Below, in pieces: positions 1 through 64,000 of a stretch of 64,000 nucleotides of DNA (its first letter is position 1; every line of letters begins with the position of its first letter). A model generated the notes under the pieces. The model did not search any database, was not told the DNA's origin, and saw only the letters and a list, made by a program, of their open reading frames with translations. The stretch comes from Solirubrobacterales bacterium (GTDB taxonomy: Bacteria > Actinomycetota > Thermoleophilia > Solirubrobacterales > Solirubrobacteraceae). Location: the NCBI GenBank assembly GCA_003132505.1, contig PKXY01000033.1, positions 66,847 to 130,846 of the forward strand, given 5' to 3'. Position numbers and translations under genes: made by a program.

Positions 1-149
1 ACGGTCATCAGGCAATAGGTCGGGCGCCAAGCCGACGGCCCGCGACCGCTCCCACAAAAACCGAGCGCCCGCGAACCCCACCCCTGGCGCTCGCCTCGCG
101 CGACTTGGAGTCGTGTCGGTCGTTAGCGGGCTGCTGTCAGCATGCTGGC

Positions 150-395
150 ATGCACCAGCACGAATCGAAGGCGTGTCCGCAGTGCCGTGCAGTGGCGCCC
201 GACATTGACGGGCCGGTCCACGCCTACGTGCCCACTTCGCCGGGCTGTTGGATCACGTTCGGTCAGCCGCAGGCCGACGAGATGCAGCGCTTTCGCTACC
301 CGCCGGCTCACCGACACGTCGTAGACGCCTACATGGCACAGCACCCAGGCGACCGGACCGACCGCCGCGATCGCCAATCGTGGCCGCATGAATCG
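150..395 (+). pseudogene. DUF5946-like protein, N-terminal fragment
   Basis: MHQHESKACPQCRAVAPDIDGPVHAYVPTSPGCWITFGQPQADEMQRFRYPPAHRHVVDAYMAQHPG resembles the family N-terminus (CPxC, ASPGCW, HRxxVDAYxxQHPG). It then loses the expected frame (QSWPH where QSVAVH is expected) and runs into the YjbR gene. Confidence 0.5.
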
Positions 396-409
396 CGGTG
401 GCGCGAGCG

Positions 410-802
410 ATGAATCCCGCCGAGCTTCGCGATCACTGTCTCTCGTATAGCGGCGCCGAGGAGACGTTCCCGTTCGGCCCCGAGACGTCCGTCTTCAAGG
501 TCTCTGGAAAGATGTTTGCGCTATCCCAGCTCGGCGCGGACTCGCTTCGCGTCAGCCTCAAGTGCGAGCCTCAGCTCGCCGATGCGCTCCGCGATGCGCA
601 CGCGTCGGTAGTTCCCGGATACCACCTCAACAAACGCCACTGGAACACCGTGATCATTGACGGATCCCTGCCCGCGCAGATGATCGATGACATGATCGAG
701 GACTCCTACGGCCTCGTCGTCAGCCAGCTCCCGGAGTCCGGCCGCCGCGCCCTGGGATTGAGGGCTGACACACCGCGAGCCCGGCGCACTCACGGCGCTT
801 AA
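410..802 (+). CDS. MmcQ/YjbR family DNA-binding protein
   Basis: Fold signature: FPFGPETSVFKVSGKMFAL...SLKCEP...VPGYHLNKRHWNTV. Confidence 0.8.
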   Translation: MNPAELRDHCLSYSGAEETFPFGPETSVFKVSGKMFALSQLGADSLRVSLKCEPQLADALRDAHASVVPGYHLNKRHWNTVIIDGSLPAQMIDDMIEDSYGLVVSQLPESGRRALGLRADTPRARRTHGA

Positions 803-954
803 CCTGCCAATCGGACCGTCGCTCGCAGTTGCAAATTCTGGAAGCGACAACGCGATCCCGTCCCCGCGTCATTGTCTCTCCGCGCGAACAGCGACTGCCG
901 GCGTGGGCGTAGCTCCGCCCGTGGCTGCGGCGCGTAGTCGTATGCTCGCTCGCG

Positions 955-1530
955 TTGGGCGGCTCGGGACGATCGGTGACGGGAGGCGGGTTCTCCGCCC
1001 GCACGTGGATCGGCGGCCTCGTGTTGATCGTTGTCGTTGGTGTGATCGTCGTTGCCGTTGAGTCACACTCGTCGCCTGCAGCCGCGCACCGCGGGCCAGG
1101 CCCGCGCGCGGCTCGATCGCTTGTCCTGACGGCGTTCGCCGTCGAGGCTCGCGCACAGTTATCGACCGGCATTACGTCGGCGTTGCTGCGTCACGAGGTC
1201 GATGCTGCCGAACGCACCATGGCTCCCGCGGCAGCGCGCTGGTTCGCCGGCCGGATTGCCCGCGATAGGACCGACGCGCGCCGCGCACGCGCTCTCAGCG
1301 GCGACGCGTGGGACCACGCCCGCACGTGGATTAGATCAAGCGCGGTTCTCGGACCGACCTCGACGCGCGTCCAACTCCTCGTGACCATCGAAGACGGCCT
1401 GCACATCGCGGGCACTCATGCGACCACGCTCACTGTCACGCCCTACGTCGTTAGCCTCACGCGCGCGGCGAATGGCGCCTGGCGAATCCGACACCTCGCG
1501 TTCCAAAACCCGGAAGCCTTCAACGGTTAG
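955..1530 (+). CDS. Membrane-anchored hypothetical protein (N-terminal TM)
   Basis: ORF with a single hydrophobic N-terminal segment (WIGGLVLIVVVGVIVVAV); no family recognised. Confidence 0.45.
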   Translation: MGGSGRSVTGGGFSARTWIGGLVLIVVVGVIVVAVESHSSPAAAHRGPGPRAARSLVLTAFAVEARAQLSTGITSALLRHEVDAAERTMAPAAARWFAGRIARDRTDARRARALSGDAWDHARTWIRSSAVLGPTSTRVQLLVTIEDGLHIAGTHATTLTVTPYVVSLTRAANGAWRIRHLAFQNPEAFNG

Positions 1531-1679
1531 CCAACGCGAGACGCCGCTCGAACAAAAAGGAGGCGCCACACAAGACCCCGGCCACGCGGCTCCCTCGCGC
1601 GAGATGGAACTGTCTGGACGGGCAGTAAGCGATAGCCGCGCGCACTCACTCCGCCATCGTTGTCGCTTTCGCTGGCCGT

Positions 1680-2567
1680 CTAGCGTGCCGCGGAGGGGGT
1701 GATGCCGTGGATGTCGAGCTTGGGGACTAGCTCGGGGTCGTTGAACACGTCGATCGCTAGCGCGCGGTCGCCGACGACCGTGAATGCGAGTACCGCGAAT
1801 GGCTGCTCGCCGTCGAATGCGACTGCGCCGGCGGCGCCGTTGACGAGCGCCGGGCGAACGTACGGCGCGAACCGTCGCGCGTTCATTGCGCCTTGCGCGA
1901 CTTGCGTGGCGCCGTGTAGCTCGAGTGGGTCGCCGTCGCGGCGGTGGGCGCGGAGCACTACGTTCGGGTCGAGTACCGCGACGAGTGCTTCGAGGTCGCC
2001 CTCGCGGGCAGCGGCGAAGTAGGCGTTGACGACTGCCCGCTGTCTAGTCATGTCCGGGTCGGGCGGCGGCGCCGCGTCGCGCACGCGGCGGCGGGCGCGG
2101 CTGGCGAGCTGGCGGGTCGCTTGGGGTGAGCGGTCGACCATCGCAGCGATTTCGTCGAACGGCACGGCGAACATGTCGTGGAGCACGAACGCGAGACGCT
2201 CGGCCGGACTGAGCGTGTCCAGGACGACCTGCAGCGCGATCCCAACGGCGTCCGCTAGCAGTGCTTCGTGCTCGGGATCGGTCCCGGCCACCGGGTTATC
2301 GATGATTGGCTCCGGCAGGAAGCTGTTGAGCGGCTGCTCGCCGCGTGTGCGGCGGGAACGCAGAATGTTCAGGCAGATCCGGGCGATGACAGTCGTCAGC
2401 CACGGCTCGAGGTTGTCGATCTGCTCGGCGTCGGTCCGCTGTAGCCGCAGCCACGACTCCTGCACGGCGTCGTCGGCCTCGGTCAACGAGCCGAGCATCC
2501 GGTAGGCAACCGCGCTGAGCTGGGGCCGCTGACGTTCGAACCGGTTGGCCAGCTCGAGGTCGTCCAT
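1680..2567 (-). CDS. ECF41/SigJ-type RNA polymerase sigma factor with C-terminal SnoaL-like domain
   Basis: Sigma-70 region 2 (QRPQLSAVAYRMLGSLTEADDAVQESWLRL) and region 4, plus a C-terminal SnoaL-like extension. The ORF-track start at 2606 lies in the putative promoter; internal ATG at 2567 preferred. Confidence 0.88.
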   Translation of the reverse strand: MDDLELANRFERQRPQLSAVAYRMLGSLTEADDAVQESWLRLQRTDAEQIDNLEPWLTTVIARICLNILRSRRTRGEQPLNSFLPEPIIDNPVAGTDPEHEALLADAVGIALQVVLDTLSPAERLAFVLHDMFAVPFDEIAAMVDRSPQATRQLASRARRRVRDAAPPPDPDMTRQRAVVNAYFAAAREGDLEALVAVLDPNVVLRAHRRDGDPLELHGATQVAQGAMNARRFAPYVRPALVNGAAGAVAFDGEQPFAVLAFTVVGDRALAIDVFNDPELVPKLDIHGITPSAAR

Positions 2568-2570
2568 CGC

Positions 2571-2634
2571 TGTCACACCGTCCGGGGTTCGCGGGTCATA
2601 CCCCATAGACCCGTGAATCCCGACCTATGTGACA
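2571..2634. promoter_or_regulatory. Mirror-symmetric pair of ECF41-like promoters
   Basis: Plus strand TGTCACA (2571-2577)-N16-GGTC (2594-2597). Minus strand TGTCACA (2634-2628)-N16-GGTC (2611-2608). Confidence 0.7.
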
Positions 2635-2645
2635 GGAGGTGCCCG

Positions 2646-3269
2646 ATGGCACGCATTCAGGGAGTATCGAAGAGCAAGGCCGGGCCGATGGTCAGGCTGG
2701 TCTACCGGTTCGGACCGAGGATGATGAAGAAGCTGACCGGCCGCGCACCGCAGGCGGGCAGCGGCCTGGAGCCAATGGAGATCTGGGCCCACCAGCCGAA
2801 GATGATGATGGGAATGGGCAAGTTCAACCAGGCGGTGCGCAAGGGGCGCTCCGTCGATGAGCGGCTGAAGAACCTCGTCGAGCTGAAGGGCGCGCAGATG
2901 ATCGGATGCGAGTTCTGCGTCGACCTCGGCTCGCAGATCTGCCGCAACAACGGTCTTAGCGACGAGGAGCTGCTAGCGCTACCGCGCTACCACCAGAGCG
3001 ATCTGTTCACCGACCGCGAGAAGCTGGCGCTCGACTACGCGGTTGCTGTGATGCGCACGCCGGTCGAGGTCACCGACGAGCTGTTCGCCCGAATGCACGA
3101 GCACTTCAGCGACCAGCAACTCGTCGAGATCACCGCACACCTGACGCTCGTCAACCTCGACCGCTTCAACGCCGCCTTCAGGATCGGCTCGGCCGGATTC
3201 AGCGAAGGGATGGTTTGCGTACCACCGGACCACCCCGCCGCCAACCGCACGCTCGCGAGGATCGCCTAG
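2646..3269 (+). CDS. Carboxymuconolactone decarboxylase family protein (ECF41 partner)
   Basis: CMD/AhpD-like CEFC motif (MIGCEFCVDLGSQICRNNG). Strong SD AGGAGGT at 2634-2640 ahead of ATG 2646; adjacent to ECF41. Confidence 0.85.
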   Translation: MARIQGVSKSKAGPMVRLVYRFGPRMMKKLTGRAPQAGSGLEPMEIWAHQPKMMMGMGKFNQAVRKGRSVDERLKNLVELKGAQMIGCEFCVDLGSQICRNNGLSDEELLALPRYHQSDLFTDREKLALDYAVAVMRTPVEVTDELFARMHEHFSDQQLVEITAHLTLVNLDRFNAAFRIGSAGFSEGMVCVPPDHPAANRTLARIA

Positions 3270-3331
3270 ACCTCGGCCTGCCCTCCAGCATCGTCATCGC
3301 TTTACGGCAAAGGAGTCACGGCCGCCGGCAC

Positions 3332-3727
3332 TCAGGTCAGCGTGGCGCGCTGGGCGTAGCGGTGATGAAGCATCAGCGCGTTGCCGTCGGGATCGGAGAA
3401 GAAGGCCATGTGGCAGACGCCTGTGTCGAACGTGTCGCCCTCGAAGTTGAGGCCGCGCCCGCTCAACTTCTGGCGGGCGGCCGCGACATCGTCGACGTGC
3501 AGGGCCACCGGGTTCGGGTTGGGGTGATAACCCATCGGGAACTTCTCGGTCATCGCTACGTTCAGGGTCAGCGAGCCAGCCTCGAACTCGGCGAACCCGC
3601 GCTCGGGCATGTGGACCGAGCAGGGCAGGCCGAGGATGGTGCCGTAGAACTCGACCGCGGCCGCCAGGTTTCGCGTAGGGAACATCACAAAGTCGACGCC
3701 GGTAATGGGTGTGGTGGTCATGGTCAT
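3332..3727 (-). CDS. VOC (glyoxalase/bleomycin resistance) family protein
   Basis: MFPTRNLAAAVEFYGTILGLPCS...FFSDPDGNALMLHHRY. Confidence 0.85.
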   Translation of the reverse strand: MTMTTTPITGVDFVMFPTRNLAAAVEFYGTILGLPCSVHMPERGFAEFEAGSLTLNVAMTEKFPMGYHPNPNPVALHVDDVAAARQKLSGRGLNFEGDTFDTGVCHMAFFSDPDGNALMLHHRYAQRATLT

Positions 3728-4053
3728 ACGGACGATCCTACCCCGACGCTGGGTAGCTCGACCACTTCTGACCCGCGGTCAGGCTCGCGCGCCATCGTCG
3801 GCAATGGCAAGCACCTCTTCGCGGACGTCCAGTCCGCGTCCCACCTCGCCCTCGCGGCCGCCGGCCGCGACAGTGACAGCGACAGTTGGCGTCCCTCACC
3901 AGCACCCGACAGCCGCCAAGCCGCATCGAGACGGTCGCATTCTGCGAAAGGGCCCGCGACCGTCCCCGCGCCCCACGCTGTCGCAGTGCGCGACACGCAG
4001 CTGCGCTGAGATAACCCGCCGGTTGCGACACCGCGCCGGGTCGTCGCCGAGCG

Positions 4054-4473
4054 TTAGTTCTTGTTGAACACGACGCTGACCTTGACCCGGGCGGCGGGGA
4101 TCGAGGTCTTGCGGACAACAACCGTCCAGGCGCCACCCGGCGTGCCGCCCTCGGCGAAATGCAGCACGCACAACGCTTGTCCAGCGGTCGTGCGGCAGCC
4201 CTGGTCGTGAAGCGTGCCGAGGGTGGACCGCGTCCCAGCGATCGTGTTCATCGTCACCGCGACCGCCGCTGTAGCCGGAGCGGTCACGGTCACGTCGTAG
4301 GTGTGCGAAGCCAGGGCCGAGATTGCAAATCGCTTCGTCGCCTGTCCTCGCGGTAGGTGCAACGTGGCGCTCTGAACATGTCCAGCCGGAACCGTGGCGG
4401 CAGCCACGCTGCTGACCGCAAACACACCCAGGCAACTAAGTCCGCCAGCCAGGGCGACGGCGCGGGCTCGCAT
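4054..4473 (-). CDS. Secreted hypothetical protein
   Basis: Signal peptide MRARAVALAGGLSCLGVFAVSSVAAA. Confidence 0.5.
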   Translation of the reverse strand: MRARAVALAGGLSCLGVFAVSSVAAATVPAGHVQSATLHLPRGQATKRFAISALASHTYDVTVTAPATAAVAVTMNTIAGTRSTLGTLHDQGCRTTAGQALCVLHFAEGGTPGGAWTVVVRKTSIPAARVKVSVVFNKN

Positions 4474-5009
4474 CTGCCGACCGTAGCACGGATCAACACT
4501 TGCGCTGGCGCACTGCGCGGTCCTGCGTCACGACGCGCCAGGCGAGCTTGGCTAACGTCTACGCATGCCGAATCCGCCGCGGATACCCCTGTCAGTTTTC
4601 GTTCCCCGCGGCGGCCATGGTGCCCGCCGCGCTGCTCGGAAGCCTTGGCGGCTGGCCTGTACTCATGGCCGGAGCTCTGATGTTGATCGCGGCCCTTGGC
4701 GCCTTGGGGTGATTCAAAGGCGACGAGATCGCACCCTGTGGTAGCCCGCGAGCTCTAAGGCCAGCCTCCGAGGCACACCAGGCCCCGCCGGCACGCAGCC
4801 GTTGTCGCAAATCCCGAGAGCAGCCACGAGCGCAACCCAACGCCGCGCTGCCCCATTGGGCGAGAGGCGGGTGCCGGACCAGCGGTGACGGGCCGGTTCC
4901 TACGCGCCGAGGTAGCGTGTCGCGAGGCGCTGCTCGCTGATGCCGTCGTTGGTCGCGTTCCGGACGCGCCGGATTCGTAAACTCGCCGAAAGGGCGAATG
5001 GAGGACGAG

Positions 5010-5399
5010 ATGTCGAGCGGACACAGTCGTATCAACCTGGCCGACGTCGCCGACGCAGCGCCGGGAAATGGCTTTGGGGACAGGTGGGAGGCACGCGTGG
5101 CGCGCGCCGACCTCGACGCCGAGCAGACCGGCTTGACTCACTTCCGTCTTCGGCCTGGAAAGCGCTCGCCGTTCATGCATCGCCACCAACGCGCGGAGGA
5201 GGTCTACGTGGTCCTCCGTGGGACCGGCCGGATCAAGCTGGACGATGAGATCCTCGATGTTCGCGCGCTGGACGCCGTTCGTGTCGCGCCCGAGGTGGCT
5301 CGGGCCTTCGAGGCCGGCCCGGAGGGGCTCGAGTTCATCGCCTTCGGCCCCCATCGCGAGGCAGACGGTGAAACGGTCGAAGACCGCTGGGTCGACTGA
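5010..5399 (+). CDS. Cupin domain-containing protein
   Basis: GKRSPFMHRHQRAEEVYVVLRGTGRIKLDDEILDVRALDAVRVAPEVARAFEAGPEGLEFIAFG. Confidence 0.85.
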   Translation: MSSGHSRINLADVADAAPGNGFGDRWEARVARADLDAEQTGLTHFRLRPGKRSPFMHRHQRAEEVYVVLRGTGRIKLDDEILDVRALDAVRVAPEVARAFEAGPEGLEFIAFGPHREADGETVEDRWVD

Positions 5400-5519
5400 G
5401 CTTGTCGCCTACTACACGCCGTTGACTTACCGGCCCCATTCGGCCCGGGCACCAGCGTGCTGAATCGATAGATGCGCTCGCGCCTAGCAGATGCGGAAAC
5501 GGCGACCCAGCCACGACCT

Positions 5520-5870
5520 ATGCTGCATAGCGTGTCCACTATCGAGCTGCTGTACTGGGACGGTTGCCCGTCCCACCCCGAGGCGCTCTGCGATCTGCGC
5601 GCCGCGCTCAATGAGCTCGGGCACCCAGAGCTCCAGGTCGCGCTGGTCGAGATCGCTACCGAGGAGCAGGCGACGGAGTACGCCTTTGTTGGGTCCCCGA
5701 CCCTGCGAGTCGACGGCGTCGATCCGCTACCCTCACCGGAGGGTGAGCCACCGAGCCTGACCTGCCGGATCTACCGGCTACGTGACGGCCGCTACTCCCC
5801 AACGCCCGACCCCGCAGATTTGCGCGACGCACTGCGTCGACTTCTACCTCGATCTGCCCAGGAGGCCTGA
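5520..5870 (+). CDS. Thioredoxin-like/glutaredoxin-fold small protein
   Basis: IELLYWDGCPSHPEAL...TEYAFVGSPTLRVDGVDPLP; start could be 5472. Confidence 0.6.
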   Translation: MLHSVSTIELLYWDGCPSHPEALCDLRAALNELGHPELQVALVEIATEEQATEYAFVGSPTLRVDGVDPLPSPEGEPPSLTCRIYRLRDGRYSPTPDPADLRDALRRLLPRSAQEA

Positions 5871-5874
5871 CCGC

Positions 5875-6402
5875 ATGTCACTTGCCATCGGAGCACCGGT
5901 TTCGACGTTCACGCTGCCCGACACTGACGGCACGCCGACGCCACTGCACGACCGCGACAGTGCTGCGACGGCCGTCGTGTTCACCTGCAACCACTGCCCC
6001 TACGCACTCGCCTGGCATGAGCGCCTGCAAGCGGTCGCGCGCGACTATCTCCCGCGTGGCGTGCGCATGCTGCAGATCAACGCCAACGACGCCAAACGCT
6101 ACCCGCGCGACTCACCGGCCGCGATGGCAGCGCGCGTAAACGCCGGCGAGTTCGCCGGCCCCTACCTGCACGACTCAAGCCAAGAGGTCGCACGCACCTG
6201 GGGCGCCGCGGTAACCCCAGACGTGTACGTGCTCGACGCCGAGGGCCAACTCGTCTACCACGGCGCCCCCGACGCCGACTACCACGACGCGTCACTCGCA
6301 GCGGAATGGCTGCGCGAAGCACTCGACGACGTGCTCGCCGGGCGACCGGTGGCGCGAACGGAGACGCAACCCGTGGGATGCTCGATCAAGTGGCTGACCT
6401 GA
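5875..6402 (+). CDS. Thioredoxin family protein (AhpC/TSA-like, NHCPY motif)
   Basis: MSLAIGAPVSTFTLPDTDG...VVFTCNHCPYALAWHERLQ...TPDVYVLDAEGQLVYHGAPDAD. Confidence 0.85.
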   Translation: MSLAIGAPVSTFTLPDTDGTPTPLHDRDSAATAVVFTCNHCPYALAWHERLQAVARDYLPRGVRMLQINANDAKRYPRDSPAAMAARVNAGEFAGPYLHDSSQEVARTWGAAVTPDVYVLDAEGQLVYHGAPDADYHDASLAAEWLREALDDVLAGRPVARTETQPVGCSIKWLT

Positions 6403-6499
6403 GCGGTCAGCCAGGCTCGCGCCACCCGGATGCGACCTGACGAGAGCCGGTCACCGACTGTCGGCGGTGGAGGACCGCCGTGCTCATCGCTAGTCCGGG

Positions 6500-7196
6500 T
6501 CAGGCATCGATTCGCCGTGTCGCTGCGGCTCGTTCCTCGTCGGTGAACAGATCCATCCAGCGTTGCTGTGTGATCTCCCGCTCCGTCGTGAGCTCCGGCC
6601 GCCCGTGCTCAACCAGCCACGGTGTGACCGGGAGGGATGTTCCCCGTGGAAAGGAGGTGTCGAGCTGCTTCGACTGCTCCCATCTGGTTGATCAGGCCGA
6701 TCCAGCCGCCCGGGGTGAACCCTGCCGTGATCGTGTCTTTCACAAGCTCGCGACAGCGGAACTGGAACTGGCCCGCAAGGCTCGACGGATCATCCGGGTC
6801 CACAACCTGCAGCTCGCCGCGCATTCGAAGCCGCCGAACGGGCATCGCCGGAGCAGCAGCGAGTGTCCATCCACACGATCCGCAGTAGGTGACCGACACA
6901 GGAGCCGGAAGACCCTGCGCCGCGTCGACACCTTCGATCTCCTCACTGCGAAGAGTCTCCCTCAGCGGCAGCGTGCAGTGCGGGCAAGTCGGCCCATCGA
7001 CAGCGCCGACACCAACGTCGCTCGACACGCCGCCAGTGTCGCAGACCAGCGCCACTCGACACACCCCGCCGGTGACCGCTTCCACCCAATGCGGTCGCGC
7101 CGAACGGGCAAGGAGACACGCCTGCTGCGCGCGAACAGCGAGCGAGCGCGCGCCGCGGGTTGATCGGCGACGAAGTCGTATCGTGCAGCCGGTCAA
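6500..7196 (-). pseudogene. Zinc-ribbon-like protein with C-terminal frameshift
   Basis: ORF with CPHC...CGSC ends at 6609 in ...NQMGAVEAARHLLSTGNIPPGHTVAG. From ~6640 the neighbouring frame reads VTPWLVEHGRPELTTEREITQQRWMDLFTDEERAAATRRIDA* to 6500. Confidence 0.5.
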
Positions 7197-7211
7197 CCCG
7201 GCGCGCGCTGT

Positions 7212-7703
7212 CTATTGCAGGGACAAGGCAATCTGTTCGAGAAGGTCGAGTGACTCGTTTGTGCCGGCTTCCATCCCGGAGTTGAGGTGAGCGTCGCGGT
7301 TCTCCTGGCTGCTGTGCCGCACCAGGATCGCGAGCGTCGTGTGCCCGCCCGCCTCGCTGAACGTGGTGGTTGCGAGTCCCGGTGCGTCAGGCGCTCCTTC
7401 GTAGACCTGGGTTGAGACGATCCGCTCGTTCGGCAGGATCTCGCGGTACTCGCCATGGAAGGCGACCTCGAACTGACCGTGGGCGAGCATCACGTAGCGC
7501 CACCGGCCGCCGACGCGCAGATCGATCTCGCACTCAGTGACCACGCCGCGCTGTCCGGCAAACCACCGCTTGACCAAATCAGGTGTCGTGTAGGCCGTGT
7601 AGACCAAATGCTTGGGCGCGTCGAACTCACGCTCGATCAAGATCTCCTCATCGCTCGGGAGCGTTACCTTCACCGCCGCCTTACTCGTTGCCGCTTCCAT
7701 CAC
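7212..7703 (-). CDS. SRPBCC/AHSA1 domain protein
   Basis: IEREFDAPKHLVYTAYTTPDLVKRWFAGQRGVVTECEIDLRVGGRWRYVM. Confidence 0.88.
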   Translation of the reverse strand: MMEAATSKAAVKVTLPSDEEILIEREFDAPKHLVYTAYTTPDLVKRWFAGQRGVVTECEIDLRVGGRWRYVMLAHGQFEVAFHGEYREILPNERIVSTQVYEGAPDAPGLATTTFSEAGGHTTLAILVRHSSQENRDAHLNSGMEAGTNESLDLLEQIALSLQ

Positions 7704-8038
7704 GTTTCCTCCTTCTGTTTGAGGTCTTCCAACACGACATCCAACGCCTCGAACCGATCGGTCCAGGCGCGCTCGTAGCGCATGACCCAGTCATGGATCG
7801 GCTTCAGCGCCGGCCCGTTCAGTCGATAGAACCGCTCTCGCCCCTCGGGACGGACATCAACCACACCGACCTCTCGAAGCACCCGCAGGTGCTTGGAGAC
7901 CTGCGGCTGACCGAGCCCGAGCAGCTCAACGAGCACGCCGACCGACCGTTCACCGTCTACGAGGAGATCAAGAATCTCACGTCGTCGCGGTTCGGCGACC
8001 GCGTTGAACGCGTCGGCGGTAGTCGCTGCTCGTGCCAT
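7700..8038 (-). CDS. ArsR-family HTH transcriptional regulator
   Basis: MARAATTADAFNAVAEPRRREILDLLVDGERSVGVLVELLGLGQPQVSKHLRVLREVGVV. 4-bp overlap with the SRPBCC gene; the track start (8116) would translate through the palindrome. Confidence 0.88.
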   Translation of the reverse strand: MARAATTADAFNAVAEPRRREILDLLVDGERSVGVLVELLGLGQPQVSKHLRVLREVGVVDVRPEGRERFYRLNGPALKPIHDWVMRYERAWTDRFEALDVVLEDLKQKEET

Positions 8039-8047
8039 CCCCAACAC

Positions 8048-8069
8048 CATATACCGATATCGGTATATG
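8048..8069. promoter_or_regulatory. 22-bp perfect palindrome, candidate ArsR operator
   Basis: CATATACCGATATCGGTATATG, immediately upstream of the ArsR start. Confidence 0.75.
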
Positions 8070-8155
8070 TCAAGGGCGGCAACGCTACTGGATCGCCCGC
8101 GGCTCGCCTCCGCCACAGCCCGCTGTCGCGCTTATTTCCAGGCTTTTTCGCCGAT

Positions 8156-8228
8156 GGGCGGTGCTGGGCTCGAACCAGCGACCTCCTGCTTGTAAGGCAG
8201 GCGCTCTGACCAGCTGAGCTAACCGCCC
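8156..8228 (-). tRNA. tRNA-Val (anticodon TAC)
   Basis: Minus strand GGGCGGTTAGCTCAGCTGGTCAGAGCGCCTGCCTTACAAGCAGGAGGTCGCTGGTTCGAGCCCAGCACCGCCC; full cloverleaf. Confidence 0.93.
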
Positions 8229-8286
8229 AGTGCCGCGCGGGTGCGCAGGCCCAGGGTAGCGGTCGTTGGGGCGGGTTTCCGTTTGG

Positions 8287-8760
8287 TCAGGCTGGGGTCA
8301 TGTCGTAGGTGACGGTGACGTCGGCTTCGACCGAGCACTGGGAAATCGGGCTGATGGGCGCGATGCGAATCACCGTGGCCTTGTGCTTGGCAGGACCGGT
8401 GGTCGGCCTGCCCGGCTTCGCGGTACCCGCGGCGTAGAGGATCGGCCCTTGGCACAGGTCGCTCGAGTCGGACGTCTCGGTGACGTTGGTGACGGTGCCG
8501 AGGGTCGCGCCGATCTGACTCGCAATGAAGGAGGCCTTCTGGCTGGCGTTGGTGAGCGCGTCGCCGAGCGCGGTCTGGTAGCTCGCCTGCTGCGTGGCAT
8601 CGCTGACGCTGGGGTCCAGCGTGATCGTGTCGGTGCCGTTGACGACGATCGTCGACGGGCTCGTGGTCGAGTCGTCAGCCTGGGCAATGCCGAGTCCGCT
8701 GAGGGCGGCGCCGGCGAGCACTGCGGTGAGCGCGATGAGGATGGTTCGCGGCCGGTTCAT
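8287..8760 (-). CDS. Secreted SIMPL domain-containing protein
   Basis: Signal peptide, then IVVNGTDTITLDPSVSDATQQASYQTALGDALTNASQKASFIASQIGATLGTVTNVTE...SVEADVTVTYDM. Confidence 0.75.
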   Translation of the reverse strand: MNRPRTILIALTAVLAGAALSGLGIAQADDSTTSPSTIVVNGTDTITLDPSVSDATQQASYQTALGDALTNASQKASFIASQIGATLGTVTNVTETSDSSDLCQGPILYAAGTAKPGRPTTGPAKHKATVIRIAPISPISQCSVEADVTVTYDMTPA

Positions 8761-8849
8761 GGATGTCTCCTTTGTCTGGATCTAATTGGGCTACGCTCGA
8801 GGCGCGGTTCCGTCACGCGCCGCCCGGACAAAGCCGCGACAATGAGCCT

Positions 8850-9185
8850 GTGAGCCGCAGGACATTGATCTGCGCTGCCGCCGCTCAGGCCGTGCTGGTC
8901 GGGACGCTTTCGGTTGCGCTCGTGATCCCGCTGGGCTCGGGATTCTTCAAGCATTGGGGCTGGATCATCGGACCGATCGCCTGGCTGGTCTGCGCGCTCG
9001 GTACGGCGCTGATCGTCCGCCTCCCGTACAGGCGCACGTTCGTTGGCGCGCTGCTGGCGGGCATACCGAGCGGGATCGCCGTTCTCGCCGGCGAGCACAC
9101 GCTCGGCGAGGTCGTCGCGATCGGCCTGTTCGCGGTCTGGTGCGCGTGGCGGGCGCCGCTGCCGATGGCTGCGCTGGACGCCTGA
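8850..9185 (+). CDS. Small membrane protein
   Basis: GTG start; hydrophobic segments LICAAAAQAVLVGTLSVALVIPLG and IIGPIAWLVCALGTALIV. Confidence 0.6.
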   Translation: MSRRTLICAAAAQAVLVGTLSVALVIPLGSGFFKHWGWIIGPIAWLVCALGTALIVRLPYRRTFVGALLAGIPSGIAVLAGEHTLGEVVAIGLFAVWCAWRAPLPMAALDA

Positions 9186-9934
9186 TGGATCTCGGAATCG
9201 AGGGCCGCGTGGCGCTCGTGATGGGCGCGTCCAAAGGGATCGGCCGAGCCGTCGCGACGGAGCTCGCGAATGAGGGTGCACGAGTCGCGATCGCCGCACG
9301 GTCGCTCGAGCGCCTTGCGCCGGTCGCGGACGAGATCGGAGCTATGGCGTTTAGGCACGACACTGCCGACCTCGACCGATCAACGGCGCTGGTCGAATCG
9401 GTCACCGCGGCGCTCGGCCCCGTAGAGATCCTCGTTACCAACACCGGCGGCCCGCCGCCCAACGCGGACCCGCTCGGAAACACACGGGAGGAGTGGGAGG
9501 AGGCCTACCGGACGCTCGTGCTCGGTCCACTCGAGCTGATCCGCGCGGCGCTGCCGGGTATGCGTGCGAGGAACTTTGGCCGGATCGTCAACGTCGGTTC
9601 GTGGTCGGTGCGCGAGCCGATCCAGGCGCTGATGCTCTCCAATAGCCATCGGGCCGCGACGCTTGCCGCGTTCAAGACGCTCGCGCGAGATCTCGCCGGC
9701 GACGGCATTACGCTGAACACGGTGCTGCCGGGACGGATCGCGACCGACCGGATCTATGCCCTCGGCGGCGGACGGGAGCGGGCTGAGGCCGGCGCCGTCA
9801 CGGAGATCCCGGCTAGGCGACTCGGCCAGCCGGGGGAGCTTGCCGCCGCCGTAGCCTTCCTGTGCTCGACGCGGGCGAGCTACATCACTGGCGTGGCGCT
9901 CCTCGTCGACGGCGGCCTGACCCATCTCGTCTGA
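9185..9934 (+). CDS. SDR family oxidoreductase
   Basis: MDLGIEGRVALVMGASKGIGRAVATELANEGARVAIAARS...GVALLVDGGLTHLV. Start overlaps the upstream stop (TGATG). Confidence 0.9.
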   Translation: MDLGIEGRVALVMGASKGIGRAVATELANEGARVAIAARSLERLAPVADEIGAMAFRHDTADLDRSTALVESVTAALGPVEILVTNTGGPPPNADPLGNTREEWEEAYRTLVLGPLELIRAALPGMRARNFGRIVNVGSWSVREPIQALMLSNSHRAATLAAFKTLARDLAGDGITLNTVLPGRIATDRIYALGGGRERAEAGAVTEIPARRLGQPGELAAAVAFLCSTRASYITGVALLVDGGLTHLV

Positions 9935-9949
9935 GCCGGTGGAGCGGAG

Positions 9950-10021
9950 TACCCCCAGGGGGAATCGAACCCCCGCTACGGCCGTGAAAGGGCCGCGTGC
10001 TGACCGCTACACCATGGGGGC
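9950..10021 (-). tRNA. tRNA-Glu (anticodon TTC)
   Basis: Minus strand GCCCCCATGGTGTAGCGGTCAGCACGCGGCCCTTTCACGGCCGTAGCGGGGGTTCGATTCCCCCTGGGGGTA. Confidence 0.92.
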
Positions 10022-10046
10022 GGGTCCGAGGGAGTCTACGCAAGGG

Positions 10047-10583
10047 CTGGCCACCCTCTTCACCGGCATCTTCCTCGCTCGGCACGGCCAGACCGCCTAC
10101 AACGTTGGGCGCCGCTTCCAGGGGCTCCTGCCGGTGCCGCTGAACGAGACCGGATGCCGCCAGGCCGCGGAGCTCGCCGAGCTCGCCGCGGCGCACGGCT
10201 TCCGCGCGCTGTGGTGCAGCCCGCTGGTCCGGGCGCGCACGACCGCGGACATCGTCGGCGCGCGGATCGGACTCGAGCCGACGGAGGACTCACGGCTAGT
10301 CGAGACTGACGCCGGCGATTGGACGGACCGCTGGTGGAGCGACGTCGAAAAGGAGGACCCGGAAGGCCTCGCGGCGTTCCTCAGCTCCGATCCCGACTTT
10401 GCGTTTCCGGGCGGCGAGTCCTACCGCCATCAGACCGAGCGGTCCGTCGCCGCGCTCCGCGACATCGCGCAAGGCCCGAAGCCGGCGCTCGTGGTGTGTC
10501 ACGCGATGGTGATCCGTCTCGTCTTGATGCACCTCGGACGGGGCAACTACCCTGTGCAAAACGGTGCGCTCATCGAGCTGTGA
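10047..10583 (+). CDS. Histidine phosphatase family protein
   Basis: IFLARHGQTAYNVGRRFQGLLPVPLNETG...ALVVCHAMVIRLVLMHL; exact start uncertain. Confidence 0.85.
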   Translation: MATLFTGIFLARHGQTAYNVGRRFQGLLPVPLNETGCRQAAELAELAAAHGFRALWCSPLVRARTTADIVGARIGLEPTEDSRLVETDAGDWTDRWWSDVEKEDPEGLAAFLSSDPDFAFPGGESYRHQTERSVAALRDIAQGPKPALVVCHAMVIRLVLMHLGRGNYPVQNGALIEL

Positions 10584-10602
10584 TAGCTGGAAGACTGATC
10601 CG

Positions 10603-10674
10603 GCGCGGCTAGCTCATCGGGTAGAGCACCGGACTTTTAATCCGGCGGGCGGGGTTCGAGTCCCCGGCCGCGCA
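10603..10674 (+). tRNA. tRNA-Lys (anticodon TTT)
   Basis: GCGCGGCTAGCTCATCGGGTAGAGCACCGGACTTTTAATCCGGCGGGCGGGGTTCGAGTCCCCGGCCGCGCA. Confidence 0.93.
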
Positions 10675-10815
10675 CTCCCCAGAAAGCCCTGCAAAGCGGG
10701 CACATCTCCACTCTCGTGGGCGCGGCAGATTGCGGGCGTCTCCCGAATATCTACCGCCCGGCTCTCACTGGGCAGCAGGGCGATCAAGCCGAACCGTCGG
10801 CGCTCCCGCGTGGCG

Positions 10816-10995
10816 CTAGGCGTCGGCGGGCAGCAGCCGGAACGCGTCGCCGGCGGCCAGGGGCCGCACGACGCGGAGGTGTCGCTCGTCGAGGGTCGCG
10901 ATCTCGATCGTGGCGACGCGTTCGGCAAATGAAACCAGCGATGCGCCAGCGAGTCCGAGGCCGGTATCGGCGTAGCGCTCGGCGACGTTCACCGA
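10816..10995 (-). pseudogene. VapC-like PIN-domain toxin, C-terminal remnant
   Basis: Minus frame FASSVNVAERYADTGLGLAGASLVSFAERVATIEIATLDERHLRVVRPLAAGDAFRLLPADA*, preceded by an in-frame stop. Confidence 0.6.
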
Positions 10996-11246
10996 CGAGG
11001 CGAATCAGCCCGGAGTGCTCTGAGCGCCGTCCCGGCCCGCTTTGCCTGGGCGATTGCACTAGCGAAGGGCGGCGGACTGTCCTTTGGCAGGTGGCGCAAA
11101 AAAGACGACGTACGCGTGGCGTGCGTGGCGCCGGCCGGTACATGCCGCGGCGAGGCGGCCCATGAACATCCTCCTGGGCCGCCTCCTCCGCCGGCAGCCG
11201 CATGACAGTCGCATTCCAGTTACGGGTTAGTCCGCCTGCGACGACC

Positions 11247-11296
11247 GGCCCGGCACCGCTCCCCAGATCTGCTGGGGAAAGCCGCGGTACCGGGCC
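11247..11296 (-). terminator. Two-tier hairpin downstream of the solute-binding protein gene
   Basis: Outer arms GGCCCGGCACCGC/GCGGTACCGGGCC (13 bp, one G.U only when read as minus-strand RNA); inner CCCCAG-ATCTG-CTGGGG. Confidence 0.6.
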
Positions 11297-11332
11297 CGTT
11301 GCGTCGTGATGCTATCTACTGCGCCGTACTGA

Positions 11333-12649
11333 TTACTTGCCTAGAGCAGCGGTGATCGCCGACTGGGCGGTGGACAACGCACTCGTCACTTCACTACTGG
11401 TCGGATTCGCCGAAACAGCCGAGATCGCGTCCCACACTGCCGTGGAGATCGTGTTGTACTTCGTGCCGAGACCGTACGTACGCGGATGCGCGTACAGGGT
11501 CTGCGTCGCGAGCACGCTCCACTCGGGGCCCGCGGCCTTCACGAACTCCTTGGCGACGGAGATCCGCGCCGGAAGGTAGCCGAACTGGTTGGCGAGGTTC
11601 AACTCCTCCGAAGGCGTCTGTGTGCCCTCGACGTACTCCCACGCCAGCTTCTCCGCAGCCGTGCCACCACTCTTGCTGATCTGCCAGTCCTCGCCGCCGA
11701 GCGGCACAACAGCCTTCTGGCTTGCCGACTCGGTCGGGATCGGTGCGACCCCGAAGTACTGGCCGTAGTTCTCCGCCGGGGTGTTTCCGTTGAACAGCGG
11801 GAAGTTCCACGGACCGTTCAGCATCATCGCGAGCTTACCGGCGATGAAATCGTCGGTCTCGCCCGGAGTCTGCGCGTACGTGCTGCAACCCTCGTCATAT
11901 CCTCCGCCGCCCGGCGCGAGCAGCGTCTGGTACAGCGTCAATGCTTGCTGTCCCGGGGTACCACCGATGTTCGAGAAGGTGAACTTGCCACCGTCGCCCC
12001 AGAAGAAGGGCTCCCACTGCCAAGTTGCGTCCTCGCCGTTGTCGCAGGTGATGCCGAATCCGGAAACGCCCCCGTTACCTGCTCCACCCTTGGTCGTGAG
12101 TGCCTTCGCGTCAGCTTCCAGCTGCGCCCACGTCTTCGGCGGGCTGGTAATACCGGCCGCCTTGAAGTCGGCGATGTTGTAGATCAACGCAATCGAGTTC
12201 TCGCCCGCGACCGGAAGACTGTAGTAGCTCTTCCCGATCTTGCCTTCGTCGACCACTGCCGGGTAGTAACCCTTCACGCTAAAGCCCTTGAACTTGCTCA
12301 GGGGCACGATCTGCCCTGTTGCCTGCATTGCGGCAACGAACGGGTTATCGGTTGCAATGATGTTCGGCAAGTCGTGCGCCCCGGCTTGCGTCAGCAGCGT
12401 CGAGTCCAGATCGACAAACGGCACTGCCTCACGCTTGATGGTGACCCCGGGATGCGCATGCTCAAACTGAGCGTTGTACGCGGTCAGGGCCCCCACCTGG
12501 CCCGCTCCGGTGAAGTAGTCCTCCTCCGTAAGCGTGATGTGAGTGGCAGCGCGGGCGGGCGCGCCGGTCAACCCCATCACGGCACACAACGCCGCCACGA
12601 GGAGAACGACGAGCCCAGCTCGACGTCGCCTTTCGATTAGTACAGTCAC
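11333..12649 (-). CDS. Extracellular sugar-binding protein (ABC, CUT1/family 1)
   Basis: Signal peptide, then HITLTEEDYFTGAGQVGALTAYNAQFEHAHPGVTIKREAV...KLAMMLNGPWNFPLF. Confidence 0.9.
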   Translation of the reverse strand: MTVLIERRRRAGLVVLLVAALCAVMGLTGAPARAATHITLTEEDYFTGAGQVGALTAYNAQFEHAHPGVTIKREAVPFVDLDSTLLTQAGAHDLPNIIATDNPFVAAMQATGQIVPLSKFKGFSVKGYYPAVVDEGKIGKSYYSLPVAGENSIALIYNIADFKAAGITSPPKTWAQLEADAKALTTKGGAGNGGVSGFGITCDNGEDATWQWEPFFWGDGGKFTFSNIGGTPGQQALTLYQTLLAPGGGGYDEGCSTYAQTPGETDDFIAGKLAMMLNGPWNFPLFNGNTPAENYGQYFGVAPIPTESASQKAVVPLGGEDWQISKSGGTAAEKLAWEYVEGTQTPSEELNLANQFGYLPARISVAKEFVKAAGPEWSVLATQTLYAHPRTYGLGTKYNTISTAVWDAISAVSANPTSSEVTSALSTAQSAITAALGK

Positions 12650-12779
12650 TTGTTCTCTCCCTTTCTCGTTATATCGCTACCTTGCACGACACTTTTCGGC
12701 AAGTTCGGTGGTGCCGTCGGCATTCGCACGGCGCTGTCCCTGGTGCAGCCGCTCGAGGGGCGCAGAATCGCGCGCATCG

Positions 12780-13655
12780 TCAGCCCTTCACCGCGCCGGC
12801 GGTGAGTCCGGTCGCTATGTAGCGCTGCGCGATCACCAGCAACACTGCGGCCGGCACCAGCGCGACGACGCCCGCGGCCATCACCGCGCCCCAGTTGGCC
12901 TGATAGTTGCCCAGGAAGCTGTAAATCCCGAGCGTTATGGGCTCGAAGCTGGCGCCGTTCAGGGTGGTGAGAGCGAAGATAAAATCGCCCCAGCCGGCCA
13001 GGAATGCGAAAACCGCGACGGTGACGATGGCGGACCGAGCGAGCGGGATCACGATCATGCGGAATGTCTGCCACTCCGAGGCGCCGTCAACCCTCGCAGA
13101 GTGCATCAGCTCGTTGGGCAAGCCGAACAAGAACGCCCGCAAAACGAGGATGCCGAACGGGACGGCGTAAGTGCCGTCGCAGATAATCACTCCTGGCAGT
13201 GTGTTCACCAGGTGCGTCTTCAGCAAGATCGCGAACAGAGAGGTGGCCAAAACGATGGATGGAACGATCTGAGCGAGGAGCAGCGCTCCGACGAACAAGA
13301 CCGTGACTCGCAGGCGGTACTTCGCGAGCGCATATGCCGCGGGCACGCTTATCGCCAAAGTCAGGAGCGCCGTCCCGAGGGCGATCTCGAAGCTTGTCAG
13401 CACATGCCCAAGCTGGTTCCCCGATATCGTCACTGACGTGGCGGTGCCGGACTGTGTGCCCAGAAGGACGGTCTGGTAGTTCGCGAGTGTCGGGTGGTAT
13501 GGGAAGAAATGGAACTTGGTGCTGAACAGGGTGACTGTCGATTCGAACGATGCGACGATGATCGAATAAATCGGAAACAGCATGATCGCCACGGCGACGA
13601 ACGCCACGAGCGTGCTGAGCCACCGCACGGCGGTTTTCTTGTGGCGCCCGCTCAT
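12780..13655 (-). CDS. Carbohydrate ABC transporter permease (MalG type)
   Basis: EAA loop region ...LMHSARVDGASEWQTFRMIVIPLARSAIVTVAVFAF; TM-rich. Confidence 0.9.
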   Translation of the reverse strand: MSGRHKKTAVRWLSTLVAFVAVAIMLFPIYSIIVASFESTVTLFSTKFHFFPYHPTLANYQTVLLGTQSGTATSVTISGNQLGHVLTSFEIALGTALLTLAISVPAAYALAKYRLRVTVLFVGALLLAQIVPSIVLATSLFAILLKTHLVNTLPGVIICDGTYAVPFGILVLRAFLFGLPNELMHSARVDGASEWQTFRMIVIPLARSAIVTVAVFAFLAGWGDFIFALTTLNGASFEPITLGIYSFLGNYQANWGAVMAAGVVALVPAAVLLVIAQRYIATGLTAGAVKG

Positions 13656-14680
13656 CTTCCCGCTCCCGAGCTGCGGCGCAGCTGATCTCGACTGAGCAGC
13701 AGATAAAGTGGCGCACAGACGAGCGCGGCTACGAGCAACACGTTGTTGAGCGCGGCTGCTTCACCGAAGTTGAACTCCTGAAACCCAAGCGTGTAAGACC
13801 ATGTGGATATCAGCTGTGTGGCGTTGGCCGGACCGCCTCCGGTCATCCCAATCACCAAGTCGAACACCTTTACGGTGAACACGAACCCGAGGAGGAACGT
13901 TATTTCGATAACGGGCAGGATGATCGGGATCGTCACGAGACGGAGTCGCTGCCAGGGATTGGCTCCGTCGATCATTGCCGCCTCCTTGACTTCCGCCGGA
14001 ACCTCTTGGAGCGCGCTGTAGAGCAGGAGCGTGAAGAACGGCACGCCCAGCCAGATGTTGGCGATCGTGACCGTCAGCAGGGCGTAACTCGTGGTGCCGA
14101 GCCAGTCGACCGGATTGTGAATGAGACCGGTGCCCACGAGGATCTGGTTGATGGCCCCGCCCTCCTGCTGGAACATAAACCGGAAAATGACGCCCGTCAC
14201 GATCAGGGGCACCAACCAGGGGACGATTACGAGCGAGCGAGCGACGGTGCGCCCGGGGAACCGGTTGCTGAACAGCAGGGCGAGGGAAAGGCCGATTATG
14301 AATTGCCCAGCGAGGGAGCCGACGGTGAACACCAGCGTGTGAACGATCGCGCTCTGCGCGATCTGGTCATTGAACATGGCGGTGTAGTTGAAGAATCCGG
14401 CCCAAGGAGCATTGATACTCCCGATCGTCGAGAGCGAATCCCGCTCGAAGCTCAACAGAACGTTGTAGACAATTGGCAGTGCGAACGCGAAGAGCAAGTA
14501 CGCAATCGCAGGTGTCAGGAAGAGCCAGCCCGCCAGCCGTTGCTTTGACGCACCAGATAGCTTTAACAGTGAGCCGATGCCCGAGGAGCCGGGAGCGTGC
14601 CCTGTGCCGGTATTAGCCGGTGCCGGCGAAGCGCCCCCCGCCTGACTCTCCATGTCCCTCCGAGTCGCTCGCCTAAGCAT
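13652..14680 (-). CDS. Sugar ABC transporter permease (MalF type)
   Basis: QEVPAEVKEAAMIDGANPWQRLRLVTIPIILPVIEITFLLGF; overlaps the next permease by 4 bp. Confidence 0.9.
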   Translation of the reverse strand: MLRRATRRDMESQAGGASPAPANTGTGHAPGSSGIGSLLKLSGASKQRLAGWLFLTPAIAYLLFAFALPIVYNVLLSFERDSLSTIGSINAPWAGFFNYTAMFNDQIAQSAIVHTLVFTVGSLAGQFIIGLSLALLFSNRFPGRTVARSLVIVPWLVPLIVTGVIFRFMFQQEGGAINQILVGTGLIHNPVDWLGTTSYALLTVTIANIWLGVPFFTLLLYSALQEVPAEVKEAAMIDGANPWQRLRLVTIPIILPVIEITFLLGFVFTVKVFDLVIGMTGGGPANATQLISTWSYTLGFQEFNFGEAAALNNVLLVAALVCAPLYLLLSRDQLRRSSGAGR

Positions 14681-14682
14681 GG

Positions 14683-16728
14683 CTACTCTTTCCCGCTGGG
14701 GGACAGGCCTCTCAAGCTGCCCCCCTCCCGCAGGTAGACTGGTATGCGTTCCAACGGCGCGTCTGCTGTCACCCAGCCGTTCTTCTTGACGGGCTCTTCC
14801 GTCCAGGCGTCCAGCCACGACGCTCCCTCTGGGAGGTAGACGTCACGTTCCCGCGCTCCTTGCGCCGTGACCGGGGCGACGAGCACATCTGGTCCAAGCA
14901 TGAACTGATCGCTCACGTTCCACGCCGGTTCCTCGCTCGGGAACTCCAAGAAGAGCGCGCGCATCGGGGGCAGCCCGGTTGCGCTGGCGGTTGCCATCTG
15001 GTCCATGACGTACGGACGGATCCGCTCGCGCAGAGCGAGCTGTGCGCGGATCAGCGCGTATGCCTCCTCGCCGAACGACCAGACTTCGTTGGGCGCCCCG
15101 GTCTGGTCCGAGCCGACGAGCGGGCCCGGCTGGCGGACGCCGTGGAGTCTGAAGAGCGGGCAGAACGCCCCGAACTGGAACCACCGCACGACGAGCTCTT
15201 GGAAGTACGCCGTCGTAGGGTCGCCTTTGCGGAACCCGCCGATGTCGGTCGTCCACCACGGGATCCCCGAGATCCCCATGTTGAGGCCGGCCGGAATCTG
15301 CGCGGCCAGGGCCTCGAAGGTGGAGTCGATGTCACCCGACCAAACCGCGGCCCCGTAGCGCTGGCTGCCCGCCCAGGCGGACCGACAGAGGAGGAGCACG
15401 TCGTCGTCGCCGCTCGCACGCAGTCCCTCGTAGAAGCCCCGAACATGCTCGCGCGGGTACACGCCCTGGACCTCGGAACCTTGGCCCATGAAGTACCGGG
15501 CGCCGTCAGGATTTTCGGCGAGGCCTTCCGGTTCGCAGGCATCGAGCCAGAACGCCCGCACGCCGTAGCGGCCATAGCCGTCGGTGACCTTCTCCCAGAC
15601 GTAGCGACGCGCCTCCGGGTTGGTCGCGTCGTAGAAGCGCAAGAAGGCATGACCCTCGTCGCGCTTGTCCCAGAGCGCGAGGTGGAGCGGCAAGCCCTCG
15701 CTGTTGCGCACCAGGAAGCCACGCCTGTCCATCTCCGCGTAGCCGTCGCTGTTGGGATTGACCGTCGGCCAGATCGAGACCATGAGCTCGATGCCGAGCT
15801 CTCGCAGCTCGTCCACCATCGCTTGGGGATCGGGCCACTCTGCGGGGTCGAACCTCCACTCGCCTTGACGCGTCCAGTGGAAGTAGTCGCAGGCGATCAC
15901 CGAGATGGGCAGCTCGCGGCGCTTGTACTCACGGGCAACCTCGAGCAGCTCGTCCTGGTTGCGGTAGCGCAGCTTCGACTGCCAGAAGCCGGCGGCCCAG
16001 TCCGGCAACATCGGGGGCAACCCAGTTGCCTTCGCATAGCGGCTGACGATGTCGGCCGGCGTGGGCCCGGTCGTCACGAAGTAGTCGATCTGTCGAGCCG
16101 CGTCGGCGGCCCATCGCGTGCGGTTGGCGCCAAGCTCGACGCGCCCCACTCCCGGCATGTTCCACAGGAGCCCGTAGCCACGGCTGGAAAGAGCGAACGG
16201 GACGCTCACCTCAGTGTTGCGGTGGACGAGATCGATGACGGCCCCCTTCTGATCGAGCAGGCCGTGCTGGTGCTGGCCGAGTCCGTAGAAGCGCTCCGCC
16301 GGATGGGCGCTGAACGTGACCTCGCACGCGAACAGGTCGCCTCCGGCTCGCCCGTACCGGCGCTGTGGAGGCGCCGTGAAATGTGGAGCGCTCTCGCCCA
16401 GCAGCTCCTCGCCGTCCACCCGAAGGAAGCGCACCAGGGGAGGAAACGCGGCGAACCGCTCCTCATGGTTGACGGACACCTCGACCACGAGATCGCCGTT
16501 GCGCAGGCGTGCTCGGTCATCGGAGATCTCGACCTTGGCATCAGTGACCGCGGCCTCGACCAGGGCGCTACCCGGCGTCTCCGTAATGGACGAAGCGAGC
16601 GTTGAGCGCACCCTGGCACCGCTGTCCCCCCACGCGTCCACCTGGAGGGTCTCGCCGCCCTGGAACACCGTGAAGCCGGTTTCGCTGCCGATGAAGGTTG
16701 CCAATCTCATGTCCTTGCTTTCGCTCAT
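14683..16728 (-). CDS. Glycoside hydrolase family 31 (alpha-xylosidase/alpha-glucosidase-like)
   Basis: ISVIACDYFHWTRQGEWRFDPAEWPDPQAMVDEL...GVRAFWLDACEPEG...SGDIDSTFEAL...GIPWWTTDIGGF. Confidence 0.92.
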   Translation of the reverse strand: MSESKDMRLATFIGSETGFTVFQGGETLQVDAWGDSGARVRSTLASSITETPGSALVEAAVTDAKVEISDDRARLRNGDLVVEVSVNHEERFAAFPPLVRFLRVDGEELLGESAPHFTAPPQRRYGRAGGDLFACEVTFSAHPAERFYGLGQHQHGLLDQKGAVIDLVHRNTEVSVPFALSSRGYGLLWNMPGVGRVELGANRTRWAADAARQIDYFVTTGPTPADIVSRYAKATGLPPMLPDWAAGFWQSKLRYRNQDELLEVAREYKRRELPISVIACDYFHWTRQGEWRFDPAEWPDPQAMVDELRELGIELMVSIWPTVNPNSDGYAEMDRRGFLVRNSEGLPLHLALWDKRDEGHAFLRFYDATNPEARRYVWEKVTDGYGRYGVRAFWLDACEPEGLAENPDGARYFMGQGSEVQGVYPREHVRGFYEGLRASGDDDVLLLCRSAWAGSQRYGAAVWSGDIDSTFEALAAQIPAGLNMGISGIPWWTTDIGGFRKGDPTTAYFQELVVRWFQFGAFCPLFRLHGVRQPGPLVGSDQTGAPNEVWSFGEEAYALIRAQLALRERIRPYVMDQMATASATGLPPMRALFLEFPSEEPAWNVSDQFMLGPDVLVAPVTAQGARERDVYLPEGASWLDAWTEEPVKKNGWVTADAPLERIPVYLREGGSLRGLSPSGKE

Positions 16729-16741
16729 CCGCGTCCCTCGT

Positions 16742-17968
<1,227 letters not shown>

Positions 17969-17980
17969 GGAGCCTCCTCG

Positions 17981-19858
17981 TCAGTCGGACTTGGGGAGCC
18001 AGACGCGCATCCCGCCCTGTCCCCGGTTTGCCCACGCGAAGTAAGGGACCGCGAGCAACGGTGCCTCTGCTCCGCGGCCGTTTCCCGGGAGCTCGCGTAG
18101 GTCGCCGTACTCGATCTGCTCCCAGCCGTCGAAATCACGAACGACCCCTGAGACCGACACGCCCGGCATGCCGCCGAGCGCGACCAGCGGACCACTGTCG
18201 GCGGGCGCGGCGTCCGCCGGGAGCGCGACATCCGCCAGATTGGCGCCGGCGGGAAGGTCGCCGCCCTCAAAGCAGTACACGATCGGCCCGCGCTCGAGCG
18301 CCAGGCAGCCGCGAACCGCGTCGATCCGCGGATTCGGCGCCGTCAGCCGCGGGGAGACGTCCATCTCCATGACGACTCGCTCGCCGGGACGCCACCGCCG
18401 CTTCAGGTCCGCGTATTCCGCCTCGACCGGCTGACCGTCGACGAGCGTGCCGCGCGCCCACCGGGGAACCCGGAGCGAGAGGGTCCACTCGGCGTCGCCG
18501 CACGCGACAATCTCGACCGTCACAGACCCCGACCACGGGTAACCGGTTTCGATTGAAAGCTCGACCGGGCCTGCGACGGGCGGAACGGCAGTGATCGTCG
18601 AGGTCGCGTACTGATGGATCTGGACACCATCGTCGCTGGTCGTCGCGAGGTAGTGGTGCACCGAGGCGAGCAGGCGCATGATGTTCGGCGGGCAGCAAGC
18701 CACAGGGTGCCAGTGGCGGCGCTGCTTGCCGTTTCGCGACTGCAGCGGGTTCGTGTAGAAGAACGATCCGCCGTCAAGCGAGAGCCCCGAAAGGAAGCCG
18801 TTGTAGAGCGTTCGCTCGAGCAGGTCGGCAAAGCGGCTCTCGCCCGTAACGAGCAGCAGCCGCCAGTTCCACATGATGCTGGCGACCGCCGCGCAGGTCT
18901 CGCAGTAGGCGCGGTCGGGAGGCAACTCGTACGGATCGCCGATCGCCTCGCCATCGTGACGTGAGCCGATGCCGCCCGTCAGATAGGTCTTCGTCAAGGC
19001 CAGCTCGTTCCATTGGCGCAGCGTCGACGCCAGCAGCGCCTCCTCTCCCGTCTCGGCGTAGAGGTCGGTGACGCCGGCCGCGAGGTAGAGAGCACGCACA
19101 GCATGGCCGCCGATCGAGCGCGCGCTGCGGACTGGCTCGGCGTCCTGGTAGTACAGGGGTTCGAAGCGACCACCCGCGAAGATCCCGTAACCGCGACGAG
19201 CCGTGAGCGTGTCCGCGAGCGAGAGATAGCGGCTCTCGCCCGTCTGTCGGTAAAGCTCGACGAGCGCAACCTCGATCTCCGGATGGCCGTCGATGCTCGA
19301 CTGCGTGTCGTTGCCGATGGTCTCGTCGATGAGGTCGGCGAAACGACTGGCGACGGTCAGGAGCGAGAGGTCGCCGGTAGCCCGGGCGAAGGCGACTCCG
19401 GCCTGGATCAGGTGCCCCGCGCAGTAGAGCTCGTGGCCCTCCTTCAGGTCGCTCCAGCGCCAAGCCGGATCGACGACCTGACACCAGCTGTTCAGGTACC
19501 CGTCGGCTTCCTGGGCGGCGGAGACGAGGTCGATCGACTCGCGGGCCAGCGCCTCGAGCTGCGGCGAGGGCTGGCGCGCGATCTCCCAAGCGAGCGCCTC
19601 GAGCCACTTGTATACGTCGGAGTCGCTGAAGACCATGCCGCGACGCTCGCCCGAGGCGCGTCCGGCCGCGATCCGCAGATTGTCGAGCGTCCCGGCGCGC
19701 TCCAGCTCTTCGGCACCGCGGAGCAGCGTGACCTCCCGGTTCACCCGCTGGCGCTCCGCGAGCAGCCCGTCGCGGATCACGACGTTGCGGCCGTCGAGCG
19801 GGCGGAGCCGCAGGTGAGCGGACGCCGTCGGCTCGACGCTCGAGCCGATTGTCTGCAT
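17981..19858 (-). CDS. Glycoside hydrolase family 127 (beta-L-arabinofuranosidase-like)
   Basis: GDPYELPPDRAYCETCAAVASIMWNWRLLLVTGESRFADLLERTLYNGFLSGLSLDGGSFFYTNPL...ACCPPNIMRLLAS. Confidence 0.92.
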   Translation of the reverse strand: MQTIGSSVEPTASAHLRLRPLDGRNVVIRDGLLAERQRVNREVTLLRGAEELERAGTLDNLRIAAGRASGERRGMVFSDSDVYKWLEALAWEIARQPSPQLEALARESIDLVSAAQEADGYLNSWCQVVDPAWRWSDLKEGHELYCAGHLIQAGVAFARATGDLSLLTVASRFADLIDETIGNDTQSSIDGHPEIEVALVELYRQTGESRYLSLADTLTARRGYGIFAGGRFEPLYYQDAEPVRSARSIGGHAVRALYLAAGVTDLYAETGEEALLASTLRQWNELALTKTYLTGGIGSRHDGEAIGDPYELPPDRAYCETCAAVASIMWNWRLLLVTGESRFADLLERTLYNGFLSGLSLDGGSFFYTNPLQSRNGKQRRHWHPVACCPPNIMRLLASVHHYLATTSDDGVQIHQYATSTITAVPPVAGPVELSIETGYPWSGSVTVEIVACGDAEWTLSLRVPRWARGTLVDGQPVEAEYADLKRRWRPGERVVMEMDVSPRLTAPNPRIDAVRGCLALERGPIVYCFEGGDLPAGANLADVALPADAAPADSGPLVALGGMPGVSVSGVVRDFDGWEQIEYGDLRELPGNGRGAEAPLLAVPYFAWANRGQGGMRVWLPKSD

Positions 19859-19906
19859 GGATGTCACGCCGCAACCCCTCCTCAAGGTCAACGCGCCGCG
19901 CTTCCG

Positions 19907-20129
19907 CGGAAGCGCTTCGACACTACCAGCTCCACCTACGGCTGTCCAGGTCGAAGCGCTTCCGCCTAGCGCAGCGACGGGCTACTGGCAGGGCGTGCTC
20001 GCCGACAGTGAGAACCAAGCGGAGTGCGGCCCTCATTGGCCGTCTCCACTGACCGTAAGGCGCAGGCCTCGCGATCAACAACGGATCTCGTCGGTTCCCT
20101 GGCAAAGCAGAGTTGTCGAAGCGCTTCGC
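19907..20129. promoter_or_regulatory. Three LacI-type operator palindromes (core CGAAGCGCTTCG)
   Basis: CGGAAGCGCTTCGA (19907-19920), TCGAAGCGCTTCCG (19951-19964), TCGAAGCGCTTCGC (20116-20129), in the divergent GH127/lacI intergenic region. Confidence 0.85.
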
Positions 20130-20178
20130 GTAGAACGCGGGGTGCGGGCAGGGCCCAGCAGTGCGAGAATGCCCGCAA

Positions 20179-21258
20179 ATGGTGGATTCGAGGTCGGTGA
20201 CGATGGCACAGATCGCCGAACGGGCAGGCGTTGCGCTGAGCACCGTCTCGTACGTTTTGAGCGGCAAGCGCTCCGTCTCGCAGCAGATGCGCGAGCGCGT
20301 CCTCGCGGCGATCGAGGAGCTCGACTATCGGCCGCATGGTGCGGCCCGCGCGCTCGCCAGCGGTGCGTCGCATACGATCGCGCTCTTCCTGCCCTCGCCG
20401 CAATGGCATCTCGTGCCGATCCAGCAGACGTTCATCGCCGGAGCGACGCAGGCGACGAGCGCCAGCGATTACGCGCTGCTCCTCTCTACGGCGGCGACGG
20501 ACCCGGAGGCGATCACACAGCTGGTCGCGCAGGGCCGCGCGGATGGCGTCATCCTGATGGAGACGCTGCACGATGATCCTCGCGTCGAACGGCTCAGGTC
20601 GGCCGGGTATCCGTTCTCGCTGATTGGCAGGACGAATGACCTCACCGGGATCAGCTTTGTCGACATGGACTTCGGCGGCGCAATCGAGACGAGCCTTGCC
20701 CAACTGGCACGGCTTGGGCACACCTGCGTTGCGCTCTTCAATTTCGCCCCCGAGCTGCTCACCGCCGGCTACACCGCGGCGCTGATCGCGCGCGACGTCT
20801 TCGAGACGCGGGCGCCCGAGCTTGGCATCCGGCCCATCCACGTCACGTCGTCCCAGGCTCCGCGCGATGCATTCGCGGCCGCGAGTCGGCTGCTGTCCTC
20901 CGAACCGGAGTGCACGGCGGCGATCACGACCGGCTGGCAGTTCACCGGCCTTCTCGGCGCCCTTCGCGCCGCCGACCTCCGCGTCCCCGACGAGTTCTCG
21001 GTGGTATCGGTGATCGCCGCCGAGTTCGCCGAGATGCTGACCCCCGCACTGACTGGCGTGGACTGGCCCGCGTTCGAAGCGGGCCGCCTAGCCGCCGAGA
21101 TGCTGATCGACAAGCTCACGGGCAAGGAGACGGCCCCCCGTCAGCATCTCGTCGCGGCGGAGCTCGTCGTTCGCGAGTCGACTGGCCCAGCGCCGCGCGC
21201 GAAGCGCTCCACGACAAAGCGGCAGCGACGCCGCGCCGCCTTTCTCGGGGCAAGATAG
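20179..21258 (+). CDS. LacI family transcriptional regulator
   Basis: SVTMAQIAERAGVALSTVSYVLSGKRSVSQQMRERVLAAIEELDYRPHGAARAL. Confidence 0.93.
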   Translation: MVDSRSVTMAQIAERAGVALSTVSYVLSGKRSVSQQMRERVLAAIEELDYRPHGAARALASGASHTIALFLPSPQWHLVPIQQTFIAGATQATSASDYALLLSTAATDPEAITQLVAQGRADGVILMETLHDDPRVERLRSAGYPFSLIGRTNDLTGISFVDMDFGGAIETSLAQLARLGHTCVALFNFAPELLTAGYTAALIARDVFETRAPELGIRPIHVTSSQAPRDAFAAASRLLSSEPECTAAITTGWQFTGLLGALRAADLRVPDEFSVVSVIAAEFAEMLTPALTGVDWPAFEAGRLAAEMLIDKLTGKETAPRQHLVAAELVVRESTGPAPRAKRSTTKRQRRRAAFLGAR

Positions 21259-21795
21259 GCTGGCGGTCCTGCGTGCAGGACCGCGCCTTCGCCTCGCTGG
21301 GGGGCGGGCGATCCGCGATGCGCGTGGCGGTGGATATGACGACGGAACGCGGGCGGTGAGTCGAGTAGGTCGCCGCCAGCCGCTTGCCGAGCGGCTTCCC
21401 CGTCCGGCCGCGAGTAAATGCTCAGCGCTCGACGAGCACGGGTGTGCCGAGCGGGATCACGGCAGCCAGCCAGCCGATGTTCGGGTTGTCCGCGCCGCGC
21501 GAATCCCCGCGATCACCGCTCGAGCGCCGTGCGCCGACGGCCGCTGGGCCTGACAGGCGCGTTTGAGATCGTGAACGACGAGGCCACGCCTTCATCGCCA
21601 CGCGGTTGCCTCGACCCGTGAGCGGGGCAACCGCTAGGCTGTCCGCGGCCACACCGGCGAGGCCGAGCGCGAGGTAGTTGAGGTGGTGCCGCGTCTTCGC
21701 GGCACCAGGTAGGGCGGGGTCGATAGATGACGCGCACCGACCATCAAGGCTAGCGTTACACGCGGGCGAACGACCGCAAGCCGCCGTAACCCAGA

Positions 21796-22656
21796 ATGCG
21801 ACCACGAAAGTCCGGCTACCTCTTCGTTGCTCCATACGTCGCGCTGCTCCTCGTCGTCGGGATCTATCCCGTCGGCTACGCGGCCAACCTGGCGCTGACG
21901 TCTTTCACCGGCCATTTCACCGGGCTGACTAACTTCATCAACTCTTATCACGACTACCAGTTCCTGCCGGCATTCGAGAATATTGGGAAGTTCCTGGCGA
22001 TCTGGCTCACCGCGCTGGTCGTTCTGGTGGTTGGTCTTTCGCTGGCGCTGCACTCATTGAACCGGCGTATCAGCGCCGCATTCCGCTTCATCTTCTACCT
22101 CCCGGCCGCGCTAGCCGGCTCTGCGAGCGTGATGCTGTGGCTGTTTGTGCTGCAGCCGGGCGACAGTCCGTGGAACGTCGTCTTGAGCTGGCTCGGGTAC
22201 AAGACGCTAGGCAACTCGCTCGCGCCCGGCAACCTGCCGGTGATCTTCGCGCTGATCGCGTTCTGGACGGGTGCCGGGGCCTGGATCGTCGTGATGCACG
22301 GCGCGCTCGCGACGATCCCTGACACGGTGCTCGAGGCCGCGACGCTCGACGGCGCCGGCTGGTGGCGAACCGCGGTCCATATCAAGCTGCCGTTGATCCA
22401 GAGGTGGATCGCCTACATGCTGATCGGTGCCTTCGCCGCGGGCACGCAGCTGTTCGTCGAGCCACAGCTCGTGAGCGAGGCCACGTCCGCGGCCTCAAAT
22501 CAAACGTGGTCACCAAATCAGCTCGCTGTCTTCCTGTCGTTTCATCTCGACAACTTCAACTACGCGGCGGCGATCTCGATCGACCTGCTCGTGGTGGCGT
22601 TGGTCTGCGCCGCCGTGATCCTGATGCACACGCGCCTGTTTCAGGTCGGCCACTGA
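21796..22656 (+). CDS. Sugar ABC transporter permease (pair B, MalF type)
   Basis: TM-rich; GTQLFVEPQLVSEATSAASNQTWSPNQLAVFLSFHLDNFNYAAAISIDLLV shared with 24527 and 30130 ORFs. Confidence 0.88.
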   Translation: MRPRKSGYLFVAPYVALLLVVGIYPVGYAANLALTSFTGHFTGLTNFINSYHDYQFLPAFENIGKFLAIWLTALVVLVVGLSLALHSLNRRISAAFRFIFYLPAALAGSASVMLWLFVLQPGDSPWNVVLSWLGYKTLGNSLAPGNLPVIFALIAFWTGAGAWIVVMHGALATIPDTVLEAATLDGAGWWRTAVHIKLPLIQRWIAYMLIGAFAAGTQLFVEPQLVSEATSAASNQTWSPNQLAVFLSFHLDNFNYAAAISIDLLVVALVCAAVILMHTRLFQVGH

Positions 22657-23606
22657 TGCGACCTCGTGCCCGTCTGCTCGCACGGCGCTCCGCGGCGCCG
22701 CAGGCCGTCGCGTTCGTCGCGCTCGCGCTGGCCGCGGCGTTCTTTGTCGTGCCGATCGTCTGGATGGTGCTCCAATCGACCGACCTATCAACGCTGCCGA
22801 TGCTCCGGGGAACATTTTTTGGTGCACCGCCCACATTTTCTGTTCAACCATGGGCGTTCGGCTCGCTAACCCAGCTGGCATCGAACTGGGACGCGATCTT
22901 CTCCGGTCATTGGATCGGCGGCGAAACGCTCGTGTGGTTGGGCAACTCGACCTTCTACTCGACAGCTGGGGCTGCGATCGCTGTCGCGCTCTGCGTGCCC
23001 GCCGGCTATGCCCTCGCGACGCATACGTTCCCTGGCCGGCGGGCGATATTGATCGTCACGATGCTCGTGATGTTGATTCCGACCAACGCGCTCGTGCTGC
23101 CGCTGTTCCTCGAAGCGAACTCGGTGCACATGCTGACGAGTCCGCTCGCCGTGATCCTGCCCTACGGCCTTTTCCCGTTCGGCGTCTACCTCGCCTACCT
23201 CTACTTCAACACCGAGCGCTTCGATGTCCTGCTGCAGACGGCGCGCATCGATGGCTGCGACGAATGGCAGGCGTTCCGGCGCATCGCGCTGCCGCTCTCG
23301 CTGCCTGTCTCAGCATTGATCGTCTTCCTCGACTTCGTCGCGAGCTGGACGAACTTCTTCCTGCCGTGGGTCATGTACTGGTCGCTCAACACGACCGGCC
23401 GCTACCCGGTGGCTCTCGGCATCGCCCTGCAACTGTTCAACGGGCAGACCTTCGGCGGCTACCTCAAGGTCCTCCAACTGCACACATCCTCGCCACCAAG
23501 CGAGATTGCGCTCCTGCTCCTCGTGACGTGTGCTCCGGTGCTCGTCGTGTTCGTCTTGGCCCAGCGCTGGATCGGCTCGGGTCAGGTGCAGGGCATCTTC
23601 CGCTAG
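22656..23606 (+). CDS. Carbohydrate ABC transporter permease (pair B, MalG type)
   Basis: LLQTARIDGCDEWQAFRRIALPLSLPVSALIVFLDFVASWTNFFLPW...RWIGSGQVQGIFR. Confidence 0.88.
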   Translation: MRPRARLLARRSAAPQAVAFVALALAAAFFVVPIVWMVLQSTDLSTLPMLRGTFFGAPPTFSVQPWAFGSLTQLASNWDAIFSGHWIGGETLVWLGNSTFYSTAGAAIAVALCVPAGYALATHTFPGRRAILIVTMLVMLIPTNALVLPLFLEANSVHMLTSPLAVILPYGLFPFGVYLAYLYFNTERFDVLLQTARIDGCDEWQAFRRIALPLSLPVSALIVFLDFVASWTNFFLPWVMYWSLNTTGRYPVALGIALQLFNGQTFGGYLKVLQLHTSSPPSEIALLLLVTCAPVLVVFVLAQRWIGSGQVQGIFR

Positions 23607-23644
23607 AGCGTCGAGGCTCTTCGCCGTACAACAGTTAGATCGCC

Positions 23645-23730
23645 GCGACAGCTGCGCGCCACGGCGCCGCCGTGCTAACCGAGGACGCCGACTTCACCGC
23701 CTTCAGCTCGGTTCACGTCATCCGCGTCCG
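23645..23730 (+). pseudogene. VapC/PIN-domain C-terminal remnant (second)
   Basis: Plus frame from 23672 reads VLTEDADFTAFSSVHVIRVR, matching a PIN-domain C-terminus; the upstream match (QLRATA) is in another frame. Confidence 0.4.
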
Positions 23731-23787
23731 AAACGCGCGAGGCGGGGCCGCGGGGCGCGCCGCTCCGTGTTCAGCGGCTTCGCGCGT

Positions 23788-24105
23788 TCAGGGGCAGGGC
23801 GCCCACCAGGTGCTGTGACCGCTGCACGGCATCAGGTAGCGAATCTGCACTGGCGGGAGGACAGCCCGAGCGGCGGTGGCGAGCGGTGGCCGTGTGGGGG
23901 CCGCTGGATGGTTCGCGCCGCCCGCGCCTCCGACGTTGAGGGCCAGGAGTACGACGACAAGCAGGAGGGCGATCGCGCCGATCTCGCGGTGGCGACGCTG
24001 CCGCGCCCGCGCGTCGTTGACGACGCCCGCCACCACTCCGATGCCGCCGGCCGCAACTCCCCCCAGAACCGCACGAGGCGCCAGGATGGCGATGCGCCGG
24101 ATCAT
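23788..24105 (-). CDS. Small membrane protein divergent from GntR
   Basis: MIRRIAILAPRAVLGGVAAGGIGVVAGVV...IGAIALLLVVVLLALNVGGAGG; ATG at 24105 forms half of an inverted repeat. Confidence 0.5.
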   Translation of the reverse strand: MIRRIAILAPRAVLGGVAAGGIGVVAGVVNDARARQRRHREIGAIALLLVVVLLALNVGGAGGANHPAAPTRPPLATAARAVLPPVQIRYLMPCSGHSTWWAPCP

Positions 24106-24129
24106 TGCGCTAATATGACTGGCGCAATG
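24103..24129. promoter_or_regulatory. Divergent operator/promoter, CATTGCGC-N11-GCGCAATG
   Basis: Perfect 8-bp arms; each arm contains the start codon of one divergent gene; AT-rich TAATAT between them. Confidence 0.65.
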
Positions 24130-24474
24130 GCTCTTGTCAAGGTTACACGCGACGATCCCTCGCTCCTCCATGAGCAGGTCGCGGCGCAAATCCGCCTGGC
24201 GATCACCGACGGGGAAGCCAAGCCCGGCGAACGCCTCCCCCCCGCTCGCCACCTCGCTGCGGTCATGGGCGTGAACACTAACACCGTGTTGCGCGCGCTT
24301 CACCAGCTACGTGACGAGGGCCTGCTCGAGCTCGTCCAGGGCCGGGGCATCCGCGTGACCGGCACACCCGAGCGCAGCGCGGTTCTCACCCAGGTCGCAG
24401 CCTTGGTCGCACTCGGACAGAACAACGGCTACACCCGCGCCCAGTTGGCAAGCCTGATCCAGAGCGCGCAGTAG
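24127..24474 (+). CDS. GntR family regulator (short YtrA-like)
   Basis: VKVTRDDPSLLHEQVAAQIRLAITDGEAKPGERLPPARHLAAVMGVNTNTVLRALHQLRDEGLLELVQGRGIRVTG. Confidence 0.92.
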   Translation: MALVKVTRDDPSLLHEQVAAQIRLAITDGEAKPGERLPPARHLAAVMGVNTNTVLRALHQLRDEGLLELVQGRGIRVTGTPERSAVLTQVAALVALGQNNGYTRAQLASLIQSAQ

Positions 24475-24526
24475 CGCAGATGCTGCGCGCCGCCTCGTTG
24501 GGACGTCGCAGGGAAGCGACGGTTGA

Positions 24527-25516
24527 ATGAGTCGCAACCGTACGAATTCACTCGAGGAGGTCCGTGACGCCGCGGAGCTCCTCGGGTACCCGCTCGTATC
24601 TTCGCGCCGCTGGCATCGGCGCAGACCGCGACTGAGGCGGACCAAACCAGAAAGCCCACGCCGGCGATCTCGGGCCGGCTATCTGTTTGTCGGGGGCTAC
24701 GCGGTATTGCTGGGAGTCGTCGGCCTGTGGCCGGCGGGGTACGCGCTCAACCTCGCGTTGACGACGTTTGACGGGGCATTCAGCGGCCTGTCGAACTTCA
24801 CCGGCTCCTACAACCAGGGCTTCCTCATCCCGGCGTTCGAGCACGTCGGCGAGTTCATGCTCATCTGGCTGACGGCATTGATCGTGATGGTGATCGGTCT
24901 GTCGCTGTTCATGCACACGCTCGCACCGCGGGTCAGCGCGGCCTTCCGCTTCATGTTCTACGTACCGGCGGCATTCGCCGGCTCGGCGAGCGTGCTGCTC
25001 TGGCTGTTCATGTTCCAGCCCGGACTGAGCCCATGGGACTTCGTGCTCCACGCGCTGGGCTACAAGACGCTCGGCGACACGCTGATCTCCGGAAACCTGC
25101 CGATCATTTACGCGCTGATCGCGTTCTGGACCGGGGCCGGGAGCTGGATCCTCGTGATCCACGGGGCCCTCACGAACGTTCCCGACGAGGTACTGGAGGC
25201 GGCCTCACTCGACGGTGCGGGCCCGCTGCAAACGGCGCTGCGAATCAAGCTGCCGATGATCAAGAAGTGGGTCGTCTACATGCTGATCGTGGCGTTTGCC
25301 GGGGGAACGCAGCTGTTTGCCGAGCCGCAACTCGTCAGCGTGGCCAACCTGGGGCTGGTCAGTCCCGTGTGGTCTCCGAACACGCTCGCGACGTACCTAG
25401 CCTTCCAGTACAACAACTTCAACTGGGCCGCCGCGATCTCGATCGACCTGCTCGTCGTCGCCTTCGTCTGCGCCGGGGTGCTTGTGTTCCGCACCCGTCT
25501 CTTCAAGGCGGACTAG
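24527..25516 (+). CDS. Sugar ABC transporter permease (pair C, MalF type)
   Basis: Closely similar to the 21796-22656 product (SAAFRFMFYVPAAFAGSASVLLWLFMFQPG...GTQLFAEPQLVSVANL). Confidence 0.88.
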   Translation: MSRNRTNSLEEVRDAAELLGYPLVSSRRWHRRRPRLRRTKPESPRRRSRAGYLFVGGYAVLLGVVGLWPAGYALNLALTTFDGAFSGLSNFTGSYNQGFLIPAFEHVGEFMLIWLTALIVMVIGLSLFMHTLAPRVSAAFRFMFYVPAAFAGSASVLLWLFMFQPGLSPWDFVLHALGYKTLGDTLISGNLPIIYALIAFWTGAGSWILVIHGALTNVPDEVLEAASLDGAGPLQTALRIKLPMIKKWVVYMLIVAFAGGTQLFAEPQLVSVANLGLVSPVWSPNTLATYLAFQYNNFNWAAAISIDLLVVAFVCAGVLVFRTRLFKAD

Positions 25517-26524
25517 ATGCGACCGGTGAACGTCTCCGTCAAGCTCGACGTCTCGGTCGCCTCGCAGCCGTGGTCGCTTGCGTCCAGTGCCAAGCGGCTC
25601 GTCCTGTGGGCCGTGCTGGCCGTTGTCGCGATCTTCTTCGTCGTGCCAATCCTCTGGCTGCTGCTCGAAACGACGAGGGCGGGACAGACGGGGCCAGACA
25701 CGCAGGCCGGTGCCCCGTTGGCGTTCGGATCATTGCATCAGCTCGTGGCGAACTGGCAGGTGCTGTTCTCCGGCCTGGTCGGCCAGATCGGGACCTGGCT
25801 TGAGAACTCGTTTCTCTACTCGGGCTCGGGCGTGCTGATCGCCGTCGGGCTCGGCATACCGGCGGGCTATGGGCTCGCCACATTCGACTTCTTCGGGCGG
25901 CGACTGCTGCTCCTCACGACGATGATCGCGATGCTGATTCCGACCAATGCGCTCGTGCTGCCGCTGGTTCTCGAGGCCCACTCGCTCGGGATGCTCAGCA
26001 GCCCGTTCGCCGTGATCCTGCCCTACGGCCTGTTCCCGTTCGGCGTCTACATCGCCTACCTCTACTTCAACGCCCCTCGCGTGTTCGGGCTGCTCGCGGC
26101 CGCGCGCAGCGACGGCTGCAGCGAGTGGCAGGCGTTCCGGCACGTCGCGCTACCTCTCTCGACACCCGTCCTCGGTCTGGTCGTGGTGCTCGACTTCATC
26201 GCGAGCTGGACAAACTACTTTCTGCCGTGGGGGATGTACCTGGCGTTCGGTTGCACCGCGTCGTCTACCACGAACATCGCCTGCCAAACCGGTCGCTACC
26301 CCGTGACGCTCGGCGTCGCGCAACAGCTGATGGCCGGAGCACCCGCACCGTTTGCCGTGCCCCAGCTGTCCGGCACCGTACTCTCAAGCGTTCAGATGCA
26401 GACCAATGCACCGGCTTCGGTCGAGGCGCTGCTGATCTTCGTGAGCTGCGCGCCGGTGATCATCGTTCTCGTGATCGCGCAACGATGGATCGCCTCGGGC
26501 CGCCTGCAAGGCATCTTCGTCTAG
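25517..26524 (+). CDS. Carbohydrate ABC transporter permease (pair C, MalG type)
   Basis: AARSDGCSEWQAFRHVALPLSTPVLGLVVVLDFIASWTNYFLPWGMYL...RWIASGRLQGIFV. Confidence 0.88.
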   Translation: MRPVNVSVKLDVSVASQPWSLASSAKRLVLWAVLAVVAIFFVVPILWLLLETTRAGQTGPDTQAGAPLAFGSLHQLVANWQVLFSGLVGQIGTWLENSFLYSGSGVLIAVGLGIPAGYGLATFDFFGRRLLLLTTMIAMLIPTNALVLPLVLEAHSLGMLSSPFAVILPYGLFPFGVYIAYLYFNAPRVFGLLAAARSDGCSEWQAFRHVALPLSTPVLGLVVVLDFIASWTNYFLPWGMYLAFGCTASSTTNIACQTGRYPVTLGVAQQLMAGAPAPFAVPQLSGTVLSSVQMQTNAPASVEALLIFVSCAPVIIVLVIAQRWIASGRLQGIFV

Positions 26525-26530
26525 ACGGCA

Positions 26531-27979
26531 ATGCCGAACTTCAGCATCTCGGCGGGACCGATCCGCATCACGATCAGGGCGTCGATCTCGGTCTCGGGCG
26601 ACCCGCAAAGCTCCGTGCGACGCAGGTTGGTGCTCCGGCTGGCTGCGGCCGTCGGGACGGTTGCAGCCGTGGCGGCCGTGGTTGCCACCGTCGTCGCGTT
26701 GGTGTCGGTCTTGGGCGGTGGTGGAGGAAGCCATGGTGGAAGCCGTCGCGAGGCCGCCTTCTCGCCTGCCGTTCAGCGCACGGGTCGCGAGCCGACCGGC
26801 TTTGTCGTCACTTTCCGCTACCGCGACCCGGCCGCGACCAGCGTGCAGCTCACAGGCGAGTGGTACTTCTCGAGCCCCGGTCACACCACGACGAGCAGCA
26901 GCCAGGGCCTTTCCCCGTCCCAGTGGAAGCCCGGTGACTTTCCGATCGGCTGGCCGAACACCTCTTTGATGGCTGATGGCTGGCCGGCGGTGAACATGAA
27001 GATCGATCGCGCGACTGGGGTGTGGTCCTACACGAGCCCGCTTCCCTCGGGCGACTTCAACTACGGCTTCCTGGTCAACTGCCCGAGCGCAGTAGGACGC
27101 GACGCAGGGTTCACGAACTGCCCGGAGCTGTCAGACCCGAGCAATCCTCCTTGGAACGACCACCGAGGAATCAACATCGGCTCGGTTCAGACGGTCAGCC
27201 AGGTCTACGTCCCGTCTGACCCCGCCTTCCACACCGTCAATTACTCCTGGCAGGCACCAACGCACCCGCGCGGAGCCCTGCGGGATGTCACCTACCCTCA
27301 GAACCTCGGCGGATCGCCCACGCTGCAAGGCTTCAACAGGCTGGCCATCTACACCCCGCCCGGGTACAACCCAAGGCGCTCGACGCCCTACCCCACGCTA
27401 TATCTCGCCGCCGGCGGCGACGGCAACGAGCTCGATTGGAGCACTCAAGCCGACGGCGGGAACATCCTCGACAACCTGATCGACAGGCGTGAGGTCAAGC
27501 CGATGGTCGTCGTGATGACCGCTTTCGGCGTCCAAGATTTCTGCTTCCAGGACGACCAGTCCGCGTATGACCAGAACCTCGTTAGCACGGTCATTCCCTA
27601 CGTCCAGTCGCACTACCACGTGGCGAAGGAGCAGTCAGAGCGCGCGTTCGCCGGCCTTGACTGCGGCGGTGCTTTCGCTGCAAGCCTGTTGGTCGGCTAC
27701 ACGCACGACTTCGGCTACTTCGGGATCATGAGTCCTGAGCCTCCCATGTCCGCAGTCAGCGGCGCTCAGGCCAAAGCGATCGAGCGCGTTGGTGTGCTGC
27801 TCGGAGGGGGAAAGCAGGACCCGCTCCACTCCGATGCGCTGCAGGAACTGGCGAGCCTTCAGCAGGCACGCCACACGGTCTTCACCGACTTCGTCGACGG
27901 CGGGCACGATTGGCATGTGTGGCGCATCCTGCTGCGCGACTTCCTGATGCGCGTGGCGTTCAAGCCTGCGCGCGGTTAA
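26531..27979 (+). CDS. Membrane-anchored E-set plus esterase-fold (CE1-like) protein with altered nucleophile elbow
   Basis: N-terminal TM; YRDPAATSVQLTGEWYF...; esterase-like RLAIYTPPGYNPRRSTPYPTLYLAAGG...; AFAGLDCGGAFA at the nucleophile elbow; GGHDWHVWRILLRDFL. Confidence 0.75.
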   Translation: MPNFSISAGPIRITIRASISVSGDPQSSVRRRLVLRLAAAVGTVAAVAAVVATVVALVSVLGGGGGSHGGSRREAAFSPAVQRTGREPTGFVVTFRYRDPAATSVQLTGEWYFSSPGHTTTSSSQGLSPSQWKPGDFPIGWPNTSLMADGWPAVNMKIDRATGVWSYTSPLPSGDFNYGFLVNCPSAVGRDAGFTNCPELSDPSNPPWNDHRGINIGSVQTVSQVYVPSDPAFHTVNYSWQAPTHPRGALRDVTYPQNLGGSPTLQGFNRLAIYTPPGYNPRRSTPYPTLYLAAGGDGNELDWSTQADGGNILDNLIDRREVKPMVVVMTAFGVQDFCFQDDQSAYDQNLVSTVIPYVQSHYHVAKEQSERAFAGLDCGGAFAASLLVGYTHDFGYFGIMSPEPPMSAVSGAQAKAIERVGVLLGGGKQDPLHSDALQELASLQQARHTVFTDFVDGGHDWHVWRILLRDFLMRVAFKPARG

Positions 27980-28063
27980 CCCGGCAGTAGCCATCAGCGG
28001 GGAGGGCGCGGGCCCGACTCATCCGTCAACTGCGGTCAGTGCCACGCGGCGGCGCGGACGGCG

Positions 28064-29167
28064 TCACGCCGCTGTGATTCTCGCTCCAGAGTCGGCGTCG
28101 AAGAGAAGCATCGAGTCCGGCTTGACGTGCAGCTCGACCGCGCTGCCGCTCTTGGGCGCGCTCTTGGGATTCACGCGGACGATGAAATCGGGCGTCGCGG
28201 CAAAGGTGGCCTGATCGACGTGGTGTGCAAGGCGCGCATAGATGTAGGCTTCCGCGCCGAGCTCTTCGACGAGGTTGACGACAGCCGGTATGCCGGCACC
28301 CTCGCCAGCAAGCTCGAGCGACTCGGGGCGCAGACCAACCGTGACCTTGCCGGTTCCGGCCGTGTCCTTCAGCGCGCGCGGGACCGCTACGACCGTCGAC
28401 CCAATCGCCACGCCCTCGGATCCGACGGTGCCCTCGACCAGGTTCATCGCGGGAGAACCGATGAAGCCGGCAACGAAAGCGTTGACCGGGGAGTCATAGA
28501 GCACGCTCGGCACGTCGACCTGCTGCAGCACGCCGTCCTTCATCACCGCGACCCGATCGCCCATCGTCATCGCCTCAACCTGATCGTGCGTCACATATAC
28601 GGTCGTGACGCCGAGCCGCCGTTGCAGCGCTGCGATTTCCGAGCGCGTCGCCACGCGCAGCTTCGCGTCCAAGTTTGACAGCGGCTCATCCATCAGGAAC
28701 ACGCGCGGCTGGCGAACGATCGCGCGACCCATCGCCACGCGCTGGCGCTGACCACCCGATAGCTGGCCGGGCTTACGGTCCAGATAATCCTCGAGATCGA
28801 GGATCTTTGCCGCCTCGGCCACGCGCGTCTTGATCTCGGACTTCTTGACCTTCGCAATCTTCAACGCGAACCCGAGATTGCCAGCCACATCCATATGTGG
28901 GTACAACGCGTAGTTCTGAAACACCATGGCGATGTCGCGCTCGCGCGGCGGCAGGCGAACAACGCTGCGCTCGTCGATAAAGATGTCGCCAGCGTCAACA
29001 GGCTCGAGGCCGGCGAGCATCCGCAAGCTCGTCGTCTTACCGCATCCCGACGGGCCGACCAAGACTATGAACTCGCCATCACGGATCTCGAGATTCAGCT
29101 CGTTAACGGCCGGGTTCTTGGCCCTCGGATAGATCCGAGACGCACCCTTGAAGGTCACAGTCGCCAT
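28064..29167 (-). CDS. ABC transporter ATP-binding protein (UgpC type)
   Basis: [28 protein letters not shown]...[36 protein letters not shown]. Confidence 0.93.
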
Positions 29168-29251
29168 GCGGGTCCTTTCGATCTCTCCTTGACGAGCGCA
29201 AGCGAGCCGCGCGGGTTCACTGCTGGTCTCCTGTCTTGAACATCGGTGCCG

Positions 29252-30130
29252 CTATCCCTTCGTTGCGCCCGCGAGCATTCCCTTGACCAGCGTGCGCTGG
29301 GCAAACAAAAAGATGATCAAGATCGGCAGCGCCCCGATGAGCGTGGCCATCGCGAGGTCGGGTCGATAGATCTCTGAACCGGCATACCCCGAAGCCGTGG
29401 GGCTGAAGATGGGCGCAGAGCCGATCAGGATCTGCAGGCCGACCGTCACCGGATACTCCGAGTTCGTGTAAGTCATCACGAAGGGGAGGTAGTAGTTGGT
29501 CCAATCCCCGACGAAAGCGAAGAACGCGACGAGCGCCACGATCGGCCGTGCGAGTGGCAGAGCCACGTGCAGGAACACGCCCCATTCGCCTGCCCCATCG
29601 ATTCGCGCCGCCGCGAGTAGGTCCTTTGGAATGGTGGATGAGAAATAGATGTAGGCGAGATAGACGCCGAACGGGAAGAACGCGAACGGCAGGATCACCG
29701 CCCAGGCCGTGCCAACCAGATTGACTGCACTGGCCTCGAGAAACAGCGGCATCACGAGCGCCGTGGCCGGCATGATCATCACCACGAGCGTGACCGCCAG
29801 CAGCGTGCGACGGCCAATGAACTGTGTCAGCGCAAGACCGTAGCCCGCGGGAATGGCTGCCAGCAGCGCGAGCGCAGTCCCGCCGCCCGAGTAGATCGCG
29901 GAGTTCTTCAGCCAGGTCAGCATCAACCCGCCCTGGTAATTGATCACCCTGTTGAAGGTATGAATGAACGTGCCCAAGCTGCCGAACGCAAGGGGAGCCT
30001 GGTGTGCCAGCTGGTAGTCCGTTTTCGTCGGGGCGAGCAGCAGCCAGAGCAGCGGCACGCCGAAGAAGGCTACGAACAGCAGCAGCACGAGGAGTCCGAT
30101 GACGCGGTATATGTAGCGTCGCGCGAGCAT
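29252..30130 (-). CDS. Carbohydrate ABC transporter permease (pair D, MalG type)
   Basis: LLAAARIDGAGEWGVFLHVALPLARPIVALVAFFAFVGDWTNYYLPFVM. Confidence 0.9.
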   Translation of the reverse strand: MLARRYIYRVIGLLVLLLFVAFFGVPLLWLLLAPTKTDYQLAHQAPLAFGSLGTFIHTFNRVINYQGGLMLTWLKNSAIYSGGGTALALLAAIPAGYGLALTQFIGRRTLLAVTLVVMIMPATALVMPLFLEASAVNLVGTAWAVILPFAFFPFGVYLAYIYFSSTIPKDLLAAARIDGAGEWGVFLHVALPLARPIVALVAFFAFVGDWTNYYLPFVMTYTNSEYPVTVGLQILIGSAPIFSPTASGYAGSEIYRPDLAMATLIGALPILIIFLFAQRTLVKGMLAGATKG

Positions 30131-31074
30131 TACTCGACCTCGAACAGCCTTCCGCGCCAGACGAGCAGCACGGCGACGAGCAGACCGATCACGAGCAGAT
30201 CGACCGAGACAGCGGCTGCATTATTGAAGCTGTCCTGCTGGAACGCAAGGTAGTAGGCGAGCTGATTCGGCGACCACTGCGCCGGCACCTGGCCGTTGGT
30301 CGCAACACCAAGGATCTGCGGCTCGACGAAGAGCTGGGATCCGGCCGCAAAGGACAGCACGAGCATGTAGACGATCCATTTGCGGATCAGCGGGATCTTG
30401 ATTCGCACGGCGGTCTGAAGCGCGCTGGACCCGTCGATCTCGGCGGCCTCGATCAGCTCGTCGGGAATGTTGTTCAGCGCGCCGTACATGATGACGATCC
30501 ATCCCCCGGCGCCGGTGAAGAACGCCATGATCGCGAAGACGATCGGAAGGTTGCTCGGCTGGACAGTGTTCGAGAGCACCTGATAGTGCAGGCCGTGCAG
30601 GATGAACGCAAACGGACTGCCACTGGGCGTGAACATGAACAGCCAGATGATCGCGCTCGCCGAACCAGCCATCGCTCCCGGGAGATAGAAGATCAGCCGA
30701 AAGGCCGTGCTGACCCGGCGCTTGAGGGTGTGCACCATCAGCGCGAGAAGCACGACGAAGACGGTTTGACTGGCGAGCCAGATCCCTTCGAACTCGGCGA
30801 TGTGCTCGAACGCCGGCAGGAACTCGAAGAAGTTGAACGTGTCGACGAAGTGCGAGACGCCGACGCCACCCGATGTGCTCAGCGCGAGCGCGATCGCATA
30901 AACAGCAGGCGCGACGCCGAGAGCGAGCAGCAGGACTACGTAGATAGCGACAAAGAAGTAGCCCGCTGTCCGCGAGGTGCCGGCCGGTAGTCCTCCGCGC
31001 TGCCCCCCAGCCCGGCGTCTCCGACGGGCGCTAATGCGCTCGTCGGAGACAGCCATGGCCGAAGGAACTGTCAT
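30130..31074 (-). CDS. Sugar ABC transporter permease (pair D, MalF type)
   Basis: GSQLFVEPQILGVATNGQVPAQWSPNQLAYYLAFQQDSFNNAAAVSVDLLV; homologous to pairs B and C. Confidence 0.9.
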   Translation of the reverse strand: MTVPSAMAVSDERISARRRRRAGGQRGGLPAGTSRTAGYFFVAIYVVLLLALGVAPAVYAIALALSTSGGVGVSHFVDTFNFFEFLPAFEHIAEFEGIWLASQTVFVVLLALMVHTLKRRVSTAFRLIFYLPGAMAGSASAIIWLFMFTPSGSPFAFILHGLHYQVLSNTVQPSNLPIVFAIMAFFTGAGGWIVIMYGALNNIPDELIEAAEIDGSSALQTAVRIKIPLIRKWIVYMLVLSFAAGSQLFVEPQILGVATNGQVPAQWSPNQLAYYLAFQQDSFNNAAAVSVDLLVIGLLVAVLLVWRGRLFEVE

Positions 31075-31113
31075 TGGATTACTTGGTACGAACTTACTGC
31101 TCGGGACCTATTA

Positions 31114-32499
31114 CTAGCCGCCGGTGGCGACGGTCTTGTTCGGGCTCTCGACCGTGTAACCGGCCAGTCGAGCCTGGTTTGCCAACGCCTCGGCGTAGGG
31201 CAGGAGCTCGCCCGAGACCGGCTTCCCGCCGGTCACGTTGGCGAGATCCGTGGATGCCCACACGTTGTCCGTGCTCCACGGCACCGGGCTCCAGCCGTCC
31301 CACACCTGCGCCGCGGCCTGCTTCCAAGTGGCCTCGGTCGTGCTCGGATCACCGAAGACCGAGCTGAGCGATGACACGTAAGCGGCCTGATCCGGCACGT
31401 ACTGCGGGAGACCGGCGTCAACGCCGACCTTCTGGATCTTCGGGCTCGTGGCCATGAACTGCGCGAGCTTCGCCGCGGCCGCCTTGTTCGGAGAGTGCTT
31501 CGAGACGAGCCACAGCCCGCCGCCGAGGTCGCCGGTCACCGCAGCGCCGTTGGTCGCCGTCGGAGCCGGGTAGGCCACCATCGTGCCGTTCGGCACCCCG
31601 TTGGCTGCGCCGGTCTGGAACACGGCGGTTCCCTCCCAGAGCGCTCCAACAGCCATGACGATCTTTTGGGGACCGCCAGGGATCGAGAAGATGCTGTCGT
31701 CGCTGAGCGACTTGCCGACATCGCCCGAACTATCCATCAGGTTCGTGATTCCCGTGCAGTTGGCTGAACCTGGATTGATCTCGATCTTGCCCTTCCCGAT
31801 GACCTTGTCTAGCGGGCACTCATTGGCCCACAGGAAGTAGTCATCGACGCTGAACCCGTCGCCGACACTCCCGATGACGTAGCCCGGGTGAGCGTTGTTG
31901 AGTGCAGTACCGTCGGCCAGGAACGTCGCCCAGGTCGTCGGAATCGGCGCGCTGCCGAAGAACTGCTTGTACAGCGTCGGGTTGACCCAGAGCACCTCCG
32001 CCGCGCTGTCATTGCGCAGGCAGACGACCTGGCCGCTCGGTGTCGTGCAACCGGCCTTCATCGAAGTGCCGGCGAACTTGCCCAGCACGCTCTTCGGGAC
32101 GTAGCTCTTGAGGTTGAGCAGGTCGTTGTACGGTGGTGAACCGAGCTGGACCGCGTCGTAGTTCTGTGAGTCGAACATCACGTCCGGCGCGTCGGACGGC
32201 CAGCCCGTGCGGTTCCATAGAGCGAACTTCGACTGCAGGATGCCGGTGCCGTTCTCGTTGCCGTTGTAGAGGACCCACTTGACGTTGGCGTGAGGATTGG
32301 CCGCCATGTAGGCCTTCTCGTAGGGCACGCGTGCGGTGTCGATCCAGACGATCAACGGCGCGCTCTTGCCCTTCGCCGATGCGGCAGATACGCCGAGCAC
32401 TGACGCGCCCGCGATGCTCGTAGCCGCGATCGCGGCAACCGCGACGCGGGCCTTGAGTGAGCGGCCACGCCAGTACCTGGCGTTGATAAGTGATTTCAT
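31114..32499 (-). CDS. Extracellular sugar-binding protein
   Basis: Signal peptide SLKARVAVAAIAATSIAGASVLGVSAASA, then APLIVWIDTARVPYEKAYMAANPHANVKWVLYNGNENG. Confidence 0.88.
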   Translation of the reverse strand: MKSLINARYWRGRSLKARVAVAAIAATSIAGASVLGVSAASAKGKSAPLIVWIDTARVPYEKAYMAANPHANVKWVLYNGNENGTGILQSKFALWNRTGWPSDAPDVMFDSQNYDAVQLGSPPYNDLLNLKSYVPKSVLGKFAGTSMKAGCTTPSGQVVCLRNDSAAEVLWVNPTLYKQFFGSAPIPTTWATFLADGTALNNAHPGYVIGSVGDGFSVDDYFLWANECPLDKVIGKGKIEINPGSANCTGITNLMDSSGDVGKSLSDDSIFSIPGGPQKIVMAVGALWEGTAVFQTGAANGVPNGTMVAYPAPTATNGAAVTGDLGGGLWLVSKHSPNKAAAAKLAQFMATSPKIQKVGVDAGLPQYVPDQAAYVSSLSSVFGDPSTTEATWKQAAAQVWDGWSPVPWSTDNVWASTDLANVTGGKPVSGELLPYAEALANQARLAGYTVESPNKTVATGG

Positions 32500-32547
32500 G
32501 TTTTTCGCTCTCCTTCCTTCGTTTGATCCCATCTCAGGTGCACGCTC

Positions 32548-33624
32548 TCAGGTGCTGCCGGCATGCTCACGCGCCTCGTGCACGAAGTCCGGCAGTGCAA
32601 TGCCGGACTCCGTTGGCGCGCGCACAAGCCCATCCGCACCCACGCGGGGCTCGCGCACGACCGGATTGGACGTGACGAGGGACTCGTAGTAGGTGCAGTT
32701 CGGTATCGCCATGCACAGGTGCACGGCCGGCTCGGTCGGCCCGTGGGGCTCGGCGCGCAGCCGAAAGGCGTCAGCGAGGTGCGCGGTGCGCATCGCGCCC
32801 GTAATCCCACCGCGGTGGTTGGCGCTCGTGCGGACATAGGTCGCGCAACCGGAGGCGATAAAGTCGGCCGTGTTCATGTAGCTGCCGTCCGAAGTCTCAG
32901 CGACGTTCAGCGGAACGTCGCAGCGCTCAGCGAGCCACTTGTAGGAGGTGACGCTGAACTCGCGGATCGGCTCCTCGTACCAGAGGTAGTCGGCCTCGGC
33001 GAGCGCCCGGCCCACATAGACAGCGTCAGGCAGATCAAAACCCGCCGATCCGTCGTACATCAGGGCGATATCCGGGCCGACGTGTGCGCGCAGGCGCTGG
33101 CACAGATCGGCGTCGGCGCGCGCGTCTCCCCACGCGTGCAGCTTGATCGCTGGGTACCCAAGCTCGAGGCACTGGTCCGCTACCTCGAGGTACTCCTCGA
33201 CAGTCGCGAAGGTCGTCGTCGAGGCGTACGCAGGGATCGCCTCCCGATAGGTGCCAAGCAGTCGGTGCACAGGAACGCCCAACGTGCGCCCTTCAAGATC
33301 CCAAAGCGCCACATCAACGATGCCGAGCAGCCAGATCGGGAACTCTTCGGTGCGGTCGAGCTCCCAGAGGCGATGCCAGATCCACTCGCGGTGGTCGGCG
33401 CGCTCGCCTACCAGCTCGTCGCGCAGGATGCGATCGACGATGTCCTTGAGCATCACGCCGCTCCACTCGTGGAAGGCCTCTCCCACCGCACCGTCCTCGG
33501 TAGTGATGCGCAGCACGGCGTTCGTGCGAGCGGGATGCGATCCGCGCAAGCCGATCCGCCAAGCGAACGGCGGATCCACCGCCGGCCGAGCGATGAGCTC
33601 GACCTCTATGGCCCCAATCCTCAC
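32548..33624 (-). CDS. Mandelate racemase/muconate lactonizing (enolase superfamily) acid-sugar dehydratase
   Basis: Full-length: YPAIKLHAWGDARADADLCQRLRAHVGPDIALMYDGSAGFD...LWYEEPIREFSVTSYKWLAERCDVPLNVAETSDGSY...EPHGPTEPAVHL. Confidence 0.9.
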   Translation of the reverse strand: MRIGAIEVELIARPAVDPPFAWRIGLRGSHPARTNAVLRITTEDGAVGEAFHEWSGVMLKDIVDRILRDELVGERADHREWIWHRLWELDRTEEFPIWLLGIVDVALWDLEGRTLGVPVHRLLGTYREAIPAYASTTTFATVEEYLEVADQCLELGYPAIKLHAWGDARADADLCQRLRAHVGPDIALMYDGSAGFDLPDAVYVGRALAEADYLWYEEPIREFSVTSYKWLAERCDVPLNVAETSDGSYMNTADFIASGCATYVRTSANHRGGITGAMRTAHLADAFRLRAEPHGPTEPAVHLCMAIPNCTYYESLVTSNPVVREPRVGADGLVRAPTESGIALPDFVHEAREHAGST

Positions 33625-33718
33625 TCGTGTGATGATAATACGAATTGCGAAACGGGGTCAAGCCGGAACCGTTCGGGCTCCTGGGCATGGTGCCCCTATG
33701 AGCCCGTGGCGGCGGGCC

Positions 33719-34495
33719 TCACTCGTGACCGAGGTGGGCGCGTCTGCGCTCAGACCACGAGGCGTTGATGTGCGCCGTGATGCGGTCTGCCGCGAGATCC
33801 CCGTCACGCTGCTCGAGCGCCTCGAGGATGCCACGGTGCTCGTCGACGGTTCTCGTCAGCGCGCTCGCCGAGCCGGGATGGCCGCTGAGGCGCGGATCGG
33901 CCGCCGTGTAATGGTGGATCGCCCGGATGATCATCCGCCCAATCTCGTTGCCAGATGCGCTGAGCAGCGTGCGGTGGAACGCTTGGTCGAGTTGCTGGAA
34001 GTGCGGGTAGTCATCGATCAGCTCTTCCATCGTGTCGAGGTTGGCCTGAAGCGCAGCGAGCTCGTCCTTGGTCAGCCGGCGGGCGGCGTCGCGCGTCATC
34101 GCTGTCTCGAGCAGCCGGCGCACGGTCACGATGCTGTCGAGCAACTGCGCGTTCTCGTCGTATTCGAGCGCGATGCGCAGCACGTCGGGGTCGATCAGGT
34201 TCCAGGACTCGCGCGACTGGACGGTCGTGCCACGGCCCTGCTCGACGCGGATCAGGCCACGCTCCTCGAGCAGCTTGAGTCCCTCGCGCATGACCGTGCG
34301 GCTGAACCCGAACTGTCTACAAAGCGCGTCCTCGGTCGGTATCGGCGAGCCCTCAGGAAGCTGACCGCCAATGATGTCGTGCGCGAGCTCCTCGACCACG
34401 ATCGAGGCGAGCCGCACCGGCCGCCGCGAGCGCGGTCGATCGTCACGCGAAGCGACACGCCCGTTGATGGAGGTGCCTGCCATTGTCACAATCAT
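33719..34495 (-). CDS. FadR/GntR (FCD domain) transcriptional regulator
   Basis: RLASIVVEELAHDIIGGQLPEGSPIPTEDALCRQFGFSRTVMREGLKLLEERGLIRVEQGRGTTVQ plus FCD region. ATTGTCACAAT palindrome at 34482-34492 near the start. Confidence 0.92.
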   Translation of the reverse strand: MIVTMAGTSINGRVASRDDRPRSRRPVRLASIVVEELAHDIIGGQLPEGSPIPTEDALCRQFGFSRTVMREGLKLLEERGLIRVEQGRGTTVQSRESWNLIDPDVLRIALEYDENAQLLDSIVTVRRLLETAMTRDAARRLTKDELAALQANLDTMEELIDDYPHFQQLDQAFHRTLLSASGNEIGRMIIRAIHHYTAADPRLSGHPGSASALTRTVDEHRGILEALEQRDGDLAADRITAHINASWSERRRAHLGHE

Positions 34496-34580
34496 ATGTT
34501 GCCGCGACAGAGCCGGGCGTGCAGCTTCGGTGTTGCACCTACGGTTGACAACGGATGAGCGAGCAAGGGAGAGAAGCCTG

Positions 34581-34901
34581 ATGGCTGAGTTCGTCGGTCT
34601 ACGCACATGCCTGAAGCCGGGCACGGAGCAGGCCTACAAGGAGGCGCACGATGCCATCTGGCCCGAGCTTCTCGAGGCTCAGCGTGCGGCGGGAATCAAG
34701 CGCTGGATCATCTTCCGCGACGGCCTCGATCTCTTCCACAGCGTCGAGGCGGACGACTTTGACGCCGCGATCGCGCGGCTTGCAATGGATCCCGTTGAGC
34801 TGCGCTGGCAGGCTGAGATGGCGAGGTTTGCGGTCCCACTCGAGGACGAGGCGCGTCCGGCATCGACGCGGCTCGAGCTCGTCTACAACCGCACGCCCTG
34901 A
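34581..34901 (+). CDS. L-rhamnose/L-fucose mutarotase-like protein
   Basis: FVGLRTCLKPGTEQAYKEAHDAIWPELLEAQRAAGIKRWIIFRDGLDLFHSVEADDFDAAIARL. Confidence 0.9.
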   Translation: MAEFVGLRTCLKPGTEQAYKEAHDAIWPELLEAQRAAGIKRWIIFRDGLDLFHSVEADDFDAAIARLAMDPVELRWQAEMARFAVPLEDEARPASTRLELVYNRTP

Positions 34902-34909
34902 CCGTGCGC

Positions 34910-35920
34910 TCAGGCGGGTGTCGGCGCGTCCCTGCGCAGCAGCCCTTCCGCCTTGAGCTCGCTCCACAGCTCGGCTGGCAGCGCGTTGCGGTAGAGCGCC
35001 ACGTTGCGCTCGATCTGCTCGGCAGAGCGCGCGCCGACGCAGACGCTAACGACGGTCGGGTGACCGAGCGGAAAGAGCACGGCAGCGGCCGGCAGCGTTG
35101 TGCCGTGGCGCTCGCAGACGGCGGCGATCGCGCGCGCGCGCTCGATCAGCTCGGGCGGCGCGCCCTCGTAGTTGTACTTCGCGCCCTCGGGCACCTGCGC
35201 GCGGGCGAGCAGGCCGCTGTTGAAGACGCCGGCCGCCACGATCCCCACGCCTCGCTGCACGCACAGCGGCAGGAGCTCGTCGAGCGCGTCCTGCTCCAGC
35301 AGCGTGTAGCGACCGGCCAGCATCAGCAGATCGACGTCGGTGTTGCGCACGAGCTCCGCAAGCGGAGCAGAGAAGTTCATCCCGGCGCCGATCGCGCGCA
35401 GCACCCCTTCGCCGCGCAGCTCCTCGAGTGCCGGGTAGGCGGTCTCGAAGACCTGCGCCATGTGGTCGTCGGGATCGTGCAGGTAGGCGACATCGATGCG
35501 GTCGAGCTGCAGGCGCTCGAGACTTTCGCTCAGCGAGCGGCGGATGCCGTCGCGGCTGAAGTCCCAGACGCGTCTGTGCGTAGCCGGGACGGCGAAGCCC
35601 CCGTCGTCGATGCCCTCCACGCGCTCCACCGGAACGAGCAGCCGGCCAACCTTCGTCGAGAGCACGTAGTCATCGCGCGAATGCGTCGCGAGCAGCGCGC
35701 CGAGCCGTCGCTCCGAGAGGCCGATGCCATAGTGGGGCGCGGTGTCGTAGTAGCGGACGCCGCGCCGCCACGCCGCCTCGACGGTTTCGCGAGCCTCCTC
35801 GTCGGAGATCTCGCGGTAGAGGTTGCCGAGCTGCGCGCAGCCGAGCGAGAACTCGCTGAGCTCGAGCTCACCATGCGCCAGACGACGAGTGGGCAGCGCG
35901 CCGGTGGAGGAAGCGCTCAT
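34910..35920 (-). CDS. Aldo/keto reductase (L-fucose/D-threo-aldose 1-dehydrogenase-like)
   Basis: LGCAQLGNLYREISDEEARETVEAAWRRGVRYYDTAPHYGIGLSERRLGALL...VDLLMLAGRYTLLEQDALDELLPLC. Confidence 0.88.
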   Translation of the reverse strand: MSASSTGALPTRRLAHGELELSEFSLGCAQLGNLYREISDEEARETVEAAWRRGVRYYDTAPHYGIGLSERRLGALLATHSRDDYVLSTKVGRLLVPVERVEGIDDGGFAVPATHRRVWDFSRDGIRRSLSESLERLQLDRIDVAYLHDPDDHMAQVFETAYPALEELRGEGVLRAIGAGMNFSAPLAELVRNTDVDLLMLAGRYTLLEQDALDELLPLCVQRGVGIVAAGVFNSGLLARAQVPEGAKYNYEGAPPELIERARAIAAVCERHGTTLPAAAVLFPLGHPTVVSVCVGARSAEQIERNVALYRNALPAELWSELKAEGLLRRDAPTPA

Positions 35921-36113
35921 CAGCTCCTCACAACCTCACGGGGCGCGTTCCGCTTGCGGCCGGCGGCGGAGAGCCCACATACAGGGTCATCCGGCCAGAG
36001 GTCCTTTTCACACTCGAGCCACCGCTGCAGCCAGCGCTCTTCGTCGGCGAGGTGAACGAGGTCGGCAGCGCAGTGACAGGTACCGCCAACGATCCTCCGT
36101 TGTCGCTCGAAAT

Positions 36114-36962
36114 TCAGGCTGTGGCGCTCTGCGACTCTATCTGGTAGATCCGACGCGCGTTCTCCCCAAGCAGCTTCTCGGCGTCGTCGCCCGCGACGAC
36201 GGTCGCCAACTCCACGTTCGCCCGCCAGACCTGGTCGTAGGTGCCATTGAGCAGCGCGACAGGCCAGTCGCTGCCGCACATCAGCCTCTCGCACCCAAAG
36301 CAGTCGAGGGCCACCTCGACTGCCGGGCGGAAGTCGTCGCTCGTCCACGTCCGCGCGAGCACCGTGTTCAGGCCGGAGACCTTTGCGAGCATGTTCGGGC
36401 AGTCTGCGCACTGGCGAAGCTCGCTTTCCCACCGGCGCATCTCGGAATTCCCGAGCGGTGGCTTGCCGAGGTGGTCGATCACAAGTCGGAGTCGCGGAAA
36501 GCGCCCGGCGAGGGCAACCATGTCATCGAAGTGGCGCGGGTAGACGACCGGCGCCTCGAGGATCAGATCTCGCTGTTCGAGCAGCGAGATGCTTTCGAGC
36601 GCCGCCGGCTGCCTGATCCAGTGGTCTGGCTCGTTGTGGATCAGATGACGGATCGCCCGCATCTTAGGCCGGCGCAGCAGCTCGTCGAGCCGCGCGGCGG
36701 CGCGCTCCGGCGCCAGCAGATCGACCCAGGCGGTCACGGCTCCGATCAGCGGGCTCGCCGCAGCGGCATCGAAGAGATCGTCGGTGTCCGAGTCGAGGCA
36801 TGCTCCCTGGACGAGGATCACCGCGTCTACGCCGCTGCGTTCTGCCAAAGGCTCGATGTCGCCGGGACCGAAGGCGCGGTTGATCGCGGCGTGCTCCTCT
36901 GTCATCCACGGCTGAGGCGTCCGTACCGGGTCCCAGAAGTGGATGTGCGCGTCAACCCTCAT
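36114..36962 (-). CDS. Amidohydrolase, L-fucono-1,5-lactonase-like
   Basis: MRVDAHIHFWDPVRTPQPWM...LRLVIDHLGKPPLG...ERLMCGSDWPVALLNGTYDQVW. Confidence 0.88.
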   Translation of the reverse strand: MRVDAHIHFWDPVRTPQPWMTEEHAAINRAFGPGDIEPLAERSGVDAVILVQGACLDSDTDDLFDAAAASPLIGAVTAWVDLLAPERAAARLDELLRRPKMRAIRHLIHNEPDHWIRQPAALESISLLEQRDLILEAPVVYPRHFDDMVALAGRFPRLRLVIDHLGKPPLGNSEMRRWESELRQCADCPNMLAKVSGLNTVLARTWTSDDFRPAVEVALDCFGCERLMCGSDWPVALLNGTYDQVWRANVELATVVAGDDAEKLLGENARRIYQIESQSATA

Positions 36963-37262
36963 TACGCGCCGACTGGCTGCCCGCCGCGCGAGGCTGCCCT
37001 CCGGGCTTCGCCGCCCGGGAACTCGAAGCGGTTCAGTGACTCGGGCATCATCTCAATGCTGTGGCCGGGCGCCATCGGGATCGAGTAGCGGCCGCCGACG
37101 ACGACGGCCGGGTGCAGCGAGTGCCCGTGCAGGGTGATCCGCCGATTCAACGATCCGATTCTCCAGCGTGCCGCTCACGTCGATGTAGTCGAACATCGCC
37201 AGGTGCTGGACATACTCGCAAAGATCGCCCCCACCTGGAGGAGCTGCCCGGCCGGTCGCCAT
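36962..37262 (-). pseudogene. L-fuconate dehydratase (enolase superfamily), C-terminal fragment with frameshift
   Basis: DLCEYVQHLAMFDYIDVSGTLENRIVESADH (frame ending at 37053), then LHGHSLHPAVVVGGRYSIPMAPGHSIEMMPESLNRFEFPGGEA (frame ending at 36962). Confidence 0.8.
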
Positions 37263-37350
37263 GCGCGTGCCGCGGACACAGCCACGCGCGCCGCAGCGCC
37301 GAGGAATAGGCTCGAGGTCATCTGTGTGATGAATCTAGGAGGGGACCGCC

Positions 37351-37659
37351 GTGCGCGCTGCCTGCTATGCCGGTGACCGGACACTGAACTTCGTCGAGCG
37401 CGAGCCCCTCGCTCCGGCCGAGGGCGAGGTCGCGATCGACGTCGCCTACACCGGGATCTGCGGTACCGATCTGCACATCCTCCACGGCGCAATGGACAAG
37501 CGCGTCACGATGCCGGCGGTCCTCGGCCACGAGATGGCAGGCACGGTTTCGGCCCTCGGCGCCGGCGTGGAGTCGCTGGTGGTCGGCGAGCACGTCACGG
37601 TCATGCCACTTGGCAACTGCGGGGACTGCCCGGCGTGTCGCAGCGGAAACACGCACATC
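37351..37659 (+). pseudogene. Zinc-dependent alcohol dehydrogenase, N-terminal ~103 aa only
   Basis: GTG start with SD AGGAGGGG; MRAACYAGDRTLNFVEREPLAPAEGEVAIDVAYTGICGTDLHILHGAMDKRVTMPAVLGHEMAGTV...GNCGDCPACRSGNTHI, then homology stops at the neighbouring gene's stop codon. Confidence 0.85.
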
Positions 37660-38501
37660 TCAGGCTTTGGCTTTGGCTTTGACCACGATCTCGCCGATGC
37701 GTGAGATGCGGGTAAGGAGGGTGTCGCCGGGCTGCAGGTAGCGTGGCGGGTCGCGCTTGAAGCCGACGCCGGCGGGTGTGCCGGTGAAGATCAGATCGCC
37801 CGGAGCAGCGGGCAGATCGCGGAGATGTAGGCAATCAGCACAGGAACCGGAAAGATCATCGATGCCGTCGTGTCGTGCTGCATGCGCTCGCCGTTCAGGA
37901 TCGACTCGACCTCGAGGGCATCGGTAAGGCCCGGTTCGTCGGTCGATACGAGCCAGGGACCGGTGGGACCGAAGTTGGGGAATGACTTGCCGAGGCAGAA
38001 CTGCGGCGCCGGCCCGCGATTCTGAACGTCGCGCGCCGTTAGGTCCTAGCCGACGGTGAGACCCGCGAGGTGATCCCACGCGTCGGCTGCGGCCACGTGT
38101 TCGGTGCGGCGGCCGATCACGCACACAAGCTCCGCCTCGAAATCGACGCACGGCGTCGGAAGCGAGACCTCCGGGCCCGGCCCCGCGAGGCAGGTCGGGA
38201 ACTTTGTGAAGACCAGCGGGTACTCGGGCGGTGTGAAGCCGCCCTCGGCCGCATGCTCCGGGTAGTTGAGCGCGACGGCAAATACTTGGCGAGGGCGCGG
38301 AACGGGGGGGCCGAGCTCCGCCGGCGCGATTGCCTCGCCGACCCCGAACCTCGCGCCTGCAACCCATTCACTGAAGTGCGGCCAGCTGTCGTAGACGGCT
38401 TGCGGATCGGGACCGAAGCGCCCGTCGCTGGCAAGCGCGACATCGACGAACTCGCCATCCGTCGCGACCACCAGGCGCCCTTTTTGATTCGCGACGCGCA
38501 T
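37660..38501 (-). pseudogene. Fumarylacetoacetate-hydrolase-fold protein (2,4-diketo-3-deoxy-L-fuconate hydrolase-like), nonsense plus frameshift
   Basis: MRVANQKGRLVVATDGEFVDVAL...DHLAGLTVG, TAG at 38048-38046, then in frame DLTARDVQNRGPAPQFCLGKSFPNFGPTGPWLVSTDEPGL...ISAICPLL, frameshift ~37800, then PGDLIFTGTPAGVGFKRDPPRYLQPGDTLLTRISRIGEIV. Confidence 0.88.
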
Positions 38502-39275
38502 CTATGGCCCCCTACTTGGTGGCAGCCGCAGTGTCGTCATTCCGCCGTCGACAGAAAGCGCGGTGCCGGTGATCGAGCCAGAGCTCGGATTTGCGAGAAA
38601 CGCGATCGCCGCGGCAACTTCGTCGGGGGCGACGAGCCGCCCATGCGGCTGGCGCGCGATCAGCGCGGCCCGCTCGGCCTCCGGATCGGCTGCCTGCGCG
38701 AGCAGGCGCGCGACCCACGGCGTGTCTGCCGTGCCCGGCACGACACAATTGACCCTGATCCCCTCTTCAAGGTAATCGGCAGCCATCGCGAGGGTGAGTG
38801 AGTGTACGGCGCCCTTGCTGGCGTCGTACAGCGCCCGTCGGTAAAGCCCGAGCGGGGCGCCAATCGAGGACAGGTTGACGATTGCTGCGTGCGCCGAAGC
38901 TCGCAGCGCCGGTAGCGCTGCACGAGTCACGCGGACCAGACCGACCACGTTGACGTCCAAGACGTGATGCCACTCCTCGTCGGACTGGTCCTCGATCGTG
39001 CCGACCGCACCGATCGCCGCGTTGTTGACCAGGATGTCGAGCCCACCGAGCCCGTTCACCGCAGTAGCGACCGCCTCACGCACTGCCCGGTCGTCGCTGA
39101 CGTCGGCGCTGAGCGCGAGGACCTCGCCGTACAGCACCGGCTCGCGGTCCACCACTGCGACCGCTGCACCCTGAGCAACAAAAGTGCGCGCCGTCGCAAG
39201 TCCGATTCCGGACGCGCCGCCAGTGACAAGGGCGCGTAACCCGGCCAGCTCGCCTACCTGAGCGCCCGCAAGCAT
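38502..39275 (-). CDS. SDR family oxidoreductase (2-keto-3-deoxy-L-fuconate dehydrogenase-like)
   Basis: LAGLRALVTGGASGIGLATARTFVAQGAAVAVVDREP...YDASKGAVHSLTLAMAADYLEEGIRVNCVVPGTADTPWVARLL...ALSVDGGMTT. Confidence 0.88.
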   Translation of the reverse strand: MLAGAQVGELAGLRALVTGGASGIGLATARTFVAQGAAVAVVDREPVLYGEVLALSADVSDDRAVREAVATAVNGLGGLDILVNNAAIGAVGTIEDQSDEEWHHVLDVNVVGLVRVTRAALPALRASAHAAIVNLSSIGAPLGLYRRALYDASKGAVHSLTLAMAADYLEEGIRVNCVVPGTADTPWVARLLAQAADPEAERAALIARQPHGRLVAPDEVAAAIAFLANPSSGSITGTALSVDGGMTTLRLPPSRGP

Positions 39276-39344
39276 GCGGCCACGATACAGCTGCGCTTTT
39301 GCTTGTGGCTTTGTCCTGGAGAGCCGCGTAGGCTGCAAAGCGCC

Positions 39345-39926
39345 GTGCGAGTTGCGCTCTTCACCACATGCGTCGCCGACACGCTCTTCCCGGGCGCGGC
39401 GACGGCGACCGTGACGCTGCTCGAACGCCTGGGACGCGAGGTTTCCTTCAAGGCCGACCAAACCTGCTGCGGGCAGATGCACCTGAACTCGGGCTACGCG
39501 CGCGACGCGGAGCTGCTCGCGCGCCAGCTAACTGCTGCTTCGCCGGCGACGAGCTCGACGCGGTCGTTGCCCCCTCCGGCTCATGCGTGGCGACGATTCG
39601 CGACCAATATCGGCGGATCGCCGAGCGCTCGGGCGATCGGTGGTTCCGCGCAGCCGTGGCGGAGCTCGTGGCCCGGACCTTCGAGCTCGCGCAGTTTCTG
39701 GTCGAGGAGCTCGGCGTCGTCGATGTCGGCGCCTACTACCCACACAGCGTCAGTTACCACCCGACCTGCCATTCGCTGCGGATGCTGCGCCTAGGCGACG
39801 CGCCGCTTGCGCTGCTGCGTGCAGTTCGCGGCTTGACGCTGACCCCGCTCCCCGACGCGGAATCGTGCTGGGCTTCGGCGGAACCTTCGCCGTGAAGAAC
39901 TCCGATATCTCCGCAGCGATGCTGAC
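39345..39926 (+). pseudogene. lutA: L-lactate utilization protein LutA-like, two frameshifts and C-terminal loss
   Basis: MRVALFTTCVADTLFPGAATATVTLLERLGREVSFKADQTCCGQMHLNSGYA / FAGDELDAVVAPSGSCVATI...DVGAYYPHSVSYHPTCHSLRMLRLGDAPLALLRAV / GFGGTFAVKNSDISAAML in three successive frames. Confidence 0.88.
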
Positions 39927-40745
39927 CATGCCACGCACACGATCCGCGAGAAGCGCGCGCTTGCAGCCGCAGAGCTCGGCGACTGGGAGCAGCTGGGCGA
40001 GGCGGGAAAGCGGATCAAGGAGCGGGCGATACGACACCTCGACGTCCACCTCGAACAGCTCGAGCGCTCGGTCAGCGCCGCCGGCGGCATCGTGCACTGG
40101 GCGGCCGACGGTGCGCAGGCAAATCGGATCGTGATCGAAGCGGCCGGCGCTCTCGAGGTGGTCAAGGTGAAGTCGCTTGCGACCGACGCCGCGCGCGGGA
40201 TCCACGCGCAGGAAACCGATCTCGCCGAGCTGATCATCCAGCTCGGACACGATCGGCCGTCGCACATCCCCGTTCCAGCGATCCACCGCAACCGTGGCAA
40301 GATCCGCGAGCTATTCCGCCGCGAGCTCCCCGGCAGCGAGCATCTCGACGATGACCCCGCGGCGCTGGCGGAAGCAGCGCGACGCTTCCTGCGCGCAAAA
40401 TTCCTGGCTGCCAAGGTCGGGGTCAGCGGCGCGAACTTTGCGGTCGCGGAGACCGGAACCGTCTGCATCCTCGAGTCGGAGGGCAACGGGCATGTGCACG
40501 ACGCTGCCCGAGGTGCTGATCACTGTGATGGGGATCGAGAAGGTGCTGCCGCGCTTCGCCGACCTCGAAGTGATGCCGCAGCTGCTGCCGCGCTCCTCCA
40601 CCGCCGAGCGAATGAACCCGTACACGACGCTGTGGAGCGGGACCGAGGGGCGGCGCGGATCGCGGGGTGCAGGCTGCCGCGAGCCCGCGCGTTTGGGTCG
40701 GGGAAGTCCGGCACGCCGTGCGCGCGGATACAAGCAGAGAGCTTG
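39927..40745 (+). pseudogene. lutB: L-lactate utilization protein LutB-like, N- and C-truncated with frameshift
   Basis: HATHTIREKRALAAAELGDWEQLGEAGKRIKERAIRHLDVHLEQLERSVSAAGGIVHWAADGAQANRIV...FAVAETGTVCILESEGNG / CTTLPEVLITVMGIEKVLPRFADLEVMPQLLPRSSTAERMNPYTTLWSG; the C-terminal ferredoxin part is absent. Confidence 0.88.
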
Positions 40746-40774
40746 ATCGCGTTCGCGTCTCCGCGGCGCCCAAG

Positions 40775-41635
40775 CTACTCGGCGGCGGGGGCAGAGGCCT
40801 CGGCGGCGGCGTCGGCGGCTTCCTGGGCCTGAGCGGCGAGTCGCGCGCGGCGGTACTCGTCGACGACGATCTCGGTCAGCTCCTCGAGCGAGGTTTCGGC
40901 TGTCGGCTTGTCGAGCGCGATCACACCGTCAACGATCATGTTCACCCGGTCGCAGCTCTCGAGCACGTGAACATAGTTGTGGAGGATCATGATCATCGAG
41001 AGTTCGCCCTCCGCTTTGAGTCGCGCGATCAACTCGAGGATCATCGCGCCCTCCTTGGCGCCCATCGCGGCGAGCGGCTCGTCGAGCAGCAGGATGTCGG
41101 CCTCGGAGTAGACGCCGCGGGCGACGGCGATCGACTGGCGCTGACCACCCGAAAGGCGCGCGACCGGCACGTCGAGCCGCGGCAGGTGGATGCCGATTTC
41201 GTTGAGCGCGGCGCGCGCTTCGCGCTTCATCCGGCGCCGGTCGAGGAAGGGCAGCCGAGACCGACGTTCCTCCCGGCAGAGGAACATGTTCTGGTAGACG
41301 CTCAGCTCGTCGATCAGCGCAAGATCCTGGTAGACCACGTCAACGCCGAGGGTCCTTGCTTGCTCGACGCTCTTCGGCTCATACGGCTGGCCCTTGAGCC
41401 ACATCTGGCCGGAATCCTGCTTTTGGAAACCACAGATCGTCTTGATCAGCGTGGACTTGCCGGCGCCGTTGTCGCCGAGCAGGCCGAGCACCTCGCCCTT
41501 CTTCAGGTGCAGGCTGACGTCGCGCAGTGCGGTCACCGGGCCGAAGCTCTTTGCGATGTGCTCGACGCGCAGCACGTCGTCGTCCGCCGACACCGGCGCG
41601 ACGATCACCTCTCCGGGTAGCGCCTCTTCAGCCAA
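40775..41635 (-). CDS. Single-domain sugar ABC ATPase (CUT2 type)
   Basis: GLLGDNGAGKSTLIKTICGFQKQDSGQMWLKG...VARLSGGQRQSIAVARGVYSEADILLLDEPLAAMG. Confidence 0.92.
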   Translation of the reverse strand: MAEEALPGEVIVAPVSADDDVLRVEHIAKSFGPVTALRDVSLHLKKGEVLGLLGDNGAGKSTLIKTICGFQKQDSGQMWLKGQPYEPKSVEQARTLGVDVVYQDLALIDELSVYQNMFLCREERRSRLPFLDRRRMKREARAALNEIGIHLPRLDVPVARLSGGQRQSIAVARGVYSEADILLLDEPLAAMGAKEGAMILELIARLKAEGELSMIMILHNYVHVLESCDRVNMIVDGVIALDKPTAETSLEELTEIVVDEYRRARLAAQAQEAADAAAEASAPAAE

Positions 41636-42710
41636 GGCCTGACCGCCTGCGCGCGCGCCCCACGTAGCGGTTGATCAGCATCGCTACGAGGATCGCTACG
41701 CCGAGATAGAAGTCGAGGTAGTCGGCGTTGACGCCCTTGATGGCGAGGCCGTCCTGAAGGACACCCAAAAACAGCGCGCCGATCATTGCGCCGACGACGG
41801 TCCCCGAGCCACCGGCCAAGAGGGTGCCGCCGATCACGGCGGCCGCGATCGCGTCGAGCAACACCGAGTTTGCTGCGCCGGGGTCGGGGGTGATCGAGTT
41901 CGAACGCACCGCCTCGAGGATGCCGACGAATCCCGCAAGCGTGCTGCATACGACGAAGTTACGGATCAACACGGTGCGGACCTTCACTCCGGCCTCGGCT
42001 GCGGCGATCCGGTTCGAGCCGACGGCGATGGTGTGTAGACCCCAGCGGGTGCGGGTCAGCGCCACCTGCAGCACGAGGACGATGCCGAGCGCCCAGAACA
42101 ACTCCGAGTAGGTGCCGGCGCCGAACGCGCTGGCAAAGCTCGTGATGTGGTTTCCGGTCGCGTTGCTGACCACCTGCGCCCCGGGCATTTCGAGTTGCTC
42201 GGCATGCGAAACGATCAGCGTGAGGCCTTCGAGCGTGAAAAGCGTGCCAAGCGTCGTGATGAACGAGTTGACACCGAGGACAGCGGTGACGAATCCATTG
42301 AACACGCCGATGCCCATGCACACGATCAGTGCGAGGATCGTGCACGGGATCAGCGGTATGCCGCCATTATGAAACTCGTAGAACATCAGCGGCGCGAACA
42401 GGTAACAGCCGCCGATCGAGAGATCAATCTCGCCGTTGATCATCAGAAACACCTCGCCGGCGGCGAGAATCGCGTACGGCGCGAAGTAGGGCAGCAGGTT
42501 CTCGAAGTTCGCCGTGGTGAAGAACACCGAGAGGCTCAGCGAGAAGTACACGGTAAGCGCCGCCGTGATCACGATGATGCTTCCCTCACGCGTCGTGAGG
42601 GCATGGCGAATCAAAGTTAATGGGGCCACCGCAGCGCGGGGGGCCTTGCGCTCATGCGCCTGACCCCCCGCCGGAGCGGTAACCGGAGATTCGCCGTCAC
42701 TGACGGACAT
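41628..42710 (-). CDS. CUT2 ABC transporter permease (RbsC-like)
   Basis: NGEIDLSIGGCYLFAPLMF...LGVNSFITTLGTLFTLEGLTLI...IAAAVIGGTLLAGGSGTVVGAMIGALFLGVLQDGL. Confidence 0.92.
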   Translation of the reverse strand: MSVSDGESPVTAPAGGQAHERKAPRAAVAPLTLIRHALTTREGSIIVITAALTVYFSLSLSVFFTTANFENLLPYFAPYAILAAGEVFLMINGEIDLSIGGCYLFAPLMFYEFHNGGIPLIPCTILALIVCMGIGVFNGFVTAVLGVNSFITTLGTLFTLEGLTLIVSHAEQLEMPGAQVVSNATGNHITSFASAFGAGTYSELFWALGIVLVLQVALTRTRWGLHTIAVGSNRIAAAEAGVKVRTVLIRNFVVCSTLAGFVGILEAVRSNSITPDPGAANSVLLDAIAAAVIGGTLLAGGSGTVVGAMIGALFLGVLQDGLAIKGVNADYLDFYLGVAILVAMLINRYVGRARRRSGLG

Positions 42711-42738
42711 CAGTGCCTAAATGACTGCTGCGCGGGCT

Positions 42739-43836
42739 TTAGCCCTTGACGACACCTGCGTGAGTGCTGGTGCCCTCGAAACGGCTCTTCGTGCTGTTGT
42801 ACGGTCCCACCGTCGCCTTGGTCAGGAACTTCAGGCCCGTATCGACTTCGGCGATGCCGCTCAGTCCATCGGATGCGTGATAGAGGAACAGCTCGAGCGC
42901 GGGCAGGAAGCCCTGCAGGTAGGGCTGCTGATCAATCGTGAAATCGAGGAACCCGTCCGCCAGGAGACCTGGTGTGAGCGACGAGAGGTCGTAGCCGCCA
43001 CCGGCGACCTTCCCCTTGAGGCCGTACTTCTGAATCGTCTGGCCTACGCTCGCGGTGCTGCCGCCGTCAACGGCGAACAAGCCCTTGTAGGTCTTGTGTC
43101 CGGGCCAGAAGGCCTCGATCGTCGAGAGCTCCTGCGGCTGCAGCGCACCGGTCGCGGTCACCGTGTACTTCGTCGAGGTGCCCTTGAGCACTGACTCCGC
43201 ACCATCGATGCGCGGCTGGATGTTCGCAGAGCCCGGCGTCGCGATGAACAGGGCGACCGTGCCGGACGGTACGAGCTCCCTGATCTTCGCACCCATCGCC
43301 TGGCCTGAGACGAACAGATCCTGACCGATATAGGCGAGGCGTCCATTGGGCTCATCCGCGTTGTAGGAGAGCACCGGAATGCCCTTCCCGAGCGCCGTCG
43401 CGACGAGCGGTGTGAACGCGTGCGGATCGATCATCGCGCAGGCAATACCGTCCGCGCCAGCCGTGATCGCGCTATTGAAAGCGGTCACCATCTGCGGCAC
43501 ATTGCTCGTCTCCGAGCCCGTCCAGGTGTACGTGCAGCCCAGCAGGTTGCACGCATCGGCGATGCCATAGATCGTCGGCGTGAAGAACGCGTTCGTCGTC
43601 ACGTGGTTGACGAACACGAAGTGATACTTCTTCTGCGAACCGAAGATGCTCCCGCTCGATGCGGCGAGCGCCTGTGCGGCCGGGCTCAGCATGTATGCGG
43701 CAAGCGCACCTGCCCCGCCGCCGAGCGCTGCACGCCTGGTTACGGCGCGAGCCTTCGACTGCGGCGCTTCGTCCTGCTTCGAGTCCCTCCATTCGAGGCG
43801 CTCGAGCGCCTCGTTCCCAAACTCATTCTCCGACAT
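42739..43836 (-). CDS. CUT2 sugar-binding protein (periplasmic-binding domain), Tat-type signal
   Basis: TRRAALGGGAGALAAYMLSPAAQALA signal; YHFVFVNHVTTNAFFTPTIYGIADACNLLGCTYTWTG...ITAGADGIACAMIDPHAFTPLV. Confidence 0.92.
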   Translation of the reverse strand: MSENEFGNEALERLEWRDSKQDEAPQSKARAVTRRAALGGGAGALAAYMLSPAAQALAASSGSIFGSQKKYHFVFVNHVTTNAFFTPTIYGIADACNLLGCTYTWTGSETSNVPQMVTAFNSAITAGADGIACAMIDPHAFTPLVATALGKGIPVLSYNADEPNGRLAYIGQDLFVSGQAMGAKIRELVPSGTVALFIATPGSANIQPRIDGAESVLKGTSTKYTVTATGALQPQELSTIEAFWPGHKTYKGLFAVDGGSTASVGQTIQKYGLKGKVAGGGYDLSSLTPGLLADGFLDFTIDQQPYLQGFLPALELFLYHASDGLSGIAEVDTGLKFLTKATVGPYNSTKSRFEGTSTHAGVVKG

Positions 43837-43860
43837 TCCCTGCTCCTCTCTCCAAAGGCA

Positions 43861-43904
43861 CGAGCATCGCTGACCGAAATCCTTTCGGGTTATTCAGATG
43901 CTCG
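43861..43904 (-). promoter_or_regulatory. Two-tier stem element in the leader of the CUT2 binding-protein gene
   Basis: CGAGCATC ... CCGAAA-TCC-TTTCGG ... GATGCTCG: outer 8 bp and inner 6 bp perfect stems, 25 nt upstream of the ATG at 43836. Confidence 0.55.
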
Positions 43905-44297
43905 ACCGCTTGCTTTCACGCTCTCAGCGTTGTCGCCGAGCGCGCCCGCGCACGATCTCGCGTCTGTTGCCGATCTTACCGTCGGGTCTCAATCCCCGTT
44001 GCAGCGCCCTCCTCTTAGGTGACAACGGTGCAAACGGTTGCCAGCATAGCGCGGCCGTACAGGCCACGTATGAAAAGGTTCCTTAACGCGCGGAGCCAAG
44101 AAACCGATTGGGGAAATGAGACGCGACCGCGCGAACGCGACCGCGCGAACAACACGGGGTGGCCAGCTGCTAGCCTGAAGGAGCGGTTGACCCTTGTCAG
44201 CCGCGAGGCAGCTCACTTCGGGTCCCGCATTGGAGCGGTTCGGGTTTGCAGTCTCCGAACCGTCCGCGGCTCGTATGTGCCGCCAAGGAGTTTACGA

Positions 44298-45521
44298 ATG
44301 TCCCAGGAGTCCTTTGCCCAGCTCGGCGTGTCGAGTGCTGTCGTCGGCGCGCTCTCAGCGCGTGGCTTCCACGAGCCCTTCGCCGTCCAGCGCCTGACGA
44401 TTGCCGACGTGCTCGCCGGCCGCGACGTGCTCGTGAAATCGCCGACCGGATCGGGCAAGACGCTCGCCTTTGGAATTCCGATCGCCGACCGGATAGCGGC
44501 CGATCAGCGGCGCCCGGCGGCGCTCGTCCTGGCACCGACGCGCGAGCTCGCTACGCAGATCGTCGAGGAGATCACCGACGTCGCGCATGCCCGCGCGCTG
44601 AAGGTAACCGCCGTCTACGGTGGCGTTGGCCTGACAAAGCAGGCTCGCGATGCCGCCCGCTCGCACATCGTCGTGGCGACGCCCGGGCGGCTCGAGGATC
44701 TGCTGGCGCGCCGCGCCTTCAGCCTCGAAGCGATCCGCATCCTCGTCCTCGACGAAGCCGATCGGATGCTCGACATGGGCTTCCGACCGGCCGTCGATCG
44801 GATCGTCGCGCAGTGCCCGAAGAATCGCCAGACGCTGTTCTTCTCGGCGACGCTGGACGGCGAGACCGGCCGGATCGCCAAGGCCTACACGCGGGACGCG
44901 ACGCGCCACGAGCACAACGAGCCCGAGTATCACGACAGCGTTCCGGTCGAGCACCGCTTCGTGGCGGTCGAGCACGACCAGCGCGTCGAGGTGCTCGTCA
45001 ACGAGCTCGCCGGTGAGCGTGACCTGGCGCTCGTATTCGTGCGAACCAAGCGCGGCGCGGATCGCCTCGTCAAGCGGCTCGGCACTCTGGGCGTGGAGGC
45101 TGTTGCAATGCACGGCGACAAGTCCCAGCGTCAGCGCGAGCGGGCGCTCGCGAACTTCCAATCCGGCGAGGTCGACACGCTCGTGGCGACCGATGTCGCC
45201 GCGCGGGGCATCGACGTGGCGCGCATCTCGCACGTGATCAACTTCGATCCGCCCGAGGACGGCGACATGTACGTCCACCGCGTCGGACGCACGGCACGTG
45301 CGGGACGCCCTGGAATCGGCATCACGCTGGTCGGGCGCGAACAGCGGCACGACATGAGCCTGCTGGCCCAGCGACTCGGAATCGACCACGGCCTCGGCGG
45401 CGGGGGCGCAGTTTCGAGCGGTCACATCAGCACAGCCAGAGGCCACCGACCCGGCCCGCAAAACGGTGGCGGACGGCGCGGCGCAACGCGAAGCTACGGA
45501 TCGCGCAGGGGCGGGCGATGA
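44298..45521 (+). CDS. DEAD/DEAH-box RNA helicase
   Basis: SPTGSGKTLAFGIPIADR...LVLAPTRELATQI...LVLDEADRMLDMGF...FSATL...VATDVAARGIDVARISHVINFDPP...HRVGRTARAG. Confidence 0.95.
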   Translation: MSQESFAQLGVSSAVVGALSARGFHEPFAVQRLTIADVLAGRDVLVKSPTGSGKTLAFGIPIADRIAADQRRPAALVLAPTRELATQIVEEITDVAHARALKVTAVYGGVGLTKQARDAARSHIVVATPGRLEDLLARRAFSLEAIRILVLDEADRMLDMGFRPAVDRIVAQCPKNRQTLFFSATLDGETGRIAKAYTRDATRHEHNEPEYHDSVPVEHRFVAVEHDQRVEVLVNELAGERDLALVFVRTKRGADRLVKRLGTLGVEAVAMHGDKSQRQRERALANFQSGEVDTLVATDVAARGIDVARISHVINFDPPEDGDMYVHRVGRTARAGRPGIGITLVGREQRHDMSLLAQRLGIDHGLGGGGAVSSGHISTARGHRPGPQNGGGRRGATRSYGSRRGGR

Positions 45522-45576
45522 TCGCCGCAGCACATCGCAGCGCAGAGTCGTCCTCGAGAGCGAGGATGATGTCCTG

Positions 45577-45738
45577 ATGGCGAACAACGCCGAACGGGCA
45601 GCCGAGCAGCGCAAGGTAAAGCTCGAGGAGATGGAGCGCCAGATCAAGCAAGGGACGCTCAAGGTCCGCAAGATGACGGTGGCCGAGCGCAAGCTCAACC
45701 CGCCGAAGCCGCGCCCGGAACGCCGCGGATACCGCTGA
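45577..45738 (+). CDS. Small basic hypothetical protein
   Basis: MANNAERAAEQRKVKLEEMERQIKQGTLKVRKMTVAERKLNPPKPRPERRGYR; downstream of the helicase, same strand. Confidence 0.6.
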   Translation: MANNAERAAEQRKVKLEEMERQIKQGTLKVRKMTVAERKLNPPKPRPERRGYR

Positions 45739-45769
45739 GCCGGCAGCCGCCGGCGCTGGAATCGATCGT

Positions 45770-46156
45770 CTAGAGCTGCTGGCGCCCGCCGTAGCCGGCG
45801 TCGAGCTCGTGCCAGTAGCCGATGTCGTCCTCGTCGTCGGTCCAGCAGAGGTAGACCTCACGGCCATCGCGGACCGCAGGAAAGTCGATCAGGCCGCGAT
45901 CGAGGTCGCGCAGCACGATGCCGCGCTCGTCGAGCGCCGCGGCGGCGGCATGGAGTTCGAGAAATGCCTCGCCAACCGCCCGGCCGGCCGCGCCGCCGCC
46001 GTTACCGACGGAGCCTCCGGCGAGCGCGTGGCGGGTGTCCTCGTCGGTCAGCCGCCCGCGAGCGTCGCGCATCTGCGCGAGCCGCTCAGCCACCCATGGC
46101 AGCTCGGCACGCGCCTGCTCGAGCGTGAAATGTTGGTCGTGGCGCATTCTCACCAA
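45770..46156 (-). CDS. DUF2203 domain-containing protein
   Basis: FTLEQARAELPWVAERLAQMRD...GIVLRDLDRGLIDFPAVRDGREVYLCWTDDEDDIGYWHELDAGYGGRQ. Confidence 0.88.
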   Translation of the reverse strand: MVRMRHDQHFTLEQARAELPWVAERLAQMRDARGRLTDEDTRHALAGGSVGNGGGAAGRAVGEAFLELHAAAAALDERGIVLRDLDRGLIDFPAVRDGREVYLCWTDDEDDIGYWHELDAGYGGRQQL

Positions 46157-46206
46157 TTCTGGCGGGCGCCAGCGGAGCGCGTCACCACCCGCGAGCGCCG
46201 AGCGGG

Positions 46207-46701
46207 TCAGCCAGGGACTTCGTCGTGCCCCAGCTCATCGAAGAGCGCGCGCATGCGGTCGAGGACGGCGGCAGCGCTGCGCAGCTCCTCGCCGCTGAAC
46301 TCACCGAGGGCTGCGCTCCAAAGGCCCTGGTAGCGGGCACGACGTGCCGCGACGAGCTCGTTACCGCGCGCCGTGAGCGAGATGAGGACGCTGCGCCGGT
46401 CGCGCTCGCTGCGGACGCGCTCGATCAAACCGGCGGCGGCGAGGCTATCGAGCATCTGCGTGGCGGTTCCGGGCGTGACGTCGGCGCACAAGGCGAGCTC
46501 GCTCGCGGACATCTCACCGCCCTCGGCGAGTCCGAACATCAAGCCAAACTGCGCGTAGCTGAGCTCGCCGGCGCGGTGCGTATCGCGGCCGCGGAGCCGG
46601 CGCACGGCTCCCATCGCGCGCTTGAACGCGAGGCCGAAGTGCTCGAGCGCAGCATCGCGGTCGGTCGCCGGTTCGCCCTCGGTGGTCGGCGCTGCGATCA
46701 C
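46207..46701 (-). CDS. MarR family transcriptional regulator
   Basis: SASELALCADVTPGTATQMLDSLAAAGLIERVRSERDRRSVLISLTARG; 4-bp overlap with the upstream MFS gene. Confidence 0.92.
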   Translation of the reverse strand: MIAAPTTEGEPATDRDAALEHFGLAFKRAMGAVRRLRGRDTHRAGELSYAQFGLMFGLAEGGEMSASELALCADVTPGTATQMLDSLAAAGLIERVRSERDRRSVLISLTARGNELVAARRARYQGLWSAALGEFSGEELRSAAAVLDRMRALFDELGHDEVPG

Positions 46702-48212
46702 GCTGCCACCTCGGCCAGCGCGGCCGGGCCGGAGCCGGCGTCGCGATCGGCATCAGCGCGAGCACGAGCGACGCCACGAGCCTTGCTCTCGGCGCGCAGC
46801 AGGATGATGCACGGCACGATCGCCGCCACGATGATTGCGACACCCCACCAGAAGGCGGTGCCGTAGGCGCCGGCCGCGGCGGCCAAAGTCAACGGATGAT
46901 GGGCGCTCGCGAGCGTGCGTTGCAGGACCACCGCGAGCACGGCCGTCCCGATCGACCCGCCGACGCGCATCAGCACGGTTAGCTGAGGCGCCGCGTCGGG
47001 CAGCTCGTGGCGCTCGAGCGCGGCAAACGCGGCAATGAACGCCGGCATGAAGGCAAAGCCGATGCCGACCCCGCGAATCGCCTGCTCGAAGCCGAGCGCA
47101 ACGAGTGAGGTGTGGGCGCCAATCAGCCCGAACGGGATTCCTGCGAGAGACGCGACGATGACGCCGAAGATCGTCAGCGGACCGCCGCCCATGCGGTCGG
47201 CCATCCGTCCGACGATCGGCATCACGATTGCCATGCCGATCCCCTGCGGGGCGAGCAGCAGCCCGGTGTCAAGTACGCTCTCGCCGCGCACATTCTGGAA
47301 GTACAGCGGCAGCAGGATCATCACGCCGAACAGCGCAGCGCCGAGGAAGAACATCGCCCCAGCAGCTGACGCATAGGTGCTGCGCCTGAACAGACTGAGA
47401 TCGAGCAACGGAGCCGGCACGCGCAACGCGTGCCAGATGAACGTCGCGATGAGCACGACGCCGAGAAGAATCGAGACGATCACCTTCGCCGAGGAGAAGC
47501 CACCGGTGGCGCCGACCTCGGCAAGCCCGTAGGTGAGCGCAGGAAGACCGACCGCCAGCATCAGCAGACCGGAGACGTCGAGGCGCGGCACGTTCGCATC
47601 CCGATTGGGCGCCGGTAGCATCCGCACCGCGAGAACCGTCGCGACGATCCCGATCGGGACATTCACATAGAAGATCCAGCGCCAGCTCGCGCTGTCGATC
47701 AGCAGTCCACCGATCGTCGGCCCGAGGATCGGGCCGAGCAGCGTCGGCACGCCCGTGACCGCAAGTACGCGCCCCATACGCTTGGGTCCGGCGGCGTCGG
47801 CGAGGATCATCTGACCGACAGGCATGATCATGCCTCCGCCGACGCCCTGCAGGACGCGGAAGATGATCAGGGCGTCGGCCGACGTCGCGAGTCCGCACAG
47901 CGCCGATCCGGCGGTGAACAGAACGATCGACATCAGGTAGATGTTCTTGGCGCCAAAGCGGCGCGATGCCCAGCCACTGATCGGAATGACGACGGCGAGC
48001 GCCAGCAGGTATCCGGTGATCACCCACTGGATGTCTGCGAGTGGGCTGTGCAGCTCCGTGTGCAGCGTTTGCAACGCGACGTTGACGATCGTCGTGTCAA
48101 GGATCGACATGAGCGAGCCGAGCACGACAACGATCGCGACGCGCCAGACCCAGGGGTCGATTCGGTCCAGTTGCTCAGTCTTTGCCACGTGTTCGCTCCA
48201 GTTCTCAGGCAC
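46698..48212 (-). CDS. DHA2-type MFS drug exporter (EmrB/QacA-like)
   Basis: LGSLMSILDTTIVNVALQTLHTELHSPLADIQWVITGYLLALAVVIPISGWASRRFGAKNIYL...; 14-TM type length. Confidence 0.93.
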   Translation of the reverse strand: MPENWSEHVAKTEQLDRIDPWVWRVAIVVVLGSLMSILDTTIVNVALQTLHTELHSPLADIQWVITGYLLALAVVIPISGWASRRFGAKNIYLMSIVLFTAGSALCGLATSADALIIFRVLQGVGGGMIMPVGQMILADAAGPKRMGRVLAVTGVPTLLGPILGPTIGGLLIDSASWRWIFYVNVPIGIVATVLAVRMLPAPNRDANVPRLDVSGLLMLAVGLPALTYGLAEVGATGGFSSAKVIVSILLGVVLIATFIWHALRVPAPLLDLSLFRRSTYASAAGAMFFLGAALFGVMILLPLYFQNVRGESVLDTGLLLAPQGIGMAIVMPIVGRMADRMGGGPLTIFGVIVASLAGIPFGLIGAHTSLVALGFEQAIRGVGIGFAFMPAFIAAFAALERHELPDAAPQLTVLMRVGGSIGTAVLAVVLQRTLASAHHPLTLAAAAGAYGTAFWWGVAIIVAAIVPCIILLRAESKARGVARARADADRDAGSGPAALAEVAA

Positions 48213-48219
48213 CTAATAG

Positions 48220-48249
48220 TTCGGCGCCGAAGCTTAGGCGCCGAAGCTT
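48220..48249. promoter_or_regulatory. Twin GGCGCC-centred palindromes, candidate MarR operator
   Basis: TTCGGCGCCGAAGCTTAGGCGCCGAAGCTT: GGCGCCGAAGCTT repeated with 14-bp period, just upstream of the MFS start. Confidence 0.65.
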
Positions 48250-48265
48250 GTCTTGTCAAGTAGGG

Positions 48266-48383
48266 GCTCGCCGGCCCGGCCTTCGGCCGTCCGGCCTCGC
48301 TGGCTGGTTGTGACGGTACCGCTCGATCCCGCCCGGCCCGAACCGGGTGCGGGGTTCACGACGGCGGAGCCGGGCCGGCGAGC
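48266..48383. repeat. 15-bp perfect inverted repeat bracketing the purH-MFS intergenic region
   Basis: GCTCGCCGGCCCGGC (48266-48280) and GCCGGGCCGGCGAGC (48369-48383), 88-nt spacer. Confidence 0.75.
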
Positions 48384-49948
48384 TAGTGCTTGAAGTGGCG
48401 GCGGCCGGTCATGACCATCGCGACGCCGGCTTCCTCGGCTGCGGCAACGACCTCGTCGTCGCGAACCGAGCCGCCCGGCTGGATGACGGCGACGACGCCC
48501 GCCGCGATCGCCAGCTCGGGACCATCGGCGAAGGGGAAGAATGCGTCCGAGGCGAGTACCGAGCCGGCGAGCGAGCCGGGCCGCGCCTTCTCGACCGACA
48601 GCCGGACGGAATCGACGCGGCTCATCTGTCCGGCGCCGATGCCGACAGTCGCCAGGCCGCGCGCGAGGACGATCGCGTTCGAGCGGACGTGCTTGCAGAC
48701 CCGCCAGGCGAACAGCAGGTCCTCCCACTCGTCCTCGCTCGGCGCGCGGCTGGTCGCGACGCGCATGTCGTCACGACGCTCGACGGAGTCGTCGCGGTCC
48801 TGGACGAGGAGCCCGCCGGCCACCTGGCGAACCTCCGGCTCGCCGATGCCGACGCGCCGGTCCCCCTGCTCGAGCAGCCGGATGTTCTTCCGCCGTTGCA
48901 GCACCTCGAGCGCGTCCTCGTCGTAGGCGGGAGCGAAGAGGACCTCGATGAACTGCTCGTTCAGGGCCTCCGCCAGCTCGCGATCGACGCGCGAATTGAG
49001 CACGATCACGCCGCCGTATGCGCTCTGCGGGTCGCAGGCAAACGCCTTCTGGTAGGCCTCGAGGCCGGACTCGCCGAGCGCGCAGCCGCAGGGGTTGTTG
49101 TGCTTGACGATCACGCAGCTGGGCCCGCCGCCGCGGGTCAGCGAGCCGGCGAGGTCCTCGGACAGGCGGCGAGCCGCATCGAGATCGAGCAGATTGTTGA
49201 AGGAGAGCTGCTTGCCGTGATGCTGGCGGACCATCGAAAGAAGATGCGTCCGGACGCCGGCCGTCGAATAGTAGGCGGCGCGCTGATGGGGGTTCTCGCC
49301 GTAGGAGAGATCGACGACCTTCTCGTAGGCGCGCACGTGCAGCGCCGGGAACTCGTCGGCTTCGCGCTCGGCGAACCAGCGTGCGATCGCCGTGTCGTAG
49401 CGGGCGGTTGAGGCGAACGCCTCGGCCGCGAGGCTCGCCCGCGTTCCCATCGACAGCCGGCAGTCCGAGGCTCGTAGCTCCTCGAGGATCGCGTCGTAAC
49501 TCTCAGGTCGGACGACGACGGCGGCGTAGGCGTGGTTCTTTGCGGCGGCGCGGATCATCGTCGGGCCACCGATGTCGATGTTCTCGATCACCTCGGCGTC
49601 GCTGACGCCGGCGCGAGCTGCGGTGCGCTCGAATGGGTAGAGGTTGACGCAGACGAGCTCGACGAACTCGACGTCCTGCTCCTTCGCCTGTCGCAGGTGG
49701 TCGGGGTTGTGGCGCACCGCGAGGAGGCCGGCGTAGAGCTTCGGGTGGAGCGTCTTGACCCGGCCGTCCATGATCTCTGGAAATCCGGTGAAGTCATCGA
49801 TCGCGCGCACGTCGATGCCGGCCGCACGGAGCTCCTGGGCGGTGCCGCCGGTCGACACTATCTCGACTCCGAGCTCCGCGAGGCCGCGCGCAAAGTCAGC
49901 GATCCCGCGCTTGTCCGAAACCGAGAGCAGCGCGCGGCGAACCTGCAC
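48383..49948 (-). CDS. purH: Bifunctional AICAR formyltransferase/IMP cyclohydrolase
   Basis: VQVRRALLSVSDKRGIADFARGLAELGVEIVSTGGTAQEL...VNLYPFERTAA...CVIVKHNNPCGCALGES...FFPFADGPELAIAAGVVAVIQPGGSVRDDEV. GTG start at 49948; the upstream part of the ORF is not family-like. Confidence 0.95.
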   Translation of the reverse strand: MQVRRALLSVSDKRGIADFARGLAELGVEIVSTGGTAQELRAAGIDVRAIDDFTGFPEIMDGRVKTLHPKLYAGLLAVRHNPDHLRQAKEQDVEFVELVCVNLYPFERTAARAGVSDAEVIENIDIGGPTMIRAAAKNHAYAAVVVRPESYDAILEELRASDCRLSMGTRASLAAEAFASTARYDTAIARWFAEREADEFPALHVRAYEKVVDLSYGENPHQRAAYYSTAGVRTHLLSMVRQHHGKQLSFNNLLDLDAARRLSEDLAGSLTRGGGPSCVIVKHNNPCGCALGESGLEAYQKAFACDPQSAYGGVIVLNSRVDRELAEALNEQFIEVLFAPAYDEDALEVLQRRKNIRLLEQGDRRVGIGEPEVRQVAGGLLVQDRDDSVERRDDMRVATSRAPSEDEWEDLLFAWRVCKHVRSNAIVLARGLATVGIGAGQMSRVDSVRLSVEKARPGSLAGSVLASDAFFPFADGPELAIAAGVVAVIQPGGSVRDDEVVAAAEEAGVAMVMTGRRHFKH

Positions 49949-50054
49949 CGAACTCGGAGCGAGCGAGCTAGATTCGCCCGTGAAGACGGCGCTGTGGGCG
50001 TTTGCGGCGATAGCGCGAGAATAGCGGGCGCGGGCTCCGCCCGACTTTGGTGGG

Positions 50055-50798
50055 GTGCTACGGTCCGTAGCCGTGCGGGCATCGACGGTCTGCGCCGTCA
50101 GCGGGACGACGTTGCTGCTTGCGTTCGCCGCGACCGCAAGCAGCGGCGCCGGCACGACCGGCAAATCGGGCGCGAGCGGGACGACCGGCGCAACCGCGGC
50201 GAGCGCGCCCCTGCTGCCGCCGCCGCGGATCGTCAAAGACATGATCCCGTTCGGAGCCGAGCGCAAGCAGCAGATGCGCGCCTACGCGCTGCGCCACTAC
50301 GGGATCGACAGCTACCACATCGTCGGGCCGCACCTGATCATCTGGCACTACACCGAGAGCGCGACGTTCCAGAGCGTCTGGAACACGTTTGCCGACGACG
50401 TTCCCGATGTCGAGTATCACGCCCTGCCGCAGGTCTGCGCGCACTTCGTGATCGACCCGGAGGGGACGATCTACCAGCTGGTCCCGCTCAACATCATGTG
50501 CCGCCAGGTGGTCGGGCTCGACTACACGGCGATCGGAATCGAGAATGTCGGCTTCTCCGACCAGCAGGTGATCGGCGACAAGGCCCAATACCACGCCGGG
50601 CTGGAGCTGACGCGCTGGCTGCGGTGCCGCTTCAAGCTACCGGTCAAGGACGTGATCGGGCACAACGAGAGCCTCTCGAGCCCCTACTACATCGAGCACG
50701 TCGCGTCCTGGCGCGGCCAGACGCACCAGGACTTCAACCACGCCGACATGAACATTGTCCGCGCCGCGGTCGCAAAGCTGCCCTGCGCCTCGAGCTAA
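50055..50798 (+). CDS. Secreted N-acetylmuramoyl-L-alanine amidase/PGRP-like protein
   Basis: HLIIWHYTESATFQSVWNTFADD...VCAHFVIDPEGTIYQLVPLNIMCRQVVGLDYTAIGIENVGF...VIGHNESLSSPYY. Confidence 0.82.
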   Translation: MLRSVAVRASTVCAVSGTTLLLAFAATASSGAGTTGKSGASGTTGATAASAPLLPPPRIVKDMIPFGAERKQQMRAYALRHYGIDSYHIVGPHLIIWHYTESATFQSVWNTFADDVPDVEYHALPQVCAHFVIDPEGTIYQLVPLNIMCRQVVGLDYTAIGIENVGFSDQQVIGDKAQYHAGLELTRWLRCRFKLPVKDVIGHNESLSSPYYIEHVASWRGQTHQDFNHADMNIVRAAVAKLPCASS

Positions 50799-52396
50799 GA
50801 GCGCGCCAGCGCGAGCTTCGGGAAACGGCCGCCGGTCGAGCGCAGCACACCGCGCGCGATCAGATCATCGACCTGCTCGAGCGCTTCCGAGCTCGAGAGG
50901 TGCGCGTAGGCCCCATAGAGCTCGAGCGAGTCATAGCGGTTCTGCGCGATCAGCTTCGAGCGGCCGCCGCGAAGGATCTCGACCGTCCGCGTGCGACCGA
51001 CGGCGGGACGCGCGCTGACCACGACCTCCACGATGGCTCGCTCGAGGTCTGCGAGCTCGACTTGCGCCGAGACAGTGACATCGCGGCGCGGGCCAGACCG
51101 CACCCGCGCGGTGGCTGACGTCGCCGTCGTCGCACGACCCGCCCCGTGCCGGAGGGGACCGGCGGGACGCGCGTCGGGGTCGCAGATGTCGCAGCACACC
51201 ACGCCAGGAGCCAGCTCGCTGGAGCGCCGGTCGGCGACCCCAAAATGTCGCTGGATCGCCTCGCGCCGGCAGCCCTCAGACTCGACGAAGGCCCAGATCG
51301 CGCGGTACTGGGCCCAGCGCGCTCGCTGGGCTTCGCCGGGCGCCGACTGCTGGATGAAGTGGACGTGCAGGCCCTTGTCGCGGTTGGCGGCAAACAGCAG
51401 GCAGCGCGCCGGCTTGCCGTCGCGGCCGGCGCGGCCGGCTTCCTGATAGTAGGCCTCGAGCGACTCGGGGACGGCGGCGTGGCAGACGGTGCGGACGTCG
51501 GACTTGTCGATGCCCATGCCGAACGCGTTGGTCGCGACGACGATCTCGACCTCATCGTCCATGAAGCGCCGCTGGGCCTCCGCACGCTGCTCGCGCTCGA
51601 GGCCGGCGTGATAGGCGACGACGCGCGTCCCCAGGCGCGTGGCGAGGACCGAAGCGAGCTCCTCGGTGCGGGCACGTGTCCCGGCGTAGACGATCGCCGG
51701 GCGCGCCGCCGGATCGGCCAGCACCGAGGCAATGCGGTCGCGGCGATCGGCGTCGTTCTTCGCCTCGACGACGATGTAGGAGAGGCTCGGCCGGTCGAAG
51801 CCGGTCGTAACGCGGACGGGATCGCGCAGCCCGAGACGCACGATGACATCGCCGGCGACGCGCGGAGTCGCCGTCGCGGTGCAGGCGAAGATCTGTCGCG
51901 CGCCGAGTGCACGGGCTGCGGCGGGCAGCTCGAAGTAGTCGGGGCGGAAGTCATGACCCCACTGCGAGACGCAGTGCGCCTCGTCGACAACGAACATGCC
52001 GACATCGATGCCCGCCAGCGCATCGACGAAACCAGGTGTCGAGAAGCGCTCGGGGGCGACGTAGAGCATCCGCACGGCGCCGCCGCGGACGCGAGCGAGC
52101 GCTTCGCGGTTGTCCGCGAGATCGCGCTGGGCGTTGATCAGGACGGCCTGGCCGCGCGCGACGCGGTCGAGGCCCGCAACCTGGTCGGTCATCAGCGAGA
52201 CGAGCGGCGAGACGACGATCGTGAGCTGGTCGCGCATCAGCGCCGGGAGCTGGTAGCAGAGCGACTTGCCGGCGCCGGTCGGCATCACGACGAGCACGTC
52301 ACGACCGGCCAGCGCGGCGCGCACGACCTCCTCCTGGCCGGGCCGAAAGTCCTCATAGGAAAAGTGCTCGCGCAGGGCGGCGTGCAGCTCACTCAT
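50795..52396 (-). CDS. recQ: RecQ family ATP-dependent DNA helicase
   Basis: FRPGQEEVVRAALAGRDVLVVMPTGAGKSLCYQLPALM...VVDEAHCVSQWGHDFRPDY...VATNAFGMGIDKSDVRTVCHAAVPESLEAYYQEAGRAGRDG. Confidence 0.92.
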   Translation of the reverse strand: MSELHAALREHFSYEDFRPGQEEVVRAALAGRDVLVVMPTGAGKSLCYQLPALMRDQLTIVVSPLVSLMTDQVAGLDRVARGQAVLINAQRDLADNREALARVRGGAVRMLYVAPERFSTPGFVDALAGIDVGMFVVDEAHCVSQWGHDFRPDYFELPAAARALGARQIFACTATATPRVAGDVIVRLGLRDPVRVTTGFDRPSLSYIVVEAKNDADRRDRIASVLADPAARPAIVYAGTRARTEELASVLATRLGTRVVAYHAGLEREQRAEAQRRFMDDEVEIVVATNAFGMGIDKSDVRTVCHAAVPESLEAYYQEAGRAGRDGKPARCLLFAANRDKGLHVHFIQQSAPGEAQRARWAQYRAIWAFVESEGCRREAIQRHFGVADRRSSELAPGVVCCDICDPDARPAGPLRHGAGRATTATSATARVRSGPRRDVTVSAQVELADLERAIVEVVVSARPAVGRTRTVEILRGGRSKLIAQNRYDSLELYGAYAHLSSSEALEQVDDLIARGVLRSTGGRFPKLALARS

Positions 52397-52480
52397 CGCG
52401 GGGCGATGCTAGCGGCGGGCGCGGTTGTGTCTCGCGACGCTCAGATCGAGGCGTCGCGCGCGAGCCAGCCAACGGCAGGT

Positions 52481-53983
52481 TCAGTCGGCGACGGCGCCAG
52501 CGAGCCGGTCGACCGCAGCCATCGGCAGCTCGAGTGCGTACTTGCCGTTTGCGCCCTCGGTGCCGGCGAGCGGGTAGTCGCCGGTGAAGCAGGCGTCACA
52601 GTGGCGCGAGCGCGAGCTGTTGATCGCCTCGTAGACGCCGGCGAGCGAGAGGTAGGCGAGCGAGTCGCAGCCGAGCTCGGCGGCGATCTCGGGCACAGTG
52701 CGCTCGTGCGCGATCATCTCCTCGCGGGTCGACATGTCGATGCCGTAGTGACAGGGGTGCTTGATCGGCGGCGCCGAGATCCGCAGGTGGACCTCCGCGG
52801 CGCCGGCGTCGCGCAGCATGCCGACGATCTGGGCGGTCGTGTTGCCGCGGACGATCGAGTCGTCGACGACGACGAGCCGCTTGCCGCCGACGACCTCCGG
52901 CAGCGGATTGAACTTCATCCGCAGGCCGTGCTTGCGGAGCTCCTGGCCGGGCTGGATGAACGTCCGCTGGATGTAGCGGTTCTTGACGAAGCCGTCGTCC
53001 TGGGGCAGCCCGCTCGCTCTGGCATAGCCGCGCGCGGCAGCGTTGCCGGAGTCGGGCACGGGGATCACAAGGTCGGCGTCGACCGGCGACTCACGCGCGA
53101 GGAGCTCGCCCATGCGACCCCGAACGACCTGGAGCGCAGTGCCGTTGAAGCGTGAATCCGGGCGCGCGAAGTAGATGTACTCAAAGACGCAGAACGCCTC
53201 GCGCACGCTCTCGACCGCTTGCAGCGAGGTCAGCCCCTCCTCACCGAGCAAGACCACCTCGCCGGGTCGCACGTCGCGGACGTGCTCGGCGCCGATGATG
53301 TCGAAGGCGCAGGTCTCGCTTGCGACGCAGTAGCGCGGCGGATCGCCGTCCACCAGCGGCGCGAGCAGGCCGATCGACAGCGGCCGCAGGCCCGCCGGGT
53401 CGCGCATCGCCAGCACGCGGTCCTTCGTCATCAGCACCGTCGAGAACGCGCCATGGAGCTGAGGCATCACAGCCACCGCCGCCTCCTCGACCCGCTCCGC
53501 CGGATGTGAAGCGATCAGCGCGGCAATGATCTCGGAGTCCGAGGTCGAGGCGAAGCTGACGCCCATGGCGCGGAGCGCCGCATGCAGCTCAACGGCGTTG
53601 ATCAGGTTGCCGTTGTGCGCCAGCGCGAGCTCGCGGCGGTTGCCGCCAGCGCCGGCAGCGCGCTGGACGGGCTGCGAGTTCTCCCACGCGTTCGAGCCGG
53701 TGGTCGAGTAGCGAACGTGGCCGATGGCGAGCTCACCACCGAGCGTGACGATGTCGTTCTCGTTGAGCGCTTGGCTGACGAGGCCGAGGTCGCGGCGGGT
53801 CATGATGTGGCCGCCGCGATCGGCGGCGGCGATACCGGCCGACTCCTGGCCGCGGTGCTGGAGCGCGGACAGCGCGAAGAAGGCAAGGTTCGACACCTCG
53901 TGCCCGGGGGCATAGACCCCGAACACGCCGCACTCATCCCGCGGTCCGTCCCGCGGATCGGGGCTGCTGGACGATGGAAGCAT
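52481..53983 (-). CDS. purF: Amidophosphoribosyltransferase
   Basis: DECGVFGVYAPGHEVSNLAFFALSALQHRGQESAGIA...VVVDDSIVRGNTTAQIVGMLRDAGAAEVHLRISAPPIKHPCHYGIDM. Confidence 0.96.
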   Translation of the reverse strand: MLPSSSSPDPRDGPRDECGVFGVYAPGHEVSNLAFFALSALQHRGQESAGIAAADRGGHIMTRRDLGLVSQALNENDIVTLGGELAIGHVRYSTTGSNAWENSQPVQRAAGAGGNRRELALAHNGNLINAVELHAALRAMGVSFASTSDSEIIAALIASHPAERVEEAAVAVMPQLHGAFSTVLMTKDRVLAMRDPAGLRPLSIGLLAPLVDGDPPRYCVASETCAFDIIGAEHVRDVRPGEVVLLGEEGLTSLQAVESVREAFCVFEYIYFARPDSRFNGTALQVVRGRMGELLARESPVDADLVIPVPDSGNAAARGYARASGLPQDDGFVKNRYIQRTFIQPGQELRKHGLRMKFNPLPEVVGGKRLVVVDDSIVRGNTTAQIVGMLRDAGAAEVHLRISAPPIKHPCHYGIDMSTREEMIAHERTVPEIAAELGCDSLAYLSLAGVYEAINSSRSRHCDACFTGDYPLAGTEGANGKYALELPMAAVDRLAGAVAD

Positions 53984-54198
53984 CTGAGGGTCCGCGTCCG
54001 CACGCTCGAGGCGGTCGCGGCCAACCAAGGTTACCAGCGCCGGCGGTTGCGCCAGCGCGGCCGGGAGCCGGTGGCGCATTTTGCGCGGAACGTCACCAAA
54101 GGGGCCAGCGATCGTCGAGTGAGTGGTGCGCCGGGCCGTCGAACGGCGCTGTCATAATTGGCGCGCGGCCGGTTTCGGCCGGCACCGAGGGAGAGGGA

Positions 54199-54741
54199 AT
54201 GGGGAGCTCGAGATCACGCGGCGTCGCTGCCCTGTCGCTCGCATGCGCGGCAATACTGCTGCCGGTCACGCTCGCCGGAGCGTCGGCGCGCGCCAACGCG
54301 GCCGGCGTCGGCGCCTGTGCGACGAGCCATCTCGCGGTCTGGCTCGGCGACGGCGAAGGCGGGGGCACCGCCGGGCGCACCTACTACCCGATCGAGTTCA
54401 GCAACGTCGGCCACGCCAGCTGCTCGCTCTACGGCTACCCCGGCGTCTCGGCCTGGGGCCTGAACGGCAAGCAGATCGGCCTGGCGGCGACGAAGAGCGG
54501 CGCCGCGCATTCGACCGTGACGATCGCGCCCGGTGGCACGGCGCACGCGCTGCTCGCGATCGCCGACTGGGGAGCGATCTGCTCGAAAGGCGTCGGCGCG
54601 TTCGGGCTCAAGGTCTACCCGCCGGGTCAGAAGCAAGCGCAGACGTTCTCGTTCCCGGTGACGGTCTGCGCGAGCAGGAGCGTGCTGGTGGCCGGACCAC
54701 TCCGCTCGGGCGTCGGCATTCCCGGTTACACGAACTCGTAG
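54199..54741 (+). CDS. Secreted DUF4232 domain protein
   Basis: Signal peptide; CATSHLAVWLGDGEGGGTAGRTYYPIEFSNVGHASCSLYGYPGVSAW...GGTAHALLAIADWG. Confidence 0.85.
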   Translation: MGSSRSRGVAALSLACAAILLPVTLAGASARANAAGVGACATSHLAVWLGDGEGGGTAGRTYYPIEFSNVGHASCSLYGYPGVSAWGLNGKQIGLAATKSGAAHSTVTIAPGGTAHALLAIADWGAICSKGVGAFGLKVYPPGQKQAQTFSFPVTVCASRSVLVAGPLRSGVGIPGYTNS

Positions 54742-54751
54742 GAACCAGGTC

Positions 54752-56929
54752 CTAGTCGAGCAGTGCGGCGAGCGCGGCGTGGGCCTCGCGGAGCCGCTCG
54801 AGAGCGAGGTCGATGCGCGAGCTGCCGGCGCTGATCCGTAGGCGAGCGCCACCGACGGTGCCGATGATCGTGCAGTCGAGGCCGGCGAGCGCGGCGAGCG
54901 CGCCGGAAACAACGAATGACCCGACCGTCTCGCCGAAGAGCCTGTCTTCGCTGACGTCTTCGAGCTCGACATCGGCACCGAGATCGCCCGCCAGAGCGCA
55001 CTCGGCGAGCGCCACGGCGAGGCCTCCTTCGGCGATGTCGTGGGCGCTTGAAAAAACGCCCGCGCGCACTGCTTCGCGGACGATGGCGTGGGTCGCCGCC
55101 ACGCCGGCGATGTCGATCTCGGGGAGCGAGCCGGGGAGTCGCTCTCCGCGCAGCTTGGCCAGCTCGCTCGCCGGCAGCGCCGGCCGGAACGTGCCGACGA
55201 GGGCGATCGCGTCACCCTCGCAGGCGAAGGCGGTCTGGCCCGCGAATGCCGGATCGGGGAGCTGGCCGACCAGTCCGACGACTGGGGTCGGGTAGATCGG
55301 TCCTTCGCCGCCCTCGTTGTAGAGCGACACGTTGCCGCCGACGACGGGGATCTCCAGGGCGCGGCAGGCGTCGCCGAGCGCCCGCACCGACTCGGTCAGC
55401 TGCCAGGCGATGTGGGCCTTCTCCGGGTTGGCGAAGTTGAGGCAGTTGGTCAGGCCGAGCGGCGCGGCGCCGACGCAGGCGAGGTTTGCCGCGCACTCGA
55501 GCACCGCCGCGATCGTTCCGCGGTAGGGGTCGGCGGCGACGCGCCGGCCGTTACCGTCGATCGCGACGGCGATCGCGACACCGTGGGGAAGCTGGAGCAC
55601 GGCGGCGTCGGCAGCGCCGGGCCGTCGCACCGTACGTGACTGGACGACGCAGTCGTACTGCTCGTACAAATATCGCCTGTCGGCGATATTTGGGCTCGCC
55701 AGCAGAGACAGCAGGATGCTTTGCGGGTCCGTGCTGTCGAGAGTGCGCGCTGGCGGGGCATAGAGATCTGCCGGCGGTCGCTCGGGGTTGAGCTCGTATA
55801 GGGGGCAGCCGTCGACCAGGACCTCGACCGGCATTTCGCCGATCAGCTCGTCGCCGTCGAAGATGCGGATCGCCTTGGTCTCGGTGACCTCCCCGATAAC
55901 CGCTGCTCCGGTCTCCCATCGCAGGCAGCACGCGAGGACCTCGTCGAGCCGGGAAGGCTCGACGACGGCGAGCATCCGCTCCTGGGACTCCGAGACCATG
56001 ATCTCGAACGGTTCCATCTCGGCCTCGCGCCGCGGCACATGGGCAATGTCGATGTCGATCCCGACGTCGCCCTTGCTCGCCATCTCCGGGACCGCGGAGG
56101 TGAGGCCGGCGGCGCCGAGGTCCTGGAGCGCGACGAGGAGGTCTCGCTCGCGCAGCTCGAGCGAGCACTCCATCAGCTTCTTCTCCGCGAACGGGTCACC
56201 GATCTGCACGCTCGGGCGCTTGTCGGCGCCGCCCTCGCCGAGCTCGGCGGAAGCGAGCACCGAGGCGCCGCCGATCCCGTCGCGCCCGGTGGCCGCGCCG
56301 AACAGGACGAGCAGGTTGCCGGGGCCGGCAGCCGCTGAGCGGATCAGGCGCTCACTGCGAACGAGGCCGACGCACATCGCGTTGACGAGGCAATTCTGCT
56401 CGTAGGGCCCCTCGAAGTAGACCTCGCCGCCGATCGTCGGCACGCCGATCGAGTTGCCATAGTGGCCGATGCCGCCGACGGCGCGGTCGAGCAGGTAGCG
56501 CGAGCGCTCGCTGGATGGCTCGCCGAAGCGCAGCGAGTCGAGCACGGCGATCGGCCTGGCGCCGACGGCGAAGATGTCGCGCAGGATGCCGCCGACGCCT
56601 GTCGCGGCGCCCTGGAACGGCTCGACCGCGCTCGGGTGGTTGTGTGACTCGACCTTGAAGGCGACCGCCCAGCCGCCGCCGACGTCGACCGCGCCGGCGT
56701 TCTCGCCCGGGCCCATGACGAGTCCGGGCCCCCCGCTCGGGAGCGTGCGCAGCAGCAGCTTCGAGTGCTTGTAGGAGCAGTGCTCGGACCACAGCAGCGA
56801 GAACATCGCCAGCTCGACGACGTTCGGCTCGCGCTCGAGCAGCGCGACGATGCGGGCGTACTCGTCGGCCTTGAGACCGAGATCGAGCGCCCTCTGGAAG
56901 CCATCGGGCGGCGCTGCCTTCGCCGACAT
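54752..56929 (-). CDS. purL: Phosphoribosylformylglycinamidine synthase subunit PurL
   Basis: [20 protein letters not shown]...[46 protein letters not shown]. Confidence 0.96.
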
Positions 56930-57603
56930 CAGACCAAAGACCCCGAAAGCGCGTCCCGCAGCGAGGCGAATAGCCCGAGGCCGTCGCTTGACCCGGTTAG
57001 CGGATCGACCGCGTGCTCGGGGTGGGGCATCAAGCCGAAGACGTTGCCCTGTTCGCTCATCACCCCGGCGATGTCGCGGAGCGAGCCGTTCGGGTTGTCG
57101 GCGGGCGCGTAGCGGAGGACGACCTGGCCCTGGGCCTCGAGGCGGTCGAGGTCGGCCGCCGGCGCGTAGTAGCGGCCGGTCGTGTGCTTGACCGGGATCG
57201 ACAGGCGGGCGCCGGGAGCGAGCGAGCGCGTGAACGGCGTGTCGGGGTTGACGAGCTCGAGCGAGACCTGGCGGCAGACAAAGCGGAGGCTCGTGTTGGT
57301 CAGCAGCGCACCGGGCAGGAGGCCCGCCTCGCAGCAGACCTGGAAGCCGTTGCAGATCCCCATCACGTGGCCCCCCGCTCGAGCGAAGTCGATCACCTCG
57401 GTCATGATCGGGGCAAAGCGCGCGATCGCTCCGGCGCGCAGGTAGTCGCCGTAGGAGAAGCCACCGGGGATGATTACGGCGTCGACGCCCTGGAGGTCGT
57501 GGTCGGCGTGCCAGAGCGGCACGACGTCGGCGACGCGGGCGCAGGCGAGTTGCGCGTCGACGTCGTCACAGCTGCCGGGAAAGACGACGACGCCGAACTT
57601 CAC
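56929..57603 (-). CDS. purQ: Phosphoribosylformylglycinamidine synthase subunit PurQ
   Basis: [18 protein letters not shown]...[20 protein letters not shown]...[22 protein letters not shown]...MPHPEHAVD. Confidence 0.96.
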
Positions 57604-57648
57604 GATGGGCTGTCGCGACGGCTGATTTCGAATGACTGGGAATCGGAA

Positions 57649-57870
57649 TCAGCCATCGAGGATCTCGTACTCCTCGATCAGCGGGTTGGCGAGCAGGCGC
57701 TCGCACATCTGCGGCAGCGTGGCGGGGTCGGTGACCTCGAGCTCGATCAGCCGCCCGATCCGCACATCGCCGACGCCGGCAAAACCGAGCGCCGCGAGCG
57801 CGCGCTCGGCTGCGGCCCCCTGCGGGTCGAGGATGCCGGCCTTGGGGCGAACGAGGACGCGGGCGTGCAC
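57649..57870 (-). CDS. purS: Phosphoribosylformylglycinamidine synthase subunit PurS
   Basis: VHARVLVRPKAGILDPQGAAAERALAALGFAGVGDVRIGRLIELEV...CERLLANPLIEEYEI; GTG start. Confidence 0.93.
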   Translation of the reverse strand: MHARVLVRPKAGILDPQGAAAERALAALGFAGVGDVRIGRLIELEVTDPATLPQMCERLLANPLIEEYEILDG

Positions 57871-57906
57871 TTGATCCCATGCTAATGCCCGGGCAAGATA
57901 TGGCGC

Positions 57907-58293
57907 GTGGGCCACGAGGAGCTGGTGCGTGAGACGTGGGCGGCGCTGTCGCGGGATGACTTCGGGCCGCTCGAAGCCGTGCTCGCGCCGGGGGCGAGGT
58001 GGCGCGCCGTGGAGGACGGGCCGTGGAACTGCGAGAACCGCTCGCAGATCCTGCGTGTTATGCGCGAGAACCGCGCCGCCGGACTGGACGGCGAGGTCGA
58101 GCAGGTGCGTGACGTCGGTGATCGGGCGATCGTCGCGTTCAGGCCGTCGAGCGAGACGCCAGGACAGTGGCCGCTCGACAACGGCATCCGCTACGTCGTC
58201 CTGACCTTCGATAGCGCGGGCCTCGTCAGCGAGATGAAGGGCTGCGCCGACCGCGCGGCGGCGTTTTCCTATGCCGGTGCCGGCGCGCGATAG
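57907..58293 (+). CDS. SnoaL/NTF2-like protein
   Basis: EELVRETWAALSRDDFGPLEAVLAPGARWRAVEDGPWNCENRSQILRVMRE. Confidence 0.7.
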   Translation: MGHEELVRETWAALSRDDFGPLEAVLAPGARWRAVEDGPWNCENRSQILRVMRENRAAGLDGEVEQVRDVGDRAIVAFRPSSETPGQWPLDNGIRYVVLTFDSAGLVSEMKGCADRAAAFSYAGAGAR

Positions 58294-58326
58294 ATCGTCC
58301 GCACCCCGGGGACGCAACGCGGTCGC

Positions 58327-59073
58327 TCAGCGATAGGCATCCAGGCCGAGATGGATCGCGAGAGCAATCCCGGCACAGGCGACGAGGGCGCGCAGAGGAC
58401 CCGGAGGCAAGTTGCGCACGATCACCGGGCCGAGGCGTCCGCCTACCAGGAAGCCGACCGCGAGCGGCACGATCGCCCACCAGCGCACGGGCCCAAACGC
58501 TACGAACGCCACCGCTGCGACCGCGTTGGCCAAGCCGCCCAGCAGGTTTTTCATCGCGTTGGCGCGCGCCAGCGATTCCTCGGTGAGGGTGAGCAGCAGG
58601 GCGAGGAGCAGCACGCCTGCCGCCGCGCCGAAGTAGCCGCCGTAGACCGCGACGAGAAACACGCCGCCGCCGAGCGCCCATGTCGAGCGCCGCGTCCGCG
58701 CCGACGCCGGTGAAGCGAAGCTACGAGGGACGAGGATCGCGAGCGACGCCCCCGCGATCAGCCATGGCACGATCCGAACGAATGCCCCGGAAGGCGTGGC
58801 CAAGAGCAGCAGCCCGCCGCAGATCCCGCCGGCGATCGCGATCGCGCCGAGGCGCCGGGCCTGGGCGCGCTGACCCGTCAGCTCCACCCTCGATGCGGAC
58901 ACCGAGCCGACACCGCCGAACACCAGGGCGACCGTGTTCGACACGTTCGCGCTCAACGGCGGCAGGCCCACCGCAAGGAGAGCCGGGTAGCTGATGAGCG
59001 ACGCCAGGCCGGCCACGCTCCCGATCAGCCCGCCGACGAAACCGGCGAGCACCAGCCAGCCCGGATCCCTCAC
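58327..59073 (-). CDS. TauE/SafE family sulfite-exporter-like membrane protein
   Basis: LAGFVGGLIGSVAGLASLISYPALLAVGLPPLSANVSNTVALVFGGVGSV...GGYFGAAAGVLLLALL. Confidence 0.92.
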   Translation of the reverse strand: MRDPGWLVLAGFVGGLIGSVAGLASLISYPALLAVGLPPLSANVSNTVALVFGGVGSVSASRVELTGQRAQARRLGAIAIAGGICGGLLLLATPSGAFVRIVPWLIAGASLAILVPRSFASPASARTRRSTWALGGGVFLVAVYGGYFGAAAGVLLLALLLTLTEESLARANAMKNLLGGLANAVAAVAFVAFGPVRWWAIVPLAVGFLVGGRLGPVIVRNLPPGPLRALVACAGIALAIHLGLDAYR

Positions 59074-59103
59074 CCGAGTGTCGAGCGTCGCCGCAAGGGA
59101 GCT

Positions 59104-60438
59104 CTACTGGCCACTGGCTTCGCCGCCGCTCTCGCCGCTGGCGAGCCGCCGGCGCACGCTCTCGACCTCCGCGCGTGCCAGCTCGTCGGGGAGCAGGCTG
59201 ACGTAGCTGATCACGCGTTCGTGGCGGTCGTGCGTGACGAACTCCCAGAACCAGCGGCGCACGATCTCGAGCCGCTTCTGCCAGTCGACGAGGAAGGCGA
59301 TGTGGATCACCGCCCAGATCAGCCAGGCGCGGCGACCGGCCAACTGGAGCCCTCTCACGTCGGCGACCGCCCAGCTGCGGCCGACGATCGCCATGCTCCC
59401 CTTGTCGCGGTAGTGAAAGGGACCGGGCGCGCTCTTGCCGTCGAGGCGCGAGGAGATGACCTTCGCGACATAGCCGCCCTCCTGGAGCGCAGCCTGGGCA
59501 ACACCCGGAACGGCCTCAAGGGCGACCATGTCGCCGATCGCGAACACCTCGGGATGTCCGGGCAGCGTCAGATCGGGAGCGATCGCGAGGCGCCCCGACC
59601 GGTCGACCTCCGCGCCGCTGGCGTGCGCGAGGACACGGGCGAGCGGCGAGGCCTCCACTCCGGCGGCCCAGAGCACGGTGTGGGCTTCGATTCGGTCGGC
59701 ACCGTCCGGGCCGTCGATGTCGATGCCGTGAGCGTCGACGCTGGTCGCGGTCGTCTTGACGCGGATTTCGATCCCGAGCCGTCGCAGTTCGGCATCCGCC
59801 TTGCCGCGAAGCCGCTCGCGGAACGAAGGCAGAACGCTCGGCGCCCCGTCAAGCAGGATGATGCGCGCGGCTTCACTGCGGATCGAGCGGTAGTGGCCGG
59901 CGAGGGTGTGGCGCGAGAGGTATGCGATCTGGCCCGCGAGCTCGACTCCGGTCGGACCGGCGCCGACGATGACGAACGTCAGCCACGCATCACGCTCCGC
60001 CGGGCTGGCGGCGGTTTCGGCCAGCTCGAACGCACTGAGGATTCGGGTGCGAATTCGAAAGGCGTCGTCGAGCGACTTCATTCCCGGTGCGTCACGCTCC
60101 CATTCGTCGTGACCGAAGTAGGAGTCGCGTGCACCGGCAGCGACGACCAGGATGTCGTAGGGCAGCGTCAGCTCGCCACCCGCGACGGCCGTGACGGTTC
60201 GCGCCTCGAGGTCGACCGCCTCGACCTCAGCCAGTACGACGCGGACGTTCTCGCGAGCGACGAAGAGGTCGCGGAGGGCCGGCGCGATCTGTCCGCCGGC
60301 GAGGATTCCCGTGCCAACCTGGTAGAGCAGCGGCTGGAAGAGATGGTGGTTGACGCGGTCGATCAGCGTGATGTCGACGTCGCGGCGCGCGAGCCGTCGC
60401 GCAACCTTGAGACCGCCGAAGCCGCCGCCGATCACCAC
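59104..60438 (-). CDS. NAD(P)/FAD-dependent oxidoreductase, type II NADH dehydrogenase-like
   Basis: VIGGGFGGLKVARRLARRDVDITLIDRVNHHLFQPLLYQVGTGILAGGQIAPALRDLF...FVIVGAGPTGVELAGQIAYL. Confidence 0.92.
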   Translation of the reverse strand: MVIGGGFGGLKVARRLARRDVDITLIDRVNHHLFQPLLYQVGTGILAGGQIAPALRDLFVARENVRVVLAEVEAVDLEARTVTAVAGGELTLPYDILVVAAGARDSYFGHDEWERDAPGMKSLDDAFRIRTRILSAFELAETAASPAERDAWLTFVIVGAGPTGVELAGQIAYLSRHTLAGHYRSIRSEAARIILLDGAPSVLPSFRERLRGKADAELRRLGIEIRVKTTATSVDAHGIDIDGPDGADRIEAHTVLWAAGVEASPLARVLAHASGAEVDRSGRLAIAPDLTLPGHPEVFAIGDMVALEAVPGVAQAALQEGGYVAKVISSRLDGKSAPGPFHYRDKGSMAIVGRSWAVADVRGLQLAGRRAWLIWAVIHIAFLVDWQKRLEIVRRWFWEFVTHDRHERVISYVSLLPDELARAEVESVRRRLASGESGGEASGQ

Positions 60439-60524
60439 GACGCGGGGGCGGGTGGACGTCGCTACGGCGTTTGGGGCGGGGATCGCCGTGATCTGCAGAT
60501 CATCGCAACGTCAGCGCGCGGAAC

Positions 60525-61412
60525 TCAACTCGGCGCCCCGCTGCGCTCGAGCCAGGCTTCGAGCGACTCGCCGGTGATGCGCGCGTAGGCCTCGCGGTAG
60601 AGCGCCTGCGTGCGCTCGACCACAGCGCCGGGAATCGCCGGCGCGGGCGGCGCCTTGTCCCAGCCGGAAGCCGCGGCCCAGTTGCGGACGTACTGCTTGT
60701 CGAAGCTCGGCTGCGGCCGGCCCGGCCGGTAGCCGTCGGCGGGCCAGAAGCGCGAGGAGTCGGGCGTGAGGACCTCGTCGGCGAGCGTCAGGGTGCCGTC
60801 CTCGTCGAGGCCGAACTCGAACTTCGTGTCGGCGAGGATGATGCCGCGGTCGCGGGCGTGCTCGGCGGCCGCGGAATAGACGGCGATCGAGACGGCGCGG
60901 AGGCGCTCGGCGAGCGCGCGGTCGCCGTCGAGCACGCCAACCATCCCGTCCAGGTCGATGTTCTCGTCGTGACCGAGGTTGGCCTTTGTCGAGGGCGTGA
61001 AGATCGGCTCGGGCAGCTGCTCGGACTCGAGCAGGCCGCTCGGCAGCTCGATGCCGCAGACCGCGCCGGTCCGCTGGTAGTCGCTCCAGCCGGAGCCCGT
61101 GATGTAGCCGCGGACGACGCACTCGATCGGCACCATTTCGAGGCGGCGGACGGCGAGCGCGCGGCCGCGCACCTCCTCGGGCACGCCGTCGCCGTAGGAG
61201 ATCAGATGGTTGGGGACGATCGCCTGCGTCAACTCGAACCAGAAGACCGAGAGCCCGGTGAGCACCTCGCCCTTACCCGGGACCGGCGTCGGGTGAACGA
61301 CGTCGTAGGTCGAGACCCGGTCGGAGGCGACCATCAGGATCTCCTCGCCGAGCTGGTACATCTCGCGGACCTTGCCCGAGGCGATCAGGGGCAGGTCGGC
61401 GACGCCGGTCAC
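60525..61412 (-). CDS. purC: Phosphoribosylaminoimidazole-succinocarboxamide synthase
   Basis: IASGKVREMYQLGEEILMVASDRVSTYDVVHPTPVPGKGEVLTGLSVFWF...VPIECVVRGYITGSGWSDY. Confidence 0.95.
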   Translation of the reverse strand: MTGVADLPLIASGKVREMYQLGEEILMVASDRVSTYDVVHPTPVPGKGEVLTGLSVFWFELTQAIVPNHLISYGDGVPEEVRGRALAVRRLEMVPIECVVRGYITGSGWSDYQRTGAVCGIELPSGLLESEQLPEPIFTPSTKANLGHDENIDLDGMVGVLDGDRALAERLRAVSIAVYSAAAEHARDRGIILADTKFEFGLDEDGTLTLADEVLTPDSSRFWPADGYRPGRPQPSFDKQYVRNWAAASGWDKAPPAPAIPGAVVERTQALYREAYARITGESLEAWLERSGAPS

Positions 61413-61497
61413 GACGGCGGAGCTTAGAGCCTATGCCTGTCGAGCAGCTCGCTCGTCGTGCGCGGGCGAGGTCGCAGCGCCAGACTTGGCACGCGCC

Positions 61498-62775
61498 CTA
61501 AGTGATCGAATCGAGGCGGGCGATCAGCTCGGGTACGTGGTGGGTGAAGGCCGCGTAGTCGAAGATCGCGTCGAGGTCGAGAGCGCTCGTTTGCTCGCCG
61601 GCGGCCAGCAGGTCGCGGAGCGGCGTCTGCTCCGAGGAGGCTCGCTGGGCCAGCTCCTGGGTGATCCGGTAGGCGTCGTCGCGACTCTGGCCCGCGGCGA
61701 CCAGCGCGAGCAGGACGCGCTGGGAGAAGAGCGCGCCGTGGGTCAGCTCGAGGTTCGCGCGCATCCGCGCGGCGTCGATCACGAGGCCGCGCACGAGGCG
61801 CAGCGCAAGGTGCTGCATGTAGTCGATCAGGATCGTCGAGTCGGGCAGGATGATTCGCTCGGCGCCGGAATGGCTGATGTCGCGCTCGTGCCAGAGGGCG
61901 ACGTTCTCGAGCGCCGCCATCGCGTTGCCGCGCAGGACTCGCGCGAGGCCGCAGATCCGCTCGCTGACGATCGGGTTGCGCTTGTGGGGCATTGACGAAG
62001 AGCCCTTCTGCTCGCCGGCACGAAACGGCTCCTGCGCCTCGAGGACCTCGGTGCGCTGCAGGTGGCGGATCTCGGTCGCGAAGCGCTCGAGGCCGGCCCC
62101 GGCGAGCGCGATCGCGCCCAGCAACTCGGCGTGGCGGTCGCGCGCCACGACCTGCGTCGAGATCGGTTCAGCGGCGATGCCGAGGCGCGCGAGGACGCGC
62201 TGTTCGTAGTCCGGCGAGTGGCTCGCGTGGGTGCCGACCGCCCCCGAGATCGCGCCGACGCCCGCGGCGGCGAAAGCCTGCTCGAGCCGCCGCGCGTTGC
62301 GCTGCGCCTCGAAGGCGAAACCAGCCAACTTCAGGCCGAAGGTCGTCGGCTCGGCATGGACGCCGTGGGTGCGTCCGACGCAGAGCGTCGCGGCATGCTC
62401 GCGCGCTCGATCGGCGAGAGCGTCGACGAGCTCGCGGGCGCCCGCCAGGACGACCTCGCCGGCCGCACCGAGCTGCAGCGCGAGCGCCGTATCGAGCACG
62501 TCCGATGACGTCAGGCCGAAGTGGATCCAGCGGCCCGCGTCCCCGGCTGACGCTGAGAGCACATCGACAAAGGCGGCGACGTCGTGATCGGTGAGCTGCT
62601 CTCGCTCGTGGACGGCGGCCACGGTGAACGTGGCGGCGCGGATCGCGTCGAGCTCGGCCGCGCTCGGACCGTCGAGCTCCGCGGCGGCCGCAACCTCGAC
62701 CTGGCGCCAGTACTCCATCCGTGCCTCGTCCGTCCAGATGGCGCCCATCTCGGGGCGTGTGTAGCGCGCTATCAC
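61498..62775 (-). CDS. purB: Adenylosuccinate lyase
   Basis: MIARYTRPEMGAIWTDEARMEYWRQVEVAAA...GRTHGVHAEPTTFGLKLAGF...GSSSMPHKRNPIVSERICGLARVLRG. Confidence 0.96.
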   Translation of the reverse strand: MIARYTRPEMGAIWTDEARMEYWRQVEVAAAAELDGPSAAELDAIRAATFTVAAVHEREQLTDHDVAAFVDVLSASAGDAGRWIHFGLTSSDVLDTALALQLGAAGEVVLAGARELVDALADRAREHAATLCVGRTHGVHAEPTTFGLKLAGFAFEAQRNARRLEQAFAAAGVGAISGAVGTHASHSPDYEQRVLARLGIAAEPISTQVVARDRHAELLGAIALAGAGLERFATEIRHLQRTEVLEAQEPFRAGEQKGSSSMPHKRNPIVSERICGLARVLRGNAMAALENVALWHERDISHSGAERIILPDSTILIDYMQHLALRLVRGLVIDAARMRANLELTHGALFSQRVLLALVAAGQSRDDAYRITQELAQRASSEQTPLRDLLAAGEQTSALDLDAIFDYAAFTHHVPELIARLDSIT

Positions 62776-62859
62776 CAGGCGATTATCGCCGCTCTCGCGG
62801 TGGAAGCGGAGGCGGCGGAGTCAGAAACCGCTTTATAGCTGCGCGGCGCGCGCGGGCGG

Positions 62860-63348
62860 CTAAGCGACCGCGGTCGGTCGTCCGCCGTGGGCGCCGCCGG
62901 AGTCGATGATGCGGGCGGCGAGAATGCCGGCGTTGCGCGCGTTGTCGAGGCCGACCGCTGCGACCGGGACGCCGGGCGGCATCTGGATCACCGAGAGGAT
63001 CGCGTCGAGACCGCTCGCCGCCGACAGGCGGCTCGAGAGCGGCACGCCGATCACGGGCAGGTCGGTGTGCGCCGCAACGACACCGGGCAGCGCCGCGGAG
63101 AGGCCGGCGCCGGCGATCAGGACGCGCAGGCCGCGAGCGCGGGCGCTGCGCGAGTACTCGGCGACCTCGTCGGGCTGGCGATGCGCCGACAGCACCTGGA
63201 CCTCGTGGCCGATGCCGCGATCGGCCAGCTCCTTGGCGGCGCCCGCCATCGTGTCCATGTCACTCTGCGAGCCCATCAGGATCCCGACGAGCGGCGGGCC
63301 GTCGCCGGTCTGCTCGGCGACGATCGCGAGCTGTGGCTCGACGGTCAC
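62860..63348 (-). CDS. purE: N5-carboxyaminoimidazole ribonucleotide mutase
   Basis: VGILMGSQSDMDTMAGAAKELADRGIGHEVQVLSAHRQPDEVAEYSRSARARGLRVLIAGAGLSAALPGVVAAHTDLPVIGVPL. Confidence 0.96.
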   Translation of the reverse strand: MTVEPQLAIVAEQTGDGPPLVGILMGSQSDMDTMAGAAKELADRGIGHEVQVLSAHRQPDEVAEYSRSARARGLRVLIAGAGLSAALPGVVAAHTDLPVIGVPLSSRLSAASGLDAILSVIQMPPGVPVAAVGLDNARNAGILAARIIDSGGAHGGRPTAVA

Positions 63349-64000
63349 GCGTCCGCCCCTGCCTGTGCGGCGATGTCGCTGCGCAGCTGCTTGCCGTCGA
63401 ACTCGATCATCTGCGCCGCAGCATACGCCGCCGTCCGGGCGCCGGCGGGATCGTCACCGAGCGCGGTCACGCCGAGCACCCGACCACCGCTCGTCACGAT
63501 CTCGCGCCCGCGCCGGGCGGTCCCGGCGTGCGTCACCTCGATGCCCGGGCCGACCCGCTCGAGGCCTGTGATCGCGTCGCCGAGCCGCGGGCTCTGCGGG
63601 TAACGGGCACTCGCCAGCACCAGCGTCACCGCCCACTGCTCGGACCAGTCGAGCTGGTAGTCGCGCAGCCCGCCGGGGCGCGCGGCGCGCAGCAGCGCGT
63701 CGAGCAGATCGGAGCGCAGCCGCGGCAAGAGCGCCTGCGTCTCGGGGTCGCCGAAGCGGGCGTTGAACTCGATCACGCGCGGGCCGTCCGCGGTCAGGAT
63801 CAGGCCGCCGTAGAGGACGCCGTGAAACGGTGTCCCGCGCTCACGCATCTCATCGACGACCGGCTGGTGGACGGTGGCGATCAGCTCGGCGATCGCCGGG
63901 GCGCCGAGTCCGGCGACCGGCGAGTAGGAGCCCATGCCGCCGGTGTTGGGGCCGAGGTCGCCGTCGAAGATCCGCTTGTAGTCGCGCGCCGGCGCCATCG
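63345..64000 (-). CDS. purD: Phosphoribosylamine-glycine ligase, C-terminal part (gene runs off the window)
   Basis: ARDYKRIFDGDLGPNTGGMGSYSPVAG...VLYGGLILTADGPRVIEFNARFGDPETQALLPRL; the N-terminal portion lies beyond 64000. Confidence 0.95.
   Translation of the reverse strand, partial: MAPARDYKRIFDGDLGPNTGGMGSYSPVAGLGAPAIAELIATVHQPVVDEMRERGTPFHGVLYGGLILTADGPRVIEFNARFGDPETQALLPRLRSDLLDALLRAARPGGLRDYQLDWSEQWAVTLVLASARYPQSPRLGDAITGLERVGPGIEVTHAGTARRGREIVTSGGRVLGVTALGDDPAGARTAAYAAAQMIEFDGKQLRSDIAAQAGADA

Follow-up and report, generated by a model that had tools for sequence, protein, structure and literature searches.

Genes and promoter motifs at the locus

The window, which is the whole 64,000-nucleotide stretch of DNA that was analysed, contains an ECF41/SigJ-like sigma factor gene and a divergently oriented gene of the carboxymuconolactone decarboxylase (CMD) family, separated by two promoter motifs of the same form on opposite strands. 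The features are listed below; the boxes, the centre, and the Shine-Dalgarno motif were read directly from the DNA.

1680–2567, minus strand: ECF41/SigJ-like sigma gene (295 aa, N67), start ATG at 2567–2565, with Sigma70_r2 and r4_2 domains
2571–2577, plus strand: −35 box TGTCACA of the CMD gene promoter, also part of the sigma mRNA's 5′ leader; conserved across a set of 126 distinct elements
2594–2597, plus strand: −10 box GGTC of the CMD gene promoter; the G variant is common to the clade of the window
2598–2607, no strand: 10-nt centre ATACCCCATA common to the two promoters, each of which is predicted to melt it; 8–11 nt in 126 related elements
2599, minus strand: predicted start of the sigma transcript (an A, nine bases past the −10 C), by analogy with RpoE9 and leaderless genes
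2605 or 2607, plus strand: predicted transcription start of the CMD gene (A in either case), on the same grounds
2608–2611, minus strand: −10 box GGTC of the sigma gene promoter
2628–2634, minus strand: −35 box TGTCACA of the sigma gene promoter, also inside the 5′ leader of the CMD mRNA
2635–2639, plus strand: Shine-Dalgarno motif GGAGG of the CMD gene
2646–3269, plus strand: CMD family gene (AhpD-like, 207 aa; the translation contains CEFC; PF02627, E = 4e-11)

An earlier reading of the sequence alone (the sequence-only reading) had described TGTCACA-N16-GGTC on the plus strand (2571–2597) and again on the minus strand (2634–2608) around a 10-nt centre. We confirmed both motifs and the complete overlap of the two promoters, which together form an imperfect dyad of 64 nt with 20 of 27 arm positions identical. 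A search of the 64-kb window for TGTCACA-N17-GTC returned two matches, both belonging to this element, against 0.12 expected, and none of 100 shuffled sequences reached two. One further match was found in the whole 2.75-Mb assembly (C18:86019); it lies within a 523-aa coding frame and was rejected as a promoter, being probably a chance match. Apart from the pair in the window, no intergenic match was found in the genome.

The best NCBIfam match of the sigma factor was SigJ (NF007214) with 244 bits, below the curated cutoff of 271, and the protein is thus described here as ECF41/SigJ-like and not as a SigJ member. Its best PDB match was Mycobacterium tuberculosis SigJ (5xe7; E = 2.6e-39). The protein has the ECF41 architecture of sigma2 and sigma4 regions followed by a C-terminal extension of approximately 100 residues: the sigma domains reach approximately residue 176 of 308 in the longer reading frame, and the alignment with 5xe7 covers residues 8–249 of 295, extending into the C-terminal part. 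The linker between sigma2 and sigma4 reads FLPEP in place of the ECF41 motif WLPEP (Wecke et al., 2012; PMC3426412). Among 81 sigma factors from loci of the same interlocked type, the final Pro (position 87) was kept in 67 and the Trp was mostly absent. The assembly encodes only one sigma factor of this type at E ≤ 1e-30.

Comparison with known ECF41 promoters

The ECF41 motif was mapped by 5′RACE in Bacillus licheniformis and Rhodobacter sphaeroides, and the target consensus is TGTCACA-N16±1-CGTC, as given in the same report (Wecke et al., 2012; PMC3426412). The two boxes in the window agree with this motif, as the sequence-only reading had proposed in calling them ECF41-type: the −35 box and the spacer are exact, and the −10 box is the clade variant GGTC. 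The targets presented there share with the window locus the motif, the C-terminal extension of the sigma factor, a neighbouring CMD, oxidoreductase, or epimerase gene (here CMD), and, at many divergent loci, promoters on both sides. Partner genes in 70 related loci were CMD genes (30), genes of the NAD-binding/NmrA/epimerase type (11), glyoxalase genes (9), and others.

Double promoters at divergent ECF41 loci are already known from this source, in which 55 divergent sigma/COE pairs carried the motif on the sigma side in 36 cases and on the COE side in 41. Since a motif on each side is frequent in such pairs, two promoters were to be expected at the window locus, and it was the interlocking that needed testing. 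The fixed interlocked spacing, the GGTC variant, and the link to a sigma residue are not described in the portions of the report available. Another related system is RpoE9/SMb20029 of Sinorhizobium meliloti, in which TGTCACA-N16-CGTC likewise drives a CMD gene adjoining an ECF41 sigma gene; there, the promoter precedes the CMD–sigma pair and reads in one direction, with no mirror partner reported (PMC6180224).

Fixed geometry of the interlocked element

We scanned 257 Gb of GTDB genomes with a pattern containing both arms and a free centre of 0–30 nt, a strict pattern that favours consensus arms. At least 118 stretches matched, against approximately seven expected by chance over all 31 lengths (a uniform-base estimate). 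Among the matches listed, the total span was 62 nt in 81, 63 nt in 26, 64 nt in five, and 65 nt in one, so that 113 of 118 fell between 62 and 65 nt; the other five were unrelated. Nearly all of the matches listed lie between an ECF41-like sigma gene and a gene transcribed divergently from it, and they come from Actinomycetota, Rhizobium and its relatives, Acidobacteria, Chloroflexi, and others. One of them, on pRL11 of the culturable strain Rhizobium johnstonii 3841 (454118–454179), is flanked by a CMD gene and a sigma gene. Four 84-nt matches from Prevotella/Phocaeicola (L036, L052, L086, and L132) proved to be an unrelated repeat that fits the pattern by its internal symmetry, and a 69-nt archaeal match, together with L129 and L142, was set aside as unrelated repeats or chance.

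Combining the GTDB matches listed with other loci under a relaxed −35 box gave 126 distinct elements. With spans of 58–70 nt permitted, 85 had a span of 62 nt, 31 of 63 nt, eight of 64 nt, and two of 65 nt. The spacer sequences have diverged among elements while the spans stay at 62–66 nt. The interlocked element was also present in the sister genome (G247; 83% sigma identity) and in a genome of the same genus (G002). Both boxes and both N16 spacers were conserved in orthologous loci, a point on which the sequence-only reading had staked its interpretation beforehand. A chance origin of the paired motif, for which only the short length of the boxes speaks, has a negligible probability in view of the shuffled sequences and of the conservation in these two genomes and in several phyla.

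Promoter layouts in a sample chosen by sigma similarity

We also used protein similarity, blind to the promoter motif, to collect relatives of the sigma factor in 299 genomes of the class. The interlocked pair was present in 25 of the 30 closest relatives. The next 40 contributed 11 interlocked loci and two with back-to-back, non-overlapping promoters, and the interlocked loci of this sample spanned 62–66 nt. Among 20 more distant relatives, no interlocked pair was found; 15 of them had a single promoter 540–1070 nt upstream, as expected for a promoter preceding an operon. The single arms at distant ECF41 loci indicate that the motif also occurs as a promoter lacking a mirror partner. Distant ECF41 loci carry either one promoter before an operon or two non-overlapping promoters with loose spacing. 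As judged from these comparisons, the interlocked arrangement is not peculiar to the window locus: within this sigma subfamily, divergent loci usually take this form.

The minority arrangement of two back-to-back, non-overlapping ECF41 promoters was observed at L197, L209, L216, L248, L252, L272–L274, and L276. A search across the phylum gave five back-to-back matches in 199 genomes, which argues that this alternative is not rare. The gap between the −35 boxes of back-to-back loci ranged from 6 to approximately 100 nt, whereas interlocked spans vary by at most 4 nt. A search for TGTCACAN{33,63}TGTGACA in 299 genomes of the class and 247 of the phylum returned mostly chance pairs and interlocked loci, leaving too few for a distribution. 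Separately, one genome contained four 52-nt palindromes ending in TGTCACA/TGTGACA (G433:C1:943663–943714 and three further places), which are probably a repeat family.

Predicted transcription starts and leaders

The S. meliloti RpoE9 promoter is printed as CGTC-ATGGTGTC-G, the start being apparently the last base (PMC6180224). At several single-promoter loci (L258, L260, L266, L269, L028, L017, and L013), an ATG lies exactly nine bases past the −10 C, which suggests that these genes produce leaderless transcripts starting at C+9. Applied to the window, this position gives A2599 for the sigma gene; for the CMD gene, the base exactly nine past the −10 C is T2606, so that a neighbouring A (2605 or 2607) is the more likely start. 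These predictions are close to the back-to-back starts that the sequence-only reading had placed near 2600–2605, and they lie approximately 6–9 bp apart. With C+9 as +1, each promoter of the 62-nt class is predicted to start at the G base-paired to its partner's −10 C. An A follows GTC in 93% and 72% of the two arms, as against 28% in single promoters; it suits a C+9 start, since it pairs with the T at −1 of the opposite promoter.

The assignment of the sigma start codon to the internal ATG at 2567, also proposed from the sequence alone, was supported by homologues, whose start codons lie no more than a few bases from the opposite −35 box, and the longer frame (ATG 2606) is disfavoured because its start codon would precede the predicted transcript. 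With the longest sigma frame opening at an ATG at 2604–2606 on the minus strand, an automatically annotated start may be 13 codons too early. Likewise, the GGAGG at 2635–2639 bears out the proposed CMD start at ATG 2646. Among the 126 elements, the sigma start codon lies −1 to +3 nt from the opposite −35 box in approximately 100, with offsets from −1 to more than 30 overall. A sequence resembling a Shine-Dalgarno motif occurs in the spacer of the other promoter on the sigma side in 93 of 126 elements and on the COE side in four of 126.

Such compactness raises the question of whether the overlap of two ordinary promoters is no more than a result of short divergent intergenic regions, with a geometry that is historical and without regulatory consequence. 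The compact layout, the proximity of the sigma start codon to the opposite −35 box, the Shine-Dalgarno-like sequence in the other spacer, and the existence of back-to-back, non-overlapping versions (L197, L209, L216, L248, and L252) are all in keeping with such an origin. However, the spans hold at 62–66 nt despite diverged spacers and despite the wide range of sigma start offsets, and the back-to-back loci show how loose the distance between −35 boxes can be. Because the start codon offset varies and the span does not, the constraint appears to lie in transcription initiation and not in the leaders, and we regard a purely historical geometry as rather unlikely.

Sigma residue 67 and the base before GTC

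The base preceding GTC was of the same kind in both arms of the element. In 83 dereplicated elements, the two arms carried C/C in 52, G/G in 13, T/G in 12, T/T in three, and other combinations in three. Comparison with 81 sigma factors identified residue 67 as the best-separating column (1.00), the next best reaching 0.48: Asp occurred with C/C in 50 and C/G in one, Asn with G or T in both arms in 28, and Thr with G/G in one and G/C in one. A further set of 33 loci, selected by sigma similarity and including single-promoter operons, gave Asp with C in 27 of 27 arms, Asn with G or T in 11 of 11, and Thr with G in seven arms and C in one. The rule for Asp, Asn, and Thr at residue 67, which belongs to sigma2, was seen with hardly an exception in interlocked and single promoters alike (L012, L013, L028, L029, and L211–L270). 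The window itself combines N67 with GGTC in each arm, a pairing also present in its nearest relatives, and N67 loci favour spans of 63–64 nt over 62 nt.

On the phylogenetic tree, the Asp/Asn label changes approximately 12 times; most of these changes sit on weakly supported branches, and the well-supported branches force only two or three. In an alignment made in this analysis on the motif W-x3-I-x2-N-x2-I-N, residue 67 would correspond to N92 of M. tuberculosis sigmaH, an Asn in contact with the −11 base pair (PMC6411747). The proposal that the C-to-G change at both −10 elements represents a co-evolved variant is supported by this tie to residue 67. Since residue 67 tracks the base before GTC, both arms are probably read by the neighbouring sigma factor.

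This co-variation also bears on the idea that the 64-nt palindrome is the operator of a separate dimeric regulator and resembles promoters incidentally. The imperfect dyad, the conserved spacing, and the location of boxes in both leaders would suit an operator; an unrelated regulator, however, would not produce a change of both arms with the DNA-reading residue of the adjacent sigma factor. Moreover, each single arm fits the experimentally mapped ECF41 promoter, distant ECF41 loci have one arm and no mirror, and the sigma and target genes at the locus have no third regulator gene between them. We therefore consider an operator highly improbable.

A proposed bidirectional ECF promoter

These data are best explained by a bidirectional ECF promoter with mutually exclusive occupancy, to which we assign a probability of roughly 80%. 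The two motifs, their fixed relative position, and the co-variation of both −10 boxes with the sigma residue that appears to read them are evident at the level of sequence comparison. We infer start sites and promoter activity at the element, and also, from the overlap and from sigma70 precedents, an occupancy that would be mutually exclusive. Simultaneous binding is implausible because the promoters overlap fully, and probably only one gene of the sigma/target pair can be started at a time.

In Escherichia coli, sigma70 bidirectional promoters show competition only at high activity, and this competition lowers noise (Warman et al., 2026; PMC12825309). As is proposed for the element described here, they hold divergent starts in one symmetric sequence and accept one polymerase orientation at a time. 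They differ in that a symmetric −10 is shared and the starts are commonly 18, 10, or 23 bp apart, whereas the element in the window comprises two full promoters, each with a −35 and a −10 box of its own, has more closely spaced predicted starts, and would be read by an alternative sigma factor that also controls its own gene. By analogy with the sigma70 promoters, exclusion may matter little at low activity.

In the proposed mechanism, the adjacent ECF41-type sigma factor would recognise TGTCACA-N16-(G)GTC on either strand, and RNA polymerase would be able to load in either orientation onto this single stretch of DNA. Depending on orientation, the outcome would be transcription of the sigma gene (autoregulation) or of the CMD-family target, the two transcripts beginning back to back in the shared centre. 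As one sigma factor serves both sides, exclusion would divide initiation and cap self-amplification: with one shared initiation site, the ratio of sigma factor to target would be tied and positive feedback limited at high activity.

The element would accordingly resemble a divider rather than the mutually exclusive autoregulatory switch suggested by the sequence-only reading, a suggestion that found no support. A bistable switch could appeal to the full overlap, by which one polymerase should exclude the other, as may be inferred from the sigma70 promoters (PMC12825309). Yet the same sigma factor acts at both promoters, so more of it raises both, and exclusion partitions initiation without by itself creating two states; we judge bistability improbable.

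Steric exclusion in the divider proposed here does not by itself account for spans that stay at 62–66 nt, because simple exclusion would tolerate many spacings. One possibility, which we advance tentatively and at somewhat less than even odds, is that in a widespread class of ECF bidirectional promoter the base pairs forming one promoter's −10 element double as its partner's initiation site, +1 of each being, in the 62-nt form, the C(−9) pair of the other. Firing in one direction would then necessarily use the melting element of the other, and the ratio of sigma to target initiation would be hard-wired by geometry.

The link between residue 67 (Asp, Asn, or Thr) and the base before GTC is near-perfect and amounts to a simple specificity rule, for which natural Asp/Asn pairs exist. 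ECF41 sigma factors are common, and we know of no obvious separate anti-sigma factor for them. What limits their self-amplification is a natural question, to which competition between the sigma factor and its target for one polymerase site, imposed by a conserved promoter, would be a concrete and testable answer.
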